Assembly (NCBI RefSeq): GCF_027921845.1
Contig: NZ_BSEN01000015.1
Location: forward strand, 124,001 to 188,000
DNA length: 64,000 bases
From: Leifsonia poae
GTDB lineage: Bacteria > Actinomycetota > Actinomycetes > Actinomycetales > Microbacteriaceae
Reading direction: 5' to 3'
Under the pieces are notes generated by a model, which saw only the letters and a program-made list of their open reading frames with translations, had not been told where the DNA came from and did not search any database. Position numbers and translations under genes: made by a program. Within the stretch, counting starts at the first letter, position 1. Each line of letters opens with the position of its first letter. This document shows positions 1 through 64,000 of the stretch, one piece after another.

Positions 1-1465
1 GCGCGCCGGTCGTGCCGGCTTCGACACGGCCGGAACGGTGGCCGCCCAGGCGCCCGAGCACGAGACCGAGAACCTCAAGGCGATCGAGAAGGCGGGTGAC
101 GACCCCAAGAAGCGCCGCAAGATCGTGCGCAAGAAGGCTCCGGACGGCTTCGTGTCGTGGGGCGAGCCGTCGTTCCGCAAGCTCATCGAGGCGGAGCCGG
201 AGACCCTGACCTCGTCGATGCAGATCACGAGCGCGATGCTGATCAACGTCGTCGCGCGCGGGGGAGACGTGTTCGAGCACGTGCGCTCGCTGGTGTTCGA
301 CAACCACGAGCCGTGGAAGCGGCAGCTCGCGCTGGCGCGCCGCGCCCTCGGCCTCTACCGCACGCTGGTGACGGCCGGCGTCGTCGAGAACGTCGACGGG
401 CGGATCCGCCTCACGGTCGACCTCCAGCCGAACTTCGCGCTGAACCAGCCGCTGTCGCCGTTCGCGCTCGCCGCCTTCGAGCTGTTCGACATCGAATCGC
501 CCGAGTACGCGCTCGACATCGTCTCGGTGGTCGAGGCGACGCTCGACGATCCCCGGCCGGTGCTCTCCGCGCAGCAGTACGCCGCGCGGGGCGAGGCCGT
601 CGCTGCCATGAAGGCGGACGGAGTGGAGTACGACGAGCGCATGGAGGCGCTCGAGACGATCGAGCATCCGAAACCGCATGCAGAGCTGCTGCAGGAGGCG
701 TTCGTGACCTACGCGGCCAGCCAGCCGTGGGTGACCGACTTCGAGCTCAGCCCCAAGTCAGTCGTGCGCGATCTGTACGAGCGTGCGATGACGTTCGACG
801 AGTACATCGCGTTCTACAAGCTGGCCCGCTCCGAGGGAGTGGTGTTGCGCTACCTCTCCGACGCCTACCGCGCGCTCGGTCAGACGGTGCCGTCCGACCT
901 GCGCACCGACGACCTGAACGACCTCATCGAGTGGCTGGGGGAGCTGGTGCGCCAGGTCGACTCCAGCCTGCTCGACGAGTGGGAGGAGCTCATCCATCCG
1001 GATGCCGCGCGGCACGCCGCCGAGTCGGAGGAGATCGCGCCTCCCGCACCGCGCAATGTCACCACGAACCGCCGCGCGTTCTTCGTGCTGGTGCGCAACG
1101 AGTTGTTCCGCCGCGTGCAGCTCGCTGCGCTCGACCAGGTGGAGCAGCTCGGCGCCCTCGAGAACGAGGCGGCGGCGCTCGCCGGAGAGGCGACGCCGGC
1201 ATTCACCGCCCTCGACTGGGACGAGTCGCTCGAGGCGTACTACGACGAGCACGACGCGATCGGCACGGATGCGGCGGCGCGGTCCGCGGCGATGATCGTC
1301 GTCGACGAGTCCCCGGCGGCGGCGGAGGGTGTGTGGCGGGTGCGTCAGATCCTCGCCGACCCGGCGGGCGACCACGACTGGGGGATCAGCGCCGATGTCC
1401 TGCTCGGCGCGTCGGCGGAGCAGGGCGTCGCGGTGCTGCGTGTCACGTCTGTCAACCGCCTCTGA
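1..1465 (+). CDS. DEAD/DEAH-box helicase with DUF3516 domain (5' end outside window)
   Basis: This is the C-terminal part of a large SKI2-like helicase. The open frame runs from base 2, and its first residues (RAGRAGFDTAG) match helicase motif VI, the arginine-finger region that couples ATP hydrolysis to strand movement. The motor domain therefore lies upstream of the window. What follows, to the stop at 1465, is a long acidic, alpha-helical region that I recognise as the DUF3516 C-terminal domain found in actinobacterial helicases. A GTG at 38 is not a real start because the motif lies before it. The nucleic-acid substrate is unknown. The next gene starts 149 bases downstream and is unrelated. 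Confidence 0.85.
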   Translation, partial: RAGRAGFDTAGTVAAQAPEHETENLKAIEKAGDDPKKRRKIVRKKAPDGFVSWGEPSFRKLIEAEPETLTSSMQITSAMLINVVARGGDVFEHVRSLVFDNHEPWKRQLALARRALGLYRTLVTAGVVENVDGRIRLTVDLQPNFALNQPLSPFALAAFELFDIESPEYALDIVSVVEATLDDPRPVLSAQQYAARGEAVAAMKADGVEYDERMEALETIEHPKPHAELLQEAFVTYAASQPWVTDFELSPKSVVRDLYERAMTFDEYIAFYKLARSEGVVLRYLSDAYRALGQTVPSDLRTDDLNDLIEWLGELVRQVDSSLLDEWEELIHPDAARHAAESEEIAPPAPRNVTTNRRAFFVLVRNELFRRVQLAALDQVEQLGALENEAAALAGEATPAFTALDWDESLEAYYDEHDAIGTDAAARSAAMIVVDESPAAAEGVWRVRQILADPAGDHDWGISADVLLGASAEQGVAVLRVTSVNRL

Positions 1466-1537
1466 CGCCGAGTTGACCTCCACGATGAGCCGTGTGAGTA
1501 TCGTCGTGGTCGCGAAACTGCGCCAGGTCATTTGCAT

Positions 1538-1559
1538 GAAATCCTGAAGAAATCTTGGT
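1538..1559 (+). promoter_or_regulatory. 11-base direct repeat upstream of the phosphate transporter
   Basis: Two adjacent 11-base units, GAAATCCTGAA (1538-1548) and GAAATCTTGGT (1549-1559), agree at 8 of 11 positions in an otherwise GC-rich region, 56 bases before the transporter start. Actinobacterial PhoP binds tandem 11-base units before phosphate genes, so an operator is possible. The unit does not match the Streptomyces PHO-box consensus as I remember it, so this remains an inference. Confidence 0.3.
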
Positions 1560-1614
1560 TCGGGATGCACTGTGTTCCGACACGAGACTGAGCCCCTCCA
1601 GGAGAAAGGCACCG

Positions 1615-2832
1615 GTGGATCTCACCGTCATCGTCGTGCTGGTCATCGCACTGGCCCTGTTCTTCGACTTCACCAACGGTTTCCATGACACCGCGAACGC
1701 GATGGCGACCCCCATCGCCACCGGCGCCATGCGGCCGAAAGTGGCCGTCGCCCTCGCCGCGATCCTCAACCTGGTCGGCGCTTTCCTCTCGACGGAGGTC
1801 GCCAAGACCATCTCGGGCGGCATCATCAAAGAAGGCGACGGCGGTGTCCAGATCACCCCGGAGCTGATCTTCGCCGGTCTCGTCGGCGCCGTGCTCTGGA
1901 ACATGATCACCTGGCTGTTCGGGCTGCCGTCGAGCTCCAGTCACGCGCTGTTCGGCGGCCTCATCGGCGCGGCGATCGTCGGCGTCGGGTTCGGGGCCGT
2001 CGACTTCGTGGTGCTGCTCGACAAGGTCATCCTGCCTGCGGTGATCGCGCCCGTCACAGCCGGCGTCGTCGCGTACTCCGCCACGAAACTCGCGTACTGG
2101 ATCACCAGACGCTACGACGGGCGGCCGGATGGTCGCGGAGGTTTCCGTTACGGACAGATCTTCTCGTCGTCGCTCGTCGCCCTCGCCCACGGAACCAATG
2201 ACGCCCAGAAGACGATGGGCATCATCACGCTCACGCTGATCTCGGCCGGGCTGCAGCAGGCCGGATCCGGTCCGGAGACCTGGGTCATCATCTCCTGCGC
2301 CCTCGCGATCGCGATCGGGACGTACTCGGGCGGCTGGCGCATCATCCGCACGCTGGGCCGCGGCCTGACCGAGGTCAAGCCGGCTCAGGGCTTCGCCGCC
2401 GAGACCAGCACCGCCGCGACCATCCTGGCGTCGAGCCACCTGGGCTTCGCCCTCTCGACCACGCAGGTCGCCTCCGGTTCCGTGATCGGCTCCGGTCTCG
2501 GCCGGCGCGGCGCGTCCGTGCGCTGGGGGACGGCGGGACGCATCGCGCTCGGCTGGCTGCTGACCCTGCCGGCGGCGGCGATCGTCGGCGGCGTCTCCGC
2601 GTGGCTGGTGGACCTCGGACCGGTGGGTGTCGCGATCGACGCTCTGGCGGCCGTGATCGTGATCGTGATCATCTTCTGGCTGTCGAACCGCAACCGTGTC
2701 GACAGCGAGAACGCCGTCGCGCCGGTGCCCGTGCAGGGTGTCAGCGAGGTGGCGGCATCCGGTCGCGCGGTGAAGATCAAGAAGGTCAAGCCGCTGAAGA
2801 AGCCGCGCGGCAAAGCGAAGGAGTCAGCATGA
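1615..2832 (+). CDS. PiT-family inorganic phosphate transporter
   Basis: A low-affinity phosphate (metal-phosphate):cation symporter of the cytoplasmic membrane, 405 residues. The N-terminal half carries the PiT signature (DFTNGFHDTANA, about residues 14-25), and the second half repeats it as a HGTNDAQK motif, the internal duplication typical of the family. Many hydrophobic segments are evident and the C-terminus is a lysine-rich cytoplasmic tail. I chose GTG 1615 because AGGAGAAAGG lies just upstream (1600-1609); an extension to GTG 1555 would add a non-membrane leader. The stop overlaps the ATG of the next gene (ATGA), so the two are translationally coupled. Confidence 0.93.
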   Translation: MDLTVIVVLVIALALFFDFTNGFHDTANAMATPIATGAMRPKVAVALAAILNLVGAFLSTEVAKTISGGIIKEGDGGVQITPELIFAGLVGAVLWNMITWLFGLPSSSSHALFGGLIGAAIVGVGFGAVDFVVLLDKVILPAVIAPVTAGVVAYSATKLAYWITRRYDGRPDGRGGFRYGQIFSSSLVALAHGTNDAQKTMGIITLTLISAGLQQAGSGPETWVIISCALAIAIGTYSGGWRIIRTLGRGLTEVKPAQGFAAETSTAATILASSHLGFALSTTQVASGSVIGSGLGRRGASVRWGTAGRIALGWLLTLPAAAIVGGVSAWLVDLGPVGVAIDALAAVIVIVIIFWLSNRNRVDSENAVAPVPVQGVSEVAASGRAVKIKKVKPLKKPRGKAKESA

Positions 2833-3161
2833 TCGACTGGATCGCCTTCCTCATCGTCTTCGCCGCCTCCCTGATCGGCGCCTGCGTCGTCGTCGCCCTC
2901 TATGCGCTCGGCACGCGTCTGCTCGCCGTGGCCGGCAGGGCCCTCTTCGTCGAGCCGGCCGAGTTCACGGATGCCATCACGGTGATCTCGCCGGAGGAGG
3001 CCGCCCGCGCCCTCAAGAAGGCGAACAAGGCGCAGCGCAAGAGCCCGCTCACCGACGGGCAGAAGCGCACCGCGCTCGCGGGCGCCTACCCCTGCTTCGT
3101 GCTGTGCGGCTGCGCGGTCCTCTACGGGCTGTACCTGATCATCCCGTACTTCCACAACTAG
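2829..3161 (+). CDS. small membrane protein coupled to the phosphate transporter
   Basis: A 110-residue protein with two hydrophobic segments (about residues 3-28 and 88-107) flanking a basic, lysine-rich stretch (about residues 60-80). Its ATG overlaps the transporter stop codon, so it should be made in fixed ratio with it. I know no characterised family for it. Similar small proteins follow PiT genes in related actinobacteria, which suggests an accessory or regulatory subunit, but that is inference. The N- and C-terminal helices would place the basic loop on one side of the membrane. Confidence 0.75.
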   Translation: MIDWIAFLIVFAASLIGACVVVALYALGTRLLAVAGRALFVEPAEFTDAITVISPEEAARALKKANKAQRKSPLTDGQKRTALAGAYPCFVLCGCAVLYGLYLIIPYFHN

Positions 3162-3191
3162 GCTCTGCGCGAGCAGCGCCTCCCGAGACGA

Positions 3192-3225
3192 CGAAGCCGC
3201 CGGACAATGGCGTCCGGCGGCTTCG
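3192..3225. terminator. terminator hairpin between convergent genes
   Basis: A perfect 14-bp stem (3192-3205 with 3212-3225) closes a 6-base loop between the phosphate transporter operon and the convergent uracil permease. It can serve both strands; there is no long T tract. Confidence 0.75.
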
Positions 3226-3260
3226 CCGTCATCAGGGGTTCGTCCCTGGGCGGTGCGGTG

Positions 3261-4538
3261 TCAGTCGGTGCCGCGCAGTCGTGCGACGGCGCTCATCAGG
3301 TGGTACACGACGATCGCGGCGATCGTGCCGAGGGCGATGCCGTTGAACGTGAGCTGGCCGAGGTTCAGGGTGAAGTCGGCGATGCCGACGATCAGCGCCG
3401 TCGCCGCGGTGAACTGGTTCACCGGCTTGGAGAAGTCGACCTTGTTGTCGAGCCAGATCTTCACACCGATGATGCCGATGAGGCCGTACAGCGCGGTGGT
3501 CACACCGCCGAGCACGCCCGCCGGGATCGTGTTGATCACGGCGCCGACCTTGGGGGAGAGCCCGAGCAGCACCGCGAAGATGCCGGCCACCCAGTACGCG
3601 GCCGTGGAGTAGACGCGGGTCGCGGCCATCACGCCGATGTTCTCACCGTAGGTGGTCGTGCCGGAACCGCCGAAGAACCCGGCGATGGTCGTGGCGAGAC
3701 CGTCGGCGAACAACGCGCGGCCGGTGCGCTTGTTGACCGACGCATCCGTCATCTGGGCCACGCCGCGAATGTGCCCGACGTTCTCGGCCACCAGCACCAG
3801 CACGACGGGGAGGAACGCCGGCAGGATGCCGAACGTCGCACCGGGGTCCGCGAACGGATTGGTCGGCAGGGCGAAGGTCGGAAGGCCGATCCAGTCCGCT
3901 TTCGCCACCGTCGAGAAGTCGACCTGGCCGGCGATCACCGCGAAGACGTAGCCGACGATGACGCCGATGAAGATCGACAGCCGGCCGAGCAGGCCCTTGA
4001 ACAGCACGGTGCACAAGATGACCGCCAGCAGGGTCACGAGCGCGGTCCACGGCGCCTGGACGAAGTTGTTCTTGGCCGCGGGCGCGAGGTTGAACCCGAT
4101 CAGGGCGACGATCGCGCCGGCGACGACGGGCGGCATCAGTGCATCGATCCATCCGGTGCCGGTGAGGATCACGATGCCGCCGACGATCGCGAGCAGGATG
4201 CCGACCGCGACGATCCCGAACAGGGCGCTGCCCATCCCGTTGCTGGCCGTCGCCGCCGTGATCGGAGCGATGAAGGCGAACGACGACCCCAGGTAACTGG
4301 GCAGCCGGTTGCCCGTGATCAGCAGGAAGAGGATGGTGCCGATACCGGAGAAGAGCAGCGTGGTGCTCGGCGGGAAGTGCGTGAGCACGGGGACGAGGAA
4401 CGTCGCGCCGAACATGGCGACGACGTGCTGGAGACCGAGGCCGATCGTGCGCGGCCAGGTGAGCCGCTCCCCGGGGAGCACGATCTCCCTCGCTCCGACG
4501 TTCTTTCCGTCACCGTGCAGTTTCCAGGGCAGGGCCAT
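3261..4538 (-). CDS. uracil/xanthine permease, NCS2 family
   Basis: A 425-residue nucleobase:cation symporter resembling UraA, placed in the cytoplasmic membrane by a dozen or so hydrophobic segments. Family features include GLGLQHVVAMFGATFLVP near residues 34-51, and the family glutamate region in the second half (VLVAENVGHIRG). Length is normal for UraA. The start ATG (4538) is preceded by AAGGAT. It is divergent from the purine permease at 4625, so pyrimidine and purine uptake sit head to head. The substrate could be uracil or xanthine; sequence alone does not decide. Confidence 0.88.
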   Translation of the reverse strand: MALPWKLHGDGKNVGAREIVLPGERLTWPRTIGLGLQHVVAMFGATFLVPVLTHFPPSTTLLFSGIGTILFLLITGNRLPSYLGSSFAFIAPITAATASNGMGSALFGIVAVGILLAIVGGIVILTGTGWIDALMPPVVAGAIVALIGFNLAPAAKNNFVQAPWTALVTLLAVILCTVLFKGLLGRLSIFIGVIVGYVFAVIAGQVDFSTVAKADWIGLPTFALPTNPFADPGATFGILPAFLPVVLVLVAENVGHIRGVAQMTDASVNKRTGRALFADGLATTIAGFFGGSGTTTYGENIGVMAATRVYSTAAYWVAGIFAVLLGLSPKVGAVINTIPAGVLGGVTTALYGLIGIIGVKIWLDNKVDFSKPVNQFTAATALIVGIADFTLNLGQLTFNGIALGTIAAIVVYHLMSAVARLRGTD

Positions 4539-4624
4539 AGGGCATCCTTCGCGTCGAGAGGGCTTTAGGCTTATCCGGTCGCGATTCGCGGCGAGAGCCC
4601 ACCGAGATACTACGGGAGACGATC

Positions 4625-6067
4625 ATTTCCGCACCGACCACGCCCGCACCTACCACGCGGGGGCGCCTGGACAACTTCTTCGAGATCACCAAACGCGGCA
4701 CCACCTGGGCGACGGAGGTGCGCGGTGGCGTGCTGACGTTCGTGACGATGGCCTACATCGTCATCCTCAACCCGCTCATCCTGGGCGGCACGCCCGATGT
4801 CGCCGGGAACTCGCTGCAGGGCGCGCAGGTCGCCGCTGTGACGGCACTGAGCGCCGGTGTGATGACCGTGCTGTTCGGTCTGATCGCGCGCCTGCCGTTC
4901 GCGTTCGCCGCCGGCCTCGGCATCAACTCCTTCCTCGCCGTGAACGTGGTCAAGATCGTCACGTGGCCGGAGGCGATGGGACTCGTGGTCATCAACGGTC
5001 TGATCATCGTGCTGCTGGCGGCGACCGGTCTGCGCCGGCTGATCTTCAACGCCGTCCCGGCCCAGCTGAAGACTGCGATCACGGTCGGCATCGGCCTGTT
5101 CATCGCGTTCATCGGGTTCGTGGACAGCGGCTTCGTGCGCACCACCACGATGTCGTCGCCGCCGGTGCAGCTCGGCGAGGCCGGATCGATCGCGACCATC
5201 CCGACGCTGACCTTCCTGGTCGCGCTGGTCATCATGGGCGTGCTGATGGCCCGCAAGGTCAAGGGCGCCCTGCTGATCGGCATCGTCGCGGCCACGGTCG
5301 TCGCGATCATCGCCGAGGCGATCTGGCACGTCGGCCCCTCGATGGGCAAGAACCCGGCCGGCTGGAACCTGACCGTTCCGCAGCTGCCGTCTTCCCTGGT
5401 CTCGCTGCCCGACCTGAGCCTCGTCGGACAGGTCGACGTGTTCGGCGCCTTCGGCCGCATCGGTGCGCTCGCCGCCGTCATGCTCATCTTCACCCTCGTC
5501 TTCACGAACTTCTTCGACGCGATGGGCTCGATGACCGGCCTGGCCCGCAGCGCCGGCGTCGCGAACGAGGACGGCACGTTCCCGCGGCTGCAGTCCGCGC
5601 TGATCGTCGAGGGCGTCGGCGCGGTGGTCGGCGGCGCGACCTCTGCCTCGTCCAACACGGTGTTCGTCGAGTCCGCGTCGGGCATCGGCGAGGGAGCCAA
5701 GACCGGCTTCGCCAGCGTCGTCACCGGCGTGCTGTTCCTGCTCGCGATGTTCTTCACACCGCTGACCCAGGTCGTGCCGCTCGAGGTCGCCGCCGCCGCG
5801 CTGGTGATCGTCGGCGCCCTCATGGTGGTGCAGATCCGGTACATCGACTTCAGCGAGTTCTCCAGCGTGCTCCCGGTGTTCCTCACGATCATCGTGATGC
5901 CGCTCACCTACTCGATCGCCAACGGCATCGGCGTCGGCTTCGTGAGCTGGGTGCTCATCCGGTCGCTCGCGGGCAAGGCGCGCGAGATCAGCCCGCTGCT
6001 CTGGATCGTGGCCGCGGGCTTCCTCGTCTACTTCGCGCGTGGTCCGATCGAGATGCTGCTGTCCTAG
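4625..6067 (+). CDS. purine (guanine/hypoxanthine/adenine) permease, NCS2/AzgA-like, with ATT start
   Basis: A 480-residue AzgA/PbuG-like nucleobase permease. The conserved N-terminus (LDNFFEITKRGTTWATEVRGG) lies upstream of the first standard start codon, GTG 4718. In this frame there is a stop at 4538-4540 and no ATG, GTG or TTG between 4541 and 4717. GGGAG (4614-4618) sits six bases before ATT 4625, which I take as the start; ATC 4622 is the alternative. Other family marks are LPFAFAAGLGINSFLA and FTNFFDAMGSMTGLA. It is divergent from the uracil permease. An error in the raw sequence could mimic the missing standard start. Confidence 0.85.
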   Translation: MSAPTTPAPTTRGRLDNFFEITKRGTTWATEVRGGVLTFVTMAYIVILNPLILGGTPDVAGNSLQGAQVAAVTALSAGVMTVLFGLIARLPFAFAAGLGINSFLAVNVVKIVTWPEAMGLVVINGLIIVLLAATGLRRLIFNAVPAQLKTAITVGIGLFIAFIGFVDSGFVRTTTMSSPPVQLGEAGSIATIPTLTFLVALVIMGVLMARKVKGALLIGIVAATVVAIIAEAIWHVGPSMGKNPAGWNLTVPQLPSSLVSLPDLSLVGQVDVFGAFGRIGALAAVMLIFTLVFTNFFDAMGSMTGLARSAGVANEDGTFPRLQSALIVEGVGAVVGGATSASSNTVFVESASGIGEGAKTGFASVVTGVLFLLAMFFTPLTQVVPLEVAAAALVIVGALMVVQIRYIDFSEFSSVLPVFLTIIVMPLTYSIANGIGVGFVSWVLIRSLAGKAREISPLLWIVAAGFLVYFARGPIEMLLS

Positions 6068-6145
6068 CTGCTGCTCTCCTGGAAGATCGGGGGATCCCCT
6101 GACGAAGAACCGGGGGATAACCGGATGGTGGCCGCGGCGGCTCCA

Positions 6146-6171
6146 CGGTTGACTGGAGTCACCATCAACCG
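6146..6171 (+). promoter_or_regulatory. inverted repeat directly before a ribosome binding site
   Basis: Arms CGGTTGA (6146-6152) and TCAACCG (6165-6171) flank a 12-base centre that includes part of a smaller palindrome (GACTGGAGTC, 6151-6160). The right arm abuts the GAGGAGAG ribosome binding site of the DUF4190 gene. It could be a DNA operator or an mRNA hairpin controlling access to the ribosome site. Confidence 0.4.
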
Positions 6172-6184
6172 AGGAGAGAACATC

Positions 6185-6514
6185 ATGACCGACGCCGCAG
6201 GCCACCAGGCACCGCAGGCCGCACCGTACGCGTACGGATACGCGGCACCGACGGCTGCGCCCACCAGGACCTTGAGCATCACGAGCCTCGCGCTCGGGCT
6301 CGCATCGATCGTCTTCAGCTGGACGTTCTTCGCCCCCATCGCCGGTCTCGTGACGGGCGTCATGGCGCTGCGCCGCGAACCGGAGAGCAAGACGATGGCC
6401 GTCTGGGGCATCGTGCTCAACGCCGTGATGCTGGCAGGCGCCGTGATCGTCGCCCTGCTCGCGCTGATCGGCGTCGGGATCGGCTTCGCCTTCCTGCCGT
6501 TCGCCTTCCTGTAG
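6185..6514 (+). CDS. DUF4190-type small membrane protein
   Basis: A 109-residue protein with a tyrosine/proline/alanine-rich cytoplasmic head (about residues 1-28) followed by two hydrophobic segments (about 33-58 and 74-107) separated by a short charged turn containing RREPESK. This is the layout of DUF4190 proteins, common small membrane proteins of actinobacteria with no established function. ATG 6185 has a strong GAGGAGAG ribosome site (6171-6178). The upstream region holds GGGGATCCCC (6090-6099) and the inverted repeat at 6146-6171, so expression is probably controlled. It is monocistronic, ending in a terminator. Confidence 0.8.
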   Translation: MTDAAGHQAPQAAPYAYGYAAPTAAPTRTLSITSLALGLASIVFSWTFFAPIAGLVTGVMALRREPESKTMAVWGIVLNAVMLAGAVIVALLALIGVGIGFAFLPFAFL

Positions 6515-6533
6515 GCCGACCGGCGACCGCACT

Positions 6534-6569
6534 TCGACGCCCTCCCGACGGCTTCCGGGAGGGCGTCGA
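6534..6569 (+). terminator. terminator after the DUF4190 gene
   Basis: A 14-bp stem (6534-6547 with 6556-6569) with an 8-base loop, 20 bases after the stop codon. Confidence 0.75.
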
Positions 6570-6627
6570 GTCGTGTGCGGCCCAGCGGGCGTCCGGACCC
6601 GGCCGCGATCTCGGGGACAATGGACGG

Positions 6628-7323
6628 GTGGAAGACCCGACACCCCCGATCCTCCGTCCGCGCAGCTTCGTCACCCGCGGCCGCAAGACCGAAGCGCAGG
6701 CGCGCGCCATCGATGAGCTCCTGCCCGTCTACGGCGTGGAGTTCACCGGCGACCGCCTCGACCTCGACGCGGTCTTCGGCCGCAGCGCGCCCCGCGTCGT
6801 CGAGATCGGCTTCGGCGACGGGGAGAACCTGCTCACCCTCGCGGAGCGGCATCCCGACCGCGACTTCCTCGGAATCGAGGTGCACGGTGCCGGCATCGGG
6901 CGCGTGCTGGGCGAGAGCAGTCTCCGCGGCCTCGAGAACGTGCGCCTCGTACGGGGCGACGCCGTCGAGGTGCTCCGCACAGGGTTCGCGCCCGGTTCGC
7001 TCGACGAGGTGCTGATCTACTTCCCCGATCCCTGGCCCAAGAACAAGCACCACCGGCGCCGCATCGTGCAGTCCGACGTCGCCGAGTACGTGGCGCGCGC
7101 GCTCGGCCCGCAGGGCGTGCTCCGCCTCGCGACCGACTGGGAGCCGTACGCCGAGCAGATGCTCGTCGTGCTCGACGCGGAACCGGGACTCGTGAACGCC
7201 GCCGGAGCCGAGCGCTTCGTGCCGCGCCCCGACGACCGGCCGGTCACCAAGTTCGAGCGCCGCGGCGAAGGGCTCGGACACGCGATCTTCGACCTGGAGT
7301 ACCGGCCCGCCTCGCATCCGTAG
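6628..7323 (+). CDS. trmB: tRNA (guanine-N7)-methyltransferase
   Basis: TrmB methylates N7 of G46 in the variable loop of tRNAs using S-adenosylmethionine; it is cytoplasmic. The 231-residue product has the SAM-binding motif [11 protein letters not shown] (about residues 54-64), the characteristic [14 protein letters not shown] segment (about 131-145) and the TrmB ending with [12 protein letters not shown]. Length is normal. GTG 6628 is preceded by GACAAT six bases upstream and by no ribosome binding site, so the mRNA is probably leaderless. The aldehyde dehydrogenase follows at once but has its own -10 hexamer. Confidence 0.95.
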
Positions 7324-7333
7324 GATGAGCCCT

Positions 7334-8716
7334 ATGACCCTGGCCCAGACCGTCGCCGACCTCCGTCACTCCTTCGATTCCGGCATCACGAAGCCGCGCG
7401 GCTGGCGGGTCGCGCAGCTGACCGCACTGCGCCGGATGCTCACCGAACGCTCCGCGGAGTTCGAGGACGCCCTGCTGGCCGATCTGGCCAAGAACCCGAC
7501 CGAGTCGCAGGTGGCCGAGATCGGCTTCGTCGTCGGCGAGATCGATCACATGCTGAGGCACCTGCGCCGCTGGCTGCGGCCGCGCCGCGTCACCGTTCCC
7601 GGCGCCCTGATGCCGGCGCGCGCGTCGATCGTGCGGGAGCCCGTCGGCGTCGTGCTGGTCATCGCACCGTGGAACTATCCGGTGCAGCTGCTGCTGGCGC
7701 CCGTGGTGGGCGCGCTGGCCGCCGGCAACGCCGTCGTGCTCAAGCCGAGCGAGCTGGCGCCCGCCACCTCGGCGGTCATGGCGCGGCTCGTGCCCGAATA
7801 CCTCGACCCGCGCGGCGTCGCGGTCGTGGAGGGCGGGGTCGACGAGACCACCGAGCTGCTCGAGCAGCGCTGGGATCACATCTTCTACACCGGCAACGGC
7901 CGGGTGGGCCGGATCGTCGCCGCGGCCGCGGTCGAGAACCTCACGCCGGTGACCCTGGAGCTCGGCGGCAAGTCGCCCGTGTACGTCGACGACACCGTCG
8001 ATCCGGCGGCTGCCGCCCTCCGCATCGCGTGGGGCAAGTTCATGAACGCCGGGCAGACCTGCGTCGCGCCCGACTACCTGCTGGCGACTCCGGCCGTCGC
8101 CGCCCGTCTGACCGAGGCGTTCCGTGCTGCGGTCACCGAGCTCTACGGCGACGATCCCGCGACGAGCCCCGACTACGGGCGCATCGTGAACGGGCGGCAG
8201 TTCGAGCGCCTGGCGGCGCTGCTCGGCGCCGGCAGCACGGTCGTCGGCGGTCAGACCGACGCGGCGACCCGCTACGTCGCGCCGACCGTGCTCGCCGACG
8301 TGCCGCGCGACGCCCCGGTGATGCGCGAGGAGATCTTCGGGCCCATCCTGCCGATCGTGACGGTGAGCGGGCCGGATGAGGCGATCAGGATCATCAACGA
8401 GGGCGACAAGCCCCTGGCGCTGTACGTCTTCAGCGAGAACCCGAGGATCCGCAAGCGCTTCACCACCGAGACGAGCTCCGGCGCGATCGGTTTCGGGGTT
8501 CCGGCGGCCCATCTCGCGGTCGGCGGCCTGCCGTTCGGCGGGGTGGGCGACAGCGGCTCCGGGGCCTACCACGGCGAGAACTCGCTGCGCACGTTCAGTC
8601 ACGAGAAAGCGGTGCTGAGCAAGTCGCTCAAGCCGGACACGCTGAAGCTGATCTACCCGCCGTACACGGCGTCGAAGGACCGCTTCGTGCGCACCCTGCT
8701 GCGCAAGCTGGGGTGA
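7334..8716 (+). CDS. aldehyde dehydrogenase (class 3-like, NAD(P)-dependent)
   Basis: A 460-residue soluble aldehyde dehydrogenase that oxidises aldehydes to acids. Signature pieces are [21 protein letters not shown], the glutamate motif LELGGKSP, the catalytic cysteine in [11 protein letters not shown], and EEIFGPILP near the C-terminus. Its short length and a C-terminal FSHEKAVL segment resemble class 3 (fatty aldehyde/ALDH3-type) enzymes. I prefer ATG 7334 to ATG 7325 because TAGGAT (7321-7326) lies seven bases before it, fitting a leaderless start. The physiological substrate is unknown. Confidence 0.9.
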
Positions 8717-8828
8717 CCGGCACGCCCCTCCTCGCGGTCAGGGAACAGAGGTAGGCTCGGTGCGTCGGCGGCCACGAACGGCCGACATCCTTCACCGCCA
8801 ACGCACAACGAGAGGCAACGGAGCCACC

Positions 8829-10373
8829 GTGAACACCGCACACACAGCCACCATGGACGAGCCTGTGACGAGACCCATTCCGGTCGTGGACGCCCGACAG
8901 AACGTCTCCGACGTTCCCACCCCGACGGCCGACGGGGGCCCGGTCAGAACCGAGAGCGACTCGCTCGGCGTCAGGGACATCCCGGCCGACGCCTACTGGG
9001 GCGTGCACACCTCGCGCGCTCTCGAGAACTTCCAGATCGCCAAGCGTCCGATCTCCGTCTATCCCGACCTCGTGGTCGCGCTCGCCAGCGTGAAGCAGGC
9101 GGCTGCGCGCGCCAACCTCGAGATCGGCGTGCTGGATGCCCACAAGGCCGATCTCATCGATCGCGCCTGCCAGCTCATCATCGACGGCGAGTACCACGAC
9201 CAGTTCGTCGTCGGCGTGATGCAGGGCGGCGCGGGCACGTCGACCAACATGAACGCCAACGAGGTCATCGCCAACGTGGCACTCGAGCTCGACGGCCACG
9301 GCAAGGGCGAGTACCAGTTCATCAGCCCGATCGACGACGTCAACCGCAGCCAGAGCACGAACGACACGTATCCGACCGCCATCAAGATCGCGCTGACCTT
9401 CGCCCTGGCTCACCTGCTCGACGAGCTCGCCCTCCTCCGCGACTCGTTCGCACGCAAGGGCGAGGAGTTCCGTCACGTGCTCAAGGTCGGACGCACCCAG
9501 CTGCAGGACGCCGTGCCGATGACGCTCGGCCAGGAGTTCCACGGGTTCGCCACCACCCTCACCGAGGACCACGCGCGTCTCACCGAGACGAAATGGCTGC
9601 TCGCGGAGATCAACCTCGGCGCGACCGCCATCGGAACCGGGATCACCGCCGATCCCGGCTACGCGGCCGCCGCGGTCAAGCACCTCAACGCGATCACCGG
9701 CCTCAACCTCGAGACCGCGCCCGACCTGATCGAGTCGACCAGCGACGCCGGCGCGTTCATGTCGTTCTCCGGCTCGCTCAAGCGCAGCGCCATCAAGCTG
9801 TCCAAGATCTGCAACGACCTCCGCCTCCTCTCGAGCGGACCGCAGGCGGGCCTCGGCGAGATCAACCTGCCGCCGCGCCAGGCCGGTTCGAGCATCATGC
9901 CCGGCAAGGTCAACCCGGTCATCCCGGAGGTCGTCAACCAGGTCGCCTTCTCCGTGGCCGGCGCCGATGTCACGGTCACCATGGCGGCAGAGGGCGGTCA
10001 GCTGCAGCTGAACGCGTTCGAGCCGGTGATCGCGCACTCGCTGCTGCAGAGCATCACCTGGATGACCCAGGCCTTCCACACGCTGCGGGTGAACTGCGTC
10101 GACGGCATCACGGCCAACGAGGAGCGGCTCGGAGCGATGGTCGGCTCGTCCGTCGGAGTGATCACGGCACTCATGCCGCACATCGGCTACGCGGCCGCTG
10201 CCGCCCTGGCGAAGACGGCCCTGCTCACGGGCGGCAACGTCGCCGACATGGTCGTCGATGCCAAGCTGATGAGCCGCGAAGACGTCACCAAGTTGCTCTC
10301 GCCCGCCCGGCTGAGTGGCCTCGAGGCCATCACGACGGCCGTGCCGATCGTCAAGGCGAGCAACCTGAGCTGA
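8829..10373 (+). CDS. aspA: aspartate ammonia-lyase
   Basis: This enzyme reversibly splits L-aspartate into fumarate and ammonia, feeding nitrogen and carbon into the citric acid cycle. It belongs to the fumarase/aspartase superfamily, with the flexible catalytic-serine loop GSSIMPGKVNP and the SQSTNDTYPTA region. GTG 8829 has a GGAG site five bases upstream and gives 514 residues. About 45 residues precede the usual beginning of the family (the conserved core starts near RTESDSLGVRDIPADAYWG), so this copy carries a non-conserved N-terminal extension; ATG 8853 is another possible start. A TAGGCT at 8752-8757 may be the promoter. Fumarase is the main alternative, but the motif details favour aspartase. 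Confidence 0.9.
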   Translation: MNTAHTATMDEPVTRPIPVVDARQNVSDVPTPTADGGPVRTESDSLGVRDIPADAYWGVHTSRALENFQIAKRPISVYPDLVVALASVKQAAARANLEIGVLDAHKADLIDRACQLIIDGEYHDQFVVGVMQGGAGTSTNMNANEVIANVALELDGHGKGEYQFISPIDDVNRSQSTNDTYPTAIKIALTFALAHLLDELALLRDSFARKGEEFRHVLKVGRTQLQDAVPMTLGQEFHGFATTLTEDHARLTETKWLLAEINLGATAIGTGITADPGYAAAAVKHLNAITGLNLETAPDLIESTSDAGAFMSFSGSLKRSAIKLSKICNDLRLLSSGPQAGLGEINLPPRQAGSSIMPGKVNPVIPEVVNQVAFSVAGADVTVTMAAEGGQLQLNAFEPVIAHSLLQSITWMTQAFHTLRVNCVDGITANEERLGAMVGSSVGVITALMPHIGYAAAAALAKTALLTGGNVADMVVDAKLMSREDVTKLLSPARLSGLEAITTAVPIVKASNLS

Positions 10374-10421
10374 TTCGCACCGGCTCGCCCGCGACAGGCG
10401 CCTGACGGGGTGCCCGTCGCG

Positions 10422-11342
10422 TCAGCGCGATTGCTCCGCCCGTTCTGCGCGGTGGAAGAGCGCGATCATGTCGCGGGCGAGCTGGTGGGGCGCGGTCTCG
10501 CACGGGCTGTGGCCCGTGGTGTACACCGCGAGGGTCGCTCCCAGCACCTGGGCGTTGGCGGCGTGCAGATGGGTGGGCCAGAGGTCATGGGTGCCCGTCG
10601 CGACCAGCACCGGCACGCGGCTGCGGTTGATCTGGCCACGGACATCCGGCACCCGCTTCATCAAGCCGACGATGTCGTCGACGCTCGAACGGCGGGTGAG
10701 GTCGAACCGCGAACGCACGAACGCGAGCCGGCTCGGCGGGACCTTGTTCTTGTTGGTGACGATGCCCCAGATCATCAGCCCGGCGCCCTGGCGGCCGTTC
10801 AGGAACCAGCTGAGCCAGCCGATCACCCGCACGCCGCGGAAGGCCTGGCCGGGCTCCGGGGGAGTGGTGAGCAGGGTGAGGCTTCTGAACAGCCCGGGCT
10901 GCTCGACGAGGGCGAGCTGGGCGAGCACACCCGCGAAGGAGTAGCCGAGCACGTGCGCGGGCTCACCCGACCTCAGAAACGCCAGTACGTCGCTGACCAG
11001 GAGGCCGTAGGTGTACCGGCCGCCCGGCACCGGGCCGGCCTGCGCCGATTCGTACTGGCCGGCGAGATCGAAGCTCTGCACGAAGTAACCGCCGGCGACG
11101 AGGATGGGCGCGAGCAGGTAGAAGTCTTCTTTGGAGCCGGTGACTCCGGGGATGAGGACGACGCGCGGGTCGGACGGATCGCCGAGCGACACCACGGCCA
11201 GCTCTCCGCTGGGCGCGGCGAACCGCGAGAACGTCGCCCCGACGGGCGCGATCGACCAGTCGACGTCGGGCAGCCCCGCGTCGAGTCGTGCGGCGTCGTC
11301 GTCGCCTCCGGCGACACCCGGACGCCTCTCACCGATGGACAC
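10422..11342 (-). CDS. alpha/beta hydrolase
   Basis: A 306-residue serine hydrolase of the alpha/beta fold. The nucleophile elbow GYSFAG puts the catalytic serine at residue 135; a later aspartate (in GTHDLWP) and histidine (in TTGHSP) complete a plausible triad, and VVLIPGVTGS supplies the oxyanion strand. There is no signal peptide, so it should be cytoplasmic. The start is GTG 11342, six bases after TAGCGT on the minus strand and without a ribosome site, indicating a leaderless mRNA. It converges on aspA. The substrate cannot be told from sequence. Confidence 0.85.
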   Translation of the reverse strand: MSIGERRPGVAGGDDDAARLDAGLPDVDWSIAPVGATFSRFAAPSGELAVVSLGDPSDPRVVLIPGVTGSKEDFYLLAPILVAGGYFVQSFDLAGQYESAQAGPVPGGRYTYGLLVSDVLAFLRSGEPAHVLGYSFAGVLAQLALVEQPGLFRSLTLLTTPPEPGQAFRGVRVIGWLSWFLNGRQGAGLMIWGIVTNKNKVPPSRLAFVRSRFDLTRRSSVDDIVGLMKRVPDVRGQINRSRVPVLVATGTHDLWPTHLHAANAQVLGATLAVYTTGHSPCETAPHQLARDMIALFHRAERAEQSR

Positions 11343-11427
11343 GCTCCAACGCTAGCCGACGCCGGCGACGTTCGCCGGTAGCGCGGCGCTTTCGTCGGCG
11401 GTGAGGGCCGGACGGTAGGTTGGACGG

Positions 11428-12303
11428 GTGAGATTCTCGCACCTCAGCTCCGCCACAGACCCACAGCCGCGTCTGGCAGCCGTCATCGGAGACGGCGTCC
11501 TGTTCCTCGACGAGGTGATGGACCCGGCGCCGCGCGATCTCCAAGATCTCATCGAGCAGGGGCCCGACGGTCTGGCCCACGTGCGGGCCGTCGTCGACAA
11601 CGCCATCGCCCAGCACACGTCGCTCACACCGGTGCGCGGGCTGCGCCACGCCTCGGCGGTCCTGCGTCCTCCGCACGTCATCGCCATCGGCGCCAACTAC
11701 GCGGCCCACGCCTCGGAGCTGAAGCTGCGCACCGAGAAGGCGGCCACCGTCTTCAATCTGTGGCCCAACTCCCTTTCCGGTCACGAGGGCACGACGAGCT
11801 GGCCCGAAGACCTGACCACGCAGGTGGACTACGAGGCGGAGCTCGGAGTGATCATGGGCAAGCCCGCCCGCAACGTGGCCGTGCGCGATGCCCTCGACTA
11901 CGTCTGGGGCTACACGGTCGTCAACGACATTACGGCGCGCGACCTGCAGTTCTCGGAGGCGCAGTGGTCGCGCTGCAAGTCGTTCGACGGCTTCACACCG
12001 ACCGGACCGGTGGTGGTGACCGCCGACGAGATCTCCGATCCGCAAGACCTCTGGCTCACCACCAACGTCGACGGCGCGATCCTGCAGGACTCGTCGACGG
12101 CCGACATGGTGCGGTCCGTCGCCGAGATCATCGCGTTCCTGTCGACGTCGGCGACCATCCCGCCCGGGACGCTCATCTCGACGGGCAGCCCGGGCGGCGC
12201 CGGATACTCGCGCACGCCCCCGGTGTTCCTGCGCGACCACTCGACGGTCACCGTGTCGATCGGCGGCATCGGCTACCTGACGACCTACTGCCGGGTCACC
12301 TGA
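11428..12303 (+). CDS. fumarylacetoacetate hydrolase (FAH) family protein
   Basis: A 291-residue enzyme of the FAH superfamily, whose members cleave or hydrate acylpyruvates and related catabolic diketo-acids using a divalent metal. The metal ligands are visible in VDYEAELGVIM and NDITARDLQ, and the active-site lysine in SRCKSFDGFTPTGP. The catalytic core begins near residue 85 (HVIAIGANYAAHASE) after an N-terminal domain, as in the longer FAH-family hydrolases. GTG 11428 lies six bases after TAGGTT (11416-11421) with no ribosome site. It sits alone, so no pathway can be assigned. The stop lies inside a tandem 23-base duplication (12295-12340). Confidence 0.9.
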   Translation: MRFSHLSSATDPQPRLAAVIGDGVLFLDEVMDPAPRDLQDLIEQGPDGLAHVRAVVDNAIAQHTSLTPVRGLRHASAVLRPPHVIAIGANYAAHASELKLRTEKAATVFNLWPNSLSGHEGTTSWPEDLTTQVDYEAELGVIMGKPARNVAVRDALDYVWGYTVVNDITARDLQFSEAQWSRCKSFDGFTPTGPVVVTADEISDPQDLWLTTNVDGAILQDSSTADMVRSVAEIIAFLSTSATIPPGTLISTGSPGGAGYSRTPPVFLRDHSTVTVSIGGIGYLTTYCRVT

Positions 12304-12340
12304 CGACCCGCCGCCGCGTCACCTGACGACCCGCGGCCGC
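12295..12340 (+). repeat. tandem 23-base duplication across a stop codon
   Basis: Units 12295-12317 and 12318-12340 are identical at 22 of 23 positions, sharing GTCACCTGACGACCCGC. The first contains the stop of the FAH gene; the second repeats the same end outside it. Confidence 0.85.
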
Positions 12341-12353
12341 GGCCCCGGTCCGC

Positions 12354-13118
12354 TCAGGCGACGGCTCCCGGCAGATCGTCGGCGTGCTCTTCCTCCCAGC
12401 GGCGGCGCGCGGCACGGCGGCGCCACGGCGCCTCCTCCGGCAGGTGCATCCTGAGGGTGTTGTACGCCCAGCCCAGCCGGCGACCGAAGCCGCGCCAGGT
12501 GGAGAAGGGGCGCGCCGAGATGCCGACGGTGAGGCGCTCGTCGTACCGCACGATCTGGTCGGGATCGAGGTGGATGGCCAGGTCGAGGTCGTCGTGGATC
12601 TCGCGCATGGAGCGGTGCACGCGCCCGCGCACGCGCATCCAGACCTCGCGGCGCATGGCGAAGTTGGAGCCGAAGATCGGCGGATGCCCGAGCCAGACCT
12701 CCATCGACCAGAAATAGCCGCCGATGTAGAGCAGCTGGCCGAGCCCCGCGACGACAGTGTTCCCGTCGTAGAAGATGCCGGGGCCGGTGAGCACGCCGAT
12801 CTCGGGGGAGTCGACGAACTCGGCCTCGATGTGCAGCAGCCAGTCGATGGGCGGTCGCGAGTCGGCGTCGAGGCGCGCGATGATGTCGCCCGTCGCCGCG
12901 TCGTACCCGGCCGAGGCGGCCGGCCAGATGCCGCGGACCGGCTCTTCGATGACCCGGGCTCCTGCGGCGCGCGCCACGGCCGCGGTCTCGTCGGTGCTGC
13001 CGTTGTCGACCACGACGATCTCATCGGCCGTACGCAGCTGCCTGGCCAGGTCTGCCAGAGAACGCGAGAGCATCTCGGCGTCGTCGAGAGCCGGGATCAC
13101 CACGGTGATCGAGGGCAA
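12354..13118 (-). CDS. family 2 glycosyltransferase
   Basis: A 254-residue soluble inverting glycosyltransferase (GT-A fold). It begins with the family strand ITVVIPALDDAEML, followed by EIVVVDNGSTDET for nucleotide-sugar binding, the metal motif in ARLDADSRPP, and GSNFAMRREVW plus an acidic DDLDLAIHL segment expected for the catalytic base region. I chose TTG 13118 because AGGAGGGAG lies six bases before it; GTG 13136 is possible but would place this ribosome site inside the coding region. There are no membrane helices. The sugar and acceptor are unknown. It converges on the FAH gene and is co-oriented with the repair gene upstream. Confidence 0.85.
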   Translation of the reverse strand: MPSITVVIPALDDAEMLSRSLADLARQLRTADEIVVVDNGSTDETAAVARAAGARVIEEPVRGIWPAASAGYDAATGDIIARLDADSRPPIDWLLHIEAEFVDSPEIGVLTGPGIFYDGNTVVAGLGQLLYIGGYFWSMEVWLGHPPIFGSNFAMRREVWMRVRGRVHRSMREIHDDLDLAIHLDPDQIVRYDERLTVGISARPFSTWRGFGRRLGWAYNTLRMHLPEEAPWRRRAARRRWEEEHADDLPGAVA

Positions 13119-13162
13119 CGTCGGCTCCCTCCTCACCGGATCGCGCAGTTACGTCTGGAATC

Positions 13163-14701
13163 CTACGCCGAAGCCGCGCGCCACAGGTGCATTCCTGCAT
13201 AGCTGCGCCACGGCGCCCAGCTCGCGCCGTGCGCGGCGAGGGCGCGTGCCTCGGACGGCAGCCCGAGCTTGGCCGCCCCCTGCCGGATGGCCAGGTCGCT
13301 CGTCAGCAGGATGTCCGGGCTTCCCAGCACGCGCATCGCGACGTAGCCGGCCGTCCACGGTCCGATGCCCGGCCGCGCGACCAGACGGGCCTCGAGCTCC
13401 TCGCGCGACTCGCCGACGTCGATGACCAGGTCGCCCGTCGCGAGCGCCTCCGCCGTCGCGACGATGGCGTCGACGCGCTTCGCCGGCCCCCTGAGCACCT
13501 CACGACCGTGCTCGGCGATGGCGGCCGCGGTCGGGAACAGACGGGTGAAGCCACCGAGGGCGATCGGCTCGCCCAGTGCCTCGGTGAGCCGAGTGAGTGC
13601 CGTGCGGGCGGCCGGCACCGACACCTGCTGGCCGATCAGGGCACGGAACAGGATCTCGTCGGCGTCCACCGCACCCGGCACGCGACGGCCGGGAGCAGCC
13701 GCGACGCTCGCCGCGAGAGCGGGATCGGCGGCCAGGGCGTCGTCGATGGCCTGCGCGTCGGCGTCGAGATCGAGCAGGCGCCGGATGCGGGCGACGAGCG
13801 GTGCGAGGTCGGCGACATCCGACAGTGTCGTGTCGCACAGCACATGCGGCGCGGACGCGGTGCCGCCGAGCGTGAGGCGGACGGTCGCGGGACCGTGCGG
13901 CAGCGCGATCGCCCGCGCGTAGGTGCCGTCTCCGCCGAGCTCGGCGCCGGCGATCGACCGTGCCGTGAGGAAGCCGAGGAGAGCGGCTCCGTCGAACGGC
14001 GCACGCGCGGGCAGGCGCAGCGACAGGGTCGCGTCGCCCGTCGCGTCGCCCGTCGCGTCGTGGTGGCCGCCCGGCGCACGCTTCGTGCCCGACCGGCGCG
14101 CGGCGGCGGATCGGATGTCGCCGGGCGTCGTTCTGTAGATGTCGGCCATCGTCTCGTTGAACTGGCGAACGCTCGTGAACCCCGCGGCGAACGCGACGTC
14201 GGTGATCGACAGGTCGGTGCCGGCCAGCAGCAGGCGGGCGGTCTGTGCGCGGTGCGCACGGGCGAGGGCGAGGGGACCGGCGCCGAGCTCGGCGACGAGC
14301 ACCCGGCCGAGATGCCGCGGTGTGTAGCCGAGGCGGTGGGCGAGGCCGGGGACGCCTTCGCGCTCGACGGTGCCGTCGGCGATCAGCCGCATGGCGCGGG
14401 CGGCCAGGTCGTCGCGCATGTTCCACTCGGGCGACCCCGGCACGGCATCCGGCAGGCATCGTTTGCACGCACGCAGCCCGGCTTCGTGGGCGGCCGCTGC
14501 GGTCAGGTAGAAGGTGACGTTCGACGGCTTCGGCGAGACCGCCGGACAGCTGGGGCGGCAGTAGATGCCGGTGGAGTGCACGCCGGTGATGAACTGGCCG
14601 TCGAAGCGCGCATCCCGGGCGCTCATGGCGCGGTAGCGCTCGGCGAACACCGGATCGTCGAACTCCTCCGGCCGCTCCAGGGCTGCGTGTGCACTGCTCA
14701 T
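13163..14701 (-). CDS. Ada-AlkA fusion: methyl-sensing regulator plus DNA-3-methyladenine glycosylase
   Basis: A 512-residue alkylation-damage protein. Residues about 15-90 form the Ada N-terminal zinc domain with ligands C48, C52, C79 and C82; C48 is the expected methyl acceptor from phosphotriesters. An AraC-type helix-turn-helix follows (about 95-200). The rest is AlkA-like: an N-terminal domain, then a helix-hairpin-helix glycosylase with [11 protein letters not shown] and the likely catalytic Asp469 in TSDLAIRQG. The Ada methylguanine-DNA methyltransferase domain is absent. A 12-base unit is repeated near 14029-14060 and encodes ATGD repeats in the linker. It is probably autoregulated from the divergent region 14702-14926. 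Confidence 0.9.
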
Positions 14702-14801
14702 GCGCCCAGCCTGCCACCGCCCGCCGACATCCGATAGCGGATTTCGGACATCACCCGCGCGCCCCCGCCCGCCCGCCCCGCCCCGCCCCCCGAGCCCACT
14801 T

Positions 14802-14867
14802 CAATCGAGTCCGAACTTGTTGCGACGACACGCCGAGGCTGCGGTGCAACAACTTCGGACTCGATTG
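14802..14867. repeat. intergenic palindromic element, copy A
   Basis: Two 22-base arms (14802-14823 and 14846-14867) pair at 21 of 22 positions around a 22-base loop. The left arm begins CAATCGAGTCCGAACTTG. The only mismatch is C-C (14816/14853). A C-rich run precedes it (about 14759-14797). It lies in the divergent gap between the Ada-AlkA gene and the flavoprotein gene. The same element occurs at 33492-33567, and a variant at 29951-30007. Confidence 0.85.
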
Positions 14868-14926
14868 CCGGCGGTGGGGGTGGAGTGCGCGCGGAAGCGC
14901 GGCGAGCGGCTTCTAGAGTGAGTGGC

Positions 14927-16318
14927 ATGGATGTTCTCGACTGGCTCAGGGCGGCACTCGGCGACGAGGCGGTCGCCTCGGGAGTGCTCAGCACGGATGA
15001 CGCCGAGCTGGAGGCAGCTCGCACCGACCGCTCCGGATGGATCGCCGACGGCCGGCCGCTGGCCGTCGTGCACGCCACCACCGTCGAGCACGTACAGGCG
15101 ACCCTCCGGGCGGCGAGCGAGTTCCGCGTGCCCGTCGTGCCCCGCGGCGCCGGCACCGGCCTCGCCGGCGGCGCGAACGGCACCGACGGCTCGATCGTGC
15201 TCAGCGTCACCGGGATGAACCGCATCGTCGAGATCTCGGCCGACGACGAACTCGCCGTGGTGGAGCCCGGCGTGATCAACGCCGACCTCAACGCCGCCTT
15301 GGAGCCCTTCGGACTCTGGTTCGCGCCCGACCCGGCGAGCAAGGCGATCTCGACCGTCGGCGGAAACATCGCGACCAACGCGGGCGGTCTGCTCTGCGCC
15401 AAGTACGGCGTGACGCGCGAAGCCGTGCTCGCCCTCGATATCGTGCTGCCGGATGGACGGCTCATCAGCACCGGCCACCGCACCGTCAAAGGCGTCACCG
15501 GCTTCGACATCACCGCCCTGTTCGTCGGCTCGGAGGGGACCCTCGGCGTGATCGTCGGGGCCACGGTGCGGGTGCTCCCGATCCCGCCCGGTGTCCCGAC
15601 CACGATCGGCGCCCTGTTCCCGGATGTGCGCACCGCCGCCGGCGCCGCGGCGCGGGTCACCGCGTCACGGCTGCGCCCTGCGGTCATGGAGATCCTCGAC
15701 GGCCCCTCGCTCGAACGCATCTCGGCCTACCTGGGCGAGCAGGTCATCGCCGAGGCGTTCGGCGTCACCCACGGCGGCAGTTACCTGCTCACCCAGTTCG
15801 ACGGGCTCTCGGCGGCCGACGACGCCGAAGCGGCCGCACAGGTCATCCGGGAGGCCGGGGGCACCGTCGAGGTCTCCGTCGACGCCGAGGCCGGCGAACG
15901 GCTGCTGGCGATCCGCCGCGCCTTCCATCCGGCGCTCGCCGCCACGGGCGAGGTGCTGATCGAGGACGTCTCGGTCCCGCGCTCCCGGATGGCCGAGATG
16001 TTCGCGGCGATCGAGAGCATCTCCGCGCGGCACGGCATCGCGATCCCGACCGTGGCGCACGCCGGCGACGGCAACCTGCACCCCAACTTCGTCTACAGCG
16101 GTGACGTCGTGCCGGAGGCGGTCTGGGACGCCGCGAACGACCTCTTCCGCACGGCCATCGAGCTCGGTGGCACGCTGACGGGCGAGCACGGGGTCGGCGT
16201 GCTCAAGCGCCGCTGGCTGGCCGACGAGCTCGGGCCGGACTCCTACGATCTGCAGGTCAAGCTCAAGTCGGTGTTCGACCCGCTGGGCATCCTGAACCCG
16301 GGCAAGGTGTTCGGCTGA
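14927..16318 (+). CDS. FAD-linked oxidase, GlcD/D-lactate dehydrogenase type
   Basis: A 463-residue flavoprotein of the vanillyl-alcohol-oxidase fold, related to the glycolate oxidase subunit GlcD and D-lactate dehydrogenases. The FAD-binding domain is marked by VPVVPRGAGTGLAGGAN, KAISTVGGNIATNAGGL and VGSEGTLGVI; the C-terminal cap has the metal/substrate histidines in VAHAGDGNLHPN and ends with GILNPGKVFG. It should oxidise a 2-hydroxyacid such as glycolate or D-lactate and pass electrons on. No GlcE/GlcF partners are adjacent, so it may act alone. ATG 14927 follows TAGAGT (14914-14919) by seven bases, a leaderless pattern. Confidence 0.9.
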   Translation: MDVLDWLRAALGDEAVASGVLSTDDAELEAARTDRSGWIADGRPLAVVHATTVEHVQATLRAASEFRVPVVPRGAGTGLAGGANGTDGSIVLSVTGMNRIVEISADDELAVVEPGVINADLNAALEPFGLWFAPDPASKAISTVGGNIATNAGGLLCAKYGVTREAVLALDIVLPDGRLISTGHRTVKGVTGFDITALFVGSEGTLGVIVGATVRVLPIPPGVPTTIGALFPDVRTAAGAAARVTASRLRPAVMEILDGPSLERISAYLGEQVIAEAFGVTHGGSYLLTQFDGLSAADDAEAAAQVIREAGGTVEVSVDAEAGERLLAIRRAFHPALAATGEVLIEDVSVPRSRMAEMFAAIESISARHGIAIPTVAHAGDGNLHPNFVYSGDVVPEAVWDAANDLFRTAIELGGTLTGEHGVGVLKRRWLADELGPDSYDLQVKLKSVFDPLGILNPGKVFG

Positions 16319-16336
16319 ACGGCGCTGGATGACGAG

Positions 16337-16374
16337 ACCCCGCGCGGCCGGTGAAAGGTCCGGCCGCGCGGGGT
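16337..16374. terminator. terminator between convergent genes
   Basis: A perfect 15-bp stem (16337-16351 with 16360-16374) and an 8-base loop between the flavoprotein gene and the convergent esterase gene. Confidence 0.75.
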
Positions 16375-16390
16375 GGTCGACGGGAGTGGA

Positions 16391-17914
16391 CTACGCGTTC
16401 GCCGCGACGCCGACGCCCGTGGCGGCCGGCATCAGGAGCTCGACGTCGGCGTATGCTCGCGCCTCGGTGCGCGACGGTACATCGAACACGCGGCCCGGCT
16501 CATCCGTCGTGTCGAACGGCGTCCAGCCGGGGTCGCCCGTCGTGATGAACGCCACGGCCGCGCCGTGCACGTCGTCCGCGAGCGCCTGGGGCGGGTTCGG
16601 GCCGGCGATGTAGTCGACACGTTCGCTGCCGAGGCAGTCGAAGAAGAACGGCATGTCGAGGCAGTGGCATGCTCCTCCGATCGTGGGCGATGCCCAGGCG
16701 AACCGGTAGAGCCAGGTCGGCGCTCCCGTCGCGGCGCGTTCCCTGGCCAGCGCGAGGGCGGTGGTGCGGAACATCCGGTCGGTCAGGTACTGGCCGATGA
16801 CGCCGGCCGTCCCCGACGCAGCGTGCTCCTCGGCGTACGCGGCGACCGTGTCGTCGGCGAGACCGAATCGGGACAGGATCGCCGCGGCCGGCACGGCGGC
16901 GAGCGCCTCCGCCTGCGGCGCGAGCGCCATGTTGAACTCGTTGTCCGTCGCGCCGAGCACCAGCGCCTTGTCGGCGCCGACGCCGCGGGCGAGCGCTGCA
17001 GCGATCGGCTCGGGCAGCAGCTCGCCGTCGACGACGGGCCCCCAGCTCAGTCCGCCGGATGCGAGCGCCACCAGAGGAGCCAGCGGGTCGGCATCGCCCG
17101 TCGCATCCGGCTCGGGCACGGGAGAGGCGATCCTCGCCTGCAGCTCGAGGACGACGCTCTCATCGAGGGTTCCGAGGCCGGCGCGGGTCGGCTCGACGCC
17201 TCCCTCCGCGGCGAGTCGTCTGCCCAGCGTCTCCGCCTCGGCGAGCGGAAGATCGCTCGTCGCCCCCGAGATGCTGATCACGCCGTGGAAGAGCGACGCC
17301 GCCGATGGCACGGCGAGCAGGCTGAGCACCGCGCCGCCGCCGGCGGACTGCCCGGCGATCGTCACGCGCGACGGGTCGCCGCCGAACGACCGGATGTTGT
17401 CCCGTACCCACTCGAGGGCGAGGATCCAGTCGAGGATGCCGCGGTTCTGCGGCGCGTCCTCGATCCAGCCGAAGCCGTCGAAGCCCAGACGGTACGAGAC
17501 CGACACGGTCACGACGCCGTCGCGGTTGAAGGCGGCCCCGTCGTACCAGGGGCTGGCGGGCGACCCGGCGACGAAACCACCGCCGTGGATGTAGACGAGG
17601 ACGGGCAGCGCGGCTCCGGTGTCGGCCGGGGCGGGGGTGAACACGTTGACGTTCAGCGTCGAGTCCCCGGCGATCGACGGCTCCGGGATGAGGGTGACCT
17701 CGCTGAGTGCCGCGCGCTGCGGTGTGGCGCCGTACTCGACGGCGTCGCGCACGCCGGGCCAGGATCGGTGCGGCACCGGGGCGGCGAAACGGAGGTCTCC
17801 GACCGGCGGCTCGGCGAACGGGATGCCGAGGAAGGCGGCCGACCCGTCGCGCCAGGTGCCGCGGACGCGTCCGGCGGTGGTGTCGACCTCGGGCGGGGTG
17901 GTGGGGGTGCTCAT
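16391..17914 (-). CDS. carboxylesterase/lipase family protein (type B)
   Basis: A 507-residue type-B carboxylesterase (alpha/beta hydrolase). The oxyanion motif HGGGF is at residues 110-114 and the nucleophile Ser190 is in AGQSAGG; family landmarks such as FLGIPFAEPPVGDLRF (about 28-43) are intact. There is no signal peptide, so the enzyme should be cytoplasmic and act on imported esters. Its ATG lies 12 bases after the MFS permease stop, with AGGAG upstream, so both are one operon. A ROK-family repressor gene is next upstream. The pairing suggests hydrolysis of an acylated compound brought in by the permease, which is inference. Confidence 0.9.
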   Translation of the reverse strand: MSTPTTPPEVDTTAGRVRGTWRDGSAAFLGIPFAEPPVGDLRFAAPVPHRSWPGVRDAVEYGATPQRAALSEVTLIPEPSIAGDSTLNVNVFTPAPADTGAALPVLVYIHGGGFVAGSPASPWYDGAAFNRDGVVTVSVSYRLGFDGFGWIEDAPQNRGILDWILALEWVRDNIRSFGGDPSRVTIAGQSAGGGAVLSLLAVPSAASLFHGVISISGATSDLPLAEAETLGRRLAAEGGVEPTRAGLGTLDESVVLELQARIASPVPEPDATGDADPLAPLVALASGGLSWGPVVDGELLPEPIAAALARGVGADKALVLGATDNEFNMALAPQAEALAAVPAAAILSRFGLADDTVAAYAEEHAASGTAGVIGQYLTDRMFRTTALALARERAATGAPTWLYRFAWASPTIGGACHCLDMPFFFDCLGSERVDYIAGPNPPQALADDVHGAAVAFITTGDPGWTPFDTTDEPGRVFDVPSRTEARAYADVELLMPAATGVGVAANA

Positions 17915-17926
17915 ACTGTCATTCTC

Positions 17927-19282
17927 CTAACGAACGCTCTTGATGGGGATGAGGACGAAAGCCGCGAGCGCGACGGCGATCATCCCGAAGACGAACAGGG
18001 CCGGGAATCCGCCGACCACGCCGATCAGCACCGCCGCGACCGTCGGGCTGAGGGCCTGCGGGATGTTCGTGGCGACATTGAGAATGCCGAGATCCTTGGC
18101 CGCCGCCGTGCCGCCGCCCGGCAGCACCTCGGTCATCAGGGCGGTGTCGCACGCCATGTAGAGGCCGAAGCCGAATCCGTTGATCGCGCTCATCACCAGC
18201 ATCCCGGTGAGGGTGGGGGAGATCAGCGGGATGGCGAGACCGACGATCATCAGTGCGCTCGCCGCGTAGATGAACACCTTGCGGCGGCCGAGCTTGTCGC
18301 TCAGCCATCCGGCGAGGGACACCGACACCACGGTGGTCACGAGCGAAGCGATGCTGAGCAGACCGATCGCGCCGGTCGCCTGCTCGGTGGTCATCCGGAT
18401 GTAGTCGGTGAGGATGAACAGCTGGTACCCGAAGGTGACGAAGTACCCCAGGATGAACAGGAAGCGGGCGGCGAAGGCCCACGCGAAGTCGGGGTTCCTC
18501 CGCGGGTTGATCCAGAAGCCGGCGGCGAAGGTCTTCCAGCTGAACGGAGGGTGCACGGCGTTGCGGCTCGAGTAGTCCCGATTGATCAACACGAAGGCGA
18601 GCGTGACGACGAGCACTGCGACGCCGAAGATCGTGTACCCGACCCCGATGTTCGCGGCCAGCTGCCCGGCGACCAGCACTCCGATCGTGCCGCCCGCCAT
18701 CGTTCCGATGCCGACCATGGCCGACGCGACTCCGCGCTTGCTGCGCGGGAACCGGTCGGGGGTGATCGCGGTGAGGGGACCCTGCAACGCGTTCAGCGAC
18801 ACCTGGATGACGACCCAGAAGATCGTGATCCAGAGGATCGAGCTGAGGCTGCCGAGGCCGGCCAGGAACACGGCACCGACCGCGGCTCCGATGATCATCC
18901 ACGGGGCGCGGCGGCCCATCCGGCTGCGGGTCCGGTCGCTGAAGGCTCCGACGATCGGCTGCGCGAAGAGCGTGAAGACGAAGGAGGTCGTCGTCACGAT
19001 GGCCAGGTTGTTGATCTTGTGCACCGGATCGATGGCCGTGACCTGAAGGGGGAGGAGCACCGCGATCAGGCCCGAATACGTGGCGAACAGCACCAGCGAG
19101 GTGATCGCGAGGGAGGGGAGGAGGGGGCGCCGGTTCGAGGGCGAATGCGGTGTGGGACCGGCTTCGGTGGTCGCGCGGTCGACGACGACGGCATCGCCGA
19201 GGTCGGTGGGGGCGGGGGATGCTGCAGCCGCTGTGGCGGCGAAGGGTTCGACGGCGTCGAACTCGGGTGGATGCGTAGACAC
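17927..19282 (-). CDS. MFS transporter, probably carbohydrate-related
   Basis: A 451-residue major facilitator superfamily permease. After a hydrophilic head of about 55 residues, twelve hydrophobic segments are visible. The cytoplasmic loop after helix 2 reads GAFSDRTRSRMGRRAPW, a pattern frequent in sugar permeases of the sucrose/glycoside type, and the second half has the matching GWLSDKLGRRKVF. I chose GTG 19282 because GAGGAG lies just upstream; the open frame could extend to 19402 only through non-conserved sequence. It heads the operon with the carboxylesterase and has a good sigma-70 type promoter at 19362-19390. The substrate is not known. Confidence 0.88.
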   Translation of the reverse strand: MSTHPPEFDAVEPFAATAAAASPAPTDLGDAVVVDRATTEAGPTPHSPSNRRPLLPSLAITSLVLFATYSGLIAVLLPLQVTAIDPVHKINNLAIVTTTSFVFTLFAQPIVGAFSDRTRSRMGRRAPWMIIGAAVGAVFLAGLGSLSSILWITIFWVVIQVSLNALQGPLTAITPDRFPRSKRGVASAMVGIGTMAGGTIGVLVAGQLAANIGVGYTIFGVAVLVVTLAFVLINRDYSSRNAVHPPFSWKTFAAGFWINPRRNPDFAWAFAARFLFILGYFVTFGYQLFILTDYIRMTTEQATGAIGLLSIASLVTTVVSVSLAGWLSDKLGRRKVFIYAASALMIVGLAIPLISPTLTGMLVMSAINGFGFGLYMACDTALMTEVLPGGGTAAAKDLGILNVATNIPQALSPTVAAVLIGVVGGFPALFVFGMIAVALAAFVLIPIKSVR

Positions 19283-19361
19283 AACACTCCTCTTCGTTGA
19301 GTGGGTTGCGGCCCTTCGGGAGCCGTGCGACGCGGGAGAAACCGTGCGTCGCTCGGTTATG

Positions 19362-19390
19362 AGTATGAGGTCTCGGTGTAAATACTTCAA
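19362..19390 (-). promoter_or_regulatory. promoter of the permease-esterase operon
   Basis: On the minus strand TTGAAG (19390-19385) and CATACT (19367-19362) are separated by 17 bases in a locally AT-rich patch, giving a leader of about 75 bases before GTG 19282. This is one of the few spaced -35/-10 promoters in the window. The neighbouring ROK regulator may bind here. Confidence 0.6.
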
Positions 19391-19442
19391 CCCTCGAATC
19401 AATTAGGCCGGAATCAGCCATCGGCCGACGTCGCTCGGACGG

Positions 19443-20654
19443 TCAGGCGGAGAGGGCCAGCGGGTCGGCGAGCAGGTCGGCGCGGAGCCGCCAGAGCGCG
19501 CCGAGGATGGCGGCGTCGGCGCCCAGGGTGCCCGCGACGACCGGAGGGGGAGCGAGCTCGCTGCCGTACGCGGCCAAGCGCATCCGCTGCGCGGCGGGAG
19601 CGCCGATGAGATCGCTGAGTTCGGCCCAGTACCCTCCGAGCAGGATGATCTGCGGGTCGAGCGTCATGCGCACGATGGCGATCGCCCGGGCGACCCAGTC
19701 GGCAGCGGCGACGAACGCGGCGGTGGCCTCCTCGTCGCCGGTGTGCACGCGTTCGACGAGGAGCTCGAGCGCGCGCGTCAGGCCGTCGTGCTGCAGAACG
19801 TCGGCGAGTCCTGCGCGCTCGAGCACGACATCCGGGCCGGCGACGGTGACCAGGCACCCGCGTTGGCCGCAGTCGCAGAGCGCGCCGTCGTAGTCCACCG
19901 CGATGTGGCCGAGGGCACCGGCGAGGTGGTGGCGCCCCTCGACCAGGACGCCTCCCGAGATGATCGCGCCCCCGATACCGCTGTTGCTCTTGAGGTAGAG
20001 CAGATCGGTCACGTCGTCGATCAGGCTGGCCTCGGCGAGGGCCGCGGCGATCACGTCGCTGGTGAGCGTGGCCGAGCGCGGAAGCCGGGGCTCGAGCGCA
20101 CGCAGGCCGGCGAGAACATCGACGCGCCCCCATCCGAGGTCGGTGTCGGCGACGACGACCCGCGGCTCCTCGCCGACCGGCGCGAACACCACGACAGTCA
20201 GGCCGGCGACGCGTCGTCCGCCGGCCTCGAGGTCGTCGAGGGCGGATCCCAGCACCCGCGCGGCGACATCGATCACGGCCTCCGGGTCTCCCATCGGCCG
20301 GCCATGATGTTCGGCGACGCGCAGCAGCTCCGTGCCGTCTAAGTCGTGCGCGACGGCGATCGCCTGGTCGGCGTCGAGCTGCAGGGCGAGCAGCGCGACG
20401 GAGTCCGCCGCGATGCTGAGCAGCGTCCTGGGGCGGCCCGCGCCCTCTCCGGGCACCACCTCTGTCTCGCGCACCAGGCCGGCCTCGATGAGCACGCCGA
20501 CGAGCGCGGTCACCGAGCCGCGGGCGAGACCCGTGGCCGAGGCGAGGTCGCTGCGTGCGCTCGGGCCGGCATCCACGAGCCGTCGCATGAGCAGCGACAG
20601 ATTGTGGGTGCGGACGTCGCCGCTGACGAGGCTGGCCGACCCGGAATCGCTCAT
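19443..20654 (-). CDS. ROK-family transcriptional regulator
   Basis: A 403-residue repressor of the ROK class (NagC/Mlc/XylR). An N-terminal winged helix-turn-helix (about residues 15-70: LMRRLVDAGPSARSDLA) is fused to a sugar-kinase-like domain with the zinc cysteines CDCGQRGC and a conserved GHIAVD histidine. The kinase fold binds a sugar or sugar phosphate that releases DNA. It lies directly upstream of, and in the same direction as, the MFS permease and esterase genes, so it is the likely controller of that module. ATG 20654 follows CATCCT by six bases on the minus strand, with no ribosome site. Confidence 0.92.
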   Translation of the reverse strand: MSDSGSASLVSGDVRTHNLSLLMRRLVDAGPSARSDLASATGLARGSVTALVGVLIEAGLVRETEVVPGEGAGRPRTLLSIAADSVALLALQLDADQAIAVAHDLDGTELLRVAEHHGRPMGDPEAVIDVAARVLGSALDDLEAGGRRVAGLTVVVFAPVGEEPRVVVADTDLGWGRVDVLAGLRALEPRLPRSATLTSDVIAAALAEASLIDDVTDLLYLKSNSGIGGAIISGGVLVEGRHHLAGALGHIAVDYDGALCDCGQRGCLVTVAGPDVVLERAGLADVLQHDGLTRALELLVERVHTGDEEATAAFVAAADWVARAIAIVRMTLDPQIILLGGYWAELSDLIGAPAAQRMRLAAYGSELAPPPVVAGTLGADAAILGALWRLRADLLADPLALSA

Positions 20655-20871
20655 TCCGTCAGGATGCCACAGCCCGGATGCGACACGGGCGTTAACAGAC
20701 TCATCGTCCGGTGGTGCGGCGATGCCTGCGACTCTCCCGGACGACGAGTTGATCTATGAGATCTGTCTTTAGACTGCTCCGCATCGGCGACGAGCGCAAG
20801 AGCGGATTTCGGACATGTGCGCTGAGCGAACGCCTTTGACGCGGATGCTCGTGAGCGGGTTGGATGGACGC

Positions 20872-21246
20872 ATGGCAGAAAACACCAACCAGAAGCCCGA
20901 GGTCGACGCCCCCGAGGGCCCGGCTCCCGAGACGCTCGAGATCGTCGACATCGTGGAGGGCACCGGCCCCGAAGCGACCCCCGGCTCGAAGGTCGACGTG
21001 CACTACCTCGGCGTCGAGTACGAGACGGGCGAGGAGTTCGACTCGTCGTGGAGCCGCGGGCAGTCCATCAACTTCCCCCTCAACAACCTCATCAAGGGCT
21101 GGCAGGACGGCATCCCCGGAATGAAGGTCGGCGGCCGTCGCAAGCTCACCGTTCCGCCGGCGCAGGCCTACGGACCGGCCGGTGGCGGTCACCCGCTGTC
21201 GGGCAAGACCCTGATCTTCGTGATCGACCTGCTCGGCGTCAGCTGA
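20872..21246 (+). CDS. FKBP-type peptidyl-prolyl cis-trans isomerase
   Basis: A 124-residue single-domain FKBP that speeds cis-trans isomerisation of proline bonds and helps protein folding. Core motifs are VDVHYLGVEYETGEEFDSSW and GWQDGIPGMKVGGRRKLTVP, with the ending HPLSGKTLIFVIDLLGV. A 20-residue acidic, proline-rich head precedes the domain and there is no signal peptide, so it is cytoplasmic. ATG 20872 lies six bases after TTGGAT (20860-20865). The 217-base gap upstream, shared with the divergent ROK gene, also holds GATCT-ATG-AGATC (20751-20763), a TAGACT (20770-20775), and a 16-base sequence repeated at 14736. Confidence 0.93.
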   Translation: MAENTNQKPEVDAPEGPAPETLEIVDIVEGTGPEATPGSKVDVHYLGVEYETGEEFDSSWSRGQSINFPLNNLIKGWQDGIPGMKVGGRRKLTVPPAQAYGPAGGGHPLSGKTLIFVIDLLGVS

Positions 21247-21264
21247 TCCCGTCGCGAACAGTGT

Positions 21265-21298
21265 GAAGGCCCCCGTCCGGTTTCGGATGGGGGCCTTC
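21265..21298. terminator. terminator between FKBP and AhpD-like genes
   Basis: A 15-base stem (21265-21279 with 21284-21298, one wobble pair) and a GTTT loop, between convergent genes. Confidence 0.75.
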
Positions 21299-21312
21299 TC
21301 GCGCTCCGTGCG

Positions 21313-21750
21313 TCAGAGCGCCGGGGGCGCCATCAGGGTCGGGATGGCGATGCGGTTCCAGATGTTGATGGTGCCGATGGCGAGGATGAGGTCGCTGAGG
21401 CCCTCGTCGCCGAACTCGGCACGTGCCCGGGCGAACAGTTCGTCGGAGACGCCGCCCTGGATGAGCGTGATCTCCTCGGTGAGTTCGAGGGCGATGCGCT
21501 CCCGCTCGCTGAACCATTCGGACTCGCGCCAGGTGATGACCGAGAAGATCTTGCGCAGCGGCACCCCGGCGGTCTGCAGGTCGACCGAGTGCATGTCGAC
21601 GCAGAAGGTGCAGCCGTTGAGCTGGGAGGCGCGCAGGCGCACGAGGTCGCCGAGCGGCTGCTCCACGCGCTGGCCGACGTAGCCGTCGAGGTTGATCACT
21701 TTGCGGTACCCCTCGGGGACCAGGGACGAGATGTCGATTCGTTCTGTCAT
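21313..21750 (-). CDS. carboxymuconolactone decarboxylase family (AhpD-like) protein
   Basis: A 145-residue all-helical protein of the CMD/AhpD family. The redox pair C47-x-x-C50 followed by H54 (CTFCVDMH) is the AhpD active-site pattern, so it is more likely a peroxidase-linked thiol protein than a true lactone decarboxylase. I chose ATG 21750, six bases after TACTCT on the minus strand; an upstream GTG 21792 gives non-conserved residues. It faces a MocR-type regulator across 79 bases, the usual sign of control by that regulator. Confidence 0.88.
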   Translation of the reverse strand: MTERIDISSLVPEGYRKVINLDGYVGQRVEQPLGDLVRLRASQLNGCTFCVDMHSVDLQTAGVPLRKIFSVITWRESEWFSERERIALELTEEITLIQGGVSDELFARARAEFGDEGLSDLILAIGTINIWNRIAIPTLMAPPAL

Positions 21751-21829
21751 GCCTCGAGAGTAGAAGCGCCATTGGCCCGCAGTAAGATCCAATTCATACG
21801 GTTCCGATCAGGCCAATCGGGAGGCTCGG

Positions 21830-23314
21830 ATGGACGTGCATGTTCAGATCGAGAGCAGGGGCGACCGCGCCGACCGCATCTACCGGCAGCTGCGCGACGC
21901 CATCCGCGACGGGCGGCTGCGGCGGGGCGAGCGGCTTCCGGCCTCGCGCGATCTGGCGTCGCAGCTCGCCGTCTCGCGCACGACGGTGACGGTCGCCTAC
22001 GAACGCCTCACCGCCGAGGGCTACCTGGCATCGAAGGTGGGCTCGGGAACCTACGTCGCCGCCACCGGCGCGCCGTCGACCGTCGCGTCCCGCCGCGCGG
22101 CCGGGCGAGGCGACTCCCCGCACGCGGGCCGGCACGCCGGCGCCCTTCCTCGTCGGCACTGGCGGCACATCGACGACCCGCTGTGGACGGAGCCGCTGCC
22201 GATCGCGTACGACTTCAGCGTCGGCACTCCCGACCCGGCGCTCTTCCCGATCGAGCAGTGGCGGCGGCTCGTCGCCGGAGAGTTGCGGGGCGGCATCCTG
22301 CGCTCCGCCCACTACGCCGACCCCGCCGGTCTGAAACGGTTGCGCGAGGCTCTCGCCCGGCATCTCGGTGTCGCACGATCGGTGGATGCCGCCGCCGACG
22401 ACGTGCTCATCACGAGCGGCGCCCAGCAGGCCTTCGACCTGATCGCCCGCATCCTGGTCGATCCCGGTGATCTGGTGGCCGTCGAAGACCCCGGATACCC
22501 GCCCGTGCGACAGCTGTTCGAGACCCTGGGCGCCCGGGTCGTGCCGGTGCCGGTCGACGAGCACGGCATCCGGGTGGACTCGCTGCCGCCCCGCGCACGC
22601 CTCGTGTACACCACCCCGTCGCATCAGTTCCCGACCGGCGCCGTGCTGTCGCTGGAGCGCCGCACGGCACTGCTGTCCTGGGCCTCGGCGAACGACGCAG
22701 TGATCATCGAAGACGACTACGACAGCGAGTACCGTTTCGGCGATCGGCCCCTCGACCCGCTGCAGAGTCTCGACGGCGAAGGAAGAGTGGTCTACGTCGG
22801 CACCTTCTCGAAGACGATGCTGCCGGCGCTCCGGCTCGGTTTCCTGATCGCCCCGGCATCGCTGATGCCCGCGCTGCGCAGCGCCAAGCGCTTGACCGAC
22901 TGGCACAACGACTACCTGACCCAGGCGGCGATGGCGCGTTTCATCGACTCGGGCGGCTTCGCGCGGCACGTGCGCCAGGCGACCAAGGCGTACGGAGCCC
23001 GCCAGCGGAGCATCGCCGCCCACGTCGAGAGTCTTCTCGGCGAGAGCATGCGCGTGGTCCCTTCGGTCGCCGGCCTGCACCTGTGCGTCGTGCCCGCCGA
23101 TGCGTCGATCCCCTTCGACGCCGCCCGGGTCGTCGCCGACGCCGCCGCCTCCGGCGTCGCGGTGCAGGCGCTCTCCCGGTTCACCCTCGGCCACGGTGCT
23201 CCCGACGGCCTGCTGCTCGGGTTCGGCTCGATCGCCGAGGCGGATGTGCCAGACGGCCTGCGGCTGCTGTCGCGCGCGATCGCCCGCTCCGCGCATCCGC
23301 AGCCCGCGGGCTAG
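21830..23314 (+). CDS. MocR/PdxR-family regulator (GntR DNA-binding head, aminotransferase body)
   Basis: A 494-residue chimeric regulator. Residues about 10-75 form a GntR winged helix (LPASRDLASQLAVSRTTVTV); after a linker, residues about 120-490 form a fold-type I aminotransferase-like domain with the PLP lysine at K328 (GTFSKTM). Such proteins sense PLP or an amine adduct and control neighbouring divergent genes. Here the divergent gene encodes an AhpD-like protein, so it may act on a redox or amine-catabolic response rather than vitamin B6 synthesis. The start ATG has GGGAGG upstream. The stop shares a CTAG with the stop of the convergent dehydrogenase gene. Confidence 0.92.
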   Translation: MDVHVQIESRGDRADRIYRQLRDAIRDGRLRRGERLPASRDLASQLAVSRTTVTVAYERLTAEGYLASKVGSGTYVAATGAPSTVASRRAAGRGDSPHAGRHAGALPRRHWRHIDDPLWTEPLPIAYDFSVGTPDPALFPIEQWRRLVAGELRGGILRSAHYADPAGLKRLREALARHLGVARSVDAAADDVLITSGAQQAFDLIARILVDPGDLVAVEDPGYPPVRQLFETLGARVVPVPVDEHGIRVDSLPPRARLVYTTPSHQFPTGAVLSLERRTALLSWASANDAVIIEDDYDSEYRFGDRPLDPLQSLDGEGRVVYVGTFSKTMLPALRLGFLIAPASLMPALRSAKRLTDWHNDYLTQAAMARFIDSGGFARHVRQATKAYGARQRSIAAHVESLLGESMRVVPSVAGLHLCVVPADASIPFDAARVVADAAASGVAVQALSRFTLGHGAPDGLLLGFGSIAEADVPDGLRLLSRAIARSAHPQPAG

Positions 23315-24351
23315 CCGTTCGGCAGGATGACGGCGCGCCCGCGGATCTTGCCCTCGTGCAGCCGCTCGTACGCCTTCGGGGCCTCGTCGAGGCTGTAGGT
23401 CTCGATCTCCACTTCGACGGAGCCCGCGCGCGCCAGGTCGAAGGTCTCGATCAGCTCCGCCCGCGAGCCCCAGTACGGCGTGCGCACGGCCACGTCGTAG
23501 GCGATGCGGCCGAAGCCGACGGGGAGGGCGCCGCCGCCGATGCCGACGATGGTCACGTCCCCTTCCGTTCCCGCCATCGCCGAGGCCAGTTCGACCGTCG
23601 GCTGCACGCCCACGAAGTCGAACACCGCGTTCGCCCCGCGGCCGCCGGTGAGGTCGCGCACGGCGCCCACCGCATCCGGATTCGACAGGAAGGTGTGCTG
23701 CGCGCCTACCTGGGTGGCCAGATCGAGCTTCTCGTCGCTGACGTCGAGGGCGACGACCGTCGCCCCGCTGATCGCCCGCAGGATCTGGATGCCCACGTGT
23801 CCGAGTCCGCCGGCGCCGATCACGACGGCGGTGGTCCCGGCGCCGAGCTTGGGCAGTGAGGTCTTGATCGCGTGGTAAGGCGTGAGCCCGGCATCCGTCA
23901 GCGAGACGTTCTTCACCGGGTCGAGATCGCCGAGCGGAACGAGATGGCGCTCGTTGTCGACGATCATGTACTCGGCCATCGAGCCGGGCGCCCCGAGTCC
24001 GGGCGGCCGGATGCCCTCCGCCTCTGCGTTGAGGCAGTAGTTCTCCTTGCCCTGGGCGCACATGTGGCAGCGGCCGCAGCCCCACGGTCCGTAGACCGCG
24101 ACGGAGTCGCCGGGCTTCACGCCGCTCACCCCTTCGCCGACCGCCTCGACGATGCCCGCCCCCTCGTGACCGAGGGTGAGGGGAAGACCGTAGACGTACG
24201 CCTCGGCCGGCAGGCTCATGATGAACTCGTCGGAATGGCAGACCCCGGCAGCGGTGACTTTCAGGAGCACCTGGCCGGGACCGACCTGCGGGTCCGGGAT
24301 GCTGACGACTTCTGGGCGGGAACCGATCTCGCGATATTGGAGTGCCTTCAT
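23311..24351 (-). CDS. zinc-dependent NAD-type alcohol dehydrogenase
   Basis: A 346-residue medium-chain dehydrogenase. Catalytic-zinc ligands appear in GVCHSDEF (C38, with H39 beside it) and GHEGAG (H62, E63); structural zinc cysteines are C92, C95, C98 and C106. The Rossmann motif is GAGGLGHVG, and an aspartate in VVALDVSDEKL favours NAD over NADP. ATG 24351 lies seven bases after TACGGT on the minus strand. An open frame continues upstream to 25470 but has no family resemblance. It probably oxidises a primary or secondary alcohol; the substrate is unknown. Confidence 0.93.
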   Translation of the reverse strand: MKALQYREIGSRPEVVSIPDPQVGPGQVLLKVTAAGVCHSDEFIMSLPAEAYVYGLPLTLGHEGAGIVEAVGEGVSGVKPGDSVAVYGPWGCGRCHMCAQGKENYCLNAEAEGIRPPGLGAPGSMAEYMIVDNERHLVPLGDLDPVKNVSLTDAGLTPYHAIKTSLPKLGAGTTAVVIGAGGLGHVGIQILRAISGATVVALDVSDEKLDLATQVGAQHTFLSNPDAVGAVRDLTGGRGANAVFDFVGVQPTVELASAMAGTEGDVTIVGIGGGALPVGFGRIAYDVAVRTPYWGSRAELIETFDLARAGSVEVEIETYSLDEAPKAYERLHEGKIRGRAVILPNG

Positions 24352-24432
24352 GGTCCGCACCGTACTCCGCCTTCGTCCGTGCGCGGCCGACGCCCTCGCG
24401 CGGCGCCGGACCACCGGCGTATGGTGTGGGCC

Positions 24433-25206
24433 ATGCCGATCATCGACTCCTTCCCGCAGGGCACGCCGATCTGGGTCGATCTGCAGAGCACCGACCAGGC
24501 CGGCGCCGCCGCCTTCTACCGTCAGCTGTTCGAGTGGGAGCTGCCGGCCGCGTCCGCCGAGACCGGCGGCTATTCCGTGGCGACGATGCGCGGAGTGCCC
24601 GTGACGGCGATCGGCCCGCTGCCGCCGACGATGCCGGCGGGCAGCCGTTCGGTGTGGACGACGTACTTCACAGTGGACGACATCGACGCGTCCGCGGCCG
24701 CGGCGACGGCGGCCGGAGGAGCGGTCCTGCTGCCGCCCGGCGAGCTCGCCCCTGGCGTTCAGCTCTCCATCGTCGCCGACCCCGCCGGTGCGGTGTTCGG
24801 GCTGTGGCAGAAGGAGAAGGACTCGCCCTGGCTGCGTGAGGAACCGGGCGCCGTCGACTGGGTCGAGCTGGTCGAGGGCGGCTGCGAGTCGTCGTTCGAC
24901 TTCTACGAGAACGTGCTCGGCGTCGGCACGAGTCAGATGGCGATGGGCGACGGCGTCTATTCGCTGTTCGACGTGGGGGAGACCTCGGTCGCCGGAGCGA
25001 TCGAGCCTGCCGCCGACATCCCGCCCCATTGGCTCGTGTACTTCAACGTCGCCGATCTCGACGCCGCGGTCGTCCGGCTCACCGAGTTGGGCGGAACGCT
25101 GCTCAACGAACGCGGTTCCGCCCCCGGCGTCGGGCGCTGGGTCACGGTCGTCGACCCGTTCGGCGGAGCGTTCGCACTGCTCGAACCCGAGCCGGAGGCC
25201 GCCTGA
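24433..25206 (+). CDS. VOC family protein with two glyoxalase-like domains
   Basis: A 257-residue protein made of two vicinal-oxygen-chelate modules: the first (about residues 10-125) opens with [18 protein letters not shown], the second (about 138-255) with [18 protein letters not shown]. Both follow the pattern of actinobacterial glyoxalase/bleomycin-resistance-like hydroxylase proteins. The metal ligands typical of true glyoxalase I cannot be confirmed by eye, so no reaction is assigned. ATG 24433 lies seven bases after TATGGT (24420-24425); ATG 24421 is an alternative. It is divergent from the alcohol dehydrogenase with 81 bases between them. Confidence 0.85.
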
Positions 25207-25235
25207 GTCCGGCGACCGCCACAGGATCCCTCTGG

Positions 25236-25241
25236 TAGACT
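25236..25241 (+). promoter_or_regulatory. -10 element of the rpsO promoter
   Basis: TAGACT follows a TGG triplet and lies about 90 bases before rpsO. The transcript would start near 25248 with a small hairpin (GCCGTC-T-GACGGC, 25251-25263). No clear -35 is visible. Confidence 0.45.
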
Positions 25242-25330
25242 TTCCAGGTTGCCGTCTGACGGCCGCGGATAAAGAGAGCCCAGGCATTCTGCCCCGGGCA
25301 CCGCGCAACGAAGAGAAAGGGGATCCCTCT

Positions 25331-25600
25331 ATGGCACTTGATGCAGATGTCAAGAAGGCGATCATCGAAGAGTACGCGACCCACCCCGGTGACACCGGAT
25401 CCCCCGAGGTCCAGGTTGCAATCCTGACCAAGCGGATCAAGGACCTCACCGAGCACCTCAAGGAGCACAAGCACGACCACCACTCGCGTCGTGGCCTGCT
25501 CCTCCTGGTCGGTCAGCGTCGCCGCCTGCTCGGCTACCTGTCGGACATCGACATCAACCGGTACCGCGCTCTCATCGAGCGCCTCGGTCTGCGCCGCTAA
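25331..25600 (+). CDS. rpsO: 30S ribosomal protein S15
   Basis: An 89-residue primary 16S rRNA-binding protein needed for assembly of the small-subunit platform. The family segments [17 protein letters not shown] and [19 protein letters not shown] are intact and the length is exact. GAAAGGGG lies ahead of ATG 25331. A strong terminator follows at 25662-25697. In many bacteria rpsO is directly followed by pnp; here pnp is 5.5 kb away with six genes between. Confidence 0.98.
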
Positions 25601-25661
25601 GGCGCTGTCGAACCCTTCGGAGTCACAGCGGCAGCTCTTCGCTGCTGACGCGAACTTCTTG

Positions 25662-25697
25662 CGAACGGGCCATCACCTCCGGGTGGTGGCCCGTTCG
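25662..25697 (+). terminator. terminator after rpsO
   Basis: A 16-bp stem (25662-25677 with 25682-25697, one wobble pair) and a TCCG loop, followed by TCATT. It separates rpsO from the genes downstream. Confidence 0.8.
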
Positions 25698-25733
25698 TCA
25701 TTCCGGGGGAGAGCGAACCGCTACGCTCGTGGC

Positions 25734-26426
25734 GTGGCGCTCCCGTTCCTGCCGTACATCGTCGTCGGCATCCTCCATCTGGTCTCCCAGCTGTTCGGAA
25801 TCGATGCACTGACGGCCATCACCAAACCCCTGCTCATGCCGGCGCTGCTGGTCGCCCTGCTCTGGGCGCTGCCCCGGCGCCGAGGCGAGGTCGCGTTGCT
25901 GGCTTCGCTGGCCATCCTGTTCGGCTGGCTCGGCGACGTCTCCCTGATGGACGCAGGCCCCGGCTTCCTGATCGGTCTCGGCTTCTTCCTGCTCGGTCAC
26001 GTCGCCTACCTCACCCTGTTCTGGCGCCGGATGCGCGTGCGAGCGCGGCCCCGCTGGTGGGCCGGCGTCTACCTGGTGTGGTGGGTGGCGCTCGTGGGCA
26101 TCCTGGCGCCGCACGCCGGGGCGATGCTTGCACCTCTCGCCCTCTACGGGCTGGTGCTCGGGGCGCTCGCCGCCGTGGGGTCGGCCTGCAACCGCTGGAT
26201 CGCGATCGGTTCGGCGGCGTTCCTGGTGTCGGACTCGCTGCTGGGCTTCCGGTTGTTCCTGCCCGGCTTCCATCCGTGGCAGATCGACTTCCTGATCATG
26301 CTGACCTACCTGGCCGGCCAGGGGCTCATGGTCGCCGGGATCGTTCGCACGGTCACCGGTCGACGCGCAGCCGGCGAACCCGTCGAGGTCAGCGCCGCGC
26401 CGCGAGCGCCTGGTCGAGCAGGGTGA
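25734..26426 (+). CDS. YhhN/TMEM86-family membrane protein (lysoplasmalogenase-like)
   Basis: A 230-residue integral membrane protein with about eight hydrophobic segments. The family pattern includes TKPLLMPALLVALL near residue 28 and FGWLGDVSLM around residue 63, and SAAFLVSDSLLGFR later, where acidic residues in the membrane are proposed catalytic sites of lysoplasmalogenase/alkenylglycerol ether hydrolase. The bacterial role is not settled. GTG 25734 lies six bases after TACGCT (25722-25727) and has no ribosome site. Its last 38 bases overlap the convergent ltrA-like gene. Confidence 0.85.
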   Translation: MALPFLPYIVVGILHLVSQLFGIDALTAITKPLLMPALLVALLWALPRRRGEVALLASLAILFGWLGDVSLMDAGPGFLIGLGFFLLGHVAYLTLFWRRMRVRARPRWWAGVYLVWWVALVGILAPHAGAMLAPLALYGLVLGALAAVGSACNRWIAIGSAAFLVSDSLLGFRLFLPGFHPWQIDFLIMLTYLAGQGLMVAGIVRTVTGRRAAGEPVEVSAAPRAPGRAG

Positions 26427-27600
26427 GGGCGACGAGGGCTGCGGCGACGACCGCGATACCGATCACGACGCCGACCAGGCCGATCACCCCCGAGGCCAAC
26501 GGCAGGATCAGCACCGCGATCACGGCCCCGCTCGTCTTCAGCGGGCGGATGACCACCTCCGGCACCAGCGGGGCGTGCAGCGCCCAGAGCATCAGCAGAT
26601 AGACGGCCACGGGAACGGCGATCGCGTACGAGACGACCAGGTCGGGGAGTTCTCCGTGTGCGGCGCCGTCGTGTGCGGCGCCGGCCTGCACCGCGACCTC
26701 GAGCCCGGCGCCGAGGGCGGCGAGCGACGCGAAGACGAAGTAGTGGCCGTACCCCCAGTAGAACGAGCGTCCGCGGCGGCTCGCGAGCCCCTCGGCAGCC
26801 GGTTCGAGGAAGTAGAGCCACCAGAGGCCGAACAGCAGCACCAGTCCGGCGGCCGCGATCGTGACGAGGGCCGCGGTCACGCCGCTGTCCGCCAGGCCCT
26901 TCTGCACGCCGATCGCCGAAGCCGAGACCGACTCGCCGAGCACGATGATCGTGAACAGGCCGTAGCGCTCCGCGATGTGGTGAGGATGCCACGCCGTCTT
27001 CCCGGTGCGCTCGGCCCAGAGCGGCACCGACAGGTCGAGCGCCGCGAGGATCACGAAGGTCCACCAGCCCCACTCGGCGGGAAGCGCCAGCCGGGAGAGC
27101 CAGCCGACCTGCACCAGCGTGATGCCCGCCGCGTAGCGCAGCGCCGTCACCCGGCCATCCGGATGCTCGATCGCGGCCCGCACCCACTGGCTCACGAGGC
27201 CGATCCGCATGATCAGGTAGCCGATCGTGATCGCCGTGAAATCGCCGTGGTCGAACGCCGTCGGCACGCCGGCGGCCAGCACGAGCACACCGGCCATCTG
27301 CACGAGCGTCGTCACCCGGTAGAGCACGTCGTCCGTGTCGTACGCCGAGGCGAACCACGTGAAGTTCATCCAGGCCCACCAGATGGCGAAGAACACCATG
27401 CAGTACGGCCCGAGCCTGGCCATGATCTCGCCCTCTTCGGAGGCAGCGGCGAGTTGCGCGGCGACCTGGGCGATCGCCACCACGAAGGTCAGGTCGAAGA
27501 GGAGCTCCAGCGGGCTCGAGACCCGATGGGACTCGGTGGTGTCGCGGGCCGTCATGCGCGTGCGGAGCATCGGGATCCGGGCGGGACTCTCGTTGGTCAT
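26389..27600 (-). CDS. low temperature requirement protein A (LtrA) family membrane protein
   Basis: A 403-residue protein with about ten or more hydrophobic segments. The LtrA hallmark SPLELLFDLTFVVAIAQ (about residues 29-45) and the FFAIWWAWMNFTWFASAYDTDD region are unmistakable; a later WHPHHIAERYGLFTIIVLGESV block is also typical. The family is named from a Listeria cold-growth locus, but its molecular function is unknown. ATG 27600 is preceded by CAGAAT five bases upstream on the minus strand. Its 3' end overlaps the yhhN-like gene by 38 bases on the opposite strand, so the two transcripts are antisense at their ends. Confidence 0.9.
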   Translation of the reverse strand: MTNESPARIPMLRTRMTARDTTESHRVSSPLELLFDLTFVVAIAQVAAQLAAASEEGEIMARLGPYCMVFFAIWWAWMNFTWFASAYDTDDVLYRVTTLVQMAGVLVLAAGVPTAFDHGDFTAITIGYLIMRIGLVSQWVRAAIEHPDGRVTALRYAAGITLVQVGWLSRLALPAEWGWWTFVILAALDLSVPLWAERTGKTAWHPHHIAERYGLFTIIVLGESVSASAIGVQKGLADSGVTAALVTIAAAGLVLLFGLWWLYFLEPAAEGLASRRGRSFYWGYGHYFVFASLAALGAGLEVAVQAGAAHDGAAHGELPDLVVSYAIAVPVAVYLLMLWALHAPLVPEVVIRPLKTSGAVIAVLILPLASGVIGLVGVVIGIAVVAAALVALTLLDQALAARR

Positions 27601-27623
27601 AGCTCATTCTGACGGGCGCGGCG

Positions 27624-27659
27624 GCGCGGTAGGCCACGATAGCGCGGTAGGCCACGATA
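27624..27659 (+). repeat. perfect 18-base tandem duplication before vanZ-like gene
   Basis: The unit GCGCGGTAGGCCACGATA occurs twice without interruption (27624-27641 and 27642-27659), ending six bases before GTG 27665. It duplicates the possible -10 region (CACGAT) of that gene and lies in the divergent gap with the ltrA-like gene. Confidence 0.9.
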
Positions 27660-27664
27660 GGAGG

Positions 27665-28093
27665 GTGATCCGCCGTCATCCCGTGCTCGCCGCCGTGACT
27701 CTCGTGTATCTCGTCGCCGTCGGCCTCATCACGCTGCTGCCGCAGTCGCCCGACTCGACCGGCAGCGCCGTTGCCCGCGCGATCGTCGCGGCGCTGCGGG
27801 GGTTCCCGCCGACCGCCTGGGTGACGTACGACGGCGCGGAGTTCACGGCGAACATCGTGATGTTCGTTCCGATGGGGGTGCTGTTCACGCTGCTGCTCGG
27901 GGTGCACCGCTGGTGGCTCGCGCTCGTGATCGGCGTGGCGGCGACCTGCCTCATCGAGGGAGCTCAGCTGGTGATCCCCGGCCGGTTCAGCGACGTGCGC
28001 GACCTGGTCGCGAACTCGCTCGGCACCCTGATCGGCATCGGGATCGTGGCCGCCGCGACGGCTGCGCGACGCCCGCTCGCGGTGCGGGAATAG
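27665..28093 (+). CDS. VanZ family membrane protein
   Basis: A 142-residue protein with four hydrophobic segments. It has the VanZ-like features NIVMFVPMGVLFTLLLG and IEGAQLVIPGRFSDVRDLVANSLG, the latter being the most conserved part of the family. VanZ gives low-level teicoplanin resistance in enterococci, but most family members are of unknown function and no van genes are nearby. GTG 27665 is immediately preceded by the duplicated 18-base unit. An open frame extends upstream to 27335, but that part is antisense to the ltrA-like gene. Confidence 0.85.
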   Translation: MIRRHPVLAAVTLVYLVAVGLITLLPQSPDSTGSAVARAIVAALRGFPPTAWVTYDGAEFTANIVMFVPMGVLFTLLLGVHRWWLALVIGVAATCLIEGAQLVIPGRFSDVRDLVANSLGTLIGIGIVAAATAARRPLAVRE

Positions 28094-28123
28094 CAGGGGC
28101 CCCCGTGCCGTTGTGACGATTAC

Positions 28124-28135
28124 ATGCAAACGCAT
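28124..28135. promoter_or_regulatory. palindrome upstream of the flavin monooxygenase operon
   Basis: ATGC-AAAC-GCAT lies 18 bases before the ATG, in an AT-rich patch starting TTGTGA (28111-28116). It may be an operator or part of the promoter. The minus strand reads TTTGCATG, an 8-mer also present at 1531-1538 before the phosphate transporter. Confidence 0.35.
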
Positions 28136-28153
28136 TGAAATGGAGCAGCGAAA

Positions 28154-29295
<1,142 letters not shown>

Positions 29296-29296
<1 letters not shown>

Positions 29297-29925
29297 TGAC
29301 CGCCAGGAAGATCGCCGTCGTCTCCGGCGGCCTCAGCCAGCCGTCGTCCACCCGGCTGCTCGCCGACCGGCTCGCGGAGGCGACCGTACGTCGCCTCACC
29401 GAGCAGGGCGTCGAGGTCGAGGTGCAGACGATCGAACTGCGCGACACCGCGAAGGACGTCACGAACAATCTGCTCGCCGGATTCCCGAGCCCGGCGCTCG
29501 CCGACGTGATCGAGACCGTGACCGGCGCCGACGGCCTCATCGCCGTCAGCCCGATCTTCACGACGAGTTACAGCGGGATGTTCAAGTCGTTCTTCGACGT
29601 GATCGACCCCACGGCGCTCGACGGGATGCCGGTGCTGATCGGCGCCACCGGCGGAACGGAGCGGCACTCGCTCGCGCTCGACTACGCGATGCGCCCGATG
29701 TTCACCTACCTGCACGGTGTCGTCGTGCCGACCTCCGTGTACGCGGCCTCGGCCGACTGGGGGAGCGGCGCTGACACGGTCAAGGCGCTGCCCGACCGCA
29801 TCGAGCGGGCGGCGGGGGAGTTCGCCGCGCTGGTGAGCGCGTCGGACCGCAGCTCGATGGTGAAGGACCCGTTCGCGCTCGAAGGCGACTTCGGCGCGAT
29901 GATCGGCGGCTTCTCCATCGAGTAG
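29296..29925 (+). CDS. NAD(P)H-dependent FMN reductase (CE1759-type)
   Basis: A 209-residue flavodoxin-like reductase. It begins with KIAVVSGGLSQPSSTRLLADRL, where the SSTR turn binds flavin phosphate, and has VSPIFTTSYSGMFKSFFDVI, the FMN-reductase active-site region. The ATG shares its A with the upstream TGA stop (29294-29296), ensuring coupled translation with the monooxygenase. GTG 29293 is an alternative start. The 101-base gap that follows contains a palindromic element (29951-30007). Confidence 0.9.
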
Positions 29926-29950
29926 CCCGCGCGCCCATACCCCCCGGAAT

Positions 29951-30007
29951 CGAGTCCGGGAGAAATCGGCCGGATCATGCGATCAGGCGCGACTTCTCCC
30001 GGACTCG
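29951..30007. repeat. intergenic palindromic element, variant copy C
   Basis: Arms 29951-29968 and 29990-30007 pair at 17 of 18 positions around a 21-base loop. The outer part (GAATCGAGTCCG starting at 29948; right CGGACTCG) matches copies A and B, but the inner arm is GGAGAAATCG instead of AACTTGTTGC, and both arms have changed together. It ends eight bases before the -10 of the next gene. Confidence 0.75.
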
Positions 30008-30026
30008 TTCGCAGTAGATTCGGGGG

Positions 30027-30803
30027 ATGGGTGAGACCGTGGTGAAGGAGCGGGCGGATGCTCCGACGAGGTTCTTCGAGGCGGAGGCGGCCGGGCTCGA
30101 GTGGCTCGCCGAAGCGATCGACCGGGGCGGAGCCCGCGTGGTCGAGGTGATCGACGTAGCGCCCGGCCGGATCGAGCTGGAACGCATCGAGGAGACCCGG
30201 CCGACGCCGGAGGCGGCCCGCGCGTTCGGCGCCGCGCTCGCGATCACGCACGCGTCGGGCGCGGCAGCCTTCGGTGCCCCGCCCGACGGCTGGGACGGCC
30301 CGCTGTTCATCGGCAGGCGTCCGCTGCCCGCCGCCCACGAGACGTCGTGGGGCCGCTTGTATGCCCGCGACCGCATCCTGCCGTACCTCGACATCGCCGT
30401 GGATGCCGGCGGAGTGACGTCGGAACAGCTTCCGGTCATCCGGGAGGCCGTCGACCGGATCGCGTCGGGAGCCCTCGACGACGACGAGCCGCCGGCACGC
30501 ATCCACGGCGATCTCTGGAACGGCAACCTGCTCTGGGACGCCAGGGGCGGCATCCTGATCGACCCGGCGGCGCACGGCGGCCACCGCGAGACCGACCTGG
30601 CGATGCTCCAGCTCTTCGGTGCGCCGTACCTCGACGCGATCGTTTCCGGTTACGACGGGGAGGTGCCACTGAGATCCGGCTGGCGCGACCGCATCCCGTT
30701 GCACCAGCTGCACCCGCTCGTCGTGCACGCTGCCTCGTACGGGCCGTCGTACGGCCGGGCGCTCGCCGATGCGGCGCGCGCGACGCTCGCTCTGCCGGAT
30801 TGA
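30027..30803 (+). CDS. fructosamine kinase family protein
   Basis: A 258-residue kinase-fold protein of the fructosamine-3-kinase/ketosamine kinase family, which phosphorylates sugar-protein adducts (ribulosamines or erythrulosamines in bacteria) so that they fall apart. The catalytic motif HGDLWNGN starts at His160, and the metal-binding aspartate is in LIDPAAHGGHRETDLAM. The N-terminal lobe is short but has the lysine-containing KERADAPTRFFEAEAAGLEWL. ATG 30027 lies six bases after TAGATT (30015-30020), which itself follows palindromic copy C. Length is slightly below the usual 280-290 residues. Confidence 0.9.
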   Translation: MGETVVKERADAPTRFFEAEAAGLEWLAEAIDRGGARVVEVIDVAPGRIELERIEETRPTPEAARAFGAALAITHASGAAAFGAPPDGWDGPLFIGRRPLPAAHETSWGRLYARDRILPYLDIAVDAGGVTSEQLPVIREAVDRIASGALDDDEPPARIHGDLWNGNLLWDARGGILIDPAAHGGHRETDLAMLQLFGAPYLDAIVSGYDGEVPLRSGWRDRIPLHQLHPLVVHAASYGPSYGRALADAARATLALPD

Positions 30804-31120
30804 CAGGCTCACCTGCTAGGATTCTCGGGGTTGGCTGTGTGCCGACCAGTGAAGTGCAACTGAACAACGAGCACCAAACGGAGCAGGCTGGCAGGAGCTG
30901 GTCCTCGGTGGTGGTATCCGGATGCCCTGTGCGATCGACACAGTGACGCAACCGTGTATTTCTACTGATGGCCAGACGGGCACCAACCTCGGCGTCGACA
31001 TCGACGCCTGGATGCCGCACGTACGCGCGACCGAGCGCGTCGATCTGCCTGTTCCCCTGCTCCGATGTATGAGTCGCCGCCCACACGGGGTGGCGACGTA
31101 AAACAAAGGAGAAAGACCTC
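30804..31120 (+). promoter_or_regulatory. long structured leader and promoter of pnp
   Basis: No gene is supported in these 317 bases. An extended -10, TGC-TAGGAT (30814-30822), would start the transcript near 30829. The RNA would open with a hairpin GGTTGGC-TGTGT-GCCGACC (30829-30847). A second hairpin lies at 30991-31008 (GGCGTCG-ACAT-CGACGCC). A third 10-bp stem (31073-31082 with 31088-31097) sits just before the ribosome site AAAGGAG (31105-31111). Long structured leaders cleaved by RNase III and then by PNPase itself are known for pnp in E. coli and Streptomyces, so autoregulation is likely. Confidence 0.6.
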
Positions 31121-33418
31121 TTGGAAGGTCCCGAAATCAAATTCGCCGAAGCCGTTCTCGACAACGGACGCTTCGGCACCCGCACGGTCCGGTTCGAAGC
31201 CGGACGCCTCGCACAGCAGGCACAGGGCGCAGTCGCCGCCTACCTCGACGAGGAGACCATGCTGCTGAGCGCGACGAGCGCCAGCAAGCACCCGAAGGAC
31301 AACTTCGACTTCTTCCCGCTGACCGTCGACGTCGAAGAGCGTTCGTACGCCGCCGGCAAGATCCCCGGCTCGTTCTTCCGTCGTGAGGGCCGCCCCTCGA
31401 CCGAGGCGATCCTCGTCTGCCGTCTCATCGACCGCCCCCTGCGCCCGTCGTTCGTCGACGGCCTCCGCAACGAGGTGCAGATCGTGATCACCGTCCTGAG
31501 CATCGCTCCGGACGAGTTCTACGACGCGCTCGCGATCAACGCGGCGTCCATGTCGACCCAGATCTCCGGCCTGCCGTTCAGCGGCCCGATCGGTGCGGTG
31601 CGCCTCGCGCTCATCCCCGGCAACGGTGCTGCTGAAGACCAGTGGATCGCATTCCCGAAGGCGTCGCAGCTGGAGGAGGCCGTCTTCGACATCGTCGTCG
31701 CCGGTCGAGTGATCACCGACGCCAACGGCAACGAAGACGTCGCGATCATGATGGTCGAGGCGGAAGCGACCGAGGGCAGCTGGAACCTGATCCAGGGCGG
31801 CGCCACCAAGCCGAACGAAGAGGTCGTGGCCCAGGGCCTCGAGGCCTCGAAGCCGTTCCTCAAGCAGCTCGTCGCCGCTCAGAACGTGCTCGCGCAGCAG
31901 GCCGCCAAGGACATCGCCGAGTACCCGGTGTTCCTGCCCTACTCGCAGGAGACCTACGACAACGTCGCCGGCCTCGCCTACGACGAGCTCGTGAACGTCT
32001 ACCAGATCGCCGACAAGATCGAGCGCCAGAACGCCGACGACGCCCTCAAGGAGCGCGTCAAGACGGCTCTCACCGAGAAGGTGGAGGCCGGAGTGCTCGA
32101 CGCCGAGGTGCTCACGCAGTTCTCTGCGGCGTACAAGTCGGTCTCGAAGGTCGTCATGCGCGGCCGCGTGCTGCGTGAGGGCATCCGTATCGACGGTCGT
32201 GGCCTCACCGACATCCGTCCGCTCGACGCCGAGGTGCAGGTCATCCCGCGCGTTCACGGCTCGGCGATCTTCCAGCGCGGCGAGACCCAGATCCTGGGTG
32301 TCACCACGCTGAACATGCTCAAGATGGAGCAGCAGATCGACTCGCTGTCGCCCGTCACCAAGAAGCGCTACCTGCACCACTACAACTTCCCGCCGTACTC
32401 GACCGGTGAGACCGGCCGCGTCGGTTCGCCGAAGCGTCGCGAGATCGGGCACGGCTTCCTCGCCGAGCGCGCGCTCGTTCCGGTTCTGCCGAGCCGCGAG
32501 GAGTTCCCGTACGCGATCCGCCAGGTGTCCGAGGCTCTCGGCTCCAACGGTTCGACGTCGATGGGTTCGGTCTGCGCCTCGACGCTGTCCCTGCTGAACG
32601 CCGGTGTGCCGCTGCGCGCCCCGGTCGCCGGCATCGCCATGGGCCTCATCTCCGACACCGTCGACGGTGAGACCCGCTACGCGGCGCTCACCGACATCCT
32701 CGGTGCAGAAGACGCGCTGGGCGACATGGACTTCAAGGTCGCCGGTACCAGCGAGTTCGTCACGGCCATCCAGCTCGACACGAAGCTCGACGGCATCCCC
32801 TCGGCTGTGCTCGCGGGTGCGCTCAAGCAGGCGAAGGATGCTCGTACGACCATCCTGAGCGTGCTCAACGCCGCCATCGACCAGCCCGACGAGATGGCTC
32901 CGACCGCGCCCCGCGTGATCTCGGTGCAGATCCCCGTCGACAAGATCGGTGAGCTGATCGGCCCGAAGGGCAAGACGATCAACGCGATCCAGGACGAGAC
33001 CGGCGCCGACATCTCGATCGAGGAAGACGGCACCGTGTACATCGGCGCCGTCGACGGTCCGTCGGCCGAGGCTGCCCGTGCCCAGGTGAACGCGATCGCG
33101 AACCCCACCAACCCGGAGGTCGGCGAGCAGTTCCTCGGAACCGTCGTCAAGATCGCCGCGTTCGGTGCGTTCGTCTCGCTGCTGCCCGGCAAGGACGGCC
33201 TGCTGCACATCTCCGAGGTGCGCAAGCTCGCCGGTGGCAAGCGCGTCGAGAACGTCGAAGACGTGCTCAACGTCGGCCAGAAGATCCTGGTCGAGATCAC
33301 CAAGATCGACGACCGTGGAAAGCTGTCGCTCGCTCCGGTGCTCGCAGAGGCCGACGACGCCGACACCCACGGGCGCGACGCCGCCAGCGAGGGCCCGGAG
33401 GCTCCCGCAGAAGGCTAG
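31121..33418 (+). CDS. pnp: polyribonucleotide nucleotidyltransferase (PNPase)
   Basis: A 765-residue 3'-5' phosphorolytic exoribonuclease that degrades and tails RNA as a ring-shaped trimer. Two RNase PH domains occupy about residues 1-215 and 310-560 with an all-helical domain between; the second contains the active-site region [19 protein letters not shown] domain (about 590-655: [18 protein letters not shown]) and an S1 domain (about 665-735: [21 protein letters not shown]) follow. The start is TTG 31121, nine bases after AAAGGAG; no ATG or GTG fits the conserved N-terminus. In actinobacteria this enzyme was also called GPSI. Confidence 0.97.
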
Positions 33419-33435
33419 TCCTCACCCGCACCACC

Positions 33436-33470
33436 CGGATGCCCGTGCAGCCTCGCTGCGCGGGCATCCG
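33436..33470 (+). terminator. terminator after pnp
   Basis: A 16-bp stem (33436-33451 with 33455-33470, one wobble pair) and a CTC loop, 17 bases after the pnp stop. Confidence 0.75.
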
Positions 33471-33491
33471 TGCGTCTGCGCCCGCCCCATC

Positions 33492-33567
33492 CACTGCGAT
33501 CGAGTCCGAAGTTGTTGCTCGCGACACGCCGTACTGGGGTGCAACAAGTTCGGACTCGATCGCAGTG
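33492..33567. repeat. intergenic palindromic element, copy B
   Basis: Two 27-base arms (33492-33518 and 33541-33567) pair at 26 of 27 positions around a 22-base loop. The left arm contains ATCGAGTCCGAAGTTGTTGC. The single mismatch (G-G, 33511/33548) is at the same arm position as the C-C mismatch in copy A. The loops of A and B share GACACGCCG and end in GGT before GCAACAA. It lies between the convergent pnp and lrp-type genes, just after the pnp terminator. Confidence 0.85.
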
Positions 33568-33574
33568 CCGGGGC

Positions 33575-34045
33575 TCAGCGGGCGGCGTCGCGGGCGAGCA
33601 GCGGGTGCAGGCGGAACGGGATGAGCTCGCCCATGTCGAGCGCCGTCTCGGCGCGCTCCACGCCGTCGCAGGCCTGGATGGCGCCCGTGATGCGGAACAG
33701 GTCCTCGGCGTCGACGCAGACCACGCGCACGAGCAGATCCGAGGGGCCGCTCAGGCCGTGGGCCTGCACGATCTCCGGGATGGTCGCCAACTGCTCGACG
33801 ATGGCGGCGAGCTTCTGCTGCTGCACGTGCACCGTCACGAACGCGGCCAGCGGGTAGCCGGCGGCGTGCGCGCTGATCCGGCGGTCGAACGACAGGAAGA
33901 CGCCGGAGCGCTCGAGAGCGGCGACGCGCGCCTGCACGGTGTTGCGGCTGAGACCGAGACGGTCGGCGATGGTCACATTGGTCGCGCGCGGGTCGTCCGT
34001 GAGCGCCACGAGGATGCGCCGATCGGTGCTGTCGATGGTGGGCAT
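33575..34045 (-). CDS. Lrp/AsnC-family transcriptional regulator (BkdR-like by position)
   Basis: A 156-residue feast/famine regulator. An N-terminal helix-turn-helix (about residues 5-55: DRRILVALTDDPRATNVTIADRLGLSRNTV in separate helices) is followed by the RAM effector domain (about 68-145: AAFVTVHVQ, then PSDLLVRVVC). It is divergent from a branched-chain 2-oxoacid dehydrogenase operon; Lrp-type BkdR activates such operons in Pseudomonas, so control by a branched-chain amino acid is the best guess. ATG 34045 lies seven bases after TAGGTT (34058-34053). An open frame continues far upstream but only in antisense to the operon. Confidence 0.93.
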   Translation of the reverse strand: MPTIDSTDRRILVALTDDPRATNVTIADRLGLSRNTVQARVAALERSGVFLSFDRRISAHAAGYPLAAFVTVHVQQQKLAAIVEQLATIPEIVQAHGLSGPSDLLVRVVCVDAEDLFRITGAIQACDGVERAETALDMGELIPFRLHPLLARDAAR

Positions 34046-34228
34046 AGTGCGAAACCTAGCATCGGGCGACACGCCAAGATAGTGCATCGTGCCCACCCGA
34101 CACGCCGTTGATTGTGCTGGCTGACCTCTCGGCGTAGCCTTCCAAGTAATTCCGGCGATGGGGCCGGAAGCCGATCCTGCGAGCCACAAGCACGCGGATC
34201 GGGCGTGAGAGTGAAGGTTGCGTGAACC
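34046..34228 (+). promoter_or_regulatory. control region of the 2-oxoacid dehydrogenase operon
   Basis: TTGTGC (34112-34117) and TAGCCT (34135-34140), 17 bases apart, form a likely promoter. CGACACGCC occurs twice as a direct repeat (34067-34075, 34098-34106), 31 bases or about three helix turns apart, between the two divergent promoters, as expected for Lrp-type sites. The leader RNA has two adjacent hairpins: TTCCGGC-GATGGG-GCCGGAA (34150-34169) and a longer one at 34171-34202 with one bulged T. I do not recognise a known riboswitch. Confidence 0.5.
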
Positions 34229-35395
34229 GTGACGATCGACAATCAGCCAGCCCTGAGGGACTCCGACGGCGAAAGCCGGATGGACGAGGTGCACCTCGGT
34301 GAACTCCACCTCGGCGAACTCGACACCGTGCAGCTCCTGACCCCGGCGGGGGATCGGTTGAGCGACGTGCGCTACGACGCCTGGATCTCCGACATCGGCG
34401 ACGAGCAGCTTCTTTCGTTGTACGAGGACATGGTGGTCATCCGCCGCATCGACACCGAGGCGACCGCTCTGCAGCGCCAGGGCGAGCTCGGCCTCTGGCC
34501 CCCGCTGCTCGGGCAGGAGGGGGCGCAGATCGGCTCCGGCCGGGCCCTCCGCCGCGACGACTTCGTCTTCTCCAGCTACCGCGAGAACGGCGTCGCCTAC
34601 TGCCGCGGCGCTGCCTTGGGCGACCTGGTGAAGGTGTGGCGCGGTGTCGCCCAGAGCGGCTGGAACCCGTACGACATCAACATGGCCACCCCGCAGGTCA
34701 TCATCGGCGCCCAGACGCTCCACGCCACGGGATATGCGCTCGGCATCCAGGCCGATGGCACGGATGCCGTGGCGGTCGCGTACTTCGGCGACGGCGCCAC
34801 CAGCGAGGGCGACGTGAACGAGGCGATGATCTTCGCCGCCACCTATGCCGCCCCGGTCATCTTCTTCTGCCAGAACAACCAGTGGGCGATCTCGGAGCCC
34901 GTCGCCCTGCAGGCGCAGCGCCCGATCGCCGAGCGCGCTCCCGGCTTCGGCATCCCGAGCGTGCGGGTCGACGGCAACGATGTGCTCGCGGTGATGGCGG
35001 TGACTCGCGCCGCTCTCGACCGCGCGCGCAGCGGAGGCGGCCCCACCTTCATCGAGGCCGTGACCTACCGGATGGGCCCGCACACCACCGCGGACGATCC
35101 CACCCGCTACCGCGACCCCGCCGAGCTCGACGCGTGGAAGGCGAAGGACCCGATCGCCCGCGTGGAGTCCCTGCTCAGCGCCCACGGCGCCCTCACGCCC
35201 GAGCGGGCGGAGGCCGTGGCCGCGGTCGCCGACCGTGTCGCCGCCGAGCTGCGTGCCGCCTGCGTCGCCCTGCCCGATCCCGACCCGATGAGCGTGTTCG
35301 ACAACGTGTACGCCGAAGCGCACACCGGGCTGACCCGCCAGCGCGACCACTACAGCCGGTACTTGCGCACGTTCGTGGGAGGCGACGGACGATGA
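34229..35395 (+). CDS. branched-chain 2-oxoacid (or pyruvate-type) dehydrogenase E1 alpha
   Basis: A 388-residue thiamin-diphosphate enzyme subunit that decarboxylates a 2-oxoacid. The TPP motif begins at AYFGDGATSEGDVNEAM and ends at FFCQNNQWAIS; the phosphorylation-loop-like region YRMGPHTTADDPTRYRD is present and suits branched-chain E1 alpha, as does the neighbouring Lrp regulator. The N-terminus (about 55 residues) is poorly conserved and has a repeated HLGELHLGEL. GTG 34229 has GAAGG about a dozen bases upstream. Its stop overlaps the E1 beta start (ATGA). Acetoin or pyruvate dehydrogenase is the alternative. Confidence 0.9.
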   Translation: MTIDNQPALRDSDGESRMDEVHLGELHLGELDTVQLLTPAGDRLSDVRYDAWISDIGDEQLLSLYEDMVVIRRIDTEATALQRQGELGLWPPLLGQEGAQIGSGRALRRDDFVFSSYRENGVAYCRGAALGDLVKVWRGVAQSGWNPYDINMATPQVIIGAQTLHATGYALGIQADGTDAVAVAYFGDGATSEGDVNEAMIFAATYAAPVIFFCQNNQWAISEPVALQAQRPIAERAPGFGIPSVRVDGNDVLAVMAVTRAALDRARSGGGPTFIEAVTYRMGPHTTADDPTRYRDPAELDAWKAKDPIARVESLLSAHGALTPERAEAVAAVADRVAAELRAACVALPDPDPMSVFDNVYAEAHTGLTRQRDHYSRYLRTFVGGDGR

Positions 35396-36402
35396 CGACA
35401 CTCACGCTGGCCAAGGCCATCAACGCGGGGCTGCGCACCGCCCTGGCCGGCGACGACCGCGTCGTGCTGATGGGCGAGGACATCGGCACGCTCGGCGGCG
35501 TCTACCGGGTCACCGACGGACTTCAGACCGAGTTCGGACCGCGCCGGGTGATGGACTCGCCGCTGGCGGAGTCCGGCATCCTGGGCACCGCTGTCGGGAT
35601 GGCGTACCGCGGGTACCGCCCGGTCGTGGAGATCCAGTTCGACGGCTTCATCTATCCGGCCTTCGACCAGATCGTCAGCCAGGTGGCCCGGATGCACTAC
35701 CGCACGGGCGGAGCGGTGCGGATGCCGATCACGATCCGCGTGCCGTTCGCCGGCGGAATCGGTGCGGCCGAGCACCACTCCGACTCCCCGGAGGCCTACT
35801 TCGCGCACGCGGCTGGGCTGCGGGTGGTGAGCCCGTCCGATCCCCAGGATGCCTACACGCTCATCCAGCAGGCGATCGCGTCCGACGACCCGGTGCTCTA
35901 CTTCGAGCCCAAGCGGCGGTACCACGTGAAGGGCGAGGTCGACGAGACCGCCCCGCTCGCCGATGCCCGCCCGATGGGCACGGCACGCGTGCTCGTGCCC
36001 GGCACGGACGTCACGGTGGTCACCTATGGCGGCGTCGTGCAGGTCGCCCGGGATGCGGCGATCGCCGCCGCCGACGAGGGCGTCTCGGTCGAGGTCATCG
36101 ACCTGCGCTCGCTCTCTCCGCTCGACATGGACACGATCATCGCCTCGGTGCGCAAGACCGGACGCCTGGTCGTGTCGCACGAGGCGCCGCTCTCCGGTGG
36201 GATCGGGGCCGAGGTCGCCGCGTCGATCACCGAACGCTGCTTCTACTACCTCGAGCACGCGCCGGTGCGGATCACCGGCCACGACATCCCGTACCCGGCC
36301 GCGAAGCTGGAGGGCTCCCACCTGCCCGACCTCGACCGGATGCTCGACGGCATCGACCGCGCGATGGACCGCCCCAACTCGCTCACCGGGGTGGAGGACT
36401 GA
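35392..36402 (+). CDS. 2-oxoacid dehydrogenase E1 beta
   Basis: A 336-residue partner of E1 alpha; together they form the heterotetramer that transfers the acyl group to the lipoyl domain of E2. Family features are the TPP glutamate region VVLMGEDIGTLGGVY, MDSPLAESGILGTAVGMA, EIQFDGFIYPAFDQIVSQVA and the C-terminal VIDLRSLSPLDMDTI. ATG 35392 overlaps the stop of E1 alpha, and its own stop overlaps the ATG of E2, so the three proteins are made together. Confidence 0.93.
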   Translation: MTTLTLAKAINAGLRTALAGDDRVVLMGEDIGTLGGVYRVTDGLQTEFGPRRVMDSPLAESGILGTAVGMAYRGYRPVVEIQFDGFIYPAFDQIVSQVARMHYRTGGAVRMPITIRVPFAGGIGAAEHHSDSPEAYFAHAAGLRVVSPSDPQDAYTLIQQAIASDDPVLYFEPKRRYHVKGEVDETAPLADARPMGTARVLVPGTDVTVVTYGGVVQVARDAAIAAADEGVSVEVIDLRSLSPLDMDTIIASVRKTGRLVVSHEAPLSGGIGAEVAASITERCFYYLEHAPVRITGHDIPYPAAKLEGSHLPDLDRMLDGIDRAMDRPNSLTGVED

Positions 36403-37784
36403 TGGGCGCGATCAAGGAGTTCGCTCTGCCCGATCTCGGGGAGGGGCTCACGGAGTCGGAACTCGTGTCGTGGCACGTCGCGGTCGGCGACACCGTCGAG
36501 CTGAACCAGATCATCGCCGAGGTGGAGACCGCCAAGGCACTGGTCGAGCTTCCCGCGCCATACTCGGGCATCGTGTCGCGCCTGTTCGTGGAACCCGGAG
36601 TGACGGTCTCGGTCGGCGACCCGATCGTCGCGTTCGAGATCCCGGATGCGTCGGCTCCCGCCGACGGCGCGTCTCCCTCCGCCGAGAGCGCGGCGCCCGA
36701 GCCGAATCTCGTGGGCTACGGCGCGAAGGCGGACTCGACGAGTCACCCCCGCCGCCGGGAGCGGCCGGGCCTCGCGACGTCCGCGGTGCCGGTCTCGTCG
36801 GTCTCGTCGTTCTCGTCGGGCTCGGCAGGCCCGTCGGCACCCGCGTCGACCGGCGCCACCGCGACCACCGTGCTCGAACGCCCGCGGGCGACCCCGCCGG
36901 TGCGCAAGCTCGCCAGAGAGCGCGGCATCGACCTCGCCGCCATCGCCGGCACCGGGGACCGCGGCCTCATCACGCGCCACGACGTCGAGAACTTCGCGGA
37001 GGCCTCGCCGGTCGCGCCGCCGGTCGAGCAGGCGCGGGACTCGGTCGTCGAGACACGAACGAGCGAGTCAGGCGAACGCCGGCCGCGCGAGACGCGGATC
37101 CCGATCAAGGGGGTGCGCAAGTGGACCGCTGACGCGATGGTGCGCAGCGCGTTCACCGCACCGCACGCCACGGTGTTCCTCACCGTCGACGTCACGCCCA
37201 CCATGGAACTGCTCGAGCGCCTGCGCGCGCAGCGCGAATTCGCCGAGAGCCGCCCCGGGCTGCTCGCGGTGACGGCGAAGGCCCTGTGCCTCGCGGTGCG
37301 GCGCACCCCGTCGGTCAACGCCCGCTGGGAGGACGACACCCAGGAGATCGTCGAGTTCGGCTACGTGGACCTCGGGATCGCGGCCGCGACGCCGCGCGGG
37401 CTCGTGGTGCCGACGATCCCGGATGCCGACACGCTCGATCTCGCGGGCCTGGCGACGGGCATCCGGGAGCTGGCGGAGACGGCCAGGGCGGGCCGCACGT
37501 CACCGGAGCGGCTGAGCGGCGGCACGATCTCGATCACCAACGTCGGCGTCTTCGGGGTCGATGCCGGGACGCCGATCCTGACGCCGGGGGAGTCCGCGAT
37601 CCTGGCCCTCGGGGCGGTGCGACGACAGCCGTGGGAGTACCGCGGAGAGATCGCCCTGCGTCAGGTCGTGACGCTCGCCGTGTCGTTCGACCACCGGGTC
37701 GTCGACGGCGAGCAGGGAGCACGCTTCATCGCCGATATCGGCCGGGTGCTCGCGGACCCGGCGAGCGTGCTCGCGATGGTCTGA
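36402..37784 (+). CDS. 2-oxoacid dehydrogenase E2 (dihydrolipoamide acyltransferase)
   Basis: A 460-residue core subunit. Residues 1-80 are a lipoyl domain with the lipoylated lysine K45 in EVETAKALVE. A Ser/Ala/Pro-rich linker follows (about 85-165), then a peripheral subunit-binding domain (about 165-200: PPVRKLARERGID) for E1/E3. After a second linker the catalytic domain runs from about 230 and carries the active-site SFDHRVVDG. Only one lipoyl domain is present. No dihydrolipoamide dehydrogenase (E3) gene lies in the window, so E3 must be supplied from elsewhere. The gene ends in a shared terminator with dapD. Confidence 0.93.
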   Translation: MGAIKEFALPDLGEGLTESELVSWHVAVGDTVELNQIIAEVETAKALVELPAPYSGIVSRLFVEPGVTVSVGDPIVAFEIPDASAPADGASPSAESAAPEPNLVGYGAKADSTSHPRRRERPGLATSAVPVSSVSSFSSGSAGPSAPASTGATATTVLERPRATPPVRKLARERGIDLAAIAGTGDRGLITRHDVENFAEASPVAPPVEQARDSVVETRTSESGERRPRETRIPIKGVRKWTADAMVRSAFTAPHATVFLTVDVTPTMELLERLRAQREFAESRPGLLAVTAKALCLAVRRTPSVNARWEDDTQEIVEFGYVDLGIAAATPRGLVVPTIPDADTLDLAGLATGIRELAETARAGRTSPERLSGGTISITNVGVFGVDAGTPILTPGESAILALGAVRRQPWEYRGEIALRQVVTLAVSFDHRVVDGEQGARFIADIGRVLADPASVLAMV

Positions 37785-37789
37785 CTCCG

Positions 37790-37822
37790 ACGCGGCGCTG
37801 CGTTACGCGTGCAGCGCCGCGT
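37790..37822. terminator. bidirectional terminator overlapping the dapD 3' end
   Basis: A stem CGCGGCGCTGC / GCAGCGCCGCG (37791-37801 with 37811-37821, extended by one A-T pair) and a 9-base loop. The right arm lies inside the last codons of dapD, the left arm just after the E2 stop. Confidence 0.65.
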
Positions 37823-38783
37823 TGAGCTCGATGCCGCCGCCCGAGCGCTGCAGCACCTCGACGGCGCCGCTCACGGAGTTGCGACGGAAGAGCAGCCCGG
37901 GGGCGCCGGAGAGCTCGACGGCCTTGACGGTCTGCGGGCGTCCGTCGGCCGTGGGCGCTCCGCCCACCACGACGACCTTGGTGCCGGCCGTGACGTAGAG
38001 GCCCGCCTCGACGACGCTGTCGTCTCCGATCGAGATGCCGATGCCCGAGTTGGCGCCGAGCAGCGCCCGCTCGCCGATCGCGACGCGCTGCGTGCCGCCG
38101 CCCGAGAGCGTGCCCATGATGGAGGCGCCGCCGCCGATGTCGGAGCCGTCGCCGACGACGACACCCTGCGAAATCCGTCCCTCGACCATCGAGGTGCCGA
38201 GCGTTCCGGCATTGAAGTTGACGAAGCCCTCGTGCATGACCGTGGTGCCCGGCGCCAGGTGCGCGCCGAGGCGCACCCGCGACGCGTCGGCGATGCGCAC
38301 GCGAGCGGGGGTGACGTAGTCGAGCAGGCGGGGGAACTTGTCGATGCCGGTCACGTGGATGCCGGCCCGCTGCAGCCGCGGACGCAGACGATCGAGGTCG
38401 GCCGGGTTGACCGGCCCGGCGTTGGTCCAGGCCACGATCGGCAGGTGGCCGAAGATCCCGTCGAGGTTCACGGTGTTCGGGCGCGCGAGCAGGTGCGAGA
38501 GCACGTGCAGGCGCAGGTAGGCGTCGGGGGTCGACGCGGGTGCCGCATCCAGGTCGATCTCGACCGTGACGATGTCGACGCGCACATTGCGGCGGGGGTC
38601 GTCGCCGGCGAGCTCCTCGAGCTCGGCCGGAGCGATCCAGCGGTCGCGCCCGGCGGGAAGGCCGCCGAGCTTCGGCTCGGGGAACCAGGTGTCGAGAACA
38701 GTGCCGTCGCCGGCGATCGTTGCGAGGCCGTATCCCCAGGCGTGGCGGGGCGCGGAGGATTCGGAGGAAACGTCGGTGGGCAT
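37803..38783 (-). CDS. dapD: 2,3,4,5-tetrahydropyridine-2,6-dicarboxylate N-succinyltransferase
   Basis: A 326-residue cytoplasmic enzyme of lysine and meso-diaminopimelate synthesis. It succinylates tetrahydrodipicolinate with succinyl-CoA. The central part (about residues 165-285) is a left-handed beta-helix with hexapeptide repeats (for example [20 protein letters not shown]), and the N-terminal domain is the larger actinobacterial type rather than the E. coli form. ATG 38783 is leaderless by pattern: TAATCT (38795-38790) lies six bases upstream and no ribosome site fits. It is divergent from dapE by only 17 bases, so two steps of the same branch are expressed from one shared promoter region. 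Confidence 0.95.
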
Positions 38784-38800
38784 GCCTCTAGATTAGTAGG
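38784..38800. promoter_or_regulatory. 17-base bidirectional leaderless promoter of dapD and dapE
   Basis: TAGATT (38789-38794, plus strand) and TAATCT (38795-38790, minus strand) overlap on the same seven base pairs. Each lies exactly six bases from the start codon it faces (GTG 38801, ATG 38783), so both transcripts should begin at the start codon. Confidence 0.65.
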
Positions 38801-39883
38801 GTGCCTCTCGACCTCAGCGCTTCGTCCATCGACCTCACCCGCCAGATCTGCGACATCGAGTCGGTGTCGGGAAACGAGAAGAGGCTGGCCGACGAGATCG
38901 AGGAGGCGCTCGGCGCTTTCGGCCATCTCGAGATCATCCGCGACGGCGACACCATCGTCGCGCGCACGAACCTCGGGCGCGAACGCCGGGCCGTCATCGC
39001 CGGCCACATCGACACTGTGCCCCTCAACAACAACCTTCCGACGCGCTTCGAGAAGATCGACGGCATCGAGTACCTCTGGGGCCGCGGCACCGTCGACATG
39101 AAGTCGGGTACGGCCGTGCAGCTCAAGCTGGCCGCCGAGCTCACCGACCCCGCGATCGATGTGACGTGGATGTGGTACGACCACGAAGAGGTCTCCGCCG
39201 AGCTCAACGGCCTCGGCCGGCTCGCGCGCAACCGGCCCGACCTGTTCACCGGCGACTTCGCCATCCTCGGTGAGCCCAGCAACGGCGTGGTCGAGGGCGG
39301 CTGCAACGGCAACCTCCGCGTCGAGGTGCGTGCCTTCGGACTCCGCGCGCATTCCGCCCGCGGCTGGATCGGCGAGAACGCCATCCACAAGGTTGCGCCC
39401 ATCCTCGACACCCTCGCTGCGTACGAGCCGCGCGAGGTCGAGGTCGACGGCCTGGTGTATCGCGAGGGACTCAACGCCGTCGGCATCACCGGCGGCGTCG
39501 CCGGCAACATCATCCCCGACGAGTGCATGGTGCACATCAACTACCGGTTCGCTCCGAGCCGCAGCTCGCACGAGGCGATCGAGCACATGCACGAGCTCTT
39601 CGGCGACTACGAGATCACCGTGGTCGACCGCGCCGACGGCGCACGGCCCGGTCTGGATGCCCCGCTCGCCCAGGAGTTCCTGGCGGCGGTCGGCGGCGTG
39701 GCCAAGCCCAAGTACGGCTGGACCGATGTCGCCCGGTTCAGCGCGCTCGGCATCCCGGCGGTGAACTACGGCCCGGGCGACCCGCTCAAGGCGCACGCCG
39801 ACGACGAGCGCGTCGCCGTGCAGCAGATCACCGCCGTCGAAACGGGTCTCCGTGCCTGGCTCACCGGTGCCGGCCGCGCCTGA
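38801..39883 (+). CDS. dapE: succinyl-diaminopimelate desuccinylase
   Basis: A 360-residue M20-family metallohydrolase that removes succinate from N-succinyl-LL-diaminopimelate. Zinc ligands sit in AGHIDTVP, GRGTVDMKSG and YDHEEV; the dimerisation domain spans about residues 180-290. The start is GTG 38801, placed by the -10 hexamer TAGATT six bases before it. It forms a divergent pair with dapD. The 3' end overlaps the mannosyltransferase gene by 32 bases. Confidence 0.95.
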   Translation: MPLDLSASSIDLTRQICDIESVSGNEKRLADEIEEALGAFGHLEIIRDGDTIVARTNLGRERRAVIAGHIDTVPLNNNLPTRFEKIDGIEYLWGRGTVDMKSGTAVQLKLAAELTDPAIDVTWMWYDHEEVSAELNGLGRLARNRPDLFTGDFAILGEPSNGVVEGGCNGNLRVEVRAFGLRAHSARGWIGENAIHKVAPILDTLAAYEPREVEVDGLVYREGLNAVGITGGVAGNIIPDECMVHINYRFAPSRSSHEAIEHMHELFGDYEITVVDRADGARPGLDAPLAQEFLAAVGGVAKPKYGWTDVARFSALGIPAVNYGPGDPLKAHADDERVAVQQITAVETGLRAWLTGAGRA

Positions 39884-41123
39884 GGAGGCCGCGCCCCAGC
39901 ACCGGCTGCTCGAGCGTCCGGCGCAGCGGGAGGCCGCGCCGTGGTGGACGCGCTGGTGGGTGCGTGTGCTCGCGGTCTACCTGGCGGCCCGCGCGGTCAC
40001 GACCGCGTTCCTGCTGATCCTGGCGAACGCGCAGGGCATGAACCAGTGGACGGCCGCGCATCCCGGCTACTTCGACTTCGCCGCGATCTGGGACGGCCGC
40101 TGGTACAACATCGTGTCGATCAGCGGATATCCCGCTGCGCTGCCGACGGTGGACGGCGTGCACGTCACAGAGAACGCCTGGGCCTTCATGCCGGTGTACC
40201 CGGGCGTCGTGAACGTGGTCGAGTTCCTGACCAGGATGCCGTGGCCGGTCGCCGCCGTCACGGTCTCGTTCCTCTGCGGCGCGGGCGCGGCGCTCGTCTT
40301 CCACCGCCTGCTGCGCACGCTCGGCTTCTCGCCGTCGACCGCTCTGTTCGCCGTCGTGCTGTTCTGCGTCTCGCCCGTCTCTCCGCTGTTCCAGCTGGCC
40401 TACGCGGAGTCGCTGTACATCCTGTTGCTGGTGGTGGCGCTCGACCTGCTCGTCGAGCGCCGGTACGTGGCACTGTTCCCCGTGGTGCTGGTGATGGCCT
40501 TCACCCGCCCGAGTGGACTTGCCTTCGCGCTCGCCCTCGCGATGCACGTGGTCTACCGCTGGGTCAAGCGCGACAGCGATCCGTTCCCGCCGCGAGAGCG
40601 GGTGCTCGGGGTCTCGCTCACGGTGTTCAGCGGGCTGGCCGGCCTCGCTTGGCCCGCCATCGCCGGCATCGCGACGGGATCCTGGACCGCGTACACCGAC
40701 ACCGAGCTCGCCTGGCGTGCGCCGTACATCGGCTACACGCATCTGGTGCCGTTCTCGTCGTGGTTCCAAGGAGCGGACTGGTGGTTCGGCTACATGCTCG
40801 GGCTGCCCGGCTGGCTCGGCGTCGTGACCCTGCTGATCGTGCTGGTGCTGTTCGGAATCGCGCTCTTCACGCCGCCGGTGAGACGACTCGGACCCGATCT
40901 GCGGTTCTGGATCATCGCTTACTCCGTGTACCTGCTGGCAGTGTTCTTCCCGCAATCCAGCACCTTCCGGCTCCTGATGCCGCTGTTCCCGCTGCTCGGC
41001 GCCCTGGCGATTCCGAAGAGCAGGGTCTACCGCACGGCTCTCGTCGTGCTCTTCCTCGCGCTCCAGGTGGGGTGGCTGCTGGTCTGCTGGGGGGTCGACG
41101 GAGCGGACTGGTCGCCGCCGTGA
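39852..41123 (+). CDS. PIG-V-like mannosyltransferase, integral membrane
   Basis: A 423-residue polytopic protein with about ten hydrophobic segments after a basic 30-residue head. An early extracytoplasmic WDGRWYNIVSISGYP, followed by ENAWAFMPVYPG, recalls GT-C transferases of the PIG-V/GPI-mannosyltransferase II type, which use polyprenyl-phosphate mannose; bacterial homologues probably decorate envelope glycans or proteins. The first acidic-aromatic loop would contain the catalytic aspartate. The GTG start lies inside the end of dapE (32-base overlap), so it may be co-transcribed with dapE, though no functional link is known. Confidence 0.8.
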   Translation: MPGSPVPAAPEEAAPQHRLLERPAQREAAPWWTRWWVRVLAVYLAARAVTTAFLLILANAQGMNQWTAAHPGYFDFAAIWDGRWYNIVSISGYPAALPTVDGVHVTENAWAFMPVYPGVVNVVEFLTRMPWPVAAVTVSFLCGAGAALVFHRLLRTLGFSPSTALFAVVLFCVSPVSPLFQLAYAESLYILLLVVALDLLVERRYVALFPVVLVMAFTRPSGLAFALALAMHVVYRWVKRDSDPFPPRERVLGVSLTVFSGLAGLAWPAIAGIATGSWTAYTDTELAWRAPYIGYTHLVPFSSWFQGADWWFGYMLGLPGWLGVVTLLIVLVLFGIALFTPPVRRLGPDLRFWIIAYSVYLLAVFFPQSSTFRLLMPLFPLLGALAIPKSRVYRTALVVLFLALQVGWLLVCWGVDGADWSPP

Positions 41124-41216
41124 TCGGCGCGACGCGCCGACGCGGGTAGACACACGATTTCCTCAGGCAACCGCCGATGACAGATAATGAGAAGACATCC
41201 ACGAAAGGGGAGCTGC

Positions 41217-41390
41217 ATGGCGGCCATGAAGCCGAGGACCGGGGACGGGCCAATGGAGGCTGTGAAGGAGGGTCGGCTCATCATCGTGCGAGTGCCGCTC
41301 GAAGGTGGCGGGCGACTCGTCGTCTCTGTCAACGACGCGGAGGCGAAAGAGCTTCACGACGCACTGGCGAGCGTCGTCGCCCCATCCTGA
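41217..41390 (+). CDS. DUF3117 small conserved actinobacterial protein
   Basis: A 57-residue protein whose core AAMKPRTGDGPMEAVKEGR and RVPLEGGGRLVVSV is highly conserved across actinobacteria (DUF3117; Rv1211-like from memory). Function is unknown. It is small, basic in the first half and without membrane segments. AAAGGGGAG lies just upstream of ATG 41217, and GATAAT (41183-41188) is a strong -10, so unlike many neighbours it has a leader and ribosome site. A palindromic terminator follows within ten bases, indicating an abundant monocistronic message. Confidence 0.92.
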   Translation: MAAMKPRTGDGPMEAVKEGRLIIVRVPLEGGGRLVVSVNDAEAKELHDALASVVAPS

Positions 41391-41398
41391 TCACGACG

Positions 41399-41428
41399 AA
41401 GAACGGGCCCCCGCGGGGGCCCGTTCTT
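41399..41428. terminator. terminator after the DUF3117 gene
   Basis: A perfect palindrome with 15-base halves (41399-41413 and 41414-41428), beginning AAGAACGGG and ending CCCGTTCTT, followed by TCGT. It also suits the convergent methyltransferase gene. Confidence 0.85.
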
Positions 41429-41462
41429 TCGTCTGTCGTGCGATGCCTGCGCGGCGCAGCCG

Positions 41463-42095
41463 CTACGGAACCAGCTTGGTGATCTGGAGCAGGCCGTCGC
41501 CGGCGAGCGAGAGCGCGCTGACGACAGCACCGGATGCCGCCGTCTCGGTGACGAGCGTGCGGAAGCCCGTGGCCACGTCGTCGCGCTGAGCCGGGTCGGA
41601 GACGCGACCCTTCCAGAGGGCGTGCGCGACCAGCACGGTGCCGCCCGGGCGGGCGAGACGCAGGCCGTGCTCCACGTACTCGATCACCGACTGCGGGTCG
41701 GCGTCGATGAAGACGATGTCGTACGAGTTCTCGTTCATGCGGGGGAGCACGTCGAGTGCGCGCCCGGTGATGAGCCGCACGCGGTTCGAGGCGATCCCGG
41801 CGTCGGTGAAGAAGCCGCGGGCGTGCTGCTGGTGGTCGAGCTCCGAGTCGATCGAGGTCAGGGACGCCCGCGTCCCCCCGGTCAGCAGCCAGAGTCCGGA
41901 GACACCGACGCCCGTGCCGATCTCCACGATGTTCTCGGCAGCGGTCGCCGCGACGACGACGGCCGCCTGCGCACCCACGCTCGGTGCGATCGGGTCGATC
42001 CCGAGTTCGAGCGACTGCTGACGTGCCCGCGCGACGACCTCGCTCTCGACGATGACCTCGTCGGCGAACTTCCAATTCGATTCTTTGTCTGACAC
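41463..42095 (-). CDS. class I SAM-dependent O-methyltransferase
   Basis: A 210-residue cation-dependent O-methyltransferase relative (caffeoyl-CoA OMT-like, COG4122). SAM binding is marked by IVEIGTGVGVSGLWLL and by TSIDSELDHQ, and the acidic motif VFIDADPQSV is the expected metal site. I chose GTG 42095, with GGGAG five bases upstream and TATCCT as a likely -10 further up; ATG 42137 has no supporting signals. It faces tatB, as the homologous mycobacterial gene (Rv1220c, recalled) lies near tatB. The substrate is unknown. Confidence 0.88.
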   Translation of the reverse strand: MSDKESNWKFADEVIVESEVVARARQQSLELGIDPIAPSVGAQAAVVVAATAAENIVEIGTGVGVSGLWLLTGGTRASLTSIDSELDHQQHARGFFTDAGIASNRVRLITGRALDVLPRMNENSYDIVFIDADPQSVIEYVEHGLRLARPGGTVLVAHALWKGRVSDPAQRDDVATGFRTLVTETAASGAVVSALSLAGDGLLQITKLVP

Positions 42096-42176
42096 AGCGC
42101 TCCCGGTGATCTCGGGCACCAGGATACGGCCCGCCATCGCAGCTTTCGTGCAGGCGTTCCGCGTTACGCTTATCCG

Positions 42177-42551
42177 GTGTTCGGATTGACCTTCGAGAAG
42201 CTGCTGATCATCGGTGTGATCGCGGCGTTCCTGCTCGGCCCGGAGCGGCTGCCGCTCTACGCGGCCAAGCTCGGTCAGTTCACCCGGTCCCTCCGCGATT
42301 TCGCCAACGGGGCCAAAGACCGGATGCGCGACGAGATGGGCCCGGAGTTCGACGAGGTCGACTGGAAGAAGCTCGATCCGCGCCAGTACGACCCGCGCCG
42401 CATCATCCGCGAGGCCCTGCTCGACGACGACACGGCGACCGCGACGGCCACGGCGACGGCGATCAAACCGGTCACCGAGTCCGCCTACGCCCAGCGCCAG
42501 CGCAAACTGCAGGCCGGCGCGCTGCCTCCGTTCGACAGCGAGTCCACCTGA
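42177..42551 (+). CDS. tatB: Sec-independent protein translocase TatB
   Basis: A 124-residue membrane-anchored component of the twin-arginine export system. A single N-terminal hydrophobic helix (about residues 5-22) is followed by the hinge GPERLP and an amphipathic helix (about 27-60), then a charged tail that includes a TATATATAT run encoded by repeated ACG-GCG-type codons. The long charged tail and the E/R/L pattern favour TatB over TatA. GTG 42177 lies six bases after TACGCT (42165-42170), a leaderless pattern. The usual mycobacterial neighbours sigE, rseA and htrA are absent. Confidence 0.9.
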   Translation: MFGLTFEKLLIIGVIAAFLLGPERLPLYAAKLGQFTRSLRDFANGAKDRMRDEMGPEFDEVDWKKLDPRQYDPRRIIREALLDDDTATATATATAIKPVTESAYAQRQRKLQAGALPPFDSEST

Positions 42552-42577
42552 CCCGTTTTATCCAATAGCATGCGGGA

Positions 42578-43960
42578 ATGATCGCAACGGAGCAGCTGCT
42601 CTCCCGCAGGACGATCGCCCGTTATGCCATCGGATCCCTCGGGACCGGCGGCTTCGCAACGTTGCCGGGCCTCGTGCTGGTCTACTACCTCACAGACACG
42701 CTCGGTGTAGCCGCCATCGTCGCCGGCGTCGTCGTCACCGTGGCCAAGATCTGGGACGTTGTGATCGACCCCGTGATCGGCGCGCGCTCCGACCGGATGC
42801 TGGCGCGCACGGGCACCCGCCGGGGCATGATGATGCTCGGCGCGATCGCTCTGCCGGTGTTCTTCATCGTCACGTTCGCCGTCCCGCCGGGAACCATCCA
42901 GCCGATCGCCGCGATCTGGGTGCTCATCGCCTTCCTTCTCACCGCCACCGCCTTCAGCCTCTTCCAGGTGCCGTACATCGCGCTGCCGGCCGAACTCGCC
43001 TCTGGCTACGACCAGCGCACGCGGCTGCTGACCTGGCGGGTGGTCGTGCTGACCTTCGCCATCCTGCTCTTCGGGGCGGGCGGTCCGGCGCTGCGCGCGC
43101 TCGGCGGCGACGACAAGTTCGCCGGCTACCTCCTGATGGCCGTCGTGGCGGGGGTGGTGATCGGGGTCGGGATGCTCATCTCGAGCTTCGTCGCTCCGCG
43201 CATCCCGGTGATCGACGCTCCGGCGCCGCCGCGGGAGAGCGTCACGACGACGCTGCGCACGAACTACGCCGCCGGCATCCGGGCCTTGCGTGACAGCCAG
43301 CCCTTCCGGGCGCTGCTGCTGACCTTCCTGCTCCAGGGCCTCGCGACCGGCGTGATGCTCGCCGGCGCCAACTACGTCGCGACGTGGGTGCTCCACTCGG
43401 AGGACGCCGTCACGTTCCTCTTCGTCGCGCTGATCGGGCCGGCGCTCGTCGTCACGCCGCTGTGGCAGGTCGTGTCGCGCCGCATCGGCAAGGAGCGCGG
43501 GTTCGCCGCGGCGAGCATCCTGTTCGGGCTCGCGGCGCTGTCGATGGTGGCGCTGCTCTGGGCGCCGGGCGCCTGGGTGTATCTGCCGGTCGCGCTGGTG
43601 GGCGCCGGATACGCCGGGATGCAGTCGCTGCCGATGGCGATGCTGCCCGACGTGATCTCGCACGACGCCGCGCGGAACGGCTCCGGCCGCGCCGGAACGT
43701 TCGGCGGCATGTGGACGGCGGGGGAGACGACGGGGATGGCCCTCGGCGCGACGGTGCTCACCGTCGTGCTCGCCGTCACCGGCTACGTCGCCCGCACGGC
43801 AACACCGGCCGTCGTGGCGGCCGGCGAGACCCAGCCCGCCAGTGCCGTCGCCGGTATCGTGCTCAGCTTCAGCGTCGTGCCTGCTGCGATCGTCGCCGCG
43901 AGCCTCATCCCGTTGTTCCGGTACCGCCTGCGCAAGGAGGACATCGATGGTCGGCTTTGA
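42578..43960 (+). CDS. MFS transporter of the GPH (MelB-like) family
   Basis: A 460-residue permease with twelve hydrophobic segments, resembling glycoside-pentoside-hexuronide:cation symporters. Landmarks are YYLTDTLGVAAIVAG near residue 36, the helix 2-3 motif WDVVIDPVIGARSDRM with its paired aspartates, and LPDVISHDAARNGSGRAGTF in the second half. ATG 42578 lies six bases after TAGCAT (42566-42571). Its last 14 bases overlap the start of a PLP decarboxylase gene, so the two probably share a substrate or product. That would be an unusual pairing for a sugar permease. Confidence 0.88.
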   Translation: MIATEQLLSRRTIARYAIGSLGTGGFATLPGLVLVYYLTDTLGVAAIVAGVVVTVAKIWDVVIDPVIGARSDRMLARTGTRRGMMMLGAIALPVFFIVTFAVPPGTIQPIAAIWVLIAFLLTATAFSLFQVPYIALPAELASGYDQRTRLLTWRVVVLTFAILLFGAGGPALRALGGDDKFAGYLLMAVVAGVVIGVGMLISSFVAPRIPVIDAPAPPRESVTTTLRTNYAAGIRALRDSQPFRALLLTFLLQGLATGVMLAGANYVATWVLHSEDAVTFLFVALIGPALVVTPLWQVVSRRIGKERGFAAASILFGLAALSMVALLWAPGAWVYLPVALVGAGYAGMQSLPMAMLPDVISHDAARNGSGRAGTFGGMWTAGETTGMALGATVLTVVLAVTGYVARTATPAVVAAGETQPASAVAGIVLSFSVVPAAIVAASLIPLFRYRLRKEDIDGRL

Positions 43961-45440
43961 TTCCACGGCGATTCTCGCCCGGCTCACGGCGCTGAGGGCG
44001 GCGGATGCCCCGACGCACGGCGGTCACGTGCTGAGCTATGTCTACGACTCGGGCGTCGCCGCGATCGACCAGCTCGCGGCGGACGCGATCCGGCTGGTGC
44101 AGCCGGTCAACGGCCTCGATCCGACCACGTTCACCTCGGTCGCCGTGATGGAGCGCGAGGTGCTCGGCTTCGCACGCGAGCTGTTGAACGGCGGTGACGA
44201 CGTCGTCGGAACGGTGACGACCGGAGGCACCGAGTCGTGCCTGCTCGCGGTCAAGACCGCGCGCGACGTCTGGCGCTCCGCAGGGGGCGAGGGCCGTGCG
44301 CGGCTGGTGGCCCCGGTCTCGGTGCATGCGGCCTTCCAGAAGGCCGCGCACTACTTCGACCTCGCGCTCGACCTCGTGCCCATCGACCAGGAGACGGGCG
44401 CGGTCGACCCGGCCGCGATCATCGACCGCCTCGGCCCGGATGTCGCACTGGTCGTCGTCTCGGCGCCGTCGTATCCGTACGCGACGCTCGATCCGGTGAC
44501 CGCGGTGGCCGCCGCCTGCGACGAGGCGGGGATCGCCTGCCACGTCGACGCCTGCATCGGCGGCTGGATCCTGCCGTTCTGGCGGCGGCCGGACGGCTCA
44601 CCGCTGCCGCTCTGGGACTTCCGCGTCGCGGGCGTGACGAGCATCTCGGCCGACCTGCACAAGTTCGGCTATGCGCCGAAGGGGGCGAGCGTGCTGCTTC
44701 AGCGCGGCCGCGACCGTCAGCGCGCCCAGTATTTCGCGACGACGGGATGGCCGGGCTACCCGGTGGTGAACCCCACCATGCTCGGCTCCAAGTCGGCGGG
44801 AGCCCTTGCCGCCTCGTGGGCGATCGTTCAGGCCCTCGGTGCCCGTGGGTTCGCTGAGCTCGCGGAATCGTGCGGGCGGGCCACCAGAGCCCTGGCAGAC
44901 ATCATCGGCGACATCGACGGGCTGCGCGTGGTCGGCGACCCGGTCGGTCCGCTGCTCGCGGTCGCGGTGGACGAGAGCGTCCCCGAGCACCGGCGCGTCG
45001 ACCCGCACCACTGGGCCGACCGGGCGCGCCGTCGCGGCTGGCTCCTTCAGCTGCAGCCCGGGCTCGCCCAGGCCGACGGGACGCACCTGCCGCACACGAC
45101 GCACCTGACGATCACGCCGGTGACCGAGGAGCTGCTCGACGAACTCGAGGCGGCGCTGCGTGCATCGGCCGACGATGTGCGCGGTGAGCCGGCGGCGGAT
45201 CCGTCCGCCGTGCTCGGCGCGCTGCCCGCCGGACTGGTGGACGGCCCCCTCGACTCGGACACCGCCGCGGGCATCCTGCAGGCGATCGGACTGGCCGGCG
45301 ACAGCGACGACCCGTCGGGGGCGCGGCTCCCCGACGACATGGCCCCGTTCCTCGCGTTGATCGAGGCGCTGCCGCACGAAGTCACGGAGCGACTGCTGGT
45401 CGAACTGCTCGCGCGCATCGTGGAGCCGCCGTCGCGCTGA
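43947..45440 (+). CDS. PLP-dependent decarboxylase/lyase (group II, sphingosine-1-phosphate-lyase-like)
   Basis: A 497-residue fold-type I PLP enzyme. The substrate-side motif TTGGTESCLLAVKTARD and the PLP lysine K239 in ISADLHKFGYAPKGA match the group II decarboxylase/sphingosine-1-phosphate lyase branch; HVDACIGGWILPF holds the aspartate that pairs with the pyridine nitrogen. The last 80 residues are a non-conserved Ala/Asp/Pro-rich extension. The ribosome site AAGGAGG (43935-43941) and ATG 43947 lie inside the end of the permease gene, showing coupled translation. An amino-acid decarboxylase or a phospho-sphingoid-type aldehyde lyase are both possible. Confidence 0.85.
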   Translation: MVGFDSTAILARLTALRAADAPTHGGHVLSYVYDSGVAAIDQLAADAIRLVQPVNGLDPTTFTSVAVMEREVLGFARELLNGGDDVVGTVTTGGTESCLLAVKTARDVWRSAGGEGRARLVAPVSVHAAFQKAAHYFDLALDLVPIDQETGAVDPAAIIDRLGPDVALVVVSAPSYPYATLDPVTAVAAACDEAGIACHVDACIGGWILPFWRRPDGSPLPLWDFRVAGVTSISADLHKFGYAPKGASVLLQRGRDRQRAQYFATTGWPGYPVVNPTMLGSKSAGALAASWAIVQALGARGFAELAESCGRATRALADIIGDIDGLRVVGDPVGPLLAVAVDESVPEHRRVDPHHWADRARRRGWLLQLQPGLAQADGTHLPHTTHLTITPVTEELLDELEAALRASADDVRGEPAADPSAVLGALPAGLVDGPLDSDTAAGILQAIGLAGDSDDPSGARLPDDMAPFLALIEALPHEVTERLLVELLARIVEPPSR

Positions 45441-45449
45441 CGAACGCCT

Positions 45450-46592
45450 CTACGAGACGCTGAGACCGAGCTTGCGACCGGACAGGCCGCGGCCACGGGT
45501 GGCCAGATGATCGGCGATCGACCGGATGGCGGCCGCGGCCGGGTCCGCGGGATCCGTCACCACGATCGGGGCGCCGGCATCCCCGCCCGCCCGCAGCGCG
45601 ATGCTGAGCGGGACGGAGGCGAGCAGCGGCACGGGCGAATCCTGTCCGGCCGACAGCCGGCGGGCGACCTCGGCTCCGCCGCCCGACCCGAAGAGCTCGA
45701 GCATGCTGCCATCCGGCTGGGGGAGCCCGGCCATGTTCTCGATGACGCCGGCGACGCGCTGGCCGGTCTGCCGAGCGACGACCCCGCTCCGCTCGGCCAC
45801 GTCGGCGGCCGCCGGCTGGGGCGTCGTGACGACGAGCACCTCGGCGTTGGGCAGCAACTGCCCCACGGAGATCGCGACATCGCCGGTGCCCGGCGGCAGA
45901 TCGAGGAGCAGGATGTCGAGGTCGCCGAAGAACACGTCGCCGAGGAACTGCTGGATGGTGCGGTGCAGCATCGGGCCGCGCCACGCGACGGCCGCCGAGG
46001 GCGAGTCGACGAACATCCCGATCGAGACGACCTTCACGCCGTAGGCGACGGGAGGCAGGATCATGTCGTCGACCCTGGTCGGTCGCGGGGCGTTGCCGTT
46101 CTCGTCGACCAGCCCCAGGATGCCCGGGATCGAGAAGCCGTGCACGTCGGCGTCGACGATCCCGACCCGCAGGCCGCGCTCGGCCAGTGCGACGGCGAGG
46201 TTGGCCGTGAGCGTCGACTTGCCGACGCCGCCCTTGCCGCTCGTCACCGCGTACACCGTGGTGAGCGAGTCCGGCCCGAACTGCTGCGCCCGAGCCGCAC
46301 GGCCGCCGCGCAGCTTCTCGGTGAGCGCTCTGCGCTCGTCCCGCGACATCACCGATACCTCGACCTCGACGCCGGTGACTCCAGGGACCGCGGCCGTGGC
46401 GGCCCGCACATCCCGTTCGATCGTGTCGGCGGCCGGGCATCCGACGATCGTCAACTTGACGCCGACGGTCGCGTTCCCCGCCGCGTCCACGACCACGTCG
46501 CCGACCATGTCGAGCTCGGTGATGGGCTTGCGGATCTCCGGATCGAGAACGCCGCCGAGGGCGCGCCCGATCGCGGCGGCGAGGTCAGGCAC
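45450..46592 (-). CDS. mrp: Mrp/NBP35-family iron-sulfur carrier ATPase
   Basis: A 380-residue ATPase of the MinD-like clan thought to carry Fe-S clusters. An N-terminal MIP18/DUF59 domain (about residues 1-95, with VGCPAADTIE) precedes the P-loop domain with the deviant Walker A SGKGGVGKST, then DADVHGFSIPG and DLPPGTGD. The CxxC that bridges the cluster in E. coli-type Mrp, normally after VIENM, is replaced here by a cysteine-free segment (AGLPQPDGSM). GTG 46592 overlaps the DUF1003 gene end by eight bases, so it is the third gene of an operon with that gene and the MgtE/CBS gene. Confidence 0.93.
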   Translation of the reverse strand: MPDLAAAIGRALGGVLDPEIRKPITELDMVGDVVVDAAGNATVGVKLTIVGCPAADTIERDVRAATAAVPGVTGVEVEVSVMSRDERRALTEKLRGGRAARAQQFGPDSLTTVYAVTSGKGGVGKSTLTANLAVALAERGLRVGIVDADVHGFSIPGILGLVDENGNAPRPTRVDDMILPPVAYGVKVVSIGMFVDSPSAAVAWRGPMLHRTIQQFLGDVFFGDLDILLLDLPPGTGDVAISVGQLLPNAEVLVVTTPQPAAADVAERSGVVARQTGQRVAGVIENMAGLPQPDGSMLELFGSGGGAEVARRLSAGQDSPVPLLASVPLSIALRAGGDAGAPIVVTDPADPAAAAIRSIADHLATRGRGLSGRKLGLSVS

Positions 46593-47112
46593 GCGCCGTC
46601 TCGCCGTCCTCGTCGTCGCGGCTCTCGAGGTCTTCGAGCAGCGAACGCAGCTCCGCGCGGATGAAGTCCTTCGTCGCCATGTCCTTGACCGCCAGCCGCA
46701 ACGCGACCACCTCGCGAGCGAGGTACTCGGTGTCGGCGAGGTTGCGCTCGGCGCGCTGCCGGTCCTGCTCGATCTGCACGCGGTCGCGGTCGTCCTGCCG
46801 GTTCTGAGCGAGCAGGATGAGCGGCGCGGCATACGACGCCTGCAGCGACAGCACGAGGGTCAGCGCGATGAAGCCGAGCGCGATCGAGTCGAACCGCCAG
46901 GCGACGGGCGCCAAGGTGTTCCACGCCATCCAGAAGATCACGAAGATGGTCAGGCCGAGGATGAACCACGGGGTGCCCATGGCGCGCGCGATCCACTCGG
47001 TGAAGCGGCCGAACCGGTCGCTCTGCTCCACGCCGTTGCCGCGCCGGGGGAGCACGGTCGTGCGCAGCCCCTTGGGGGCGTCGAGCCTGGTGTCCTGCTT
47101 ACCTCGGGCCAT
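46585..47112 (-). CDS. DUF1003 membrane protein
   Basis: A 175-residue protein with two hydrophobic helices (about residues 46-66 and 74-100) and a long charged C-terminal coiled-coil-like region (about 103-165). The core (TPWFILGLTIFVIFWMAWN, then YAAPLILLAQNRQDDRDR) is the DUF1003 signature. Function is unknown. It overlaps the MgtE/CBS gene upstream by 14 bases and mrp downstream by eight, so it is tightly coupled to both. The order matches recalled Rv1231c-type neighbours of mrp in mycobacteria. Confidence 0.9.
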   Translation of the reverse strand: MARGKQDTRLDAPKGLRTTVLPRRGNGVEQSDRFGRFTEWIARAMGTPWFILGLTIFVIFWMAWNTLAPVAWRFDSIALGFIALTLVLSLQASYAAPLILLAQNRQDDRDRVQIEQDRQRAERNLADTEYLAREVVALRLAVKDMATKDFIRAELRSLLEDLESRDDEDGETARA

Positions 47113-48427
47113 TGCCGCTCCTCCTTCCGCTCGCGACTCGGATACTGCCGGTTTGATCGGAGACGGGCGCGCGTTTCACGGGCTCGTCGTCTTCGTCGTC
47201 GCGACTTCGCCAGTCGTCGGGGAGCAGGTAGTCGAGGATGTCGTCAATGGTCACCACCCCGACCAGGCGGTGGTTGTCGTCCACGACGGGCAGGGAGACG
47301 AGGTTGTAGCTCGCCAGGATGCGCGACACCTCGGCCGCGCTCGTGTCGGCGGTCACCGGCTCGAGACTGGGGTCGAGCAGCGTGCCGAGCCGCACGTGCG
47401 GCGGATAGCGCAGCATCCGCTGGAAGTGCACGAGGCCGAGGAAGCGGCCGGTCGGAGCCTCGTAGGGCGGCAGGGTGACGCAGACCGCCGCGCCGAGCGC
47501 GGGCGCGAGCTCGTGACGCCGGATGAGCGCGAGCCCCTCGGCGACGGTGGCGTCGGCCGACACGATGATCGGCTCGGTGGTCATGAGTCCGCCGGCGGTG
47601 TCGGGCGCGTACGTGAGCAGCATGCGCACGTCCTCCGCCTCCTCCGGCTGCATCAGCTCGAGGAGGTGTTCTCCGCGCTCGTCGGAGAGCTGGGCGATGA
47701 GGTCGGCCGCGTCGTCGGGCTGCATCTGGTCGAGCACGTCGGCCGCGCGGTCGTCGTCGAGCTGGGCGAGGATCTGCACCTGCTCGCTCTCGGGCATCTC
47801 CTCGAGCACGTCGGCGAGCCGGTCGTCGGGGAGCTCCTCGGCGACCTCGAGCATCCGTTGCGCCGGGAGGTCGAGGAGGGTGTTGGCGAGGTCGGCCGGC
47901 TTCAGCTCCGAGTACGTCGCGATCAGCTGCTCCGCCGACTGCGCCTCGCCCCGTGCCTGCTTCTCCCGCACCTCGCTCCAGGAGACGAAGGTGGTCGGTC
48001 CTTTGCCGAACGGCGACGGTCCGGTCTTCGGCCGGCGCACGAACAGCTGGCTGATGGCCCACTCGCCGGTGCTCGACTCCTCGATCGCCACGTCTTCGAT
48101 GGTCGCCTCGCCCGTGCCGTCGGTCAGTTCGACCTTGCGACCGAGCATCTCGGCGATGACACGGACCTCGCCGCCGCGCTGTTCGAAGCGGCGGACGTTG
48201 ATGAGGCCGGTCGTGATGATCTGGCCGCTGCCGATGCTGGTGACCCGGCCGATCGAGACGAAGACGCGGCGCTTGCCGGGGATCTCGACGATCAGGCCGA
48301 CGACGCGGGGCGGATCGTTCTTGCGATAGACCACGAGGACGTCCCGCACCTTGCCGACGCGGTCGCCGAGGGGGTCGAAGACGGTGCACCCGGCCAAGCG
48401 GGCGACGAACACTCTCGTGGCACTCAC
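47099..48427 (-). CDS. soluble MgtE-N/CBS-domain protein with PRC-barrel-like head
   Basis: A 442-residue protein without membrane helices. Residues about 5-85 look like a PRC-barrel (VFDPLGDRVGKVRDVLVVY); about 150-290 form the acidic superhelix of MgtE N domains, with repeated LPDDRLADVLEEMP-type units; two CBS modules follow (about 290-420: TTEPIIVSADATVAEG and VDDNHRLVGVVTIDDI). MgtE's magnesium-pore domain is absent, so it is probably a magnesium- or nucleotide-sensing regulator rather than a channel. GTG 48427 lies seven bases after TAAGTT on the minus strand. It heads the operon with DUF1003 and mrp. Confidence 0.88.
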   Translation of the reverse strand: MSATRVFVARLAGCTVFDPLGDRVGKVRDVLVVYRKNDPPRVVGLIVEIPGKRRVFVSIGRVTSIGSGQIITTGLINVRRFEQRGGEVRVIAEMLGRKVELTDGTGEATIEDVAIEESSTGEWAISQLFVRRPKTGPSPFGKGPTTFVSWSEVREKQARGEAQSAEQLIATYSELKPADLANTLLDLPAQRMLEVAEELPDDRLADVLEEMPESEQVQILAQLDDDRAADVLDQMQPDDAADLIAQLSDERGEHLLELMQPEEAEDVRMLLTYAPDTAGGLMTTEPIIVSADATVAEGLALIRRHELAPALGAAVCVTLPPYEAPTGRFLGLVHFQRMLRYPPHVRLGTLLDPSLEPVTADTSAAEVSRILASYNLVSLPVVDDNHRLVGVVTIDDILDYLLPDDWRSRDDEDDEPVKRAPVSDQTGSIRVASGRRSGNGPR

Positions 48428-48484
48428 ATGTAATAACTTAAGCCCTGCAAGCCGCCGTACCGCGCCGGGTGGAAGAATAGGGCG

Positions 48485-49150
48485 ATGAGCACACCGAGTC
48501 CGCTTGGCGGACGCAACCGCGCCCTGTTCCCCACGCTGCCACGCGGCGAGGTCGTCGAGACCTTCGAGAGCTATCCGGAGGCCCAGCAGGCGGTTGACGT
48601 GCTGGCCCGGGCCGACTTCCCGGTCGACAAGGTGTCGATCATCGGCAGCGATCTCAAGAGCGTCGAGCGCGTCACGGGCAAGCTGACCTGGGGGCGGGTC
48701 GCTCTGGCGGGTGCGGCCTCCGGCGCCTGGCTCGGTATCTTCTTCGGGCTGCTGCTGGTGATCTTCTCGCCGGCGACCAATCTGGGCTTCGTGGTCGCCG
48801 CCGTGCTCATCGGCGCCGGCTTCGGCATGCTCTTCGGAATCGTCTCGTACGCGATCAACCGCCGCCGCCGCGACTACACCTCGGTCATGCAGGTGATCGC
48901 GACGAGCTACTCGGTGCTGGTGGATCCCGACCTGGCGAACCGCGCACGCAACCTGATGCACGTAGGCAACGGCGGGCAGGGTGCCGCGTACGCGCACCCG
49001 TCCGACCCGCCGGTCGCAGCGCATCCGTCGGATCCGCCGCCCGCCCCGCCGGTGCAGGAGGCGCCGCCGGCCCCGCCCGTGCAGGACGTGCCGCCGGTGC
49101 AGCCGGCGCCGCCCGTCGTCGGCGAGCCGCCGGCCGACGGCCAGCGCTGA
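48485..49150 (+). CDS. general stress protein 17M-like domain protein
   Basis: A 221-residue protein. The first part (about residues 20-65: VVETFESYPEAQQAVDVLARADFPVDKVSIIG) is the Bacillus general-stress-protein 17M fold; two hydrophobic helices with glycine zippers follow (about 72-125); then a short conserved piece, and a Pro/Ala-rich tail (about 165-221) built of PPAPPVQ-like repeats. It probably sits in the membrane with the tail exposed. ATG 48485 lies six bases after AAGAAT (48473-48478). It is divergent from the mrp operon, as a similar gene (Rv1234, recalled) is in mycobacteria. No function is known. Confidence 0.85.
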   Translation: MSTPSPLGGRNRALFPTLPRGEVVETFESYPEAQQAVDVLARADFPVDKVSIIGSDLKSVERVTGKLTWGRVALAGAASGAWLGIFFGLLLVIFSPATNLGFVVAAVLIGAGFGMLFGIVSYAINRRRRDYTSVMQVIATSYSVLVDPDLANRARNLMHVGNGGQGAAYAHPSDPPVAAHPSDPPPAPPVQEAPPAPPVQDVPPVQPAPPVVGEPPADGQR

Positions 49151-49157
49151 GCGGCCC

Positions 49158-50675
49158 CTACTTAAGTCGCTGCACCCAGGCCTCGACGTCGTCGGCCGTG
49201 CGCGGGATGGCGATCGACAGGTTCTCCGCGCCGTCGGCCGTGACCAGGATGTTGTCCTCGATCCGCACGCCGATGCCGCGGAACTCCTCCGGCACCGTCA
49301 GGTCGTCCGGCTGGAAGTACAGCCCGGGCTCGATCGTGAACGTCATGCCCGGCTGCAGCACACCGTCGAGGTAGAGCTCGCGACGCGCCTGGGCGCAGTC
49401 GTGCACGTCCAGTCCCAGGTGGTGGCTCGTGCCGTGCACCATGTAGCGACGGTGATGCTGATTCTCGGCCTGGAGGGCCTCCTCTGCGCTGACGGGCAGC
49501 AGCCCCCACTCGGCGGTGCGGCGGGCGATGACCTCCATGGCCGTCGCGTGGATCTCGCGGAACCGGATGCCGGGGCGCACGATCGCGAACGCCGCATCGG
49601 CCGCCTCCCGCACCGTCTCGTAGACCAGGCGCTGAGTCGGGGAGAAGGTCCCGTCGATCGGGAACGTGCGCGTGATGTCGGCCGTGTAGTAGCTGTCGAC
49701 CTCGACGCCGGCGTCGAGCAGGATGAGGTCGCCCGGCACGACGGGACCATCGTTGCGCGTCCAGTGCAGGATGCACGCGTGCGGCCCGCTGGCGGCGATC
49801 GTGTCGTAACCGACCGCGTTTCCGTCGGCGCGGGCACGTCCGTTGAAGACGCCCTCGACCAGCCGCTCGCCCCGCGGGTGCGCCGTGATGCGCTCGAGGT
49901 CGCCGATCACGTCGTCGAACCCGCTGCCGGTCGCAGCGACGGCGGCCCGCAGTTCGCCGATCTCGTACTCGTCTTTCACGAGCCGCAGCTCGGACAGATC
50001 GCGGGCGAGCTGGTCGTCCTCGGAGTGGTCCTCCGCCGTCGCATCGTCGCCGGCGGCCACGAGACGGCCCGTGTCGATCTGGTCGGTCAGCTCGCTGTCG
50101 GCCTCGCGGACGATGACGGTGGAGCCGTCTGCGGTGTCGATCACCGCGGCAAGGTCGGCGATGCCGCGGGTCGCGAGGGCGAGGTCGCCCGCGACCTGCG
50201 CGAGTGACGGACGGGGACCGATCCAGAACTCGCCGATCTCGGGATTGGCGTAGAACTCGTCGGAGTCGCGCCCGGCGCGCTCACGGAAGTAGAGGGTCGC
50301 CTCGTGTCCCGAGGCGGTCGGCTCGAGCACGAGCACGCTGCCCGGTTCCGAGTCCGAACCCCAGCCAGTGAGGTGCGCGAAGGCCGAGTGCGCGCGGAAG
50401 GCGTAGTCGGTGTCGTTCGAGCGCTGCTTCAGGCGGCCGGCGGGGATGACCAGGCGCTTGCCCGGGTACAGCTCGGAGATGCGGGAGCGCCGTGCCGCGG
50501 CGAAGGAAGCCTGTCGACGCGCCTCCGGAATCGGCTCGGCGCGGTCGGCCCAGCCGCTGCCGATGTACTCCTTGAACCCGTCGGAGCCCGGCGTCGTCGA
50601 GCGATTGGAGGTCGCGCGGGGTTCCGGGGCTGAGGTGGTCTGCTCACTGGTCGACTGCGAAGACATGGCTCCCAT
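49158..50675 (-). CDS. pepP: Xaa-Pro aminopeptidase (M24B)
   Basis: A 505-residue dinuclear-metal exopeptidase releasing N-terminal residues before proline. The N-terminal creatinase-like domain (about residues 55-240) is followed by the pita-bread catalytic domain with all five ligands visible: two aspartates in LLDAGVEVDSYYTADITRTF, histidine in HGTSHHLGLDVHD, and glutamates in FTIEPGLYF and GVRIEDNI. A Ser/Thr-rich head of about 35 residues is not conserved. ATG 50675 lies seven bases after TAGGAG on the minus strand; ATG 50666 is an alternative with GGGAG before it. It is divergent from the PHP gene by 24 bases. Confidence 0.93.
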   Translation of the reverse strand: MGAMSSQSTSEQTTSAPEPRATSNRSTTPGSDGFKEYIGSGWADRAEPIPEARRQASFAAARRSRISELYPGKRLVIPAGRLKQRSNDTDYAFRAHSAFAHLTGWGSDSEPGSVLVLEPTASGHEATLYFRERAGRDSDEFYANPEIGEFWIGPRPSLAQVAGDLALATRGIADLAAVIDTADGSTVIVREADSELTDQIDTGRLVAAGDDATAEDHSEDDQLARDLSELRLVKDEYEIGELRAAVAATGSGFDDVIGDLERITAHPRGERLVEGVFNGRARADGNAVGYDTIAASGPHACILHWTRNDGPVVPGDLILLDAGVEVDSYYTADITRTFPIDGTFSPTQRLVYETVREAADAAFAIVRPGIRFREIHATAMEVIARRTAEWGLLPVSAEEALQAENQHHRRYMVHGTSHHLGLDVHDCAQARRELYLDGVLQPGMTFTIEPGLYFQPDDLTVPEEFRGIGVRIEDNILVTADGAENLSIAIPRTADDVEAWVQRLK

Positions 50676-50699
50676 TCTTCCACTCCTAGGATGGAGTGC
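50676..50699. promoter_or_regulatory. 24-base bidirectional promoter of pepP and the PHP gene
   Basis: The palindrome CCTAGG provides both -10 boxes: TAGGAT (50687-50692, plus) and TAGGAG (50688-50683, minus). Each stands seven bases from the start codon it faces, 50700 and 50675. Confidence 0.6.
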
Positions 50700-51572
50700 A
50701 TGGCTGATGCGCGACGCTTCCGGGGTCCCGTCGACCTGCACACCCATTCGAGCGTGTCCGACGGCACCGAGACGCCCGCCGAACTGGTGCGTGCCGCTGC
50801 GGTCGCAGGACTCGGGACCGTGGCACTCACCGACCACGACTCGACGGCCGGCTGGGCGGACGCCGCCGTCGCTGCGGCCGAGGTCGGCGTCACGCTCATC
50901 CCGGGGATGGAGCTGAGCACCCGCGTCGAGTTCGCCAGCGTGCACATGCTCGGCTACCTCTTCGATCCGGCGAATGAAGCGCTCGTCGCCGAGACCGAGC
51001 GCATCCGCAGCGGCCGGCTCCGCCGCGCGGCCGACATGGTGCGGCGCATCGGCGAAGACTACGACATCACCTGGGACGACGTGATGGCCCAGGCGACCGC
51101 CGGAGCCACCGTCGGCCGTCCTCACATCGCGGACGCGCTCGTGGCCCGCGGATTCGCTCCCGACCGCAGCGCCGCCTTCGCGGGCATCCTGCACTGGCGC
51201 GGCGGCTACTACCAGCCGCACTACGCTCCCGAGCCGCTCACCGGCGTCCGGCTGATCCGCGAGGCCGGGGGCGTTCCCGTGCTCGCGCACCCGGGAACGG
51301 GCGGCCGCGGCCGCGTCATCCCCGAGCAGAGGCTCGCCCGCCTGGTCGACGCCGGGCTTTTCGGTCTCGAGATCGATCACCGCGAGAACACGCAGGACGG
51401 AAAGCTCCGGCTGCACGAACTTGCAGCGAAATACGGACTCGCGATCACGGGATCAAGCGACTACCACGGCTCGGGAAAGCCCAACCGCCTGGGCGAGAAC
51501 ACCACCTCGCCGGAGGTCCTCGACCGGATCATCGAAGAAGCGACAGGCGCGGCGCCCTTCTACGCGTCCTGA
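50700..51572 (+). CDS. PHP-domain phosphoesterase
   Basis: A 290-residue metal-dependent phosphoesterase of the YciV/TrpH-like PHP family, whose members hydrolyse 3',5'-nucleotide bisphosphates or short RNAs from the 5' end. Metal ligands are visible in DLHTHSSVSDG (H14, H16, D21), ALTDHDS, a glutamate in IPGMELST, VLAHPG and SSDYHG near the C-terminus. I chose ATG 50700, seven bases after TAGGAT, over ATG 50691, which overlaps that hexamer. No membrane or export signal is seen. Confidence 0.9.
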   Translation: MADARRFRGPVDLHTHSSVSDGTETPAELVRAAAVAGLGTVALTDHDSTAGWADAAVAAAEVGVTLIPGMELSTRVEFASVHMLGYLFDPANEALVAETERIRSGRLRRAADMVRRIGEDYDITWDDVMAQATAGATVGRPHIADALVARGFAPDRSAAFAGILHWRGGYYQPHYAPEPLTGVRLIREAGGVPVLAHPGTGGRGRVIPEQRLARLVDAGLFGLEIDHRENTQDGKLRLHELAAKYGLAITGSSDYHGSGKPNRLGENTTSPEVLDRIIEEATGAAPFYAS

Positions 51573-51619
51573 CGATCCGCGCTTAGCCTGGACCGGGGAA
51601 AGCAACGGGAGGTGACTGC

Positions 51620-52777
51620 GTGAGGCGATCGAACTGGTCCGCCGCCGCTGCGTCCGTGGTGCTCGTCACCGCACTGATCGCCGCGGGAGGTGCCGCACCG
51701 GCGACCGCTGCCACGTCGTACCCCTCCTGGGACGATGTGCAGGCAGCGAAGTCCAGCGCCTCCGCCAGTCAAGCCCAGGTCGATCGGATCAACACCCTGC
51801 TCGCCGGTCTGCAGACGGCCGCGAACGCGGCGGGCGACCTCGCCGTGAAGCGTGCGGGGGAGTACGGCCAGGCCCAGGCGGCGCTGAGCGCGGCCACGCA
51901 GAAGTCCGACGACCTGACCGCGCGAGCGAAGGCGGCCACCACGAAGGCGGAGTCGCTGCGGACGCAGAGCGGGACGCTCGCCTCGCAGCTGACTCGTTCG
52001 GGAGCGACCGAGCTCTCTCTGCGGCTCTTCCTCACCGGTAACAATGCGAGCGGATCCTCGGCGCTGCTGTACCAGCTCGGCACGATGTCGAAGCTGACCG
52101 ACCAGTCGAGCGCCCTGTTCGCCGAGGCGAGCGCGCAGAAGAACCTCTCGCAGTCTCTCAGCACTCAGGCCGCCGCTGCGAAGAAGATCCGGGACCAGCT
52201 GGCGGTGGCGGCGCAGAAGGCGCTGGAGGCGGCCAAGGCGGCGAAGGAGGCGGCCGACGCGGAACTCGCGACGCAGAAGCAGCACGCGACGACGCTGTAC
52301 GCACAACTCGCAGCGCTGCAGCACAAAGCGGCGTCGGTCGAGAAGGCCTACCAGGAGGGCCAGGCGGCGGCCGCGGCCGCGGCGGCGGCTGCTGCTGCCG
52401 CGGCTGCCGCAGCCGCAGCCAACAGCGGAGGCAGCGCCGACGGCTGGGCGCCGCCGGGAGGTGTGTCGTCCGACCCCGCCGCCGCGCAGTCGTACGCGGC
52501 GAGTCGTCTCGGCGCCTACGGCTGGGGGAGCGACCAGATGAGCTGCCTCATCTGGCTGTGGAACCAGGAGTCCGGATGGCGTGCCGACGCCTACAACACG
52601 TCGAGCGGCGCGTACGGCATCCCGCAGTCGCTGCCGGCGAGCAAGATGGCGACGGCCGGTTCCGACTGGATGACCAACGCGAACACCCAGATCAACTGGG
52701 GTCTCGACTACATCAGCCGCGCCTACGGCTCCCCGTGCGGCGCCTGGGCGCACGAAGTCTCCCACAACTGGTACTGA
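51620..52777 (+). CDS. secreted coiled-coil protein with lytic-transglycosylase-like C-terminus
   Basis: A 385-residue exported protein. A signal peptide (about residues 1-30, ending ATA-A) is followed by a long Ala/Gln/Lys-rich coiled coil (about 40-245), a run of about 20 alanines, a Gly/Ser/Pro linker, and a C-terminal domain (about 290-385) with LIWLWNQESGWRADAYN. Glu317 in NQESGW is the expected catalytic acid of SLT-type transglycosylases, and SGAYGIPQSLP fits the family. The layout resembles cell-wall hydrolases held by a coiled-coil regulator. GTG 51620 has GGGAGGTGA upstream. It probably acts on peptidoglycan. Confidence 0.85.
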   Translation: MRRSNWSAAAASVVLVTALIAAGGAAPATAATSYPSWDDVQAAKSSASASQAQVDRINTLLAGLQTAANAAGDLAVKRAGEYGQAQAALSAATQKSDDLTARAKAATTKAESLRTQSGTLASQLTRSGATELSLRLFLTGNNASGSSALLYQLGTMSKLTDQSSALFAEASAQKNLSQSLSTQAAAAKKIRDQLAVAAQKALEAAKAAKEAADAELATQKQHATTLYAQLAALQHKAASVEKAYQEGQAAAAAAAAAAAAAAAAAAANSGGSADGWAPPGGVSSDPAAAQSYAASRLGAYGWGSDQMSCLIWLWNQESGWRADAYNTSSGAYGIPQSLPASKMATAGSDWMTNANTQINWGLDYISRAYGSPCGAWAHEVSHNWY

Positions 52778-52823
52778 CCCGCGCCGCAGTACTGCCGTAC
52801 CCGCATGGGCGTAGCGGTCCCAA

Positions 52824-52865
52824 ACGCAGCGAGCCCCGTCCTGGTGAGGACGGAGCTCGCTGCGT
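52824..52865. terminator. terminator between the transglycosylase-like and RNA helicase genes
   Basis: A 19-base stem (52824-52842 with 52847-52865, one mismatch) and a GGTG loop. An AAA run on the left gives a U-run for the minus-strand helicase transcript. Confidence 0.8.
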
Positions 52866-52875
52866 CGCTGGTGCG

Positions 52876-54339
52876 TCAGCTGGCGGGAGTGGTGGGGGCG
52901 CCACCGCGCGAGCGACGCCGGCGGCGGCGCGGGGCGCTGTTGCCGTCGTGGTGCTCGGTGCCTCCGCCGTCGTGGGTGCCCGCGGCCTGCGAGACGTCGC
53001 CGGACGGCGCGGTCTCGCCGGCGGGGGAGCCGGCCGGCCGGCCGCCGCGGGTGCGGCTGCGGTTGCGGTTGCGGTCGCCCTCGGACGACCCGGAGCGCGA
53101 GCCGCTGCCCTCGGAACGCGTGCCGCGCGGAGCGGACTCGGTCTTGACGGCGGGCGTCGGCTTCAGACGGCCCTTGGAGCCGGTCGGGATGTCGAGATCG
53201 CTGAACAGGTGCGGCGACGACGAGTAGGTCTCGGTCGGCTCCGGCTGCCCGAACTCGAGCGCCCGGTTGATGAGCGCCCACTTGTGCAGGTCTTCCCAGT
53301 CGACGAACGTCACGGCGATGCCGGTCTTGCCGGCACGGCCGGTGCGTCCGGCGCGGTGCAGGTAGGTCTTCTCGTCGTCGGGGATCGTGTGGTTGATCAC
53401 GTGGGTGACGTCCTCGACGTCGATGCCGCGCGCCGCCACATCCGTCGCGATCAGGATGTCTTTCTTGCCGGCCTTGAACGCGGCCATGGCGCGCTCGCGC
53501 TGCTCCTGGTTGAGGTCGCCGTGCACGGCGGCCGCGTTGAAGCCGCGGTCGTTCAGCTCCTCGACCAGCTTGGCCGCAGCGCGCTTGGTGCGCGTGAAGA
53601 CCACGGTCTTGCCGCGACCCTCGGCCTGCAGGATGCGTGCGACGACCTCGTCTTTGTCGAGCGAGTGCGCCCGGTAGATGAGGTGCTTGATGTTCGCCTG
53701 GATCTGACCCTCGTCGGGGTCGGTGGCGCGGATGTGGATCGGGCGCGTCATGAAGCGGCGGGCGAGCGCGACGATCGGGCCGGGCATCGTGGCCGAGAAG
53801 AGCATGGTGTGGCGCGTCGCCGGAGTCTGGGCGAAGAGCTTCTCGATGTCGGCGAGGAAGCCGAGGTCGAGCATCTTGTCGGCCTCGTCGAGCACCATCT
53901 CGCGCACATTGCCGAGGTTGAGGAGCCGCTGGCCGGCGAGGTCGAGCAGACGACCCGGCGTGCCGACGACGATCTGAGCGCCGGACTTGAGCTGGGCGAT
54001 CTGGCCCTCGTACGCCTTGCCGCCGTAGATGGCGACGACGTCGGTGTCGCGGTTCGCGGCCGCCTGCGAGAGGTCTTCGAAGACCTGCACGCAGAGTTCG
54101 CGGGTGGGGACGACGACGAGAGCCTGGACGCCGGGCTCCGGGTGGAGGCCGAGGCGCTGGATGATGGGAAGGCCGAAGCCGAAGGTCTTGCCCGTTCCGG
54201 TCTTCGCCTGGCCGATGATGTCCTGGCCGTCGAGGGCGAGCGGAATGGTCTGCGCCTGGATGGGGAACGGTTCGATGATGCCCTTGGCGGCCAGAGCGTC
54301 GACCATGTCCTGATCGATATTGAGTTCGGAGAAAGTCAC
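52876..54339 (-). CDS. DEAD-box ATP-dependent RNA helicase (RhlE-like)
   Basis: A 487-residue RNA helicase. All core motifs are visible: the Q motif in FPIQAQTIP, Walker A AKTGTGKT, PTRELC, the DEAD box VLDEADKMLD, FSATMPG, and motif VI HRAGRTGRAG. The C-terminus (about residues 400-487) is a disordered Arg/Gly/Ser-rich RNA-binding tail ending in a basic RRRRR-containing segment. It should unwind rRNA or mRNA structures during ribosome assembly, decay or cold adaptation. It is divergent from the ferritin-like gene, the same neighbour that the mycobacterial rhlE (Rv3211, recalled) has. Confidence 0.93.
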   Translation of the reverse strand: MTFSELNIDQDMVDALAAKGIIEPFPIQAQTIPLALDGQDIIGQAKTGTGKTFGFGLPIIQRLGLHPEPGVQALVVVPTRELCVQVFEDLSQAAANRDTDVVAIYGGKAYEGQIAQLKSGAQIVVGTPGRLLDLAGQRLLNLGNVREMVLDEADKMLDLGFLADIEKLFAQTPATRHTMLFSATMPGPIVALARRFMTRPIHIRATDPDEGQIQANIKHLIYRAHSLDKDEVVARILQAEGRGKTVVFTRTKRAAAKLVEELNDRGFNAAAVHGDLNQEQRERAMAAFKAGKKDILIATDVAARGIDVEDVTHVINHTIPDDEKTYLHRAGRTGRAGKTGIAVTFVDWEDLHKWALINRALEFGQPEPTETYSSSPHLFSDLDIPTGSKGRLKPTPAVKTESAPRGTRSEGSGSRSGSSEGDRNRNRSRTRGGRPAGSPAGETAPSGDVSQAAGTHDGGGTEHHDGNSAPRRRRRRSRGGAPTTPAS

Positions 54340-54464
54340 GAAGTTATGCCTGTTCGAATAGAGGTGAAAGGTCTACGCCCTGTCTCTCATCGCAGGCGTA
54401 GGGCCGTCGATCCAACGCCGACGGCAGGTCAAGCTTACTGGACCTCCCCGTTACACTGCTGTAC

Positions 54465-55181
54465 GTGGCATCCTGGTTATCCCGACGCCGGCCCCCGGTC
54501 GAGCTTCCCCGACTCAAACCGCGGGACACCCCATCGCATGCGACCAGGGTCGACCTGCACGAAGTGATGCCCGACCTGCTGCCGTATCTCGGCCAGGCCG
54601 CGTACCTGCAGCTCGAGTCGTTCCAGGCGCTGTCCCGCGTCGTCGGCCAGGTCGACGACCTCTCCGCTAAGGAGAAGGTCGCGCTGGCGGCCGGCGCGTC
54701 GCTGTCGAAGCACCAGGGCATCATCGCGGAGATCCGGCGACGGGGGGACGACCCGGCCGACGTGATGAAGCCGTTCGCCGACGCGATCGACGGGTTCAGT
54801 GTTCTCACGACCGGCTCGGACTGGCGCGAGACCCTGCTCGCCGTCGAGGTGACGAGCGGGCTGCTCGACGACTTCTTCATCCGGCTCGCGGCGGGGCTGC
54901 CCGGCGACGTCGGCCCGAGGATCGCGGCCCTTCTCGGGTCGGACGGCGGTCAGGACGGCGTGATGGACGTACTGCGCACGGAGATCGGCGCGGATCCGCA
55001 ACTGGCGTCGCGCCTCGCGATGTGGGGGCGGCGGCTCGTCGGCGACACCCTGCTGGTGGCCCGGTCCGCTCTGCACCTGTCCGGCAACACCAGGACGGAT
55101 GAGGAGCGCATCGAGCCGATCTTCACCGAACTGATCGCGGCGCACACCCGTCGGATGGACGCGTTGGGTCTGACCGCCTGA
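54465..55181 (+). CDS. ferritin-like domain protein (MiaE-like fold)
   Basis: A 238-residue helical protein of the actinobacterial ferritin-like family found next to rhlE (Rv3210c-like, recalled). The helices carry scattered acidic and histidine residues (QLESFQALSR, LSKHQGIIAEIRR, AHTRRMDALG) that could bind two irons as in tRNA hydroxylase MiaE, but I cannot confirm complete ExxH motifs. No reaction is assigned. GTG 54465 lies seven bases after TACACT (54452-54457), a leaderless pattern. The short convergent membrane-protein gene begins 17 bases after its stop. Confidence 0.75.
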   Translation: MASWLSRRRPPVELPRLKPRDTPSHATRVDLHEVMPDLLPYLGQAAYLQLESFQALSRVVGQVDDLSAKEKVALAAGASLSKHQGIIAEIRRRGDDPADVMKPFADAIDGFSVLTTGSDWRETLLAVEVTSGLLDDFFIRLAAGLPGDVGPRIAALLGSDGGQDGVMDVLRTEIGADPQLASRLAMWGRRLVGDTLLVARSALHLSGNTRTDEERIEPIFTELIAAHTRRMDALGLTA

Positions 55182-55198
55182 CGCGGCGCGCCACCGCT

Positions 55199-55501
55199 CT
55201 ACCGGGCGACCGCGCCCTTGGTGAGCTGGGCGAGCAGGCGGTCGTCGCTGCTCGTGCGCACGCGCCCGATCACCAGGTCGGCGACGGTCACGATGACGGC
55301 CGTGCCGACGAGCGTGATCCACCAGATCCATCCGCCGTTCCATTTCAGGCCGGCCCAGGTGAGGGCGACCCAGAGGACGCTGGCGGCGATGACGCCGATG
55401 GCGGGGACCAGCACGGCGCCGTGGGTGTGGCGGTGCGGCAGCAGGTAACGGGCGCCGAGTCCGAGGATGGCGCCGCCGAGGGCGATGAAGAGGAGTTCCA
55501 C
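55199..55501 (-). CDS. small three-helix membrane protein
   Basis: A 100-residue protein with three hydrophobic segments (about residues 3-20, 30-50 and 57-80), a HRHTH cluster in the first loop, and a charged C-terminus. I recognise no named family, but the composition and the fixed place after the DUF3107 gene suggest a real, lineage-conserved gene. It starts ten bases after the DUF3107 stop, so the two are probably one transcript. Confidence 0.7.
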   Translation of the reverse strand: MELLFIALGGAILGLGARYLLPHRHTHGAVLVPAIGVIAASVLWVALTWAGLKWNGGWIWWITLVGTAVIVTVADLVIGRVRTSSDDRLLAQLTKGAVAR

Positions 55502-55511
55502 CGCGGTGTCG

Positions 55512-55736
55512 CTAGCCGACGAAGCCGATGCGGCGGGCCTCGTCGCTGCCGATCTCGACGTAGGCGATACCGGCCGTCGGGATCAGGTAGACCTTGCCCT
55601 TGTCGTCGGTCAGCCGCAGGAAGCCCGTGCCGCCGGAGAGCGAGGACTGAACCTGCTCGGCGATCTCGTCGACCGACTGCGTCGACTCGAAGCTGAGCTC
55701 GCGAGGAGCGTTGACGATTCCGATGCGGATCTCCAC
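55512..55736 (-). CDS. DUF3107 small protein (TB9.4-like)
   Basis: A 74-residue actinobacterial protein. It begins MEIRIGIVNAPRELSFES and has GFLRLTDDKGKVYLIPTAGIAYVEIG; this is DUF3107, the family of the mycobacterial T-cell antigen TB9.4 (Rv3208A, recalled). The fold is probably a small beta-barrel or alpha/beta sandwich; function is unknown. The ATG has GAAAGGCACCAC before it. It is divergent from adnA across 108 bases. Confidence 0.92.
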   Translation of the reverse strand: MEIRIGIVNAPRELSFESTQSVDEIAEQVQSSLSGGTGFLRLTDDKGKVYLIPTAGIAYVEIGSDEARRIGFVG

Positions 55737-55844
55737 GTGTGGTGCCTTTCGAATCTGACCGGCGGATGTGAGTTCAGACTACGACACGCAGCCATCGGCG
55801 CTGCGCCGCGTTCTCTGTCGGCGGACGCCGGTACCGTGTGAATC

Positions 55845-58800
55845 ATGACGATCCGAGGTTTCCGGCCCCGCCGACAGGCGGTCAGCGACCGGATCGACCT
55901 CTCGCTCGACGACTCGCAGCTCGCCGTCCTCGCGCTCGAAGAGGGAGCGTCCGCTGCCGTCTTCGGCGCGCCCGGCACGGGCAAGACGACCACGCTCGTC
56001 GAGGCGATCGCCGAGCGCGTGCTGGTGCGCGGGTACGCGCCCGACGAGGTGTTGGCGCTGAGCGCGTCCCGGTCGGCCGCGACGCGGTTGCGCGACCGCA
56101 TCGCGCTCCGCATCGGGGTCCCGAGCAACGGCCCGCTGGCCCGCACCGCCACCTCCCTGGCGTTCCAGCTCGTCGGTCAGCGCGCCCGGTCGGAGGCGCG
56201 GGACGCCCCCCGGCTGCTCACGGGCGGCGAGCAGGACCAGATCATCGCCGAGCTCCTCGCCGGCCACCTCGAAGACGGCACGGGCCCCGCGTGGCCCGAT
56301 CCGCTGAGCTCCGAGGTCAGGATGCTCCGCGGCTTCCGCACCGAGCTGCGCGAGCTGATGGCGCGGTGCGTCGAGCACGGTGTGACCCCGAGCCGGCTCT
56401 CCGAGCTGGGCGCGATCACGGGGCACGACGAGTGGCGCGCCGCCGCGCGGTTCATCGCGGAGTATCACGAGGTCGTCGACAGCTATCGCGGCGCCTTCGT
56501 CGATTCGGCGGAGCTCGTGGCCGAGGCGGTCGCCGTCGTGCGCAATGGGGGTGGTCTCAGCGGTCTGCGACTGGTGCTGGTCGACGACATCCAGGAGGCG
56601 ACGGTCGCGACGGTCGGCCTGCTGCGGGCGCTCGCCGGTCGCGGCGTCGCGATCGTGGCGTTCGGCGATCCGGATGTCGCATCGACGACGTTCCGCGGAG
56701 CCGAGGCGGCAGCGCTCGGGCAGTTGCAGGCGCGCCTCGGGGTGCCGGTCAGCCGGTTCGTGCTCGCAACGGCGCATCGCCAGAGCGCTCCGTTGCGGCG
56801 GCTGACGTCGCTCGTGACGGAGCGCATCGGCACAGCCGCCGCCGGCATGCAGCGCCTGGCCGCCGCGTCCGAGAGCACGATCGCTCCCACCGCACAGCCC
56901 ATCGTGCGGATCGAGGCGTCCTCGGCCCCGGCCGAGGCGGCCAGGCTCGCCCGCCGGCTGCGCGAGCGGCATCTGCTCGACGGCGTCCCGTGGAACGAGA
57001 TGGCGGTCGTCGTGCGCTCCGGAGCGCACGTGCCGGCGCTCGCAAGGGCACTCGCGGTCGCCGAGGTGCCCACCAAGACGTCGGTCGCCGGGCGTGCCCT
57101 GCGCGACGACTACGCCGCCCGGCAGCTCATCACGGTGATCGGAGTCGAGCTCGACGCGGTCGAACTCACCGCTTCGGTCGCCACCGAACTCCTGCTCGGC
57201 CCGTTCGGCGGCCTCGACGGCGTGAGTCTGCGTCGGCTCCGCCTGGCGCTGCGGCAGGAGGAACTGGCCGGCGACGGCAACCGGTCGGGCGACGAACTGC
57301 TGGTCGAGGCACTCGGTGCGCCCGGGCGACTGGCCACGATCGACTCGGCGCCCGCTCGCCGTGCGGCCCGGCTCGCCGAGACGCTGCATGCCGGCCGGGA
57401 GAAGGCCGCAGCGGGCGCGACGGTGGAGGAGCTGCTCTGGCACGCCTGGGAACGCAGCGGGCTGGCGAAACGTTGGCTCGAGCAGTCCGAGCGCAGCGGG
57501 ATCGTCGCCGACGAGGCGAACCGCCACCTCGACGGCGTGGTCGCGCTCTTCACCTCGGCCAGGCGGTTCGTCGAGCGCTCGCCCGAACGTCCGGCCTCCG
57601 ACTACGTGGACGAGGTGCTCAAAGCCGAGGTCCCCGAAGACACGCTCGCGGCTCAGACCGGCGCGGAGGCGGTGCTGGTCTGCACCCCGAGCGCGACGAT
57701 CGGCATGGAGTTCGAGGTGGTCGCCGTGGCCGGCCTCCAGGAGAGCGTCTGGCCGAACCTCCGGCTGCGCGGCTCGTTGCTGCATCCGCAGAAGCTGGGC
57801 GATGCCGTAGGCGGCACGGCATCCGGCACCGTCGACGAGCAGGCCCAGGTGATGGGCGACGAACTCCGGATGTTCGCGCTCGCCGTCTCCCGGGCGCGCG
57901 GCCAGGTGATCCTCACCGCGACGGCGAACGACGACGAGCAGCCGTCGCCGTTCCTGCGGCTCGCGGCGGAGCTGGCCTTCGACGACACCGACGACTCCGC
58001 GCATCCGCTCTCGCTGCGCGGCATGGTGGGGCGCCTTCGCCGCCGTCTCGTCACGACGGGATCGCCCGACGCGGCCGAAGCGCTCGCTCGCCTCGCTGTC
58101 GCCGAGGTGCAGGGCGCAGACCCGGTCGAGTGGTACGGCCTGATCGAGCCGTCGACCGACGAGCCGCTCGTCGACCTCGATGATCCGGATGCCCGGGTTC
58201 GCGTCTCGCCCTCCCGTCTCGAGACCTTCGAGAAGTCCCCGCTGGCCTGGTTCGTCGATGCGATGGCCTCGTCGCCGAGCGGGCTGGCCGCCGGGATCGG
58301 AACGGTCGTGCACGCCGTGATGGAGCAGGTGAGCACCGAGCCCGACGCCGATCTGAGCGTCGAGCACCTGTGGAGTGGCGTCGAGGAGCGCTGGGGGGAA
58401 CTGCGCTTCGAGTCGCCGTGGCTCGAAGAGAAGGAGCGGCGCCGCACTCGGCGGCTCACCGAGGGGGTGTCGGAGTACCTGCGCGACTTCGAGCGCTCGG
58501 GCGGCGTGCTGCTCGGCTCCGAGGGCGCCTTCACGCTGGAGCTCGGGCAGGCGACCGTCAGCGGCACCATCGACCGGGTCGAGCGCACACCGGAGGGGAC
58601 CATCGTCATCGTCGACCTGAAGACGGGCAAGACTGTGCCGACCGCGGCGAAGGTCGCGCAGCACGCGCAGCTCGGGGCGTACCAACTGGCCCTCGCACAC
58701 GACGCGGTCGAGCAGGCCAGGGAGTCCGGGCTGGAATCGGGTGGTGCCAAGCTGCTCTTCGTCAGCAGCGGGACCGGCGGCAGGCGTTACCGCGAGGCGG

Positions 58801-58970
58801 CCCAGGAACGGCTCGACGCCGAGGGCCTCGACCGGCTCCGCGAGCGCGTCGCGACCGCAGCCGGAGGCATGGCCGCGAACAGTTTCGTCGCCGTGCTCGA
58901 CCTCGACGAACGCGACCCGCATGCGAAGTATGAGTACCGCATCCATCTGGTCCCGGCGGTGAGCGCATGA
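55845..58970 (+). CDS. adnA: AdnA: UvrD-like helicase-nuclease subunit of the AdnAB break-resection motor
   Basis: A 1041-residue subunit matching AdnA of mycobacteria in length and layout: an N-terminal SF1A motor and a C-terminal RecB-family nuclease. Walker A is GAPGTGKTT (K47). Motif II is degraded, reading VDDIQEA (residues 246-252) instead of a DEXQD box, in line with AdnA being the weaker motor. The nuclease motif VDLKTGK has D924 and K926 as metal and catalytic residues; AdnA's nuclease cuts one strand as the heterodimer resects broken DNA ends. ATG 55845 lies seven bases after TACCGT (55832-55837). The stop overlaps the adnB start (ATGA). Confidence 0.92.
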   Translation: MTIRGFRPRRQAVSDRIDLSLDDSQLAVLALEEGASAAVFGAPGTGKTTTLVEAIAERVLVRGYAPDEVLALSASRSAATRLRDRIALRIGVPSNGPLARTATSLAFQLVGQRARSEARDAPRLLTGGEQDQIIAELLAGHLEDGTGPAWPDPLSSEVRMLRGFRTELRELMARCVEHGVTPSRLSELGAITGHDEWRAAARFIAEYHEVVDSYRGAFVDSAELVAEAVAVVRNGGGLSGLRLVLVDDIQEATVATVGLLRALAGRGVAIVAFGDPDVASTTFRGAEAAALGQLQARLGVPVSRFVLATAHRQSAPLRRLTSLVTERIGTAAAGMQRLAAASESTIAPTAQPIVRIEASSAPAEAARLARRLRERHLLDGVPWNEMAVVVRSGAHVPALARALAVAEVPTKTSVAGRALRDDYAARQLITVIGVELDAVELTASVATELLLGPFGGLDGVSLRRLRLALRQEELAGDGNRSGDELLVEALGAPGRLATIDSAPARRAARLAETLHAGREKAAAGATVEELLWHAWERSGLAKRWLEQSERSGIVADEANRHLDGVVALFTSARRFVERSPERPASDYVDEVLKAEVPEDTLAAQTGAEAVLVCTPSATIGMEFEVVAVAGLQESVWPNLRLRGSLLHPQKLGDAVGGTASGTVDEQAQVMGDELRMFALAVSRARGQVILTATANDDEQPSPFLRLAAELAFDDTDDSAHPLSLRGMVGRLRRRLVTTGSPDAAEALARLAVAEVQGADPVEWYGLIEPSTDEPLVDLDDPDARVRVSPSRLETFEKSPLAWFVDAMASSPSGLAAGIGTVVHAVMEQVSTEPDADLSVEHLWSGVEERWGELRFESPWLEEKERRRTRRLTEGVSEYLRDFERSGGVLLGSEGAFTLELGQATVSGTIDRVERTPEGTIVIVDLKTGKTVPTAAKVAQHAQLGAYQLALAHDAVEQARESGLESGGAKLLFVSSGTGGRRYREAAQERLDAEGLDRLRERVATAAGGMAANSFVAVLDLDERDPHAKYEYRIHLVPAVSA

Positions 58971-61900
58971 CCGAGGAGAACAGGGACGGCCTGCTCGAGT
59001 GGGAGGTCGACGACGCGACCCTGGACCTGGTCGAACTCGCCCTGGCAGAAGAGGCGGCGCGCCCGGCGCGCCGGGTGAGCGCCGTCGAGATCGCCGAGGC
59101 CCTCGGGCTGCCGACACCGACGCTCCAGCAGCAGGCCGTGATCGAGGCTCCCCTCGATCCGGCGATCGTCGTGGCCGGCGCCGGAAGCGGCAAGACGGAG
59201 ACCATGGCCAACCGCGTCGTGTGGCTCCTCGCCAACGGTCACGTCGGGGTCTCCGAGATTCTGGGCCTCACCTTCACCCGCAAGGCGGCCGGGGAACTCG
59301 CGGTGCGCATCCGCAAGCGCATCGAGCAGCTCGTCGCCTCCGGCCTCACCGACGTCGCCTTCGACCCGTTCGACGCACCGACCGTCGCGACCTACAACTC
59401 GTTTGCGAACGCGATCTTCCGCGAGAACGCGCTGCTGATCGGCCGGGAGCCCGAATCGGCGGTGCTGAGCGAAGCCTCCGCCTGGCAGCTCGCGCGCCGG
59501 CTGGTCGTGACCAGCACGGACGACCGCCTGGTCGAGCTCGAGAAGAGCGTCGACCAGGTGACGAGCGCGGTCATCTCGTTGAGCCGCGCGCTGAGCGAGA
59601 ACGTCGTCGAGGCGTCCGATGTCGAGCGGATGACCGAGCGGTTCGCCGCGCTCACCGAGCTGCCGACCGGCAGCGGCCGGGTGAAAGACGTGTACGCATC
59701 GGTGCGCATGGCGGTCGCCGCCGTCGGCTCGCTTCCCCCGCTCCTCGCGCTCGCCGAGCAGTTCGCCGCCGAGAAGGTGCGCCGTGGCTTCGTCGAATAC
59801 TCCGACCAGGTCGCGCTCGCGCTACGCGTGAGCGAGCGGCTCCCCGCCGTCGTCGACGACTACCGGCAGCGCTACCGCGTGATCCTCCTCGACGAGTACC
59901 AGGACACCTCGGTCGTTCAGACCCGGCTCCTCGCCCGGCTCTTCTCCGGCCAGGCCGTGATGGCCGTCGGCGATCCCCACCAGTCGATCTACGGCTGGCG
60001 CGGCGCGAGCGCCGCCAACCTCGGGCGCTTCTCTCTGGACTTCACGGGCACGCGCGGTGGTGCGCGGCAGTACGCCCTCTCCACCTCGTGGCGCAATCCC
60101 ACACACGTGCTCGACGCCGCCAACACCCTGGTCGAGCCCCTGTCGGCCTCGTCGCCCGTGCAGGTCGAGCGTCTCGGCGCCCGGCCGGGGGCGACACCGG
60201 GCGAATTGGATGTGCGCTTCGAGCAGACCGTCGCCGATGAGGCGGAGGAGATCGCCGGCTGGCTCGCTCAGCGGCTGTCCCGGCGCGACGACGACGGCCT
60301 GCCACCGAGTGCGGCCATGCTGTGCCGCTCCATCAAGAAGATCGACGCGTTCACCGGCGCGCTCGCCCGGCACGGCGTCCCGTACCACGTGCTCGGTCTG
60401 GGCGGCCTGCTGGAGCAGCCGGTGATCGCCGACCTGGTGAGCGCGATGCGCGTGATGCACGACCCCACCGCCGGATCGGAGCTCATCCGGGTGCTCGCGG
60501 GCGCACGCTGGCGCGTCGGCCCTAAGGACATCGCGACCCTGCGCGGCGTGGCGTCCTGGCTGGCCGCGCGCGACCACCGCTTCCGCGAGCTCGACCCGGC
60601 CGTGCGGGAACGGCTGCGGCAGTCGGTCGCCGGCGATGAGTCGGCATCGCTCGTCGACGCGCTCGACTTCGTGGTCGAGGCACCGGAGGGGCACACCCAG
60701 CTCACGGGCTTCAGTGCCGAGGGCCTCCAGCGGATGCGCGCCGCCGGGCGTCAGCTCGACTACCTGCGTTCGCGGGTCGGCCTCGACCTGCTCGACCTCG
60801 TCACCCTCGTTCAGCAGGAGCTGCTGCTCGACATCGAGGTCGCCGCCAACGAGACCGCACAGCTCGGCCAGGCCAGCCTCGACGCCTTCGCCGAGCAGGT
60901 GTCGTCGTACCTCGCGAGCGACGACCAGGCGACGCTCGGCTCCTTCCTCTCGTGGCTCGCCGAGGCGGAGCAGCGCGACAACCTCGCGCCGCGCAGCGAG
61001 GAGCCCGAGCCGGGAACGGTGCAGATCCTCACGATCCACGGGTCGAAGGGGCTCGAATGGGACATCGTGGCCGTGCCCCGCATGGTGGACGGCGAGCTGC
61101 CGGGCGGTCCGCTCAGCAAACGCGGCTGGCTCGAGTTCGGCGCGCTCCCGTTCGAGTTCCGAGGTGACGCATCGGAGCTGCCGATGCTCGCCTGGCGCAC
61201 CGCGGAGACGCAGAAGGACGTCGACGAGGCGGTGAAGACCTTCCAGGACGAGATCGTCGAGCGGCACGCGGCCGAGCAGCGACGGCTCGTCTACGTGGCG
61301 GTGACGCGTGCGCGGGAGAGCCTGCTGCTCTCCGGCTCGTACTGGTCGACGCAGACGAAGCCACGGGGCCCCGGCCTCTTCCTCCTCGAACTGCAGGCCG
61401 CCGGTCTCATCGCGTCCGACGCGTTCCCCGACTGCGACGAGCCGGAGGAGAATCCGCTGACCCTGTCGTCCGAAACCGTGGTGTGGCCGCTGGATCCGCT
61501 GGGATCGCGTCGCTCGCGCGTGCAGGCGGCCGCCGCGGCTGTACTGGCGGCCGCCGAGCGCGGCACCGGCTCCGGGGGTGTGTACGCCCACGACATCGAT
61601 CTGCTGCTCGCCGAGCGAGCGACCGCGGCGGCGGACGCCGGCCTCGTCGAGCTTCCGGCGCGCATCCCCGCATCGCGATTCAAGGACTACGTCACCGACC
61701 CCGCCTCCGTCGCGGCGGCCCTGCGCCGACCGATGCCGGAACGCCCCTACCGGCAGACGCGGCTCGGCACGCTGTTCCACGGCTGGGTCGAGCAGCGCTA
61801 CGGCACGATCGCCGGCGGCTCCGACGTGATCGACGCGACGGCCACCGAACTCGACGACCCCGCGGGGGAGCTTCTCGAGGCCGACGCTCTCGAGGCGCTG

Positions 61901-62284
61901 CAGCGCACCTTCGCGGCCAGCGAATGGGCGGCACGACGTCCTCAGGAGGTGGAGCTGGAGATCCATGTCACGCTCGCCGGCCATGTCGTCGTCTGCAAGC
62001 TCGACGCGGTGTACCCGGCCGACGACGGCGAGCACGCGGTGCAGATCGTCGACTGGAAGACCGGCAAGGCGCCGCGCGATGCCGACGACCTGGAGCGCAA
62101 GCAGCTTCAGCTCGCGCTCTACCGGCTCGCCTACGCCCGGTACGCCGGCATGGAGCCCGAACGGATCGACGCCGTGTTCTACTTCGTCGCCGACGACCTC
62201 GTCATCCGGCCCGAACGTCTCTACTCGGAGGAGGAGCTGCGCTCGCTCTGGTCCTCGACCACGGGCTTCATCCCGCCGGCGTGA
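58967..62284 (+). CDS. adnB: AdnB: UvrD-like lead helicase-nuclease subunit of AdnAB
   Basis: A 1105-residue subunit. The N-terminal motor has an intact Walker A (GAGSGKT, K76), motif II LLDEYQDTS (D309-D313), GDPHQSIYGWRGA as motif III, and STSWRNP as motif IV. The C-terminal nuclease carries IVDWKTGK (D1029, K1031). In mycobacteria AdnB is the lead motor that drives 3'-5' translocation while both nucleases trim the strands, the actinobacterial counterpart of RecBCD/AddAB. The ATG overlaps the adnA stop, ensuring equal synthesis. The last 64 bases overlap a convergent phosphotransferase-like gene. Confidence 0.95.
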   Translation: MTEENRDGLLEWEVDDATLDLVELALAEEAARPARRVSAVEIAEALGLPTPTLQQQAVIEAPLDPAIVVAGAGSGKTETMANRVVWLLANGHVGVSEILGLTFTRKAAGELAVRIRKRIEQLVASGLTDVAFDPFDAPTVATYNSFANAIFRENALLIGREPESAVLSEASAWQLARRLVVTSTDDRLVELEKSVDQVTSAVISLSRALSENVVEASDVERMTERFAALTELPTGSGRVKDVYASVRMAVAAVGSLPPLLALAEQFAAEKVRRGFVEYSDQVALALRVSERLPAVVDDYRQRYRVILLDEYQDTSVVQTRLLARLFSGQAVMAVGDPHQSIYGWRGASAANLGRFSLDFTGTRGGARQYALSTSWRNPTHVLDAANTLVEPLSASSPVQVERLGARPGATPGELDVRFEQTVADEAEEIAGWLAQRLSRRDDDGLPPSAAMLCRSIKKIDAFTGALARHGVPYHVLGLGGLLEQPVIADLVSAMRVMHDPTAGSELIRVLAGARWRVGPKDIATLRGVASWLAARDHRFRELDPAVRERLRQSVAGDESASLVDALDFVVEAPEGHTQLTGFSAEGLQRMRAAGRQLDYLRSRVGLDLLDLVTLVQQELLLDIEVAANETAQLGQASLDAFAEQVSSYLASDDQATLGSFLSWLAEAEQRDNLAPRSEEPEPGTVQILTIHGSKGLEWDIVAVPRMVDGELPGGPLSKRGWLEFGALPFEFRGDASELPMLAWRTAETQKDVDEAVKTFQDEIVERHAAEQRRLVYVAVTRARESLLLSGSYWSTQTKPRGPGLFLLELQAAGLIASDAFPDCDEPEENPLTLSSETVVWPLDPLGSRRSRVQAAAAAVLAAAERGTGSGGVYAHDIDLLLAERATAAADAGLVELPARIPASRFKDYVTDPASVAAALRRPMPERPYRQTRLGTLFHGWVEQRYGTIAGGSDVIDATATELDDPAGELLEADALEALQRTFAASEWAARRPQEVELEIHVTLAGHVVVCKLDAVYPADDGEHAVQIVDWKTGKAPRDADDLERKQLQLALYRLAYARYAGMEPERIDAVFYFVADDLVIRPERLYSEEELRSLWSSTTGFIPPA

Positions 62285-63297
62285 CCGTACTCGTCGGAGC
62301 GACGGTCGCCCGGGGTGCGGTCGAGCATCGCTTCGACGTCGTCGATCGCGAGGATCGGCCCCGTGGCGGTGGAGAGCTGGGTCGCGGAGTTGGTGTGCAC
62401 GCGGTCCACAAGACCGTCGAGCATCTCGACGGCGTCATCGACGATGGACTGATTGCGCACCTCACGGCCGTGCAGCAGCCAGCGAGCGACCTCCAGCTCC
62501 GCATAGAGCATCGCGCGCTGCGTGAACTGCCGGTCGGTGGCGACCTGACGGGTCGAGGCGTACGCGCCGAGGGCGCCGCTGGTGGCATCCGGGCTCATCG
62601 CCAGCAGCCAGTGCAGGTCGCGCGCCGGGTCGCCGACGCGCAACGCCGACCAGCCGAGCACGGCCGTGACGCTCTCGTCTTCGACGAGGAAGGAGTCGAC
62701 GGTGAGCGCGCCGTTGATGACGGTCGGCTGGAACTGCCACAGCGAATGGTCTGCCGCGGCGTCGCGCCACCGGTCGCGCAGCGCGCTCGGCAGCAGCCCC
62801 GTCGACGCCGAGGACTCGATCAGTGAGGTGGTCGAGGTGTGGCACTCCGTGGCGCTGAGCACGGGCAGGCCGGCCTCGCCCACGAAGTTGGTCGGCAGCG
62901 TGTGGATGGCGGCGATCGCGTGACCGATGGATCCGGCGAGGCCGTCGCCCGGCGGGATGTCGTCGATGTCGATGTGGTGGCCGGCGAGGAAGTCGTAGAC
63001 CACAGCGCGGGTGCCCCCGATCGGCGTCTGGCCCAGGTAGCTGGGGACATCGAAGGGGAGGCGGCTCCTGATGCCGGTGGTGAGGGCGCGCAGGGCGACC
63101 AGGTCGGCGCTCTGCTCGGTCTCGGCGGCCTGCGACGTGGGCACGCGGATGATGCAGGTCTGCCCGTCCCGGCCGCTGAGCAATGCGGAGTCGAACTCCG
63201 CCGCCCCGCCCAGACTGTAGCTGCGGGTACCGGAGACCTCCAGGCCGGCGACAGCCGAGGTGGCCAGCGCGGCTAGAGTGAGATGGGATCTGGCCAT
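62221..63297 (-). CDS. APH-fold phosphotransferase-like protein with degenerate active site
   Basis: A 358-residue protein resembling macrolide 2'-phosphotransferases/aminoglycoside kinases in its N-lobe (YSLGGAAEFDSALL, CIIRVPTS) and in VVYDFLAGHHIDI. The catalytic HGDxxxxN is replaced by NGALTVDS (from residue 195), and the metal-binding aspartate segment by LGWSALRVGDPARDL, so phosphoryl transfer looks impaired. ATG 63297 lies seven bases after TAACCT on the minus strand; the open frame upstream to 63342 is not supported. It overlaps the end of adnB and is divergent from nudC. A scaffolding or sensing pseudokinase is possible. Confidence 0.82.
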   Translation of the reverse strand: MARSHLTLAALATSAVAGLEVSGTRSYSLGGAAEFDSALLSGRDGQTCIIRVPTSQAAETEQSADLVALRALTTGIRSRLPFDVPSYLGQTPIGGTRAVVYDFLAGHHIDIDDIPPGDGLAGSIGHAIAAIHTLPTNFVGEAGLPVLSATECHTSTTSLIESSASTGLLPSALRDRWRDAAADHSLWQFQPTVINGALTVDSFLVEDESVTAVLGWSALRVGDPARDLHWLLAMSPDATSGALGAYASTRQVATDRQFTQRAMLYAELEVARWLLHGREVRNQSIVDDAVEMLDGLVDRVHTNSATQLSTATGPILAIDDVEAMLDRTPGDRRSDEYGHAGGMKPVVEDQSERSSSSE

Positions 63298-63359
63298 GTT
63301 TCCTAGGTTAAATGGACTTCCCCGCGTGGGCTTGTTCGCCACGCCTTGAAAGGACCCCG

Positions 63360-64000
63360 ATGTCGCCCTTCCCCCTCAGCGCTCTGCCATTGTCGCGGCA
63401 CGCGATCGACCGCGATCACGTGTCGCGCTCGCGTCCGGCGCTGTTCGACGAACTCTGGGACGATCCCACCACACGCGTGCTCGCGCTGTGGAAGGGACGC
63501 GCTCTGCTCACGGCCGAGAGCGTCGAGGCCGCGACGCCGGCCGCTGATGGCTGGGGCTCCGCCACCGGCATCGCTGCGCTCGAGTTGCTGCCGGTGGAGC
63601 GCGTGACGTCCGCCCTCGTGCGCGTCTACCTCGGTCGTACGCTCGTCGCCACCGCGACGGAGCCGGCCGGCAGCGCCGTGGTGCTCGAGGTGCTCACCGA
63701 CGCCGCAGCCGCCGAGCTCGAGCCCGACGAGGCGAGGTGGGGCAACCTCCGCACCGTCGCCACCGCCTTGAGCGACCGGGATGCCGGGCTCTTCACCGAG
63801 GCGCTCGCCATCGCGAATTGGCACGCCTCGCACACCCACTGCCCGCGCTGCGGGACCCCGACCGTCGTCGAACAGGCCGGCTGGGTGCGTCGCTGCTTCG
63901 AAGACGGCTCCGAGGTGTTCCCGCGCACCGACCCGGCCGTGATCGTGACGGTGCTCGATCGCGACGACCGGCTGCTGCTCGGCTCGAACGCGATGTGGGA
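63360..64000 (+). CDS. nudC: NADH pyrophosphatase NudC-like (3' end outside window)
   Basis: The frame is open from ATG 63360, with GAAAGGA upstream, to the window edge (213 codons). The N-terminal domain is followed by a zinc ribbon beginning HCPRCGTPT (about residues 160-168) with a third cysteine in WVRRCF, then FPRTDPAVIVTVLDRDDRLLLG, the entry to the Nudix domain; the Nudix box itself lies beyond 64000. NudC hydrolyses NAD(H) and can remove NAD caps from RNA. A fourth zinc cysteine is not evident at the usual place. Mycobacterial nudC lies in the same gene neighbourhood as adnAB. Confidence 0.88.
   Translation, partial: MSPFPLSALPLSRHAIDRDHVSRSRPALFDELWDDPTTRVLALWKGRALLTAESVEAATPAADGWGSATGIAALELLPVERVTSALVRVYLGRTLVATATEPAGSAVVLEVLTDAAAAELEPDEARWGNLRTVATALSDRDAGLFTEALAIANWHASHTHCPRCGTPTVVEQAGWVRRCFEDGSEVFPRTDPAVIVTVLDRDDRLLLGSNAMW

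Follow-up and report, generated by a model that had tools for sequence, protein, structure and literature searches.

The evidence supports a dispersed, REP-like palindrome family with a conserved loop in the genome of the soil bacterium Leifsonia poae (G000; 4.07 Mb in 15 contigs). Three intergenic palindromes, copies A, B, and C, lie in the window, the whole 64,000-nt stretch analyzed (G000:C15:124001-188000). Copies A and C are members of F1, a REP-like family spread in Leifsonia and its relatives, and copy B is from a sister family, F2, with a common outer arm. The reading favored here, with moderate confidence, is a REP-like miniature palindrome that is recognized as DNA by a putative factor and kept at gene ends, with some copies maybe serving as terminators.

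A first-pass annotation of the window had described three palindromes with arms of 18-27 nt, near-perfect pairing, and loops of 21-22 nt in divergent, tandem, and convergent gaps, with a C-rich tract adjoining copy A. The palindromes and the tract are present, and our own gene calls confirm the three contexts (Table 1). That annotation had also seen one design in all three sites. The outer arm is indeed common to all, but two families are present: A and C have common arms CGAGTCCGAASTTGTTGC and the loop motif, whereas B shares only the outer CGAGTCCG with them, has the inner arm GGAGAAATCG, and is without the motif. The conserved loop motif is a feature absent from the annotation; CGACACGCCG stands at a fixed place after one arm.

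Table 1. Palindromes, loop motifs, and neighboring genes in the window.
Feature	Position	Strand	Remark
Copy A, F1 palindrome	14802..14867	.	divergent ada-alkA / FAD-oxidase gap
Loop motif CGACACGCCG, copy A	14826..14835	+	kept in two alignments of relatives
C-rich tract beside copy A	14754..14790	+	within DNA missing from G007 and G004
Copy B, F2 palindrome	29951..30007	.	tandem gap, 25 nt past FMN-reductase stop
Copy C, F1 palindrome	33492..33567	.	convergent pnp / lrp gap
Loop motif CGACACGCCG, copy C	33522..33531	+	
Ordinary loop-3 terminator-like hairpin of pnp, distinct from copy C	33436..33470	+	
pnp (polynucleotide phosphorylase)	31121..33418	+	Pfam
Lrp/AsnC-type regulator gene, convergent to pnp	33575..34045	-	Pfam
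ada-alkA fusion gene	13163..14701	-	Pfam
FAD-linked oxidase gene	14927..16318	+	Pfam
FMN reductase gene, upstream of copy B	29293..29925	+	Pfam
Fructosamine-kinase-like gene, downstream of copy B	30027..30803	+	Pfam

Copy A has 22-nt arms (14802-14823 and 14846-14867; 95% complementary) around a 22-nt loop (14824-14845). Copy B pairs CGAGTCCGGGAGAAATCG with CGACTTCTCCCGGACTCG over 18 nt with one mismatch, around a 21-nt loop (29969-29989). Copy C has 27-nt arms (33492-33518 and 33541-33567) and a 22-nt loop (33519-33540), and 7 nt separate it from the lrp stop. The RNA fold z-scores are -6.5 for copy A, -6.9 for copy B, and -8.4 for copy C. Rfam gave nothing at gathering score in the window, nothing except a tRNA in five relative loci, and only sub-threshold microRNA-type hairpins in the pnp-lrp gap. 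Ordinary short-loop hairpins are found in convergent gaps of the window at 3187-3230, 16337-16374, 21265-21298, 41399-41428, and 52824-52865; these five are probably the normal terminator type of the genome.

The arms-only pattern CGAGTCCGN{25,55}CGGACTCG occurs at 35 places in the 4.07 Mb, against 0 for the reversed pattern. Nineteen are F1 (CGAGTCCGAASTTGTTGC or close variants), 15 are F2 (CGAGTCCGGGAGAAATCG or close variants), and one is unrelated. The F1 covariance model gives 22 distinct sites at E<=1e-3 and 2 more with weaker scores. The F2 model gives 33 sites at E<=1, of which 16 form a weaker third family brought in by the models, F3 (CGAGTCGGGGATTAATCACG). The loop word GACACGCC is present at 16 of the 19 F1 sites, whose detection did not rely on the loop, and at 0 of the 15 F2 sites. 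Stem plus loop mostly measure 57-80 bp, up to about 100, with loops of about 20 nt. F3 also occurs in close pairs 100-130 bp apart (C1:454448/454550, C6:278708/278831, and C6:565976/566103), which resemble BIME clusters.

Some copies lie against an assembly gap or the end of a contig, a point in favor of chance palindromes or assembly artefacts. That explanation is refuted by the control (35 against 0) and by copies in single-contig relatives, and its probability is negligible. Assembly gaps or a contig end are found at palindromes C1:2008, C1:99446, and C7:82. The F1 site C1:99446 is the same as copy C plus one flank, then runs into Ns at an assembly gap, and is possibly a scaffolding or assembly artefact.

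Placement was read from genes called with our own home-made codon-model caller (coding 90% of 424 kb), whose starts and small genes may be wrong. By these calls, none of 56 classified sites (22 F1, 16 F2, 16 F3, and 2 weak matches) overlaps a gene by more than 20 nt, and one overlaps by 14 nt. Convergent gaps, about 23% of intergenic positions in the loci analyzed, hold 16 of 22 F1 sites (3 divergent, 3 tandem), 9 of 16 F2 sites (6 tandem, 1 divergent), and 6 of 16 F3 sites (7 tandem, 2 divergent, 1 at a contig end). In tandem gaps, 57 non-repeated palindromes, a list that includes relatives and non-family palindromes and has repeats of a loop core removed, lie at a median of 21 nt from the upstream stop and 70 nt from the downstream start. 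Most sites are at gene 3' ends; copy A is one of the few in divergent gaps. In the wider list including relatives, the palindromes inside gene calls are two non-family ones of L. poae and one site of G040, where the upstream gene call extends into the palindrome.

The F1 model matches 19 of 28 genus genomes at E<=1e-4, own genome included. G013, G018, and G007 are examples of palindrome-rich congeners, and G006 and G008 of congeners without an F1 match. In most relatives, the stems are changed yet paired and CGACACGCCG is retained. Over 30 sequences from relatives, two-sided changes are seen at 23 of 24 pairs, a count reached by 0 of 500 shuffles, and 90.3% of cells pair (35-44% with the partner slid), although these sequences came from a model expecting pairing and are support, not independent proof.

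Beyond the genus, a diverse-set model matches 33 of 398 family genomes (10 of 85 genera) and 15 of 396 order genomes, own included (13 of 110 genera); in these searches 12 candidates per genome were scored and the model includes the loop word, which biases breadth and motif constancy. Other genera have the same loop word on other stems. Among 35 measured matches outside the genus, many have near-perfect stems of 20-30 bp, about a dozen have stems of only 10-16 bp and may be chance, and six are without the nine-letter motif. A possible reading of this spread, advanced only tentatively, is an order-wide miniature hairpin DNA with the near-invariant loop word CGACACGCCG and stems of essentially any sequence homogenized per genome, which would be recognized via loop plus structure and spread by a non-Y1 enzyme. 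If true, it would be a REP-like system whose mover is not Y1. The palindrome of G040 recurs in a record of L. shinshuensis (L174). Among phages, six viral contigs fit the arm-plus-motif pattern, their stems not exceeding 9 bp, and a second pattern has no match. The copy A region matches plasmids only at E 0.7, and window positions 1-25000 have two phage matches, both inside called genes.

Individual sites are gained and lost. By tblastn, ada-alkA and the FAD-oxidase gene are neighbors in 24 of 26 relatives, and an F1 palindrome is found at the copy A locus in none of the 26; G001 and G009 have unrelated shorter palindromes. The gap measures 225 nt in L. poae, 76 nt in G007 and G004, and 92 nt in G006, and the C-rich tract belongs to the extra DNA of L. 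poae. The genes flanking copy B are together in 2 of 12 relatives, G004 having a short gap without a palindrome and G007 an unrelated palindrome. The boundaries at empty sites are not clean, and no target duplication was noticed by eye. The first-pass annotation had read the palindromes as dispersed, intergenic, and REP-like, and had suggested a covariance-model search of the genome and relatives. Further copies were found in both, and the arms-only count, the intergenic placement, the pairing conservation, and the presence and absence between species support its reading.

Many sites are old. A palindrome is present at the same place in G007 for 12 of 20 G004 sites. Of 49 L. poae sites, which include a few palindromes outside the families, 10 (9 distinct loci) are shared with G007 and 6 with G004, for which only 20 loci were compared. 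At 3 further L. poae sites, both flanks lie in one G007 locus without a palindrome. Three aligned sites have F2 in L. poae and a motif-bearing type in G007 and/or G004, the outer arm being identical or almost so. In 13 of 15 orthologous pairs, the loop keeps its orientation to the flanks; the orientation is inverted in one pair and ambiguous in one. At the apparently orthologous loci L264 (G007) and L276 (G004), the loop letters are nearly equal and the orientation to the flanks is opposite, as would follow from a flip of the loop between the inverted arms.

Close copies are also present within genomes. About 0.5 Mb separates the G004 palindromes L276 and L279, which have 2 differences in 60 positions, and F3 copies on L. 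poae contigs C6 and C10 have an identical central 21 nt. Neighboring sites in G018 (L320) and G041 (L325) have 1-2 differences in the central 21 nt among the matches listed; such low counts between centers are partly due to the common motif and arms. The copies of one genome mostly have different loops; with the doubtful copy C duplicate left out, a single pair among 1431 in L. poae has identical centers.

The pnp-lrp gap was read by pairing alone in 27 genus genomes, the 28th being truncated at a contig end. In 25 of the 27, an ordinary hairpin (loop 3-5 nt) stands right after pnp. In 11, L. poae included, there is also a large-loop palindrome like copy C at the lrp end, with several different stems among the genomes; seven of these have GACACGCC (again with L. 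poae), one has a one-base variant, and three have none. Three more genomes have other large-loop palindromes, and 13 are without any at the threshold used. The gap of G002 holds a degenerate copy by eye, though below threshold. Because all 11 carriers keep the ordinary hairpin, copy C is an addition to the gap rather than the terminator of pnp; the lrp transcript could still end there. Other palindromes or repeats occupy the gap in G016, G019, G042, G011, G021, G003, and L177, among them CATTCGTGACGAATG (three times in G016), the CGCCGAGACGGCG types, and CCGCCGAGTACGC. The gap seems to tolerate palindromes of several families.

In tandem gaps, the loop has the same orientation as the genes at 20 sites and the opposite at 17, a count that includes some sites twice; the recount without repeated loop cores is 16 to 15. 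Mismatches on the motif strand are nearly balanced, with 25 G-T and 31 A-C among 1746 pairs in 97 elements. Orientation and mismatch symmetry fit a DNA-level or two-strand constraint, not a one-strand RNA. A strand-specific mRNA element was rejected, as orientation is random and the mismatch spectrum symmetric. A replication-polar element was likewise rejected: the best G041 matches looked polar, but in five single-contig genomes 86 of 148 sites are leading (p 0.058, not significant; terminus taken opposite dnaA, with about 150 of 339 strand-wise matches among those listed).

The binding site of a chromosome-organizing or other DNA-binding protein would agree with the sequence-specific arms, the loop motif, and the lack of gene-strand bias. 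This explanation is improbable given the gain and loss at single sites, the several arm families per genome, and the lack of a significant replichore bias. We know of no binding site of this sequence.

A host-functional two-way terminator or 3'-end hairpin, selected on both transcripts, with a loop-reading host factor and co-evolving arms, would account for the convergent and 3'-end position, the very stable folds, and the sites shared by descent, and if both strands folded, G-T and A-C mismatches would also be expected in equal numbers. In three pooled genomes, an ordinary short-loop hairpin is present in 6 of 71 convergent gaps with a large palindrome and in 15 of 61 without (Fisher p 0.016), which favors this explanation and supports, against the pnp case, some stand-in terminator role. 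We nevertheless consider it rather unlikely. At pnp, the palindrome is extra beside the ordinary hairpin in all carrier species, and copy A lies in a promoter gap between divergent genes. With the F1 model, no copy is found in 9 of 28 genus genomes, including G006, whose PNPase segment is 99% identical; another of the nine, G016, is matched by the broader model. A TTTT run within 12 nt of the stem, read outward on either side, is found at only 2 of 54 F1-F3 sites. Terminators need neither a conserved loop word nor a given arm sequence. The ordinary terminators of the same genomes (window, pnp) also follow stop codons but have loops of 3-9 nt and gene-specific stems, whereas in the palindromes the loops measure about 20 nt and the arms recur at many sites. 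Judged from sequence, termination by part of the copies is plausible. As a caution, gene-end hairpins in these genomes are not all ordinary terminators.

The preferred reading, a REP-like palindrome recognized as DNA and kept at gene ends, implies a mover. We infer movement in trans and DNA recognition. A putative trans-acting protein would recognize the element as DNA via the arms plus the loop word and would place new copies in intergenic DNA. Copies would survive mainly just past stop codons, where the hairpin may be harmless or act as a two-way terminator. Such sequence-specific recognition would give near-identical arms within a genome, mostly varying loops, and arms that differ between species. 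Several results weigh against this reading: the search for Y1_Tnp gave no mover, the solo arms examined gave no element ending in these arms, loops within one genome are mostly different, many sites are old, and empty sites have unclean boundaries with no target duplication noticed.

Proteobacteria supply the best-described REP-like repeats, and classical REPs go with a single enzyme family; the present family, with its constant loop and freely changing stems, is from high-G+C Gram-positive bacteria, with no such enzyme found. This makes two questions testable: what moves REPs without RAYT, and how the stems of hairpins at dozens of gene ends come to change together. Like REPs and REPINs, the palindromes are short, dispersed, and extragenic, with several families per genome and 3'-end, convergent, or same-direction placement. 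REPs lie mostly between convergent or same-direction genes, downstream of genes, and their ends can supply a stop codon (PMC3733652); by eye, the palindrome in G007 appears to supply that of lrp. The word Actinobacteria is absent from the main text of that paper.

A canonical REP/REPIN moved by RAYT would share the dispersed extragenic palindromes and their placement at 3' ends, but is very improbable here. The loop is larger and has a fixed internal word, and the GTAG tag occurs within 6 nt of the stem foot at 1 of 54 sites (CTAC at 0). The first-pass annotation had raised a TnpA-REP partner, which did not hold up: Pfam Y1_Tnp (PF01797), the sole enzyme family examined, has 0 matches in L. 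poae and 0 in 24 congeners, with 1 of 40 genomes searched positive and 5 of 14 control genomes positive. As the tag is nearly absent and no RAYT was found, both being defining marks of classical REPs, the palindromes are not filed as REPs, though REP-like in behavior. CGTC-tagged REPs are also reported without a dedicated transposase (PMC3733652), a likeness to these palindromes, for which no transposase was found. Those REPs are tagged at the stem end, whereas the constant word here is in the loop; near the stem foot, CGTC occurs 4 times and GACG 2, only 6 matches over 54 sites.

Hairpins of uptake signals in Neisseria and Pasteurellaceae pair a repeated word in tail-to-tail gaps (PMC1852404), and the palindromes resemble these hairpin terminators in both respects. 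Uptake words generally occur 1,000 times or more (PMC1852404). The arm word TCGAGTCCGRRV, by contrast, occurs 113 times in L. poae, mostly paired among the matches listed, and a DNA uptake signal was rejected, as the very many unpaired copies were not seen. No description of this hairpin family was found in the literature searched, in which subscription journals were few. As literature text, the loop word gave a primer match in Desulfovibrio (PMC3409199).

Two sources of an autonomous element were considered. Insertion sequence ends were sought from 12 solo arm 11-mers among the matches listed: none of the 12 belongs to a full-length element ending in these arms, 11 share nothing beyond the arm, and one is a copy truncated by the Ns of an assembly gap. 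As for a flanking autonomous gene, 11 genes enclosed between neighboring palindromes were compared, and the only matches among them are three orthologous pairs; with no gene common to the set, this source was rejected. One gene stands between two palindromes at the same place in L. poae (L041:6662-7737) and G004 (L329:3013-4141), with differing arm families. The two proteins are 51% identical and are presumably DUF559-like, judging by eye.
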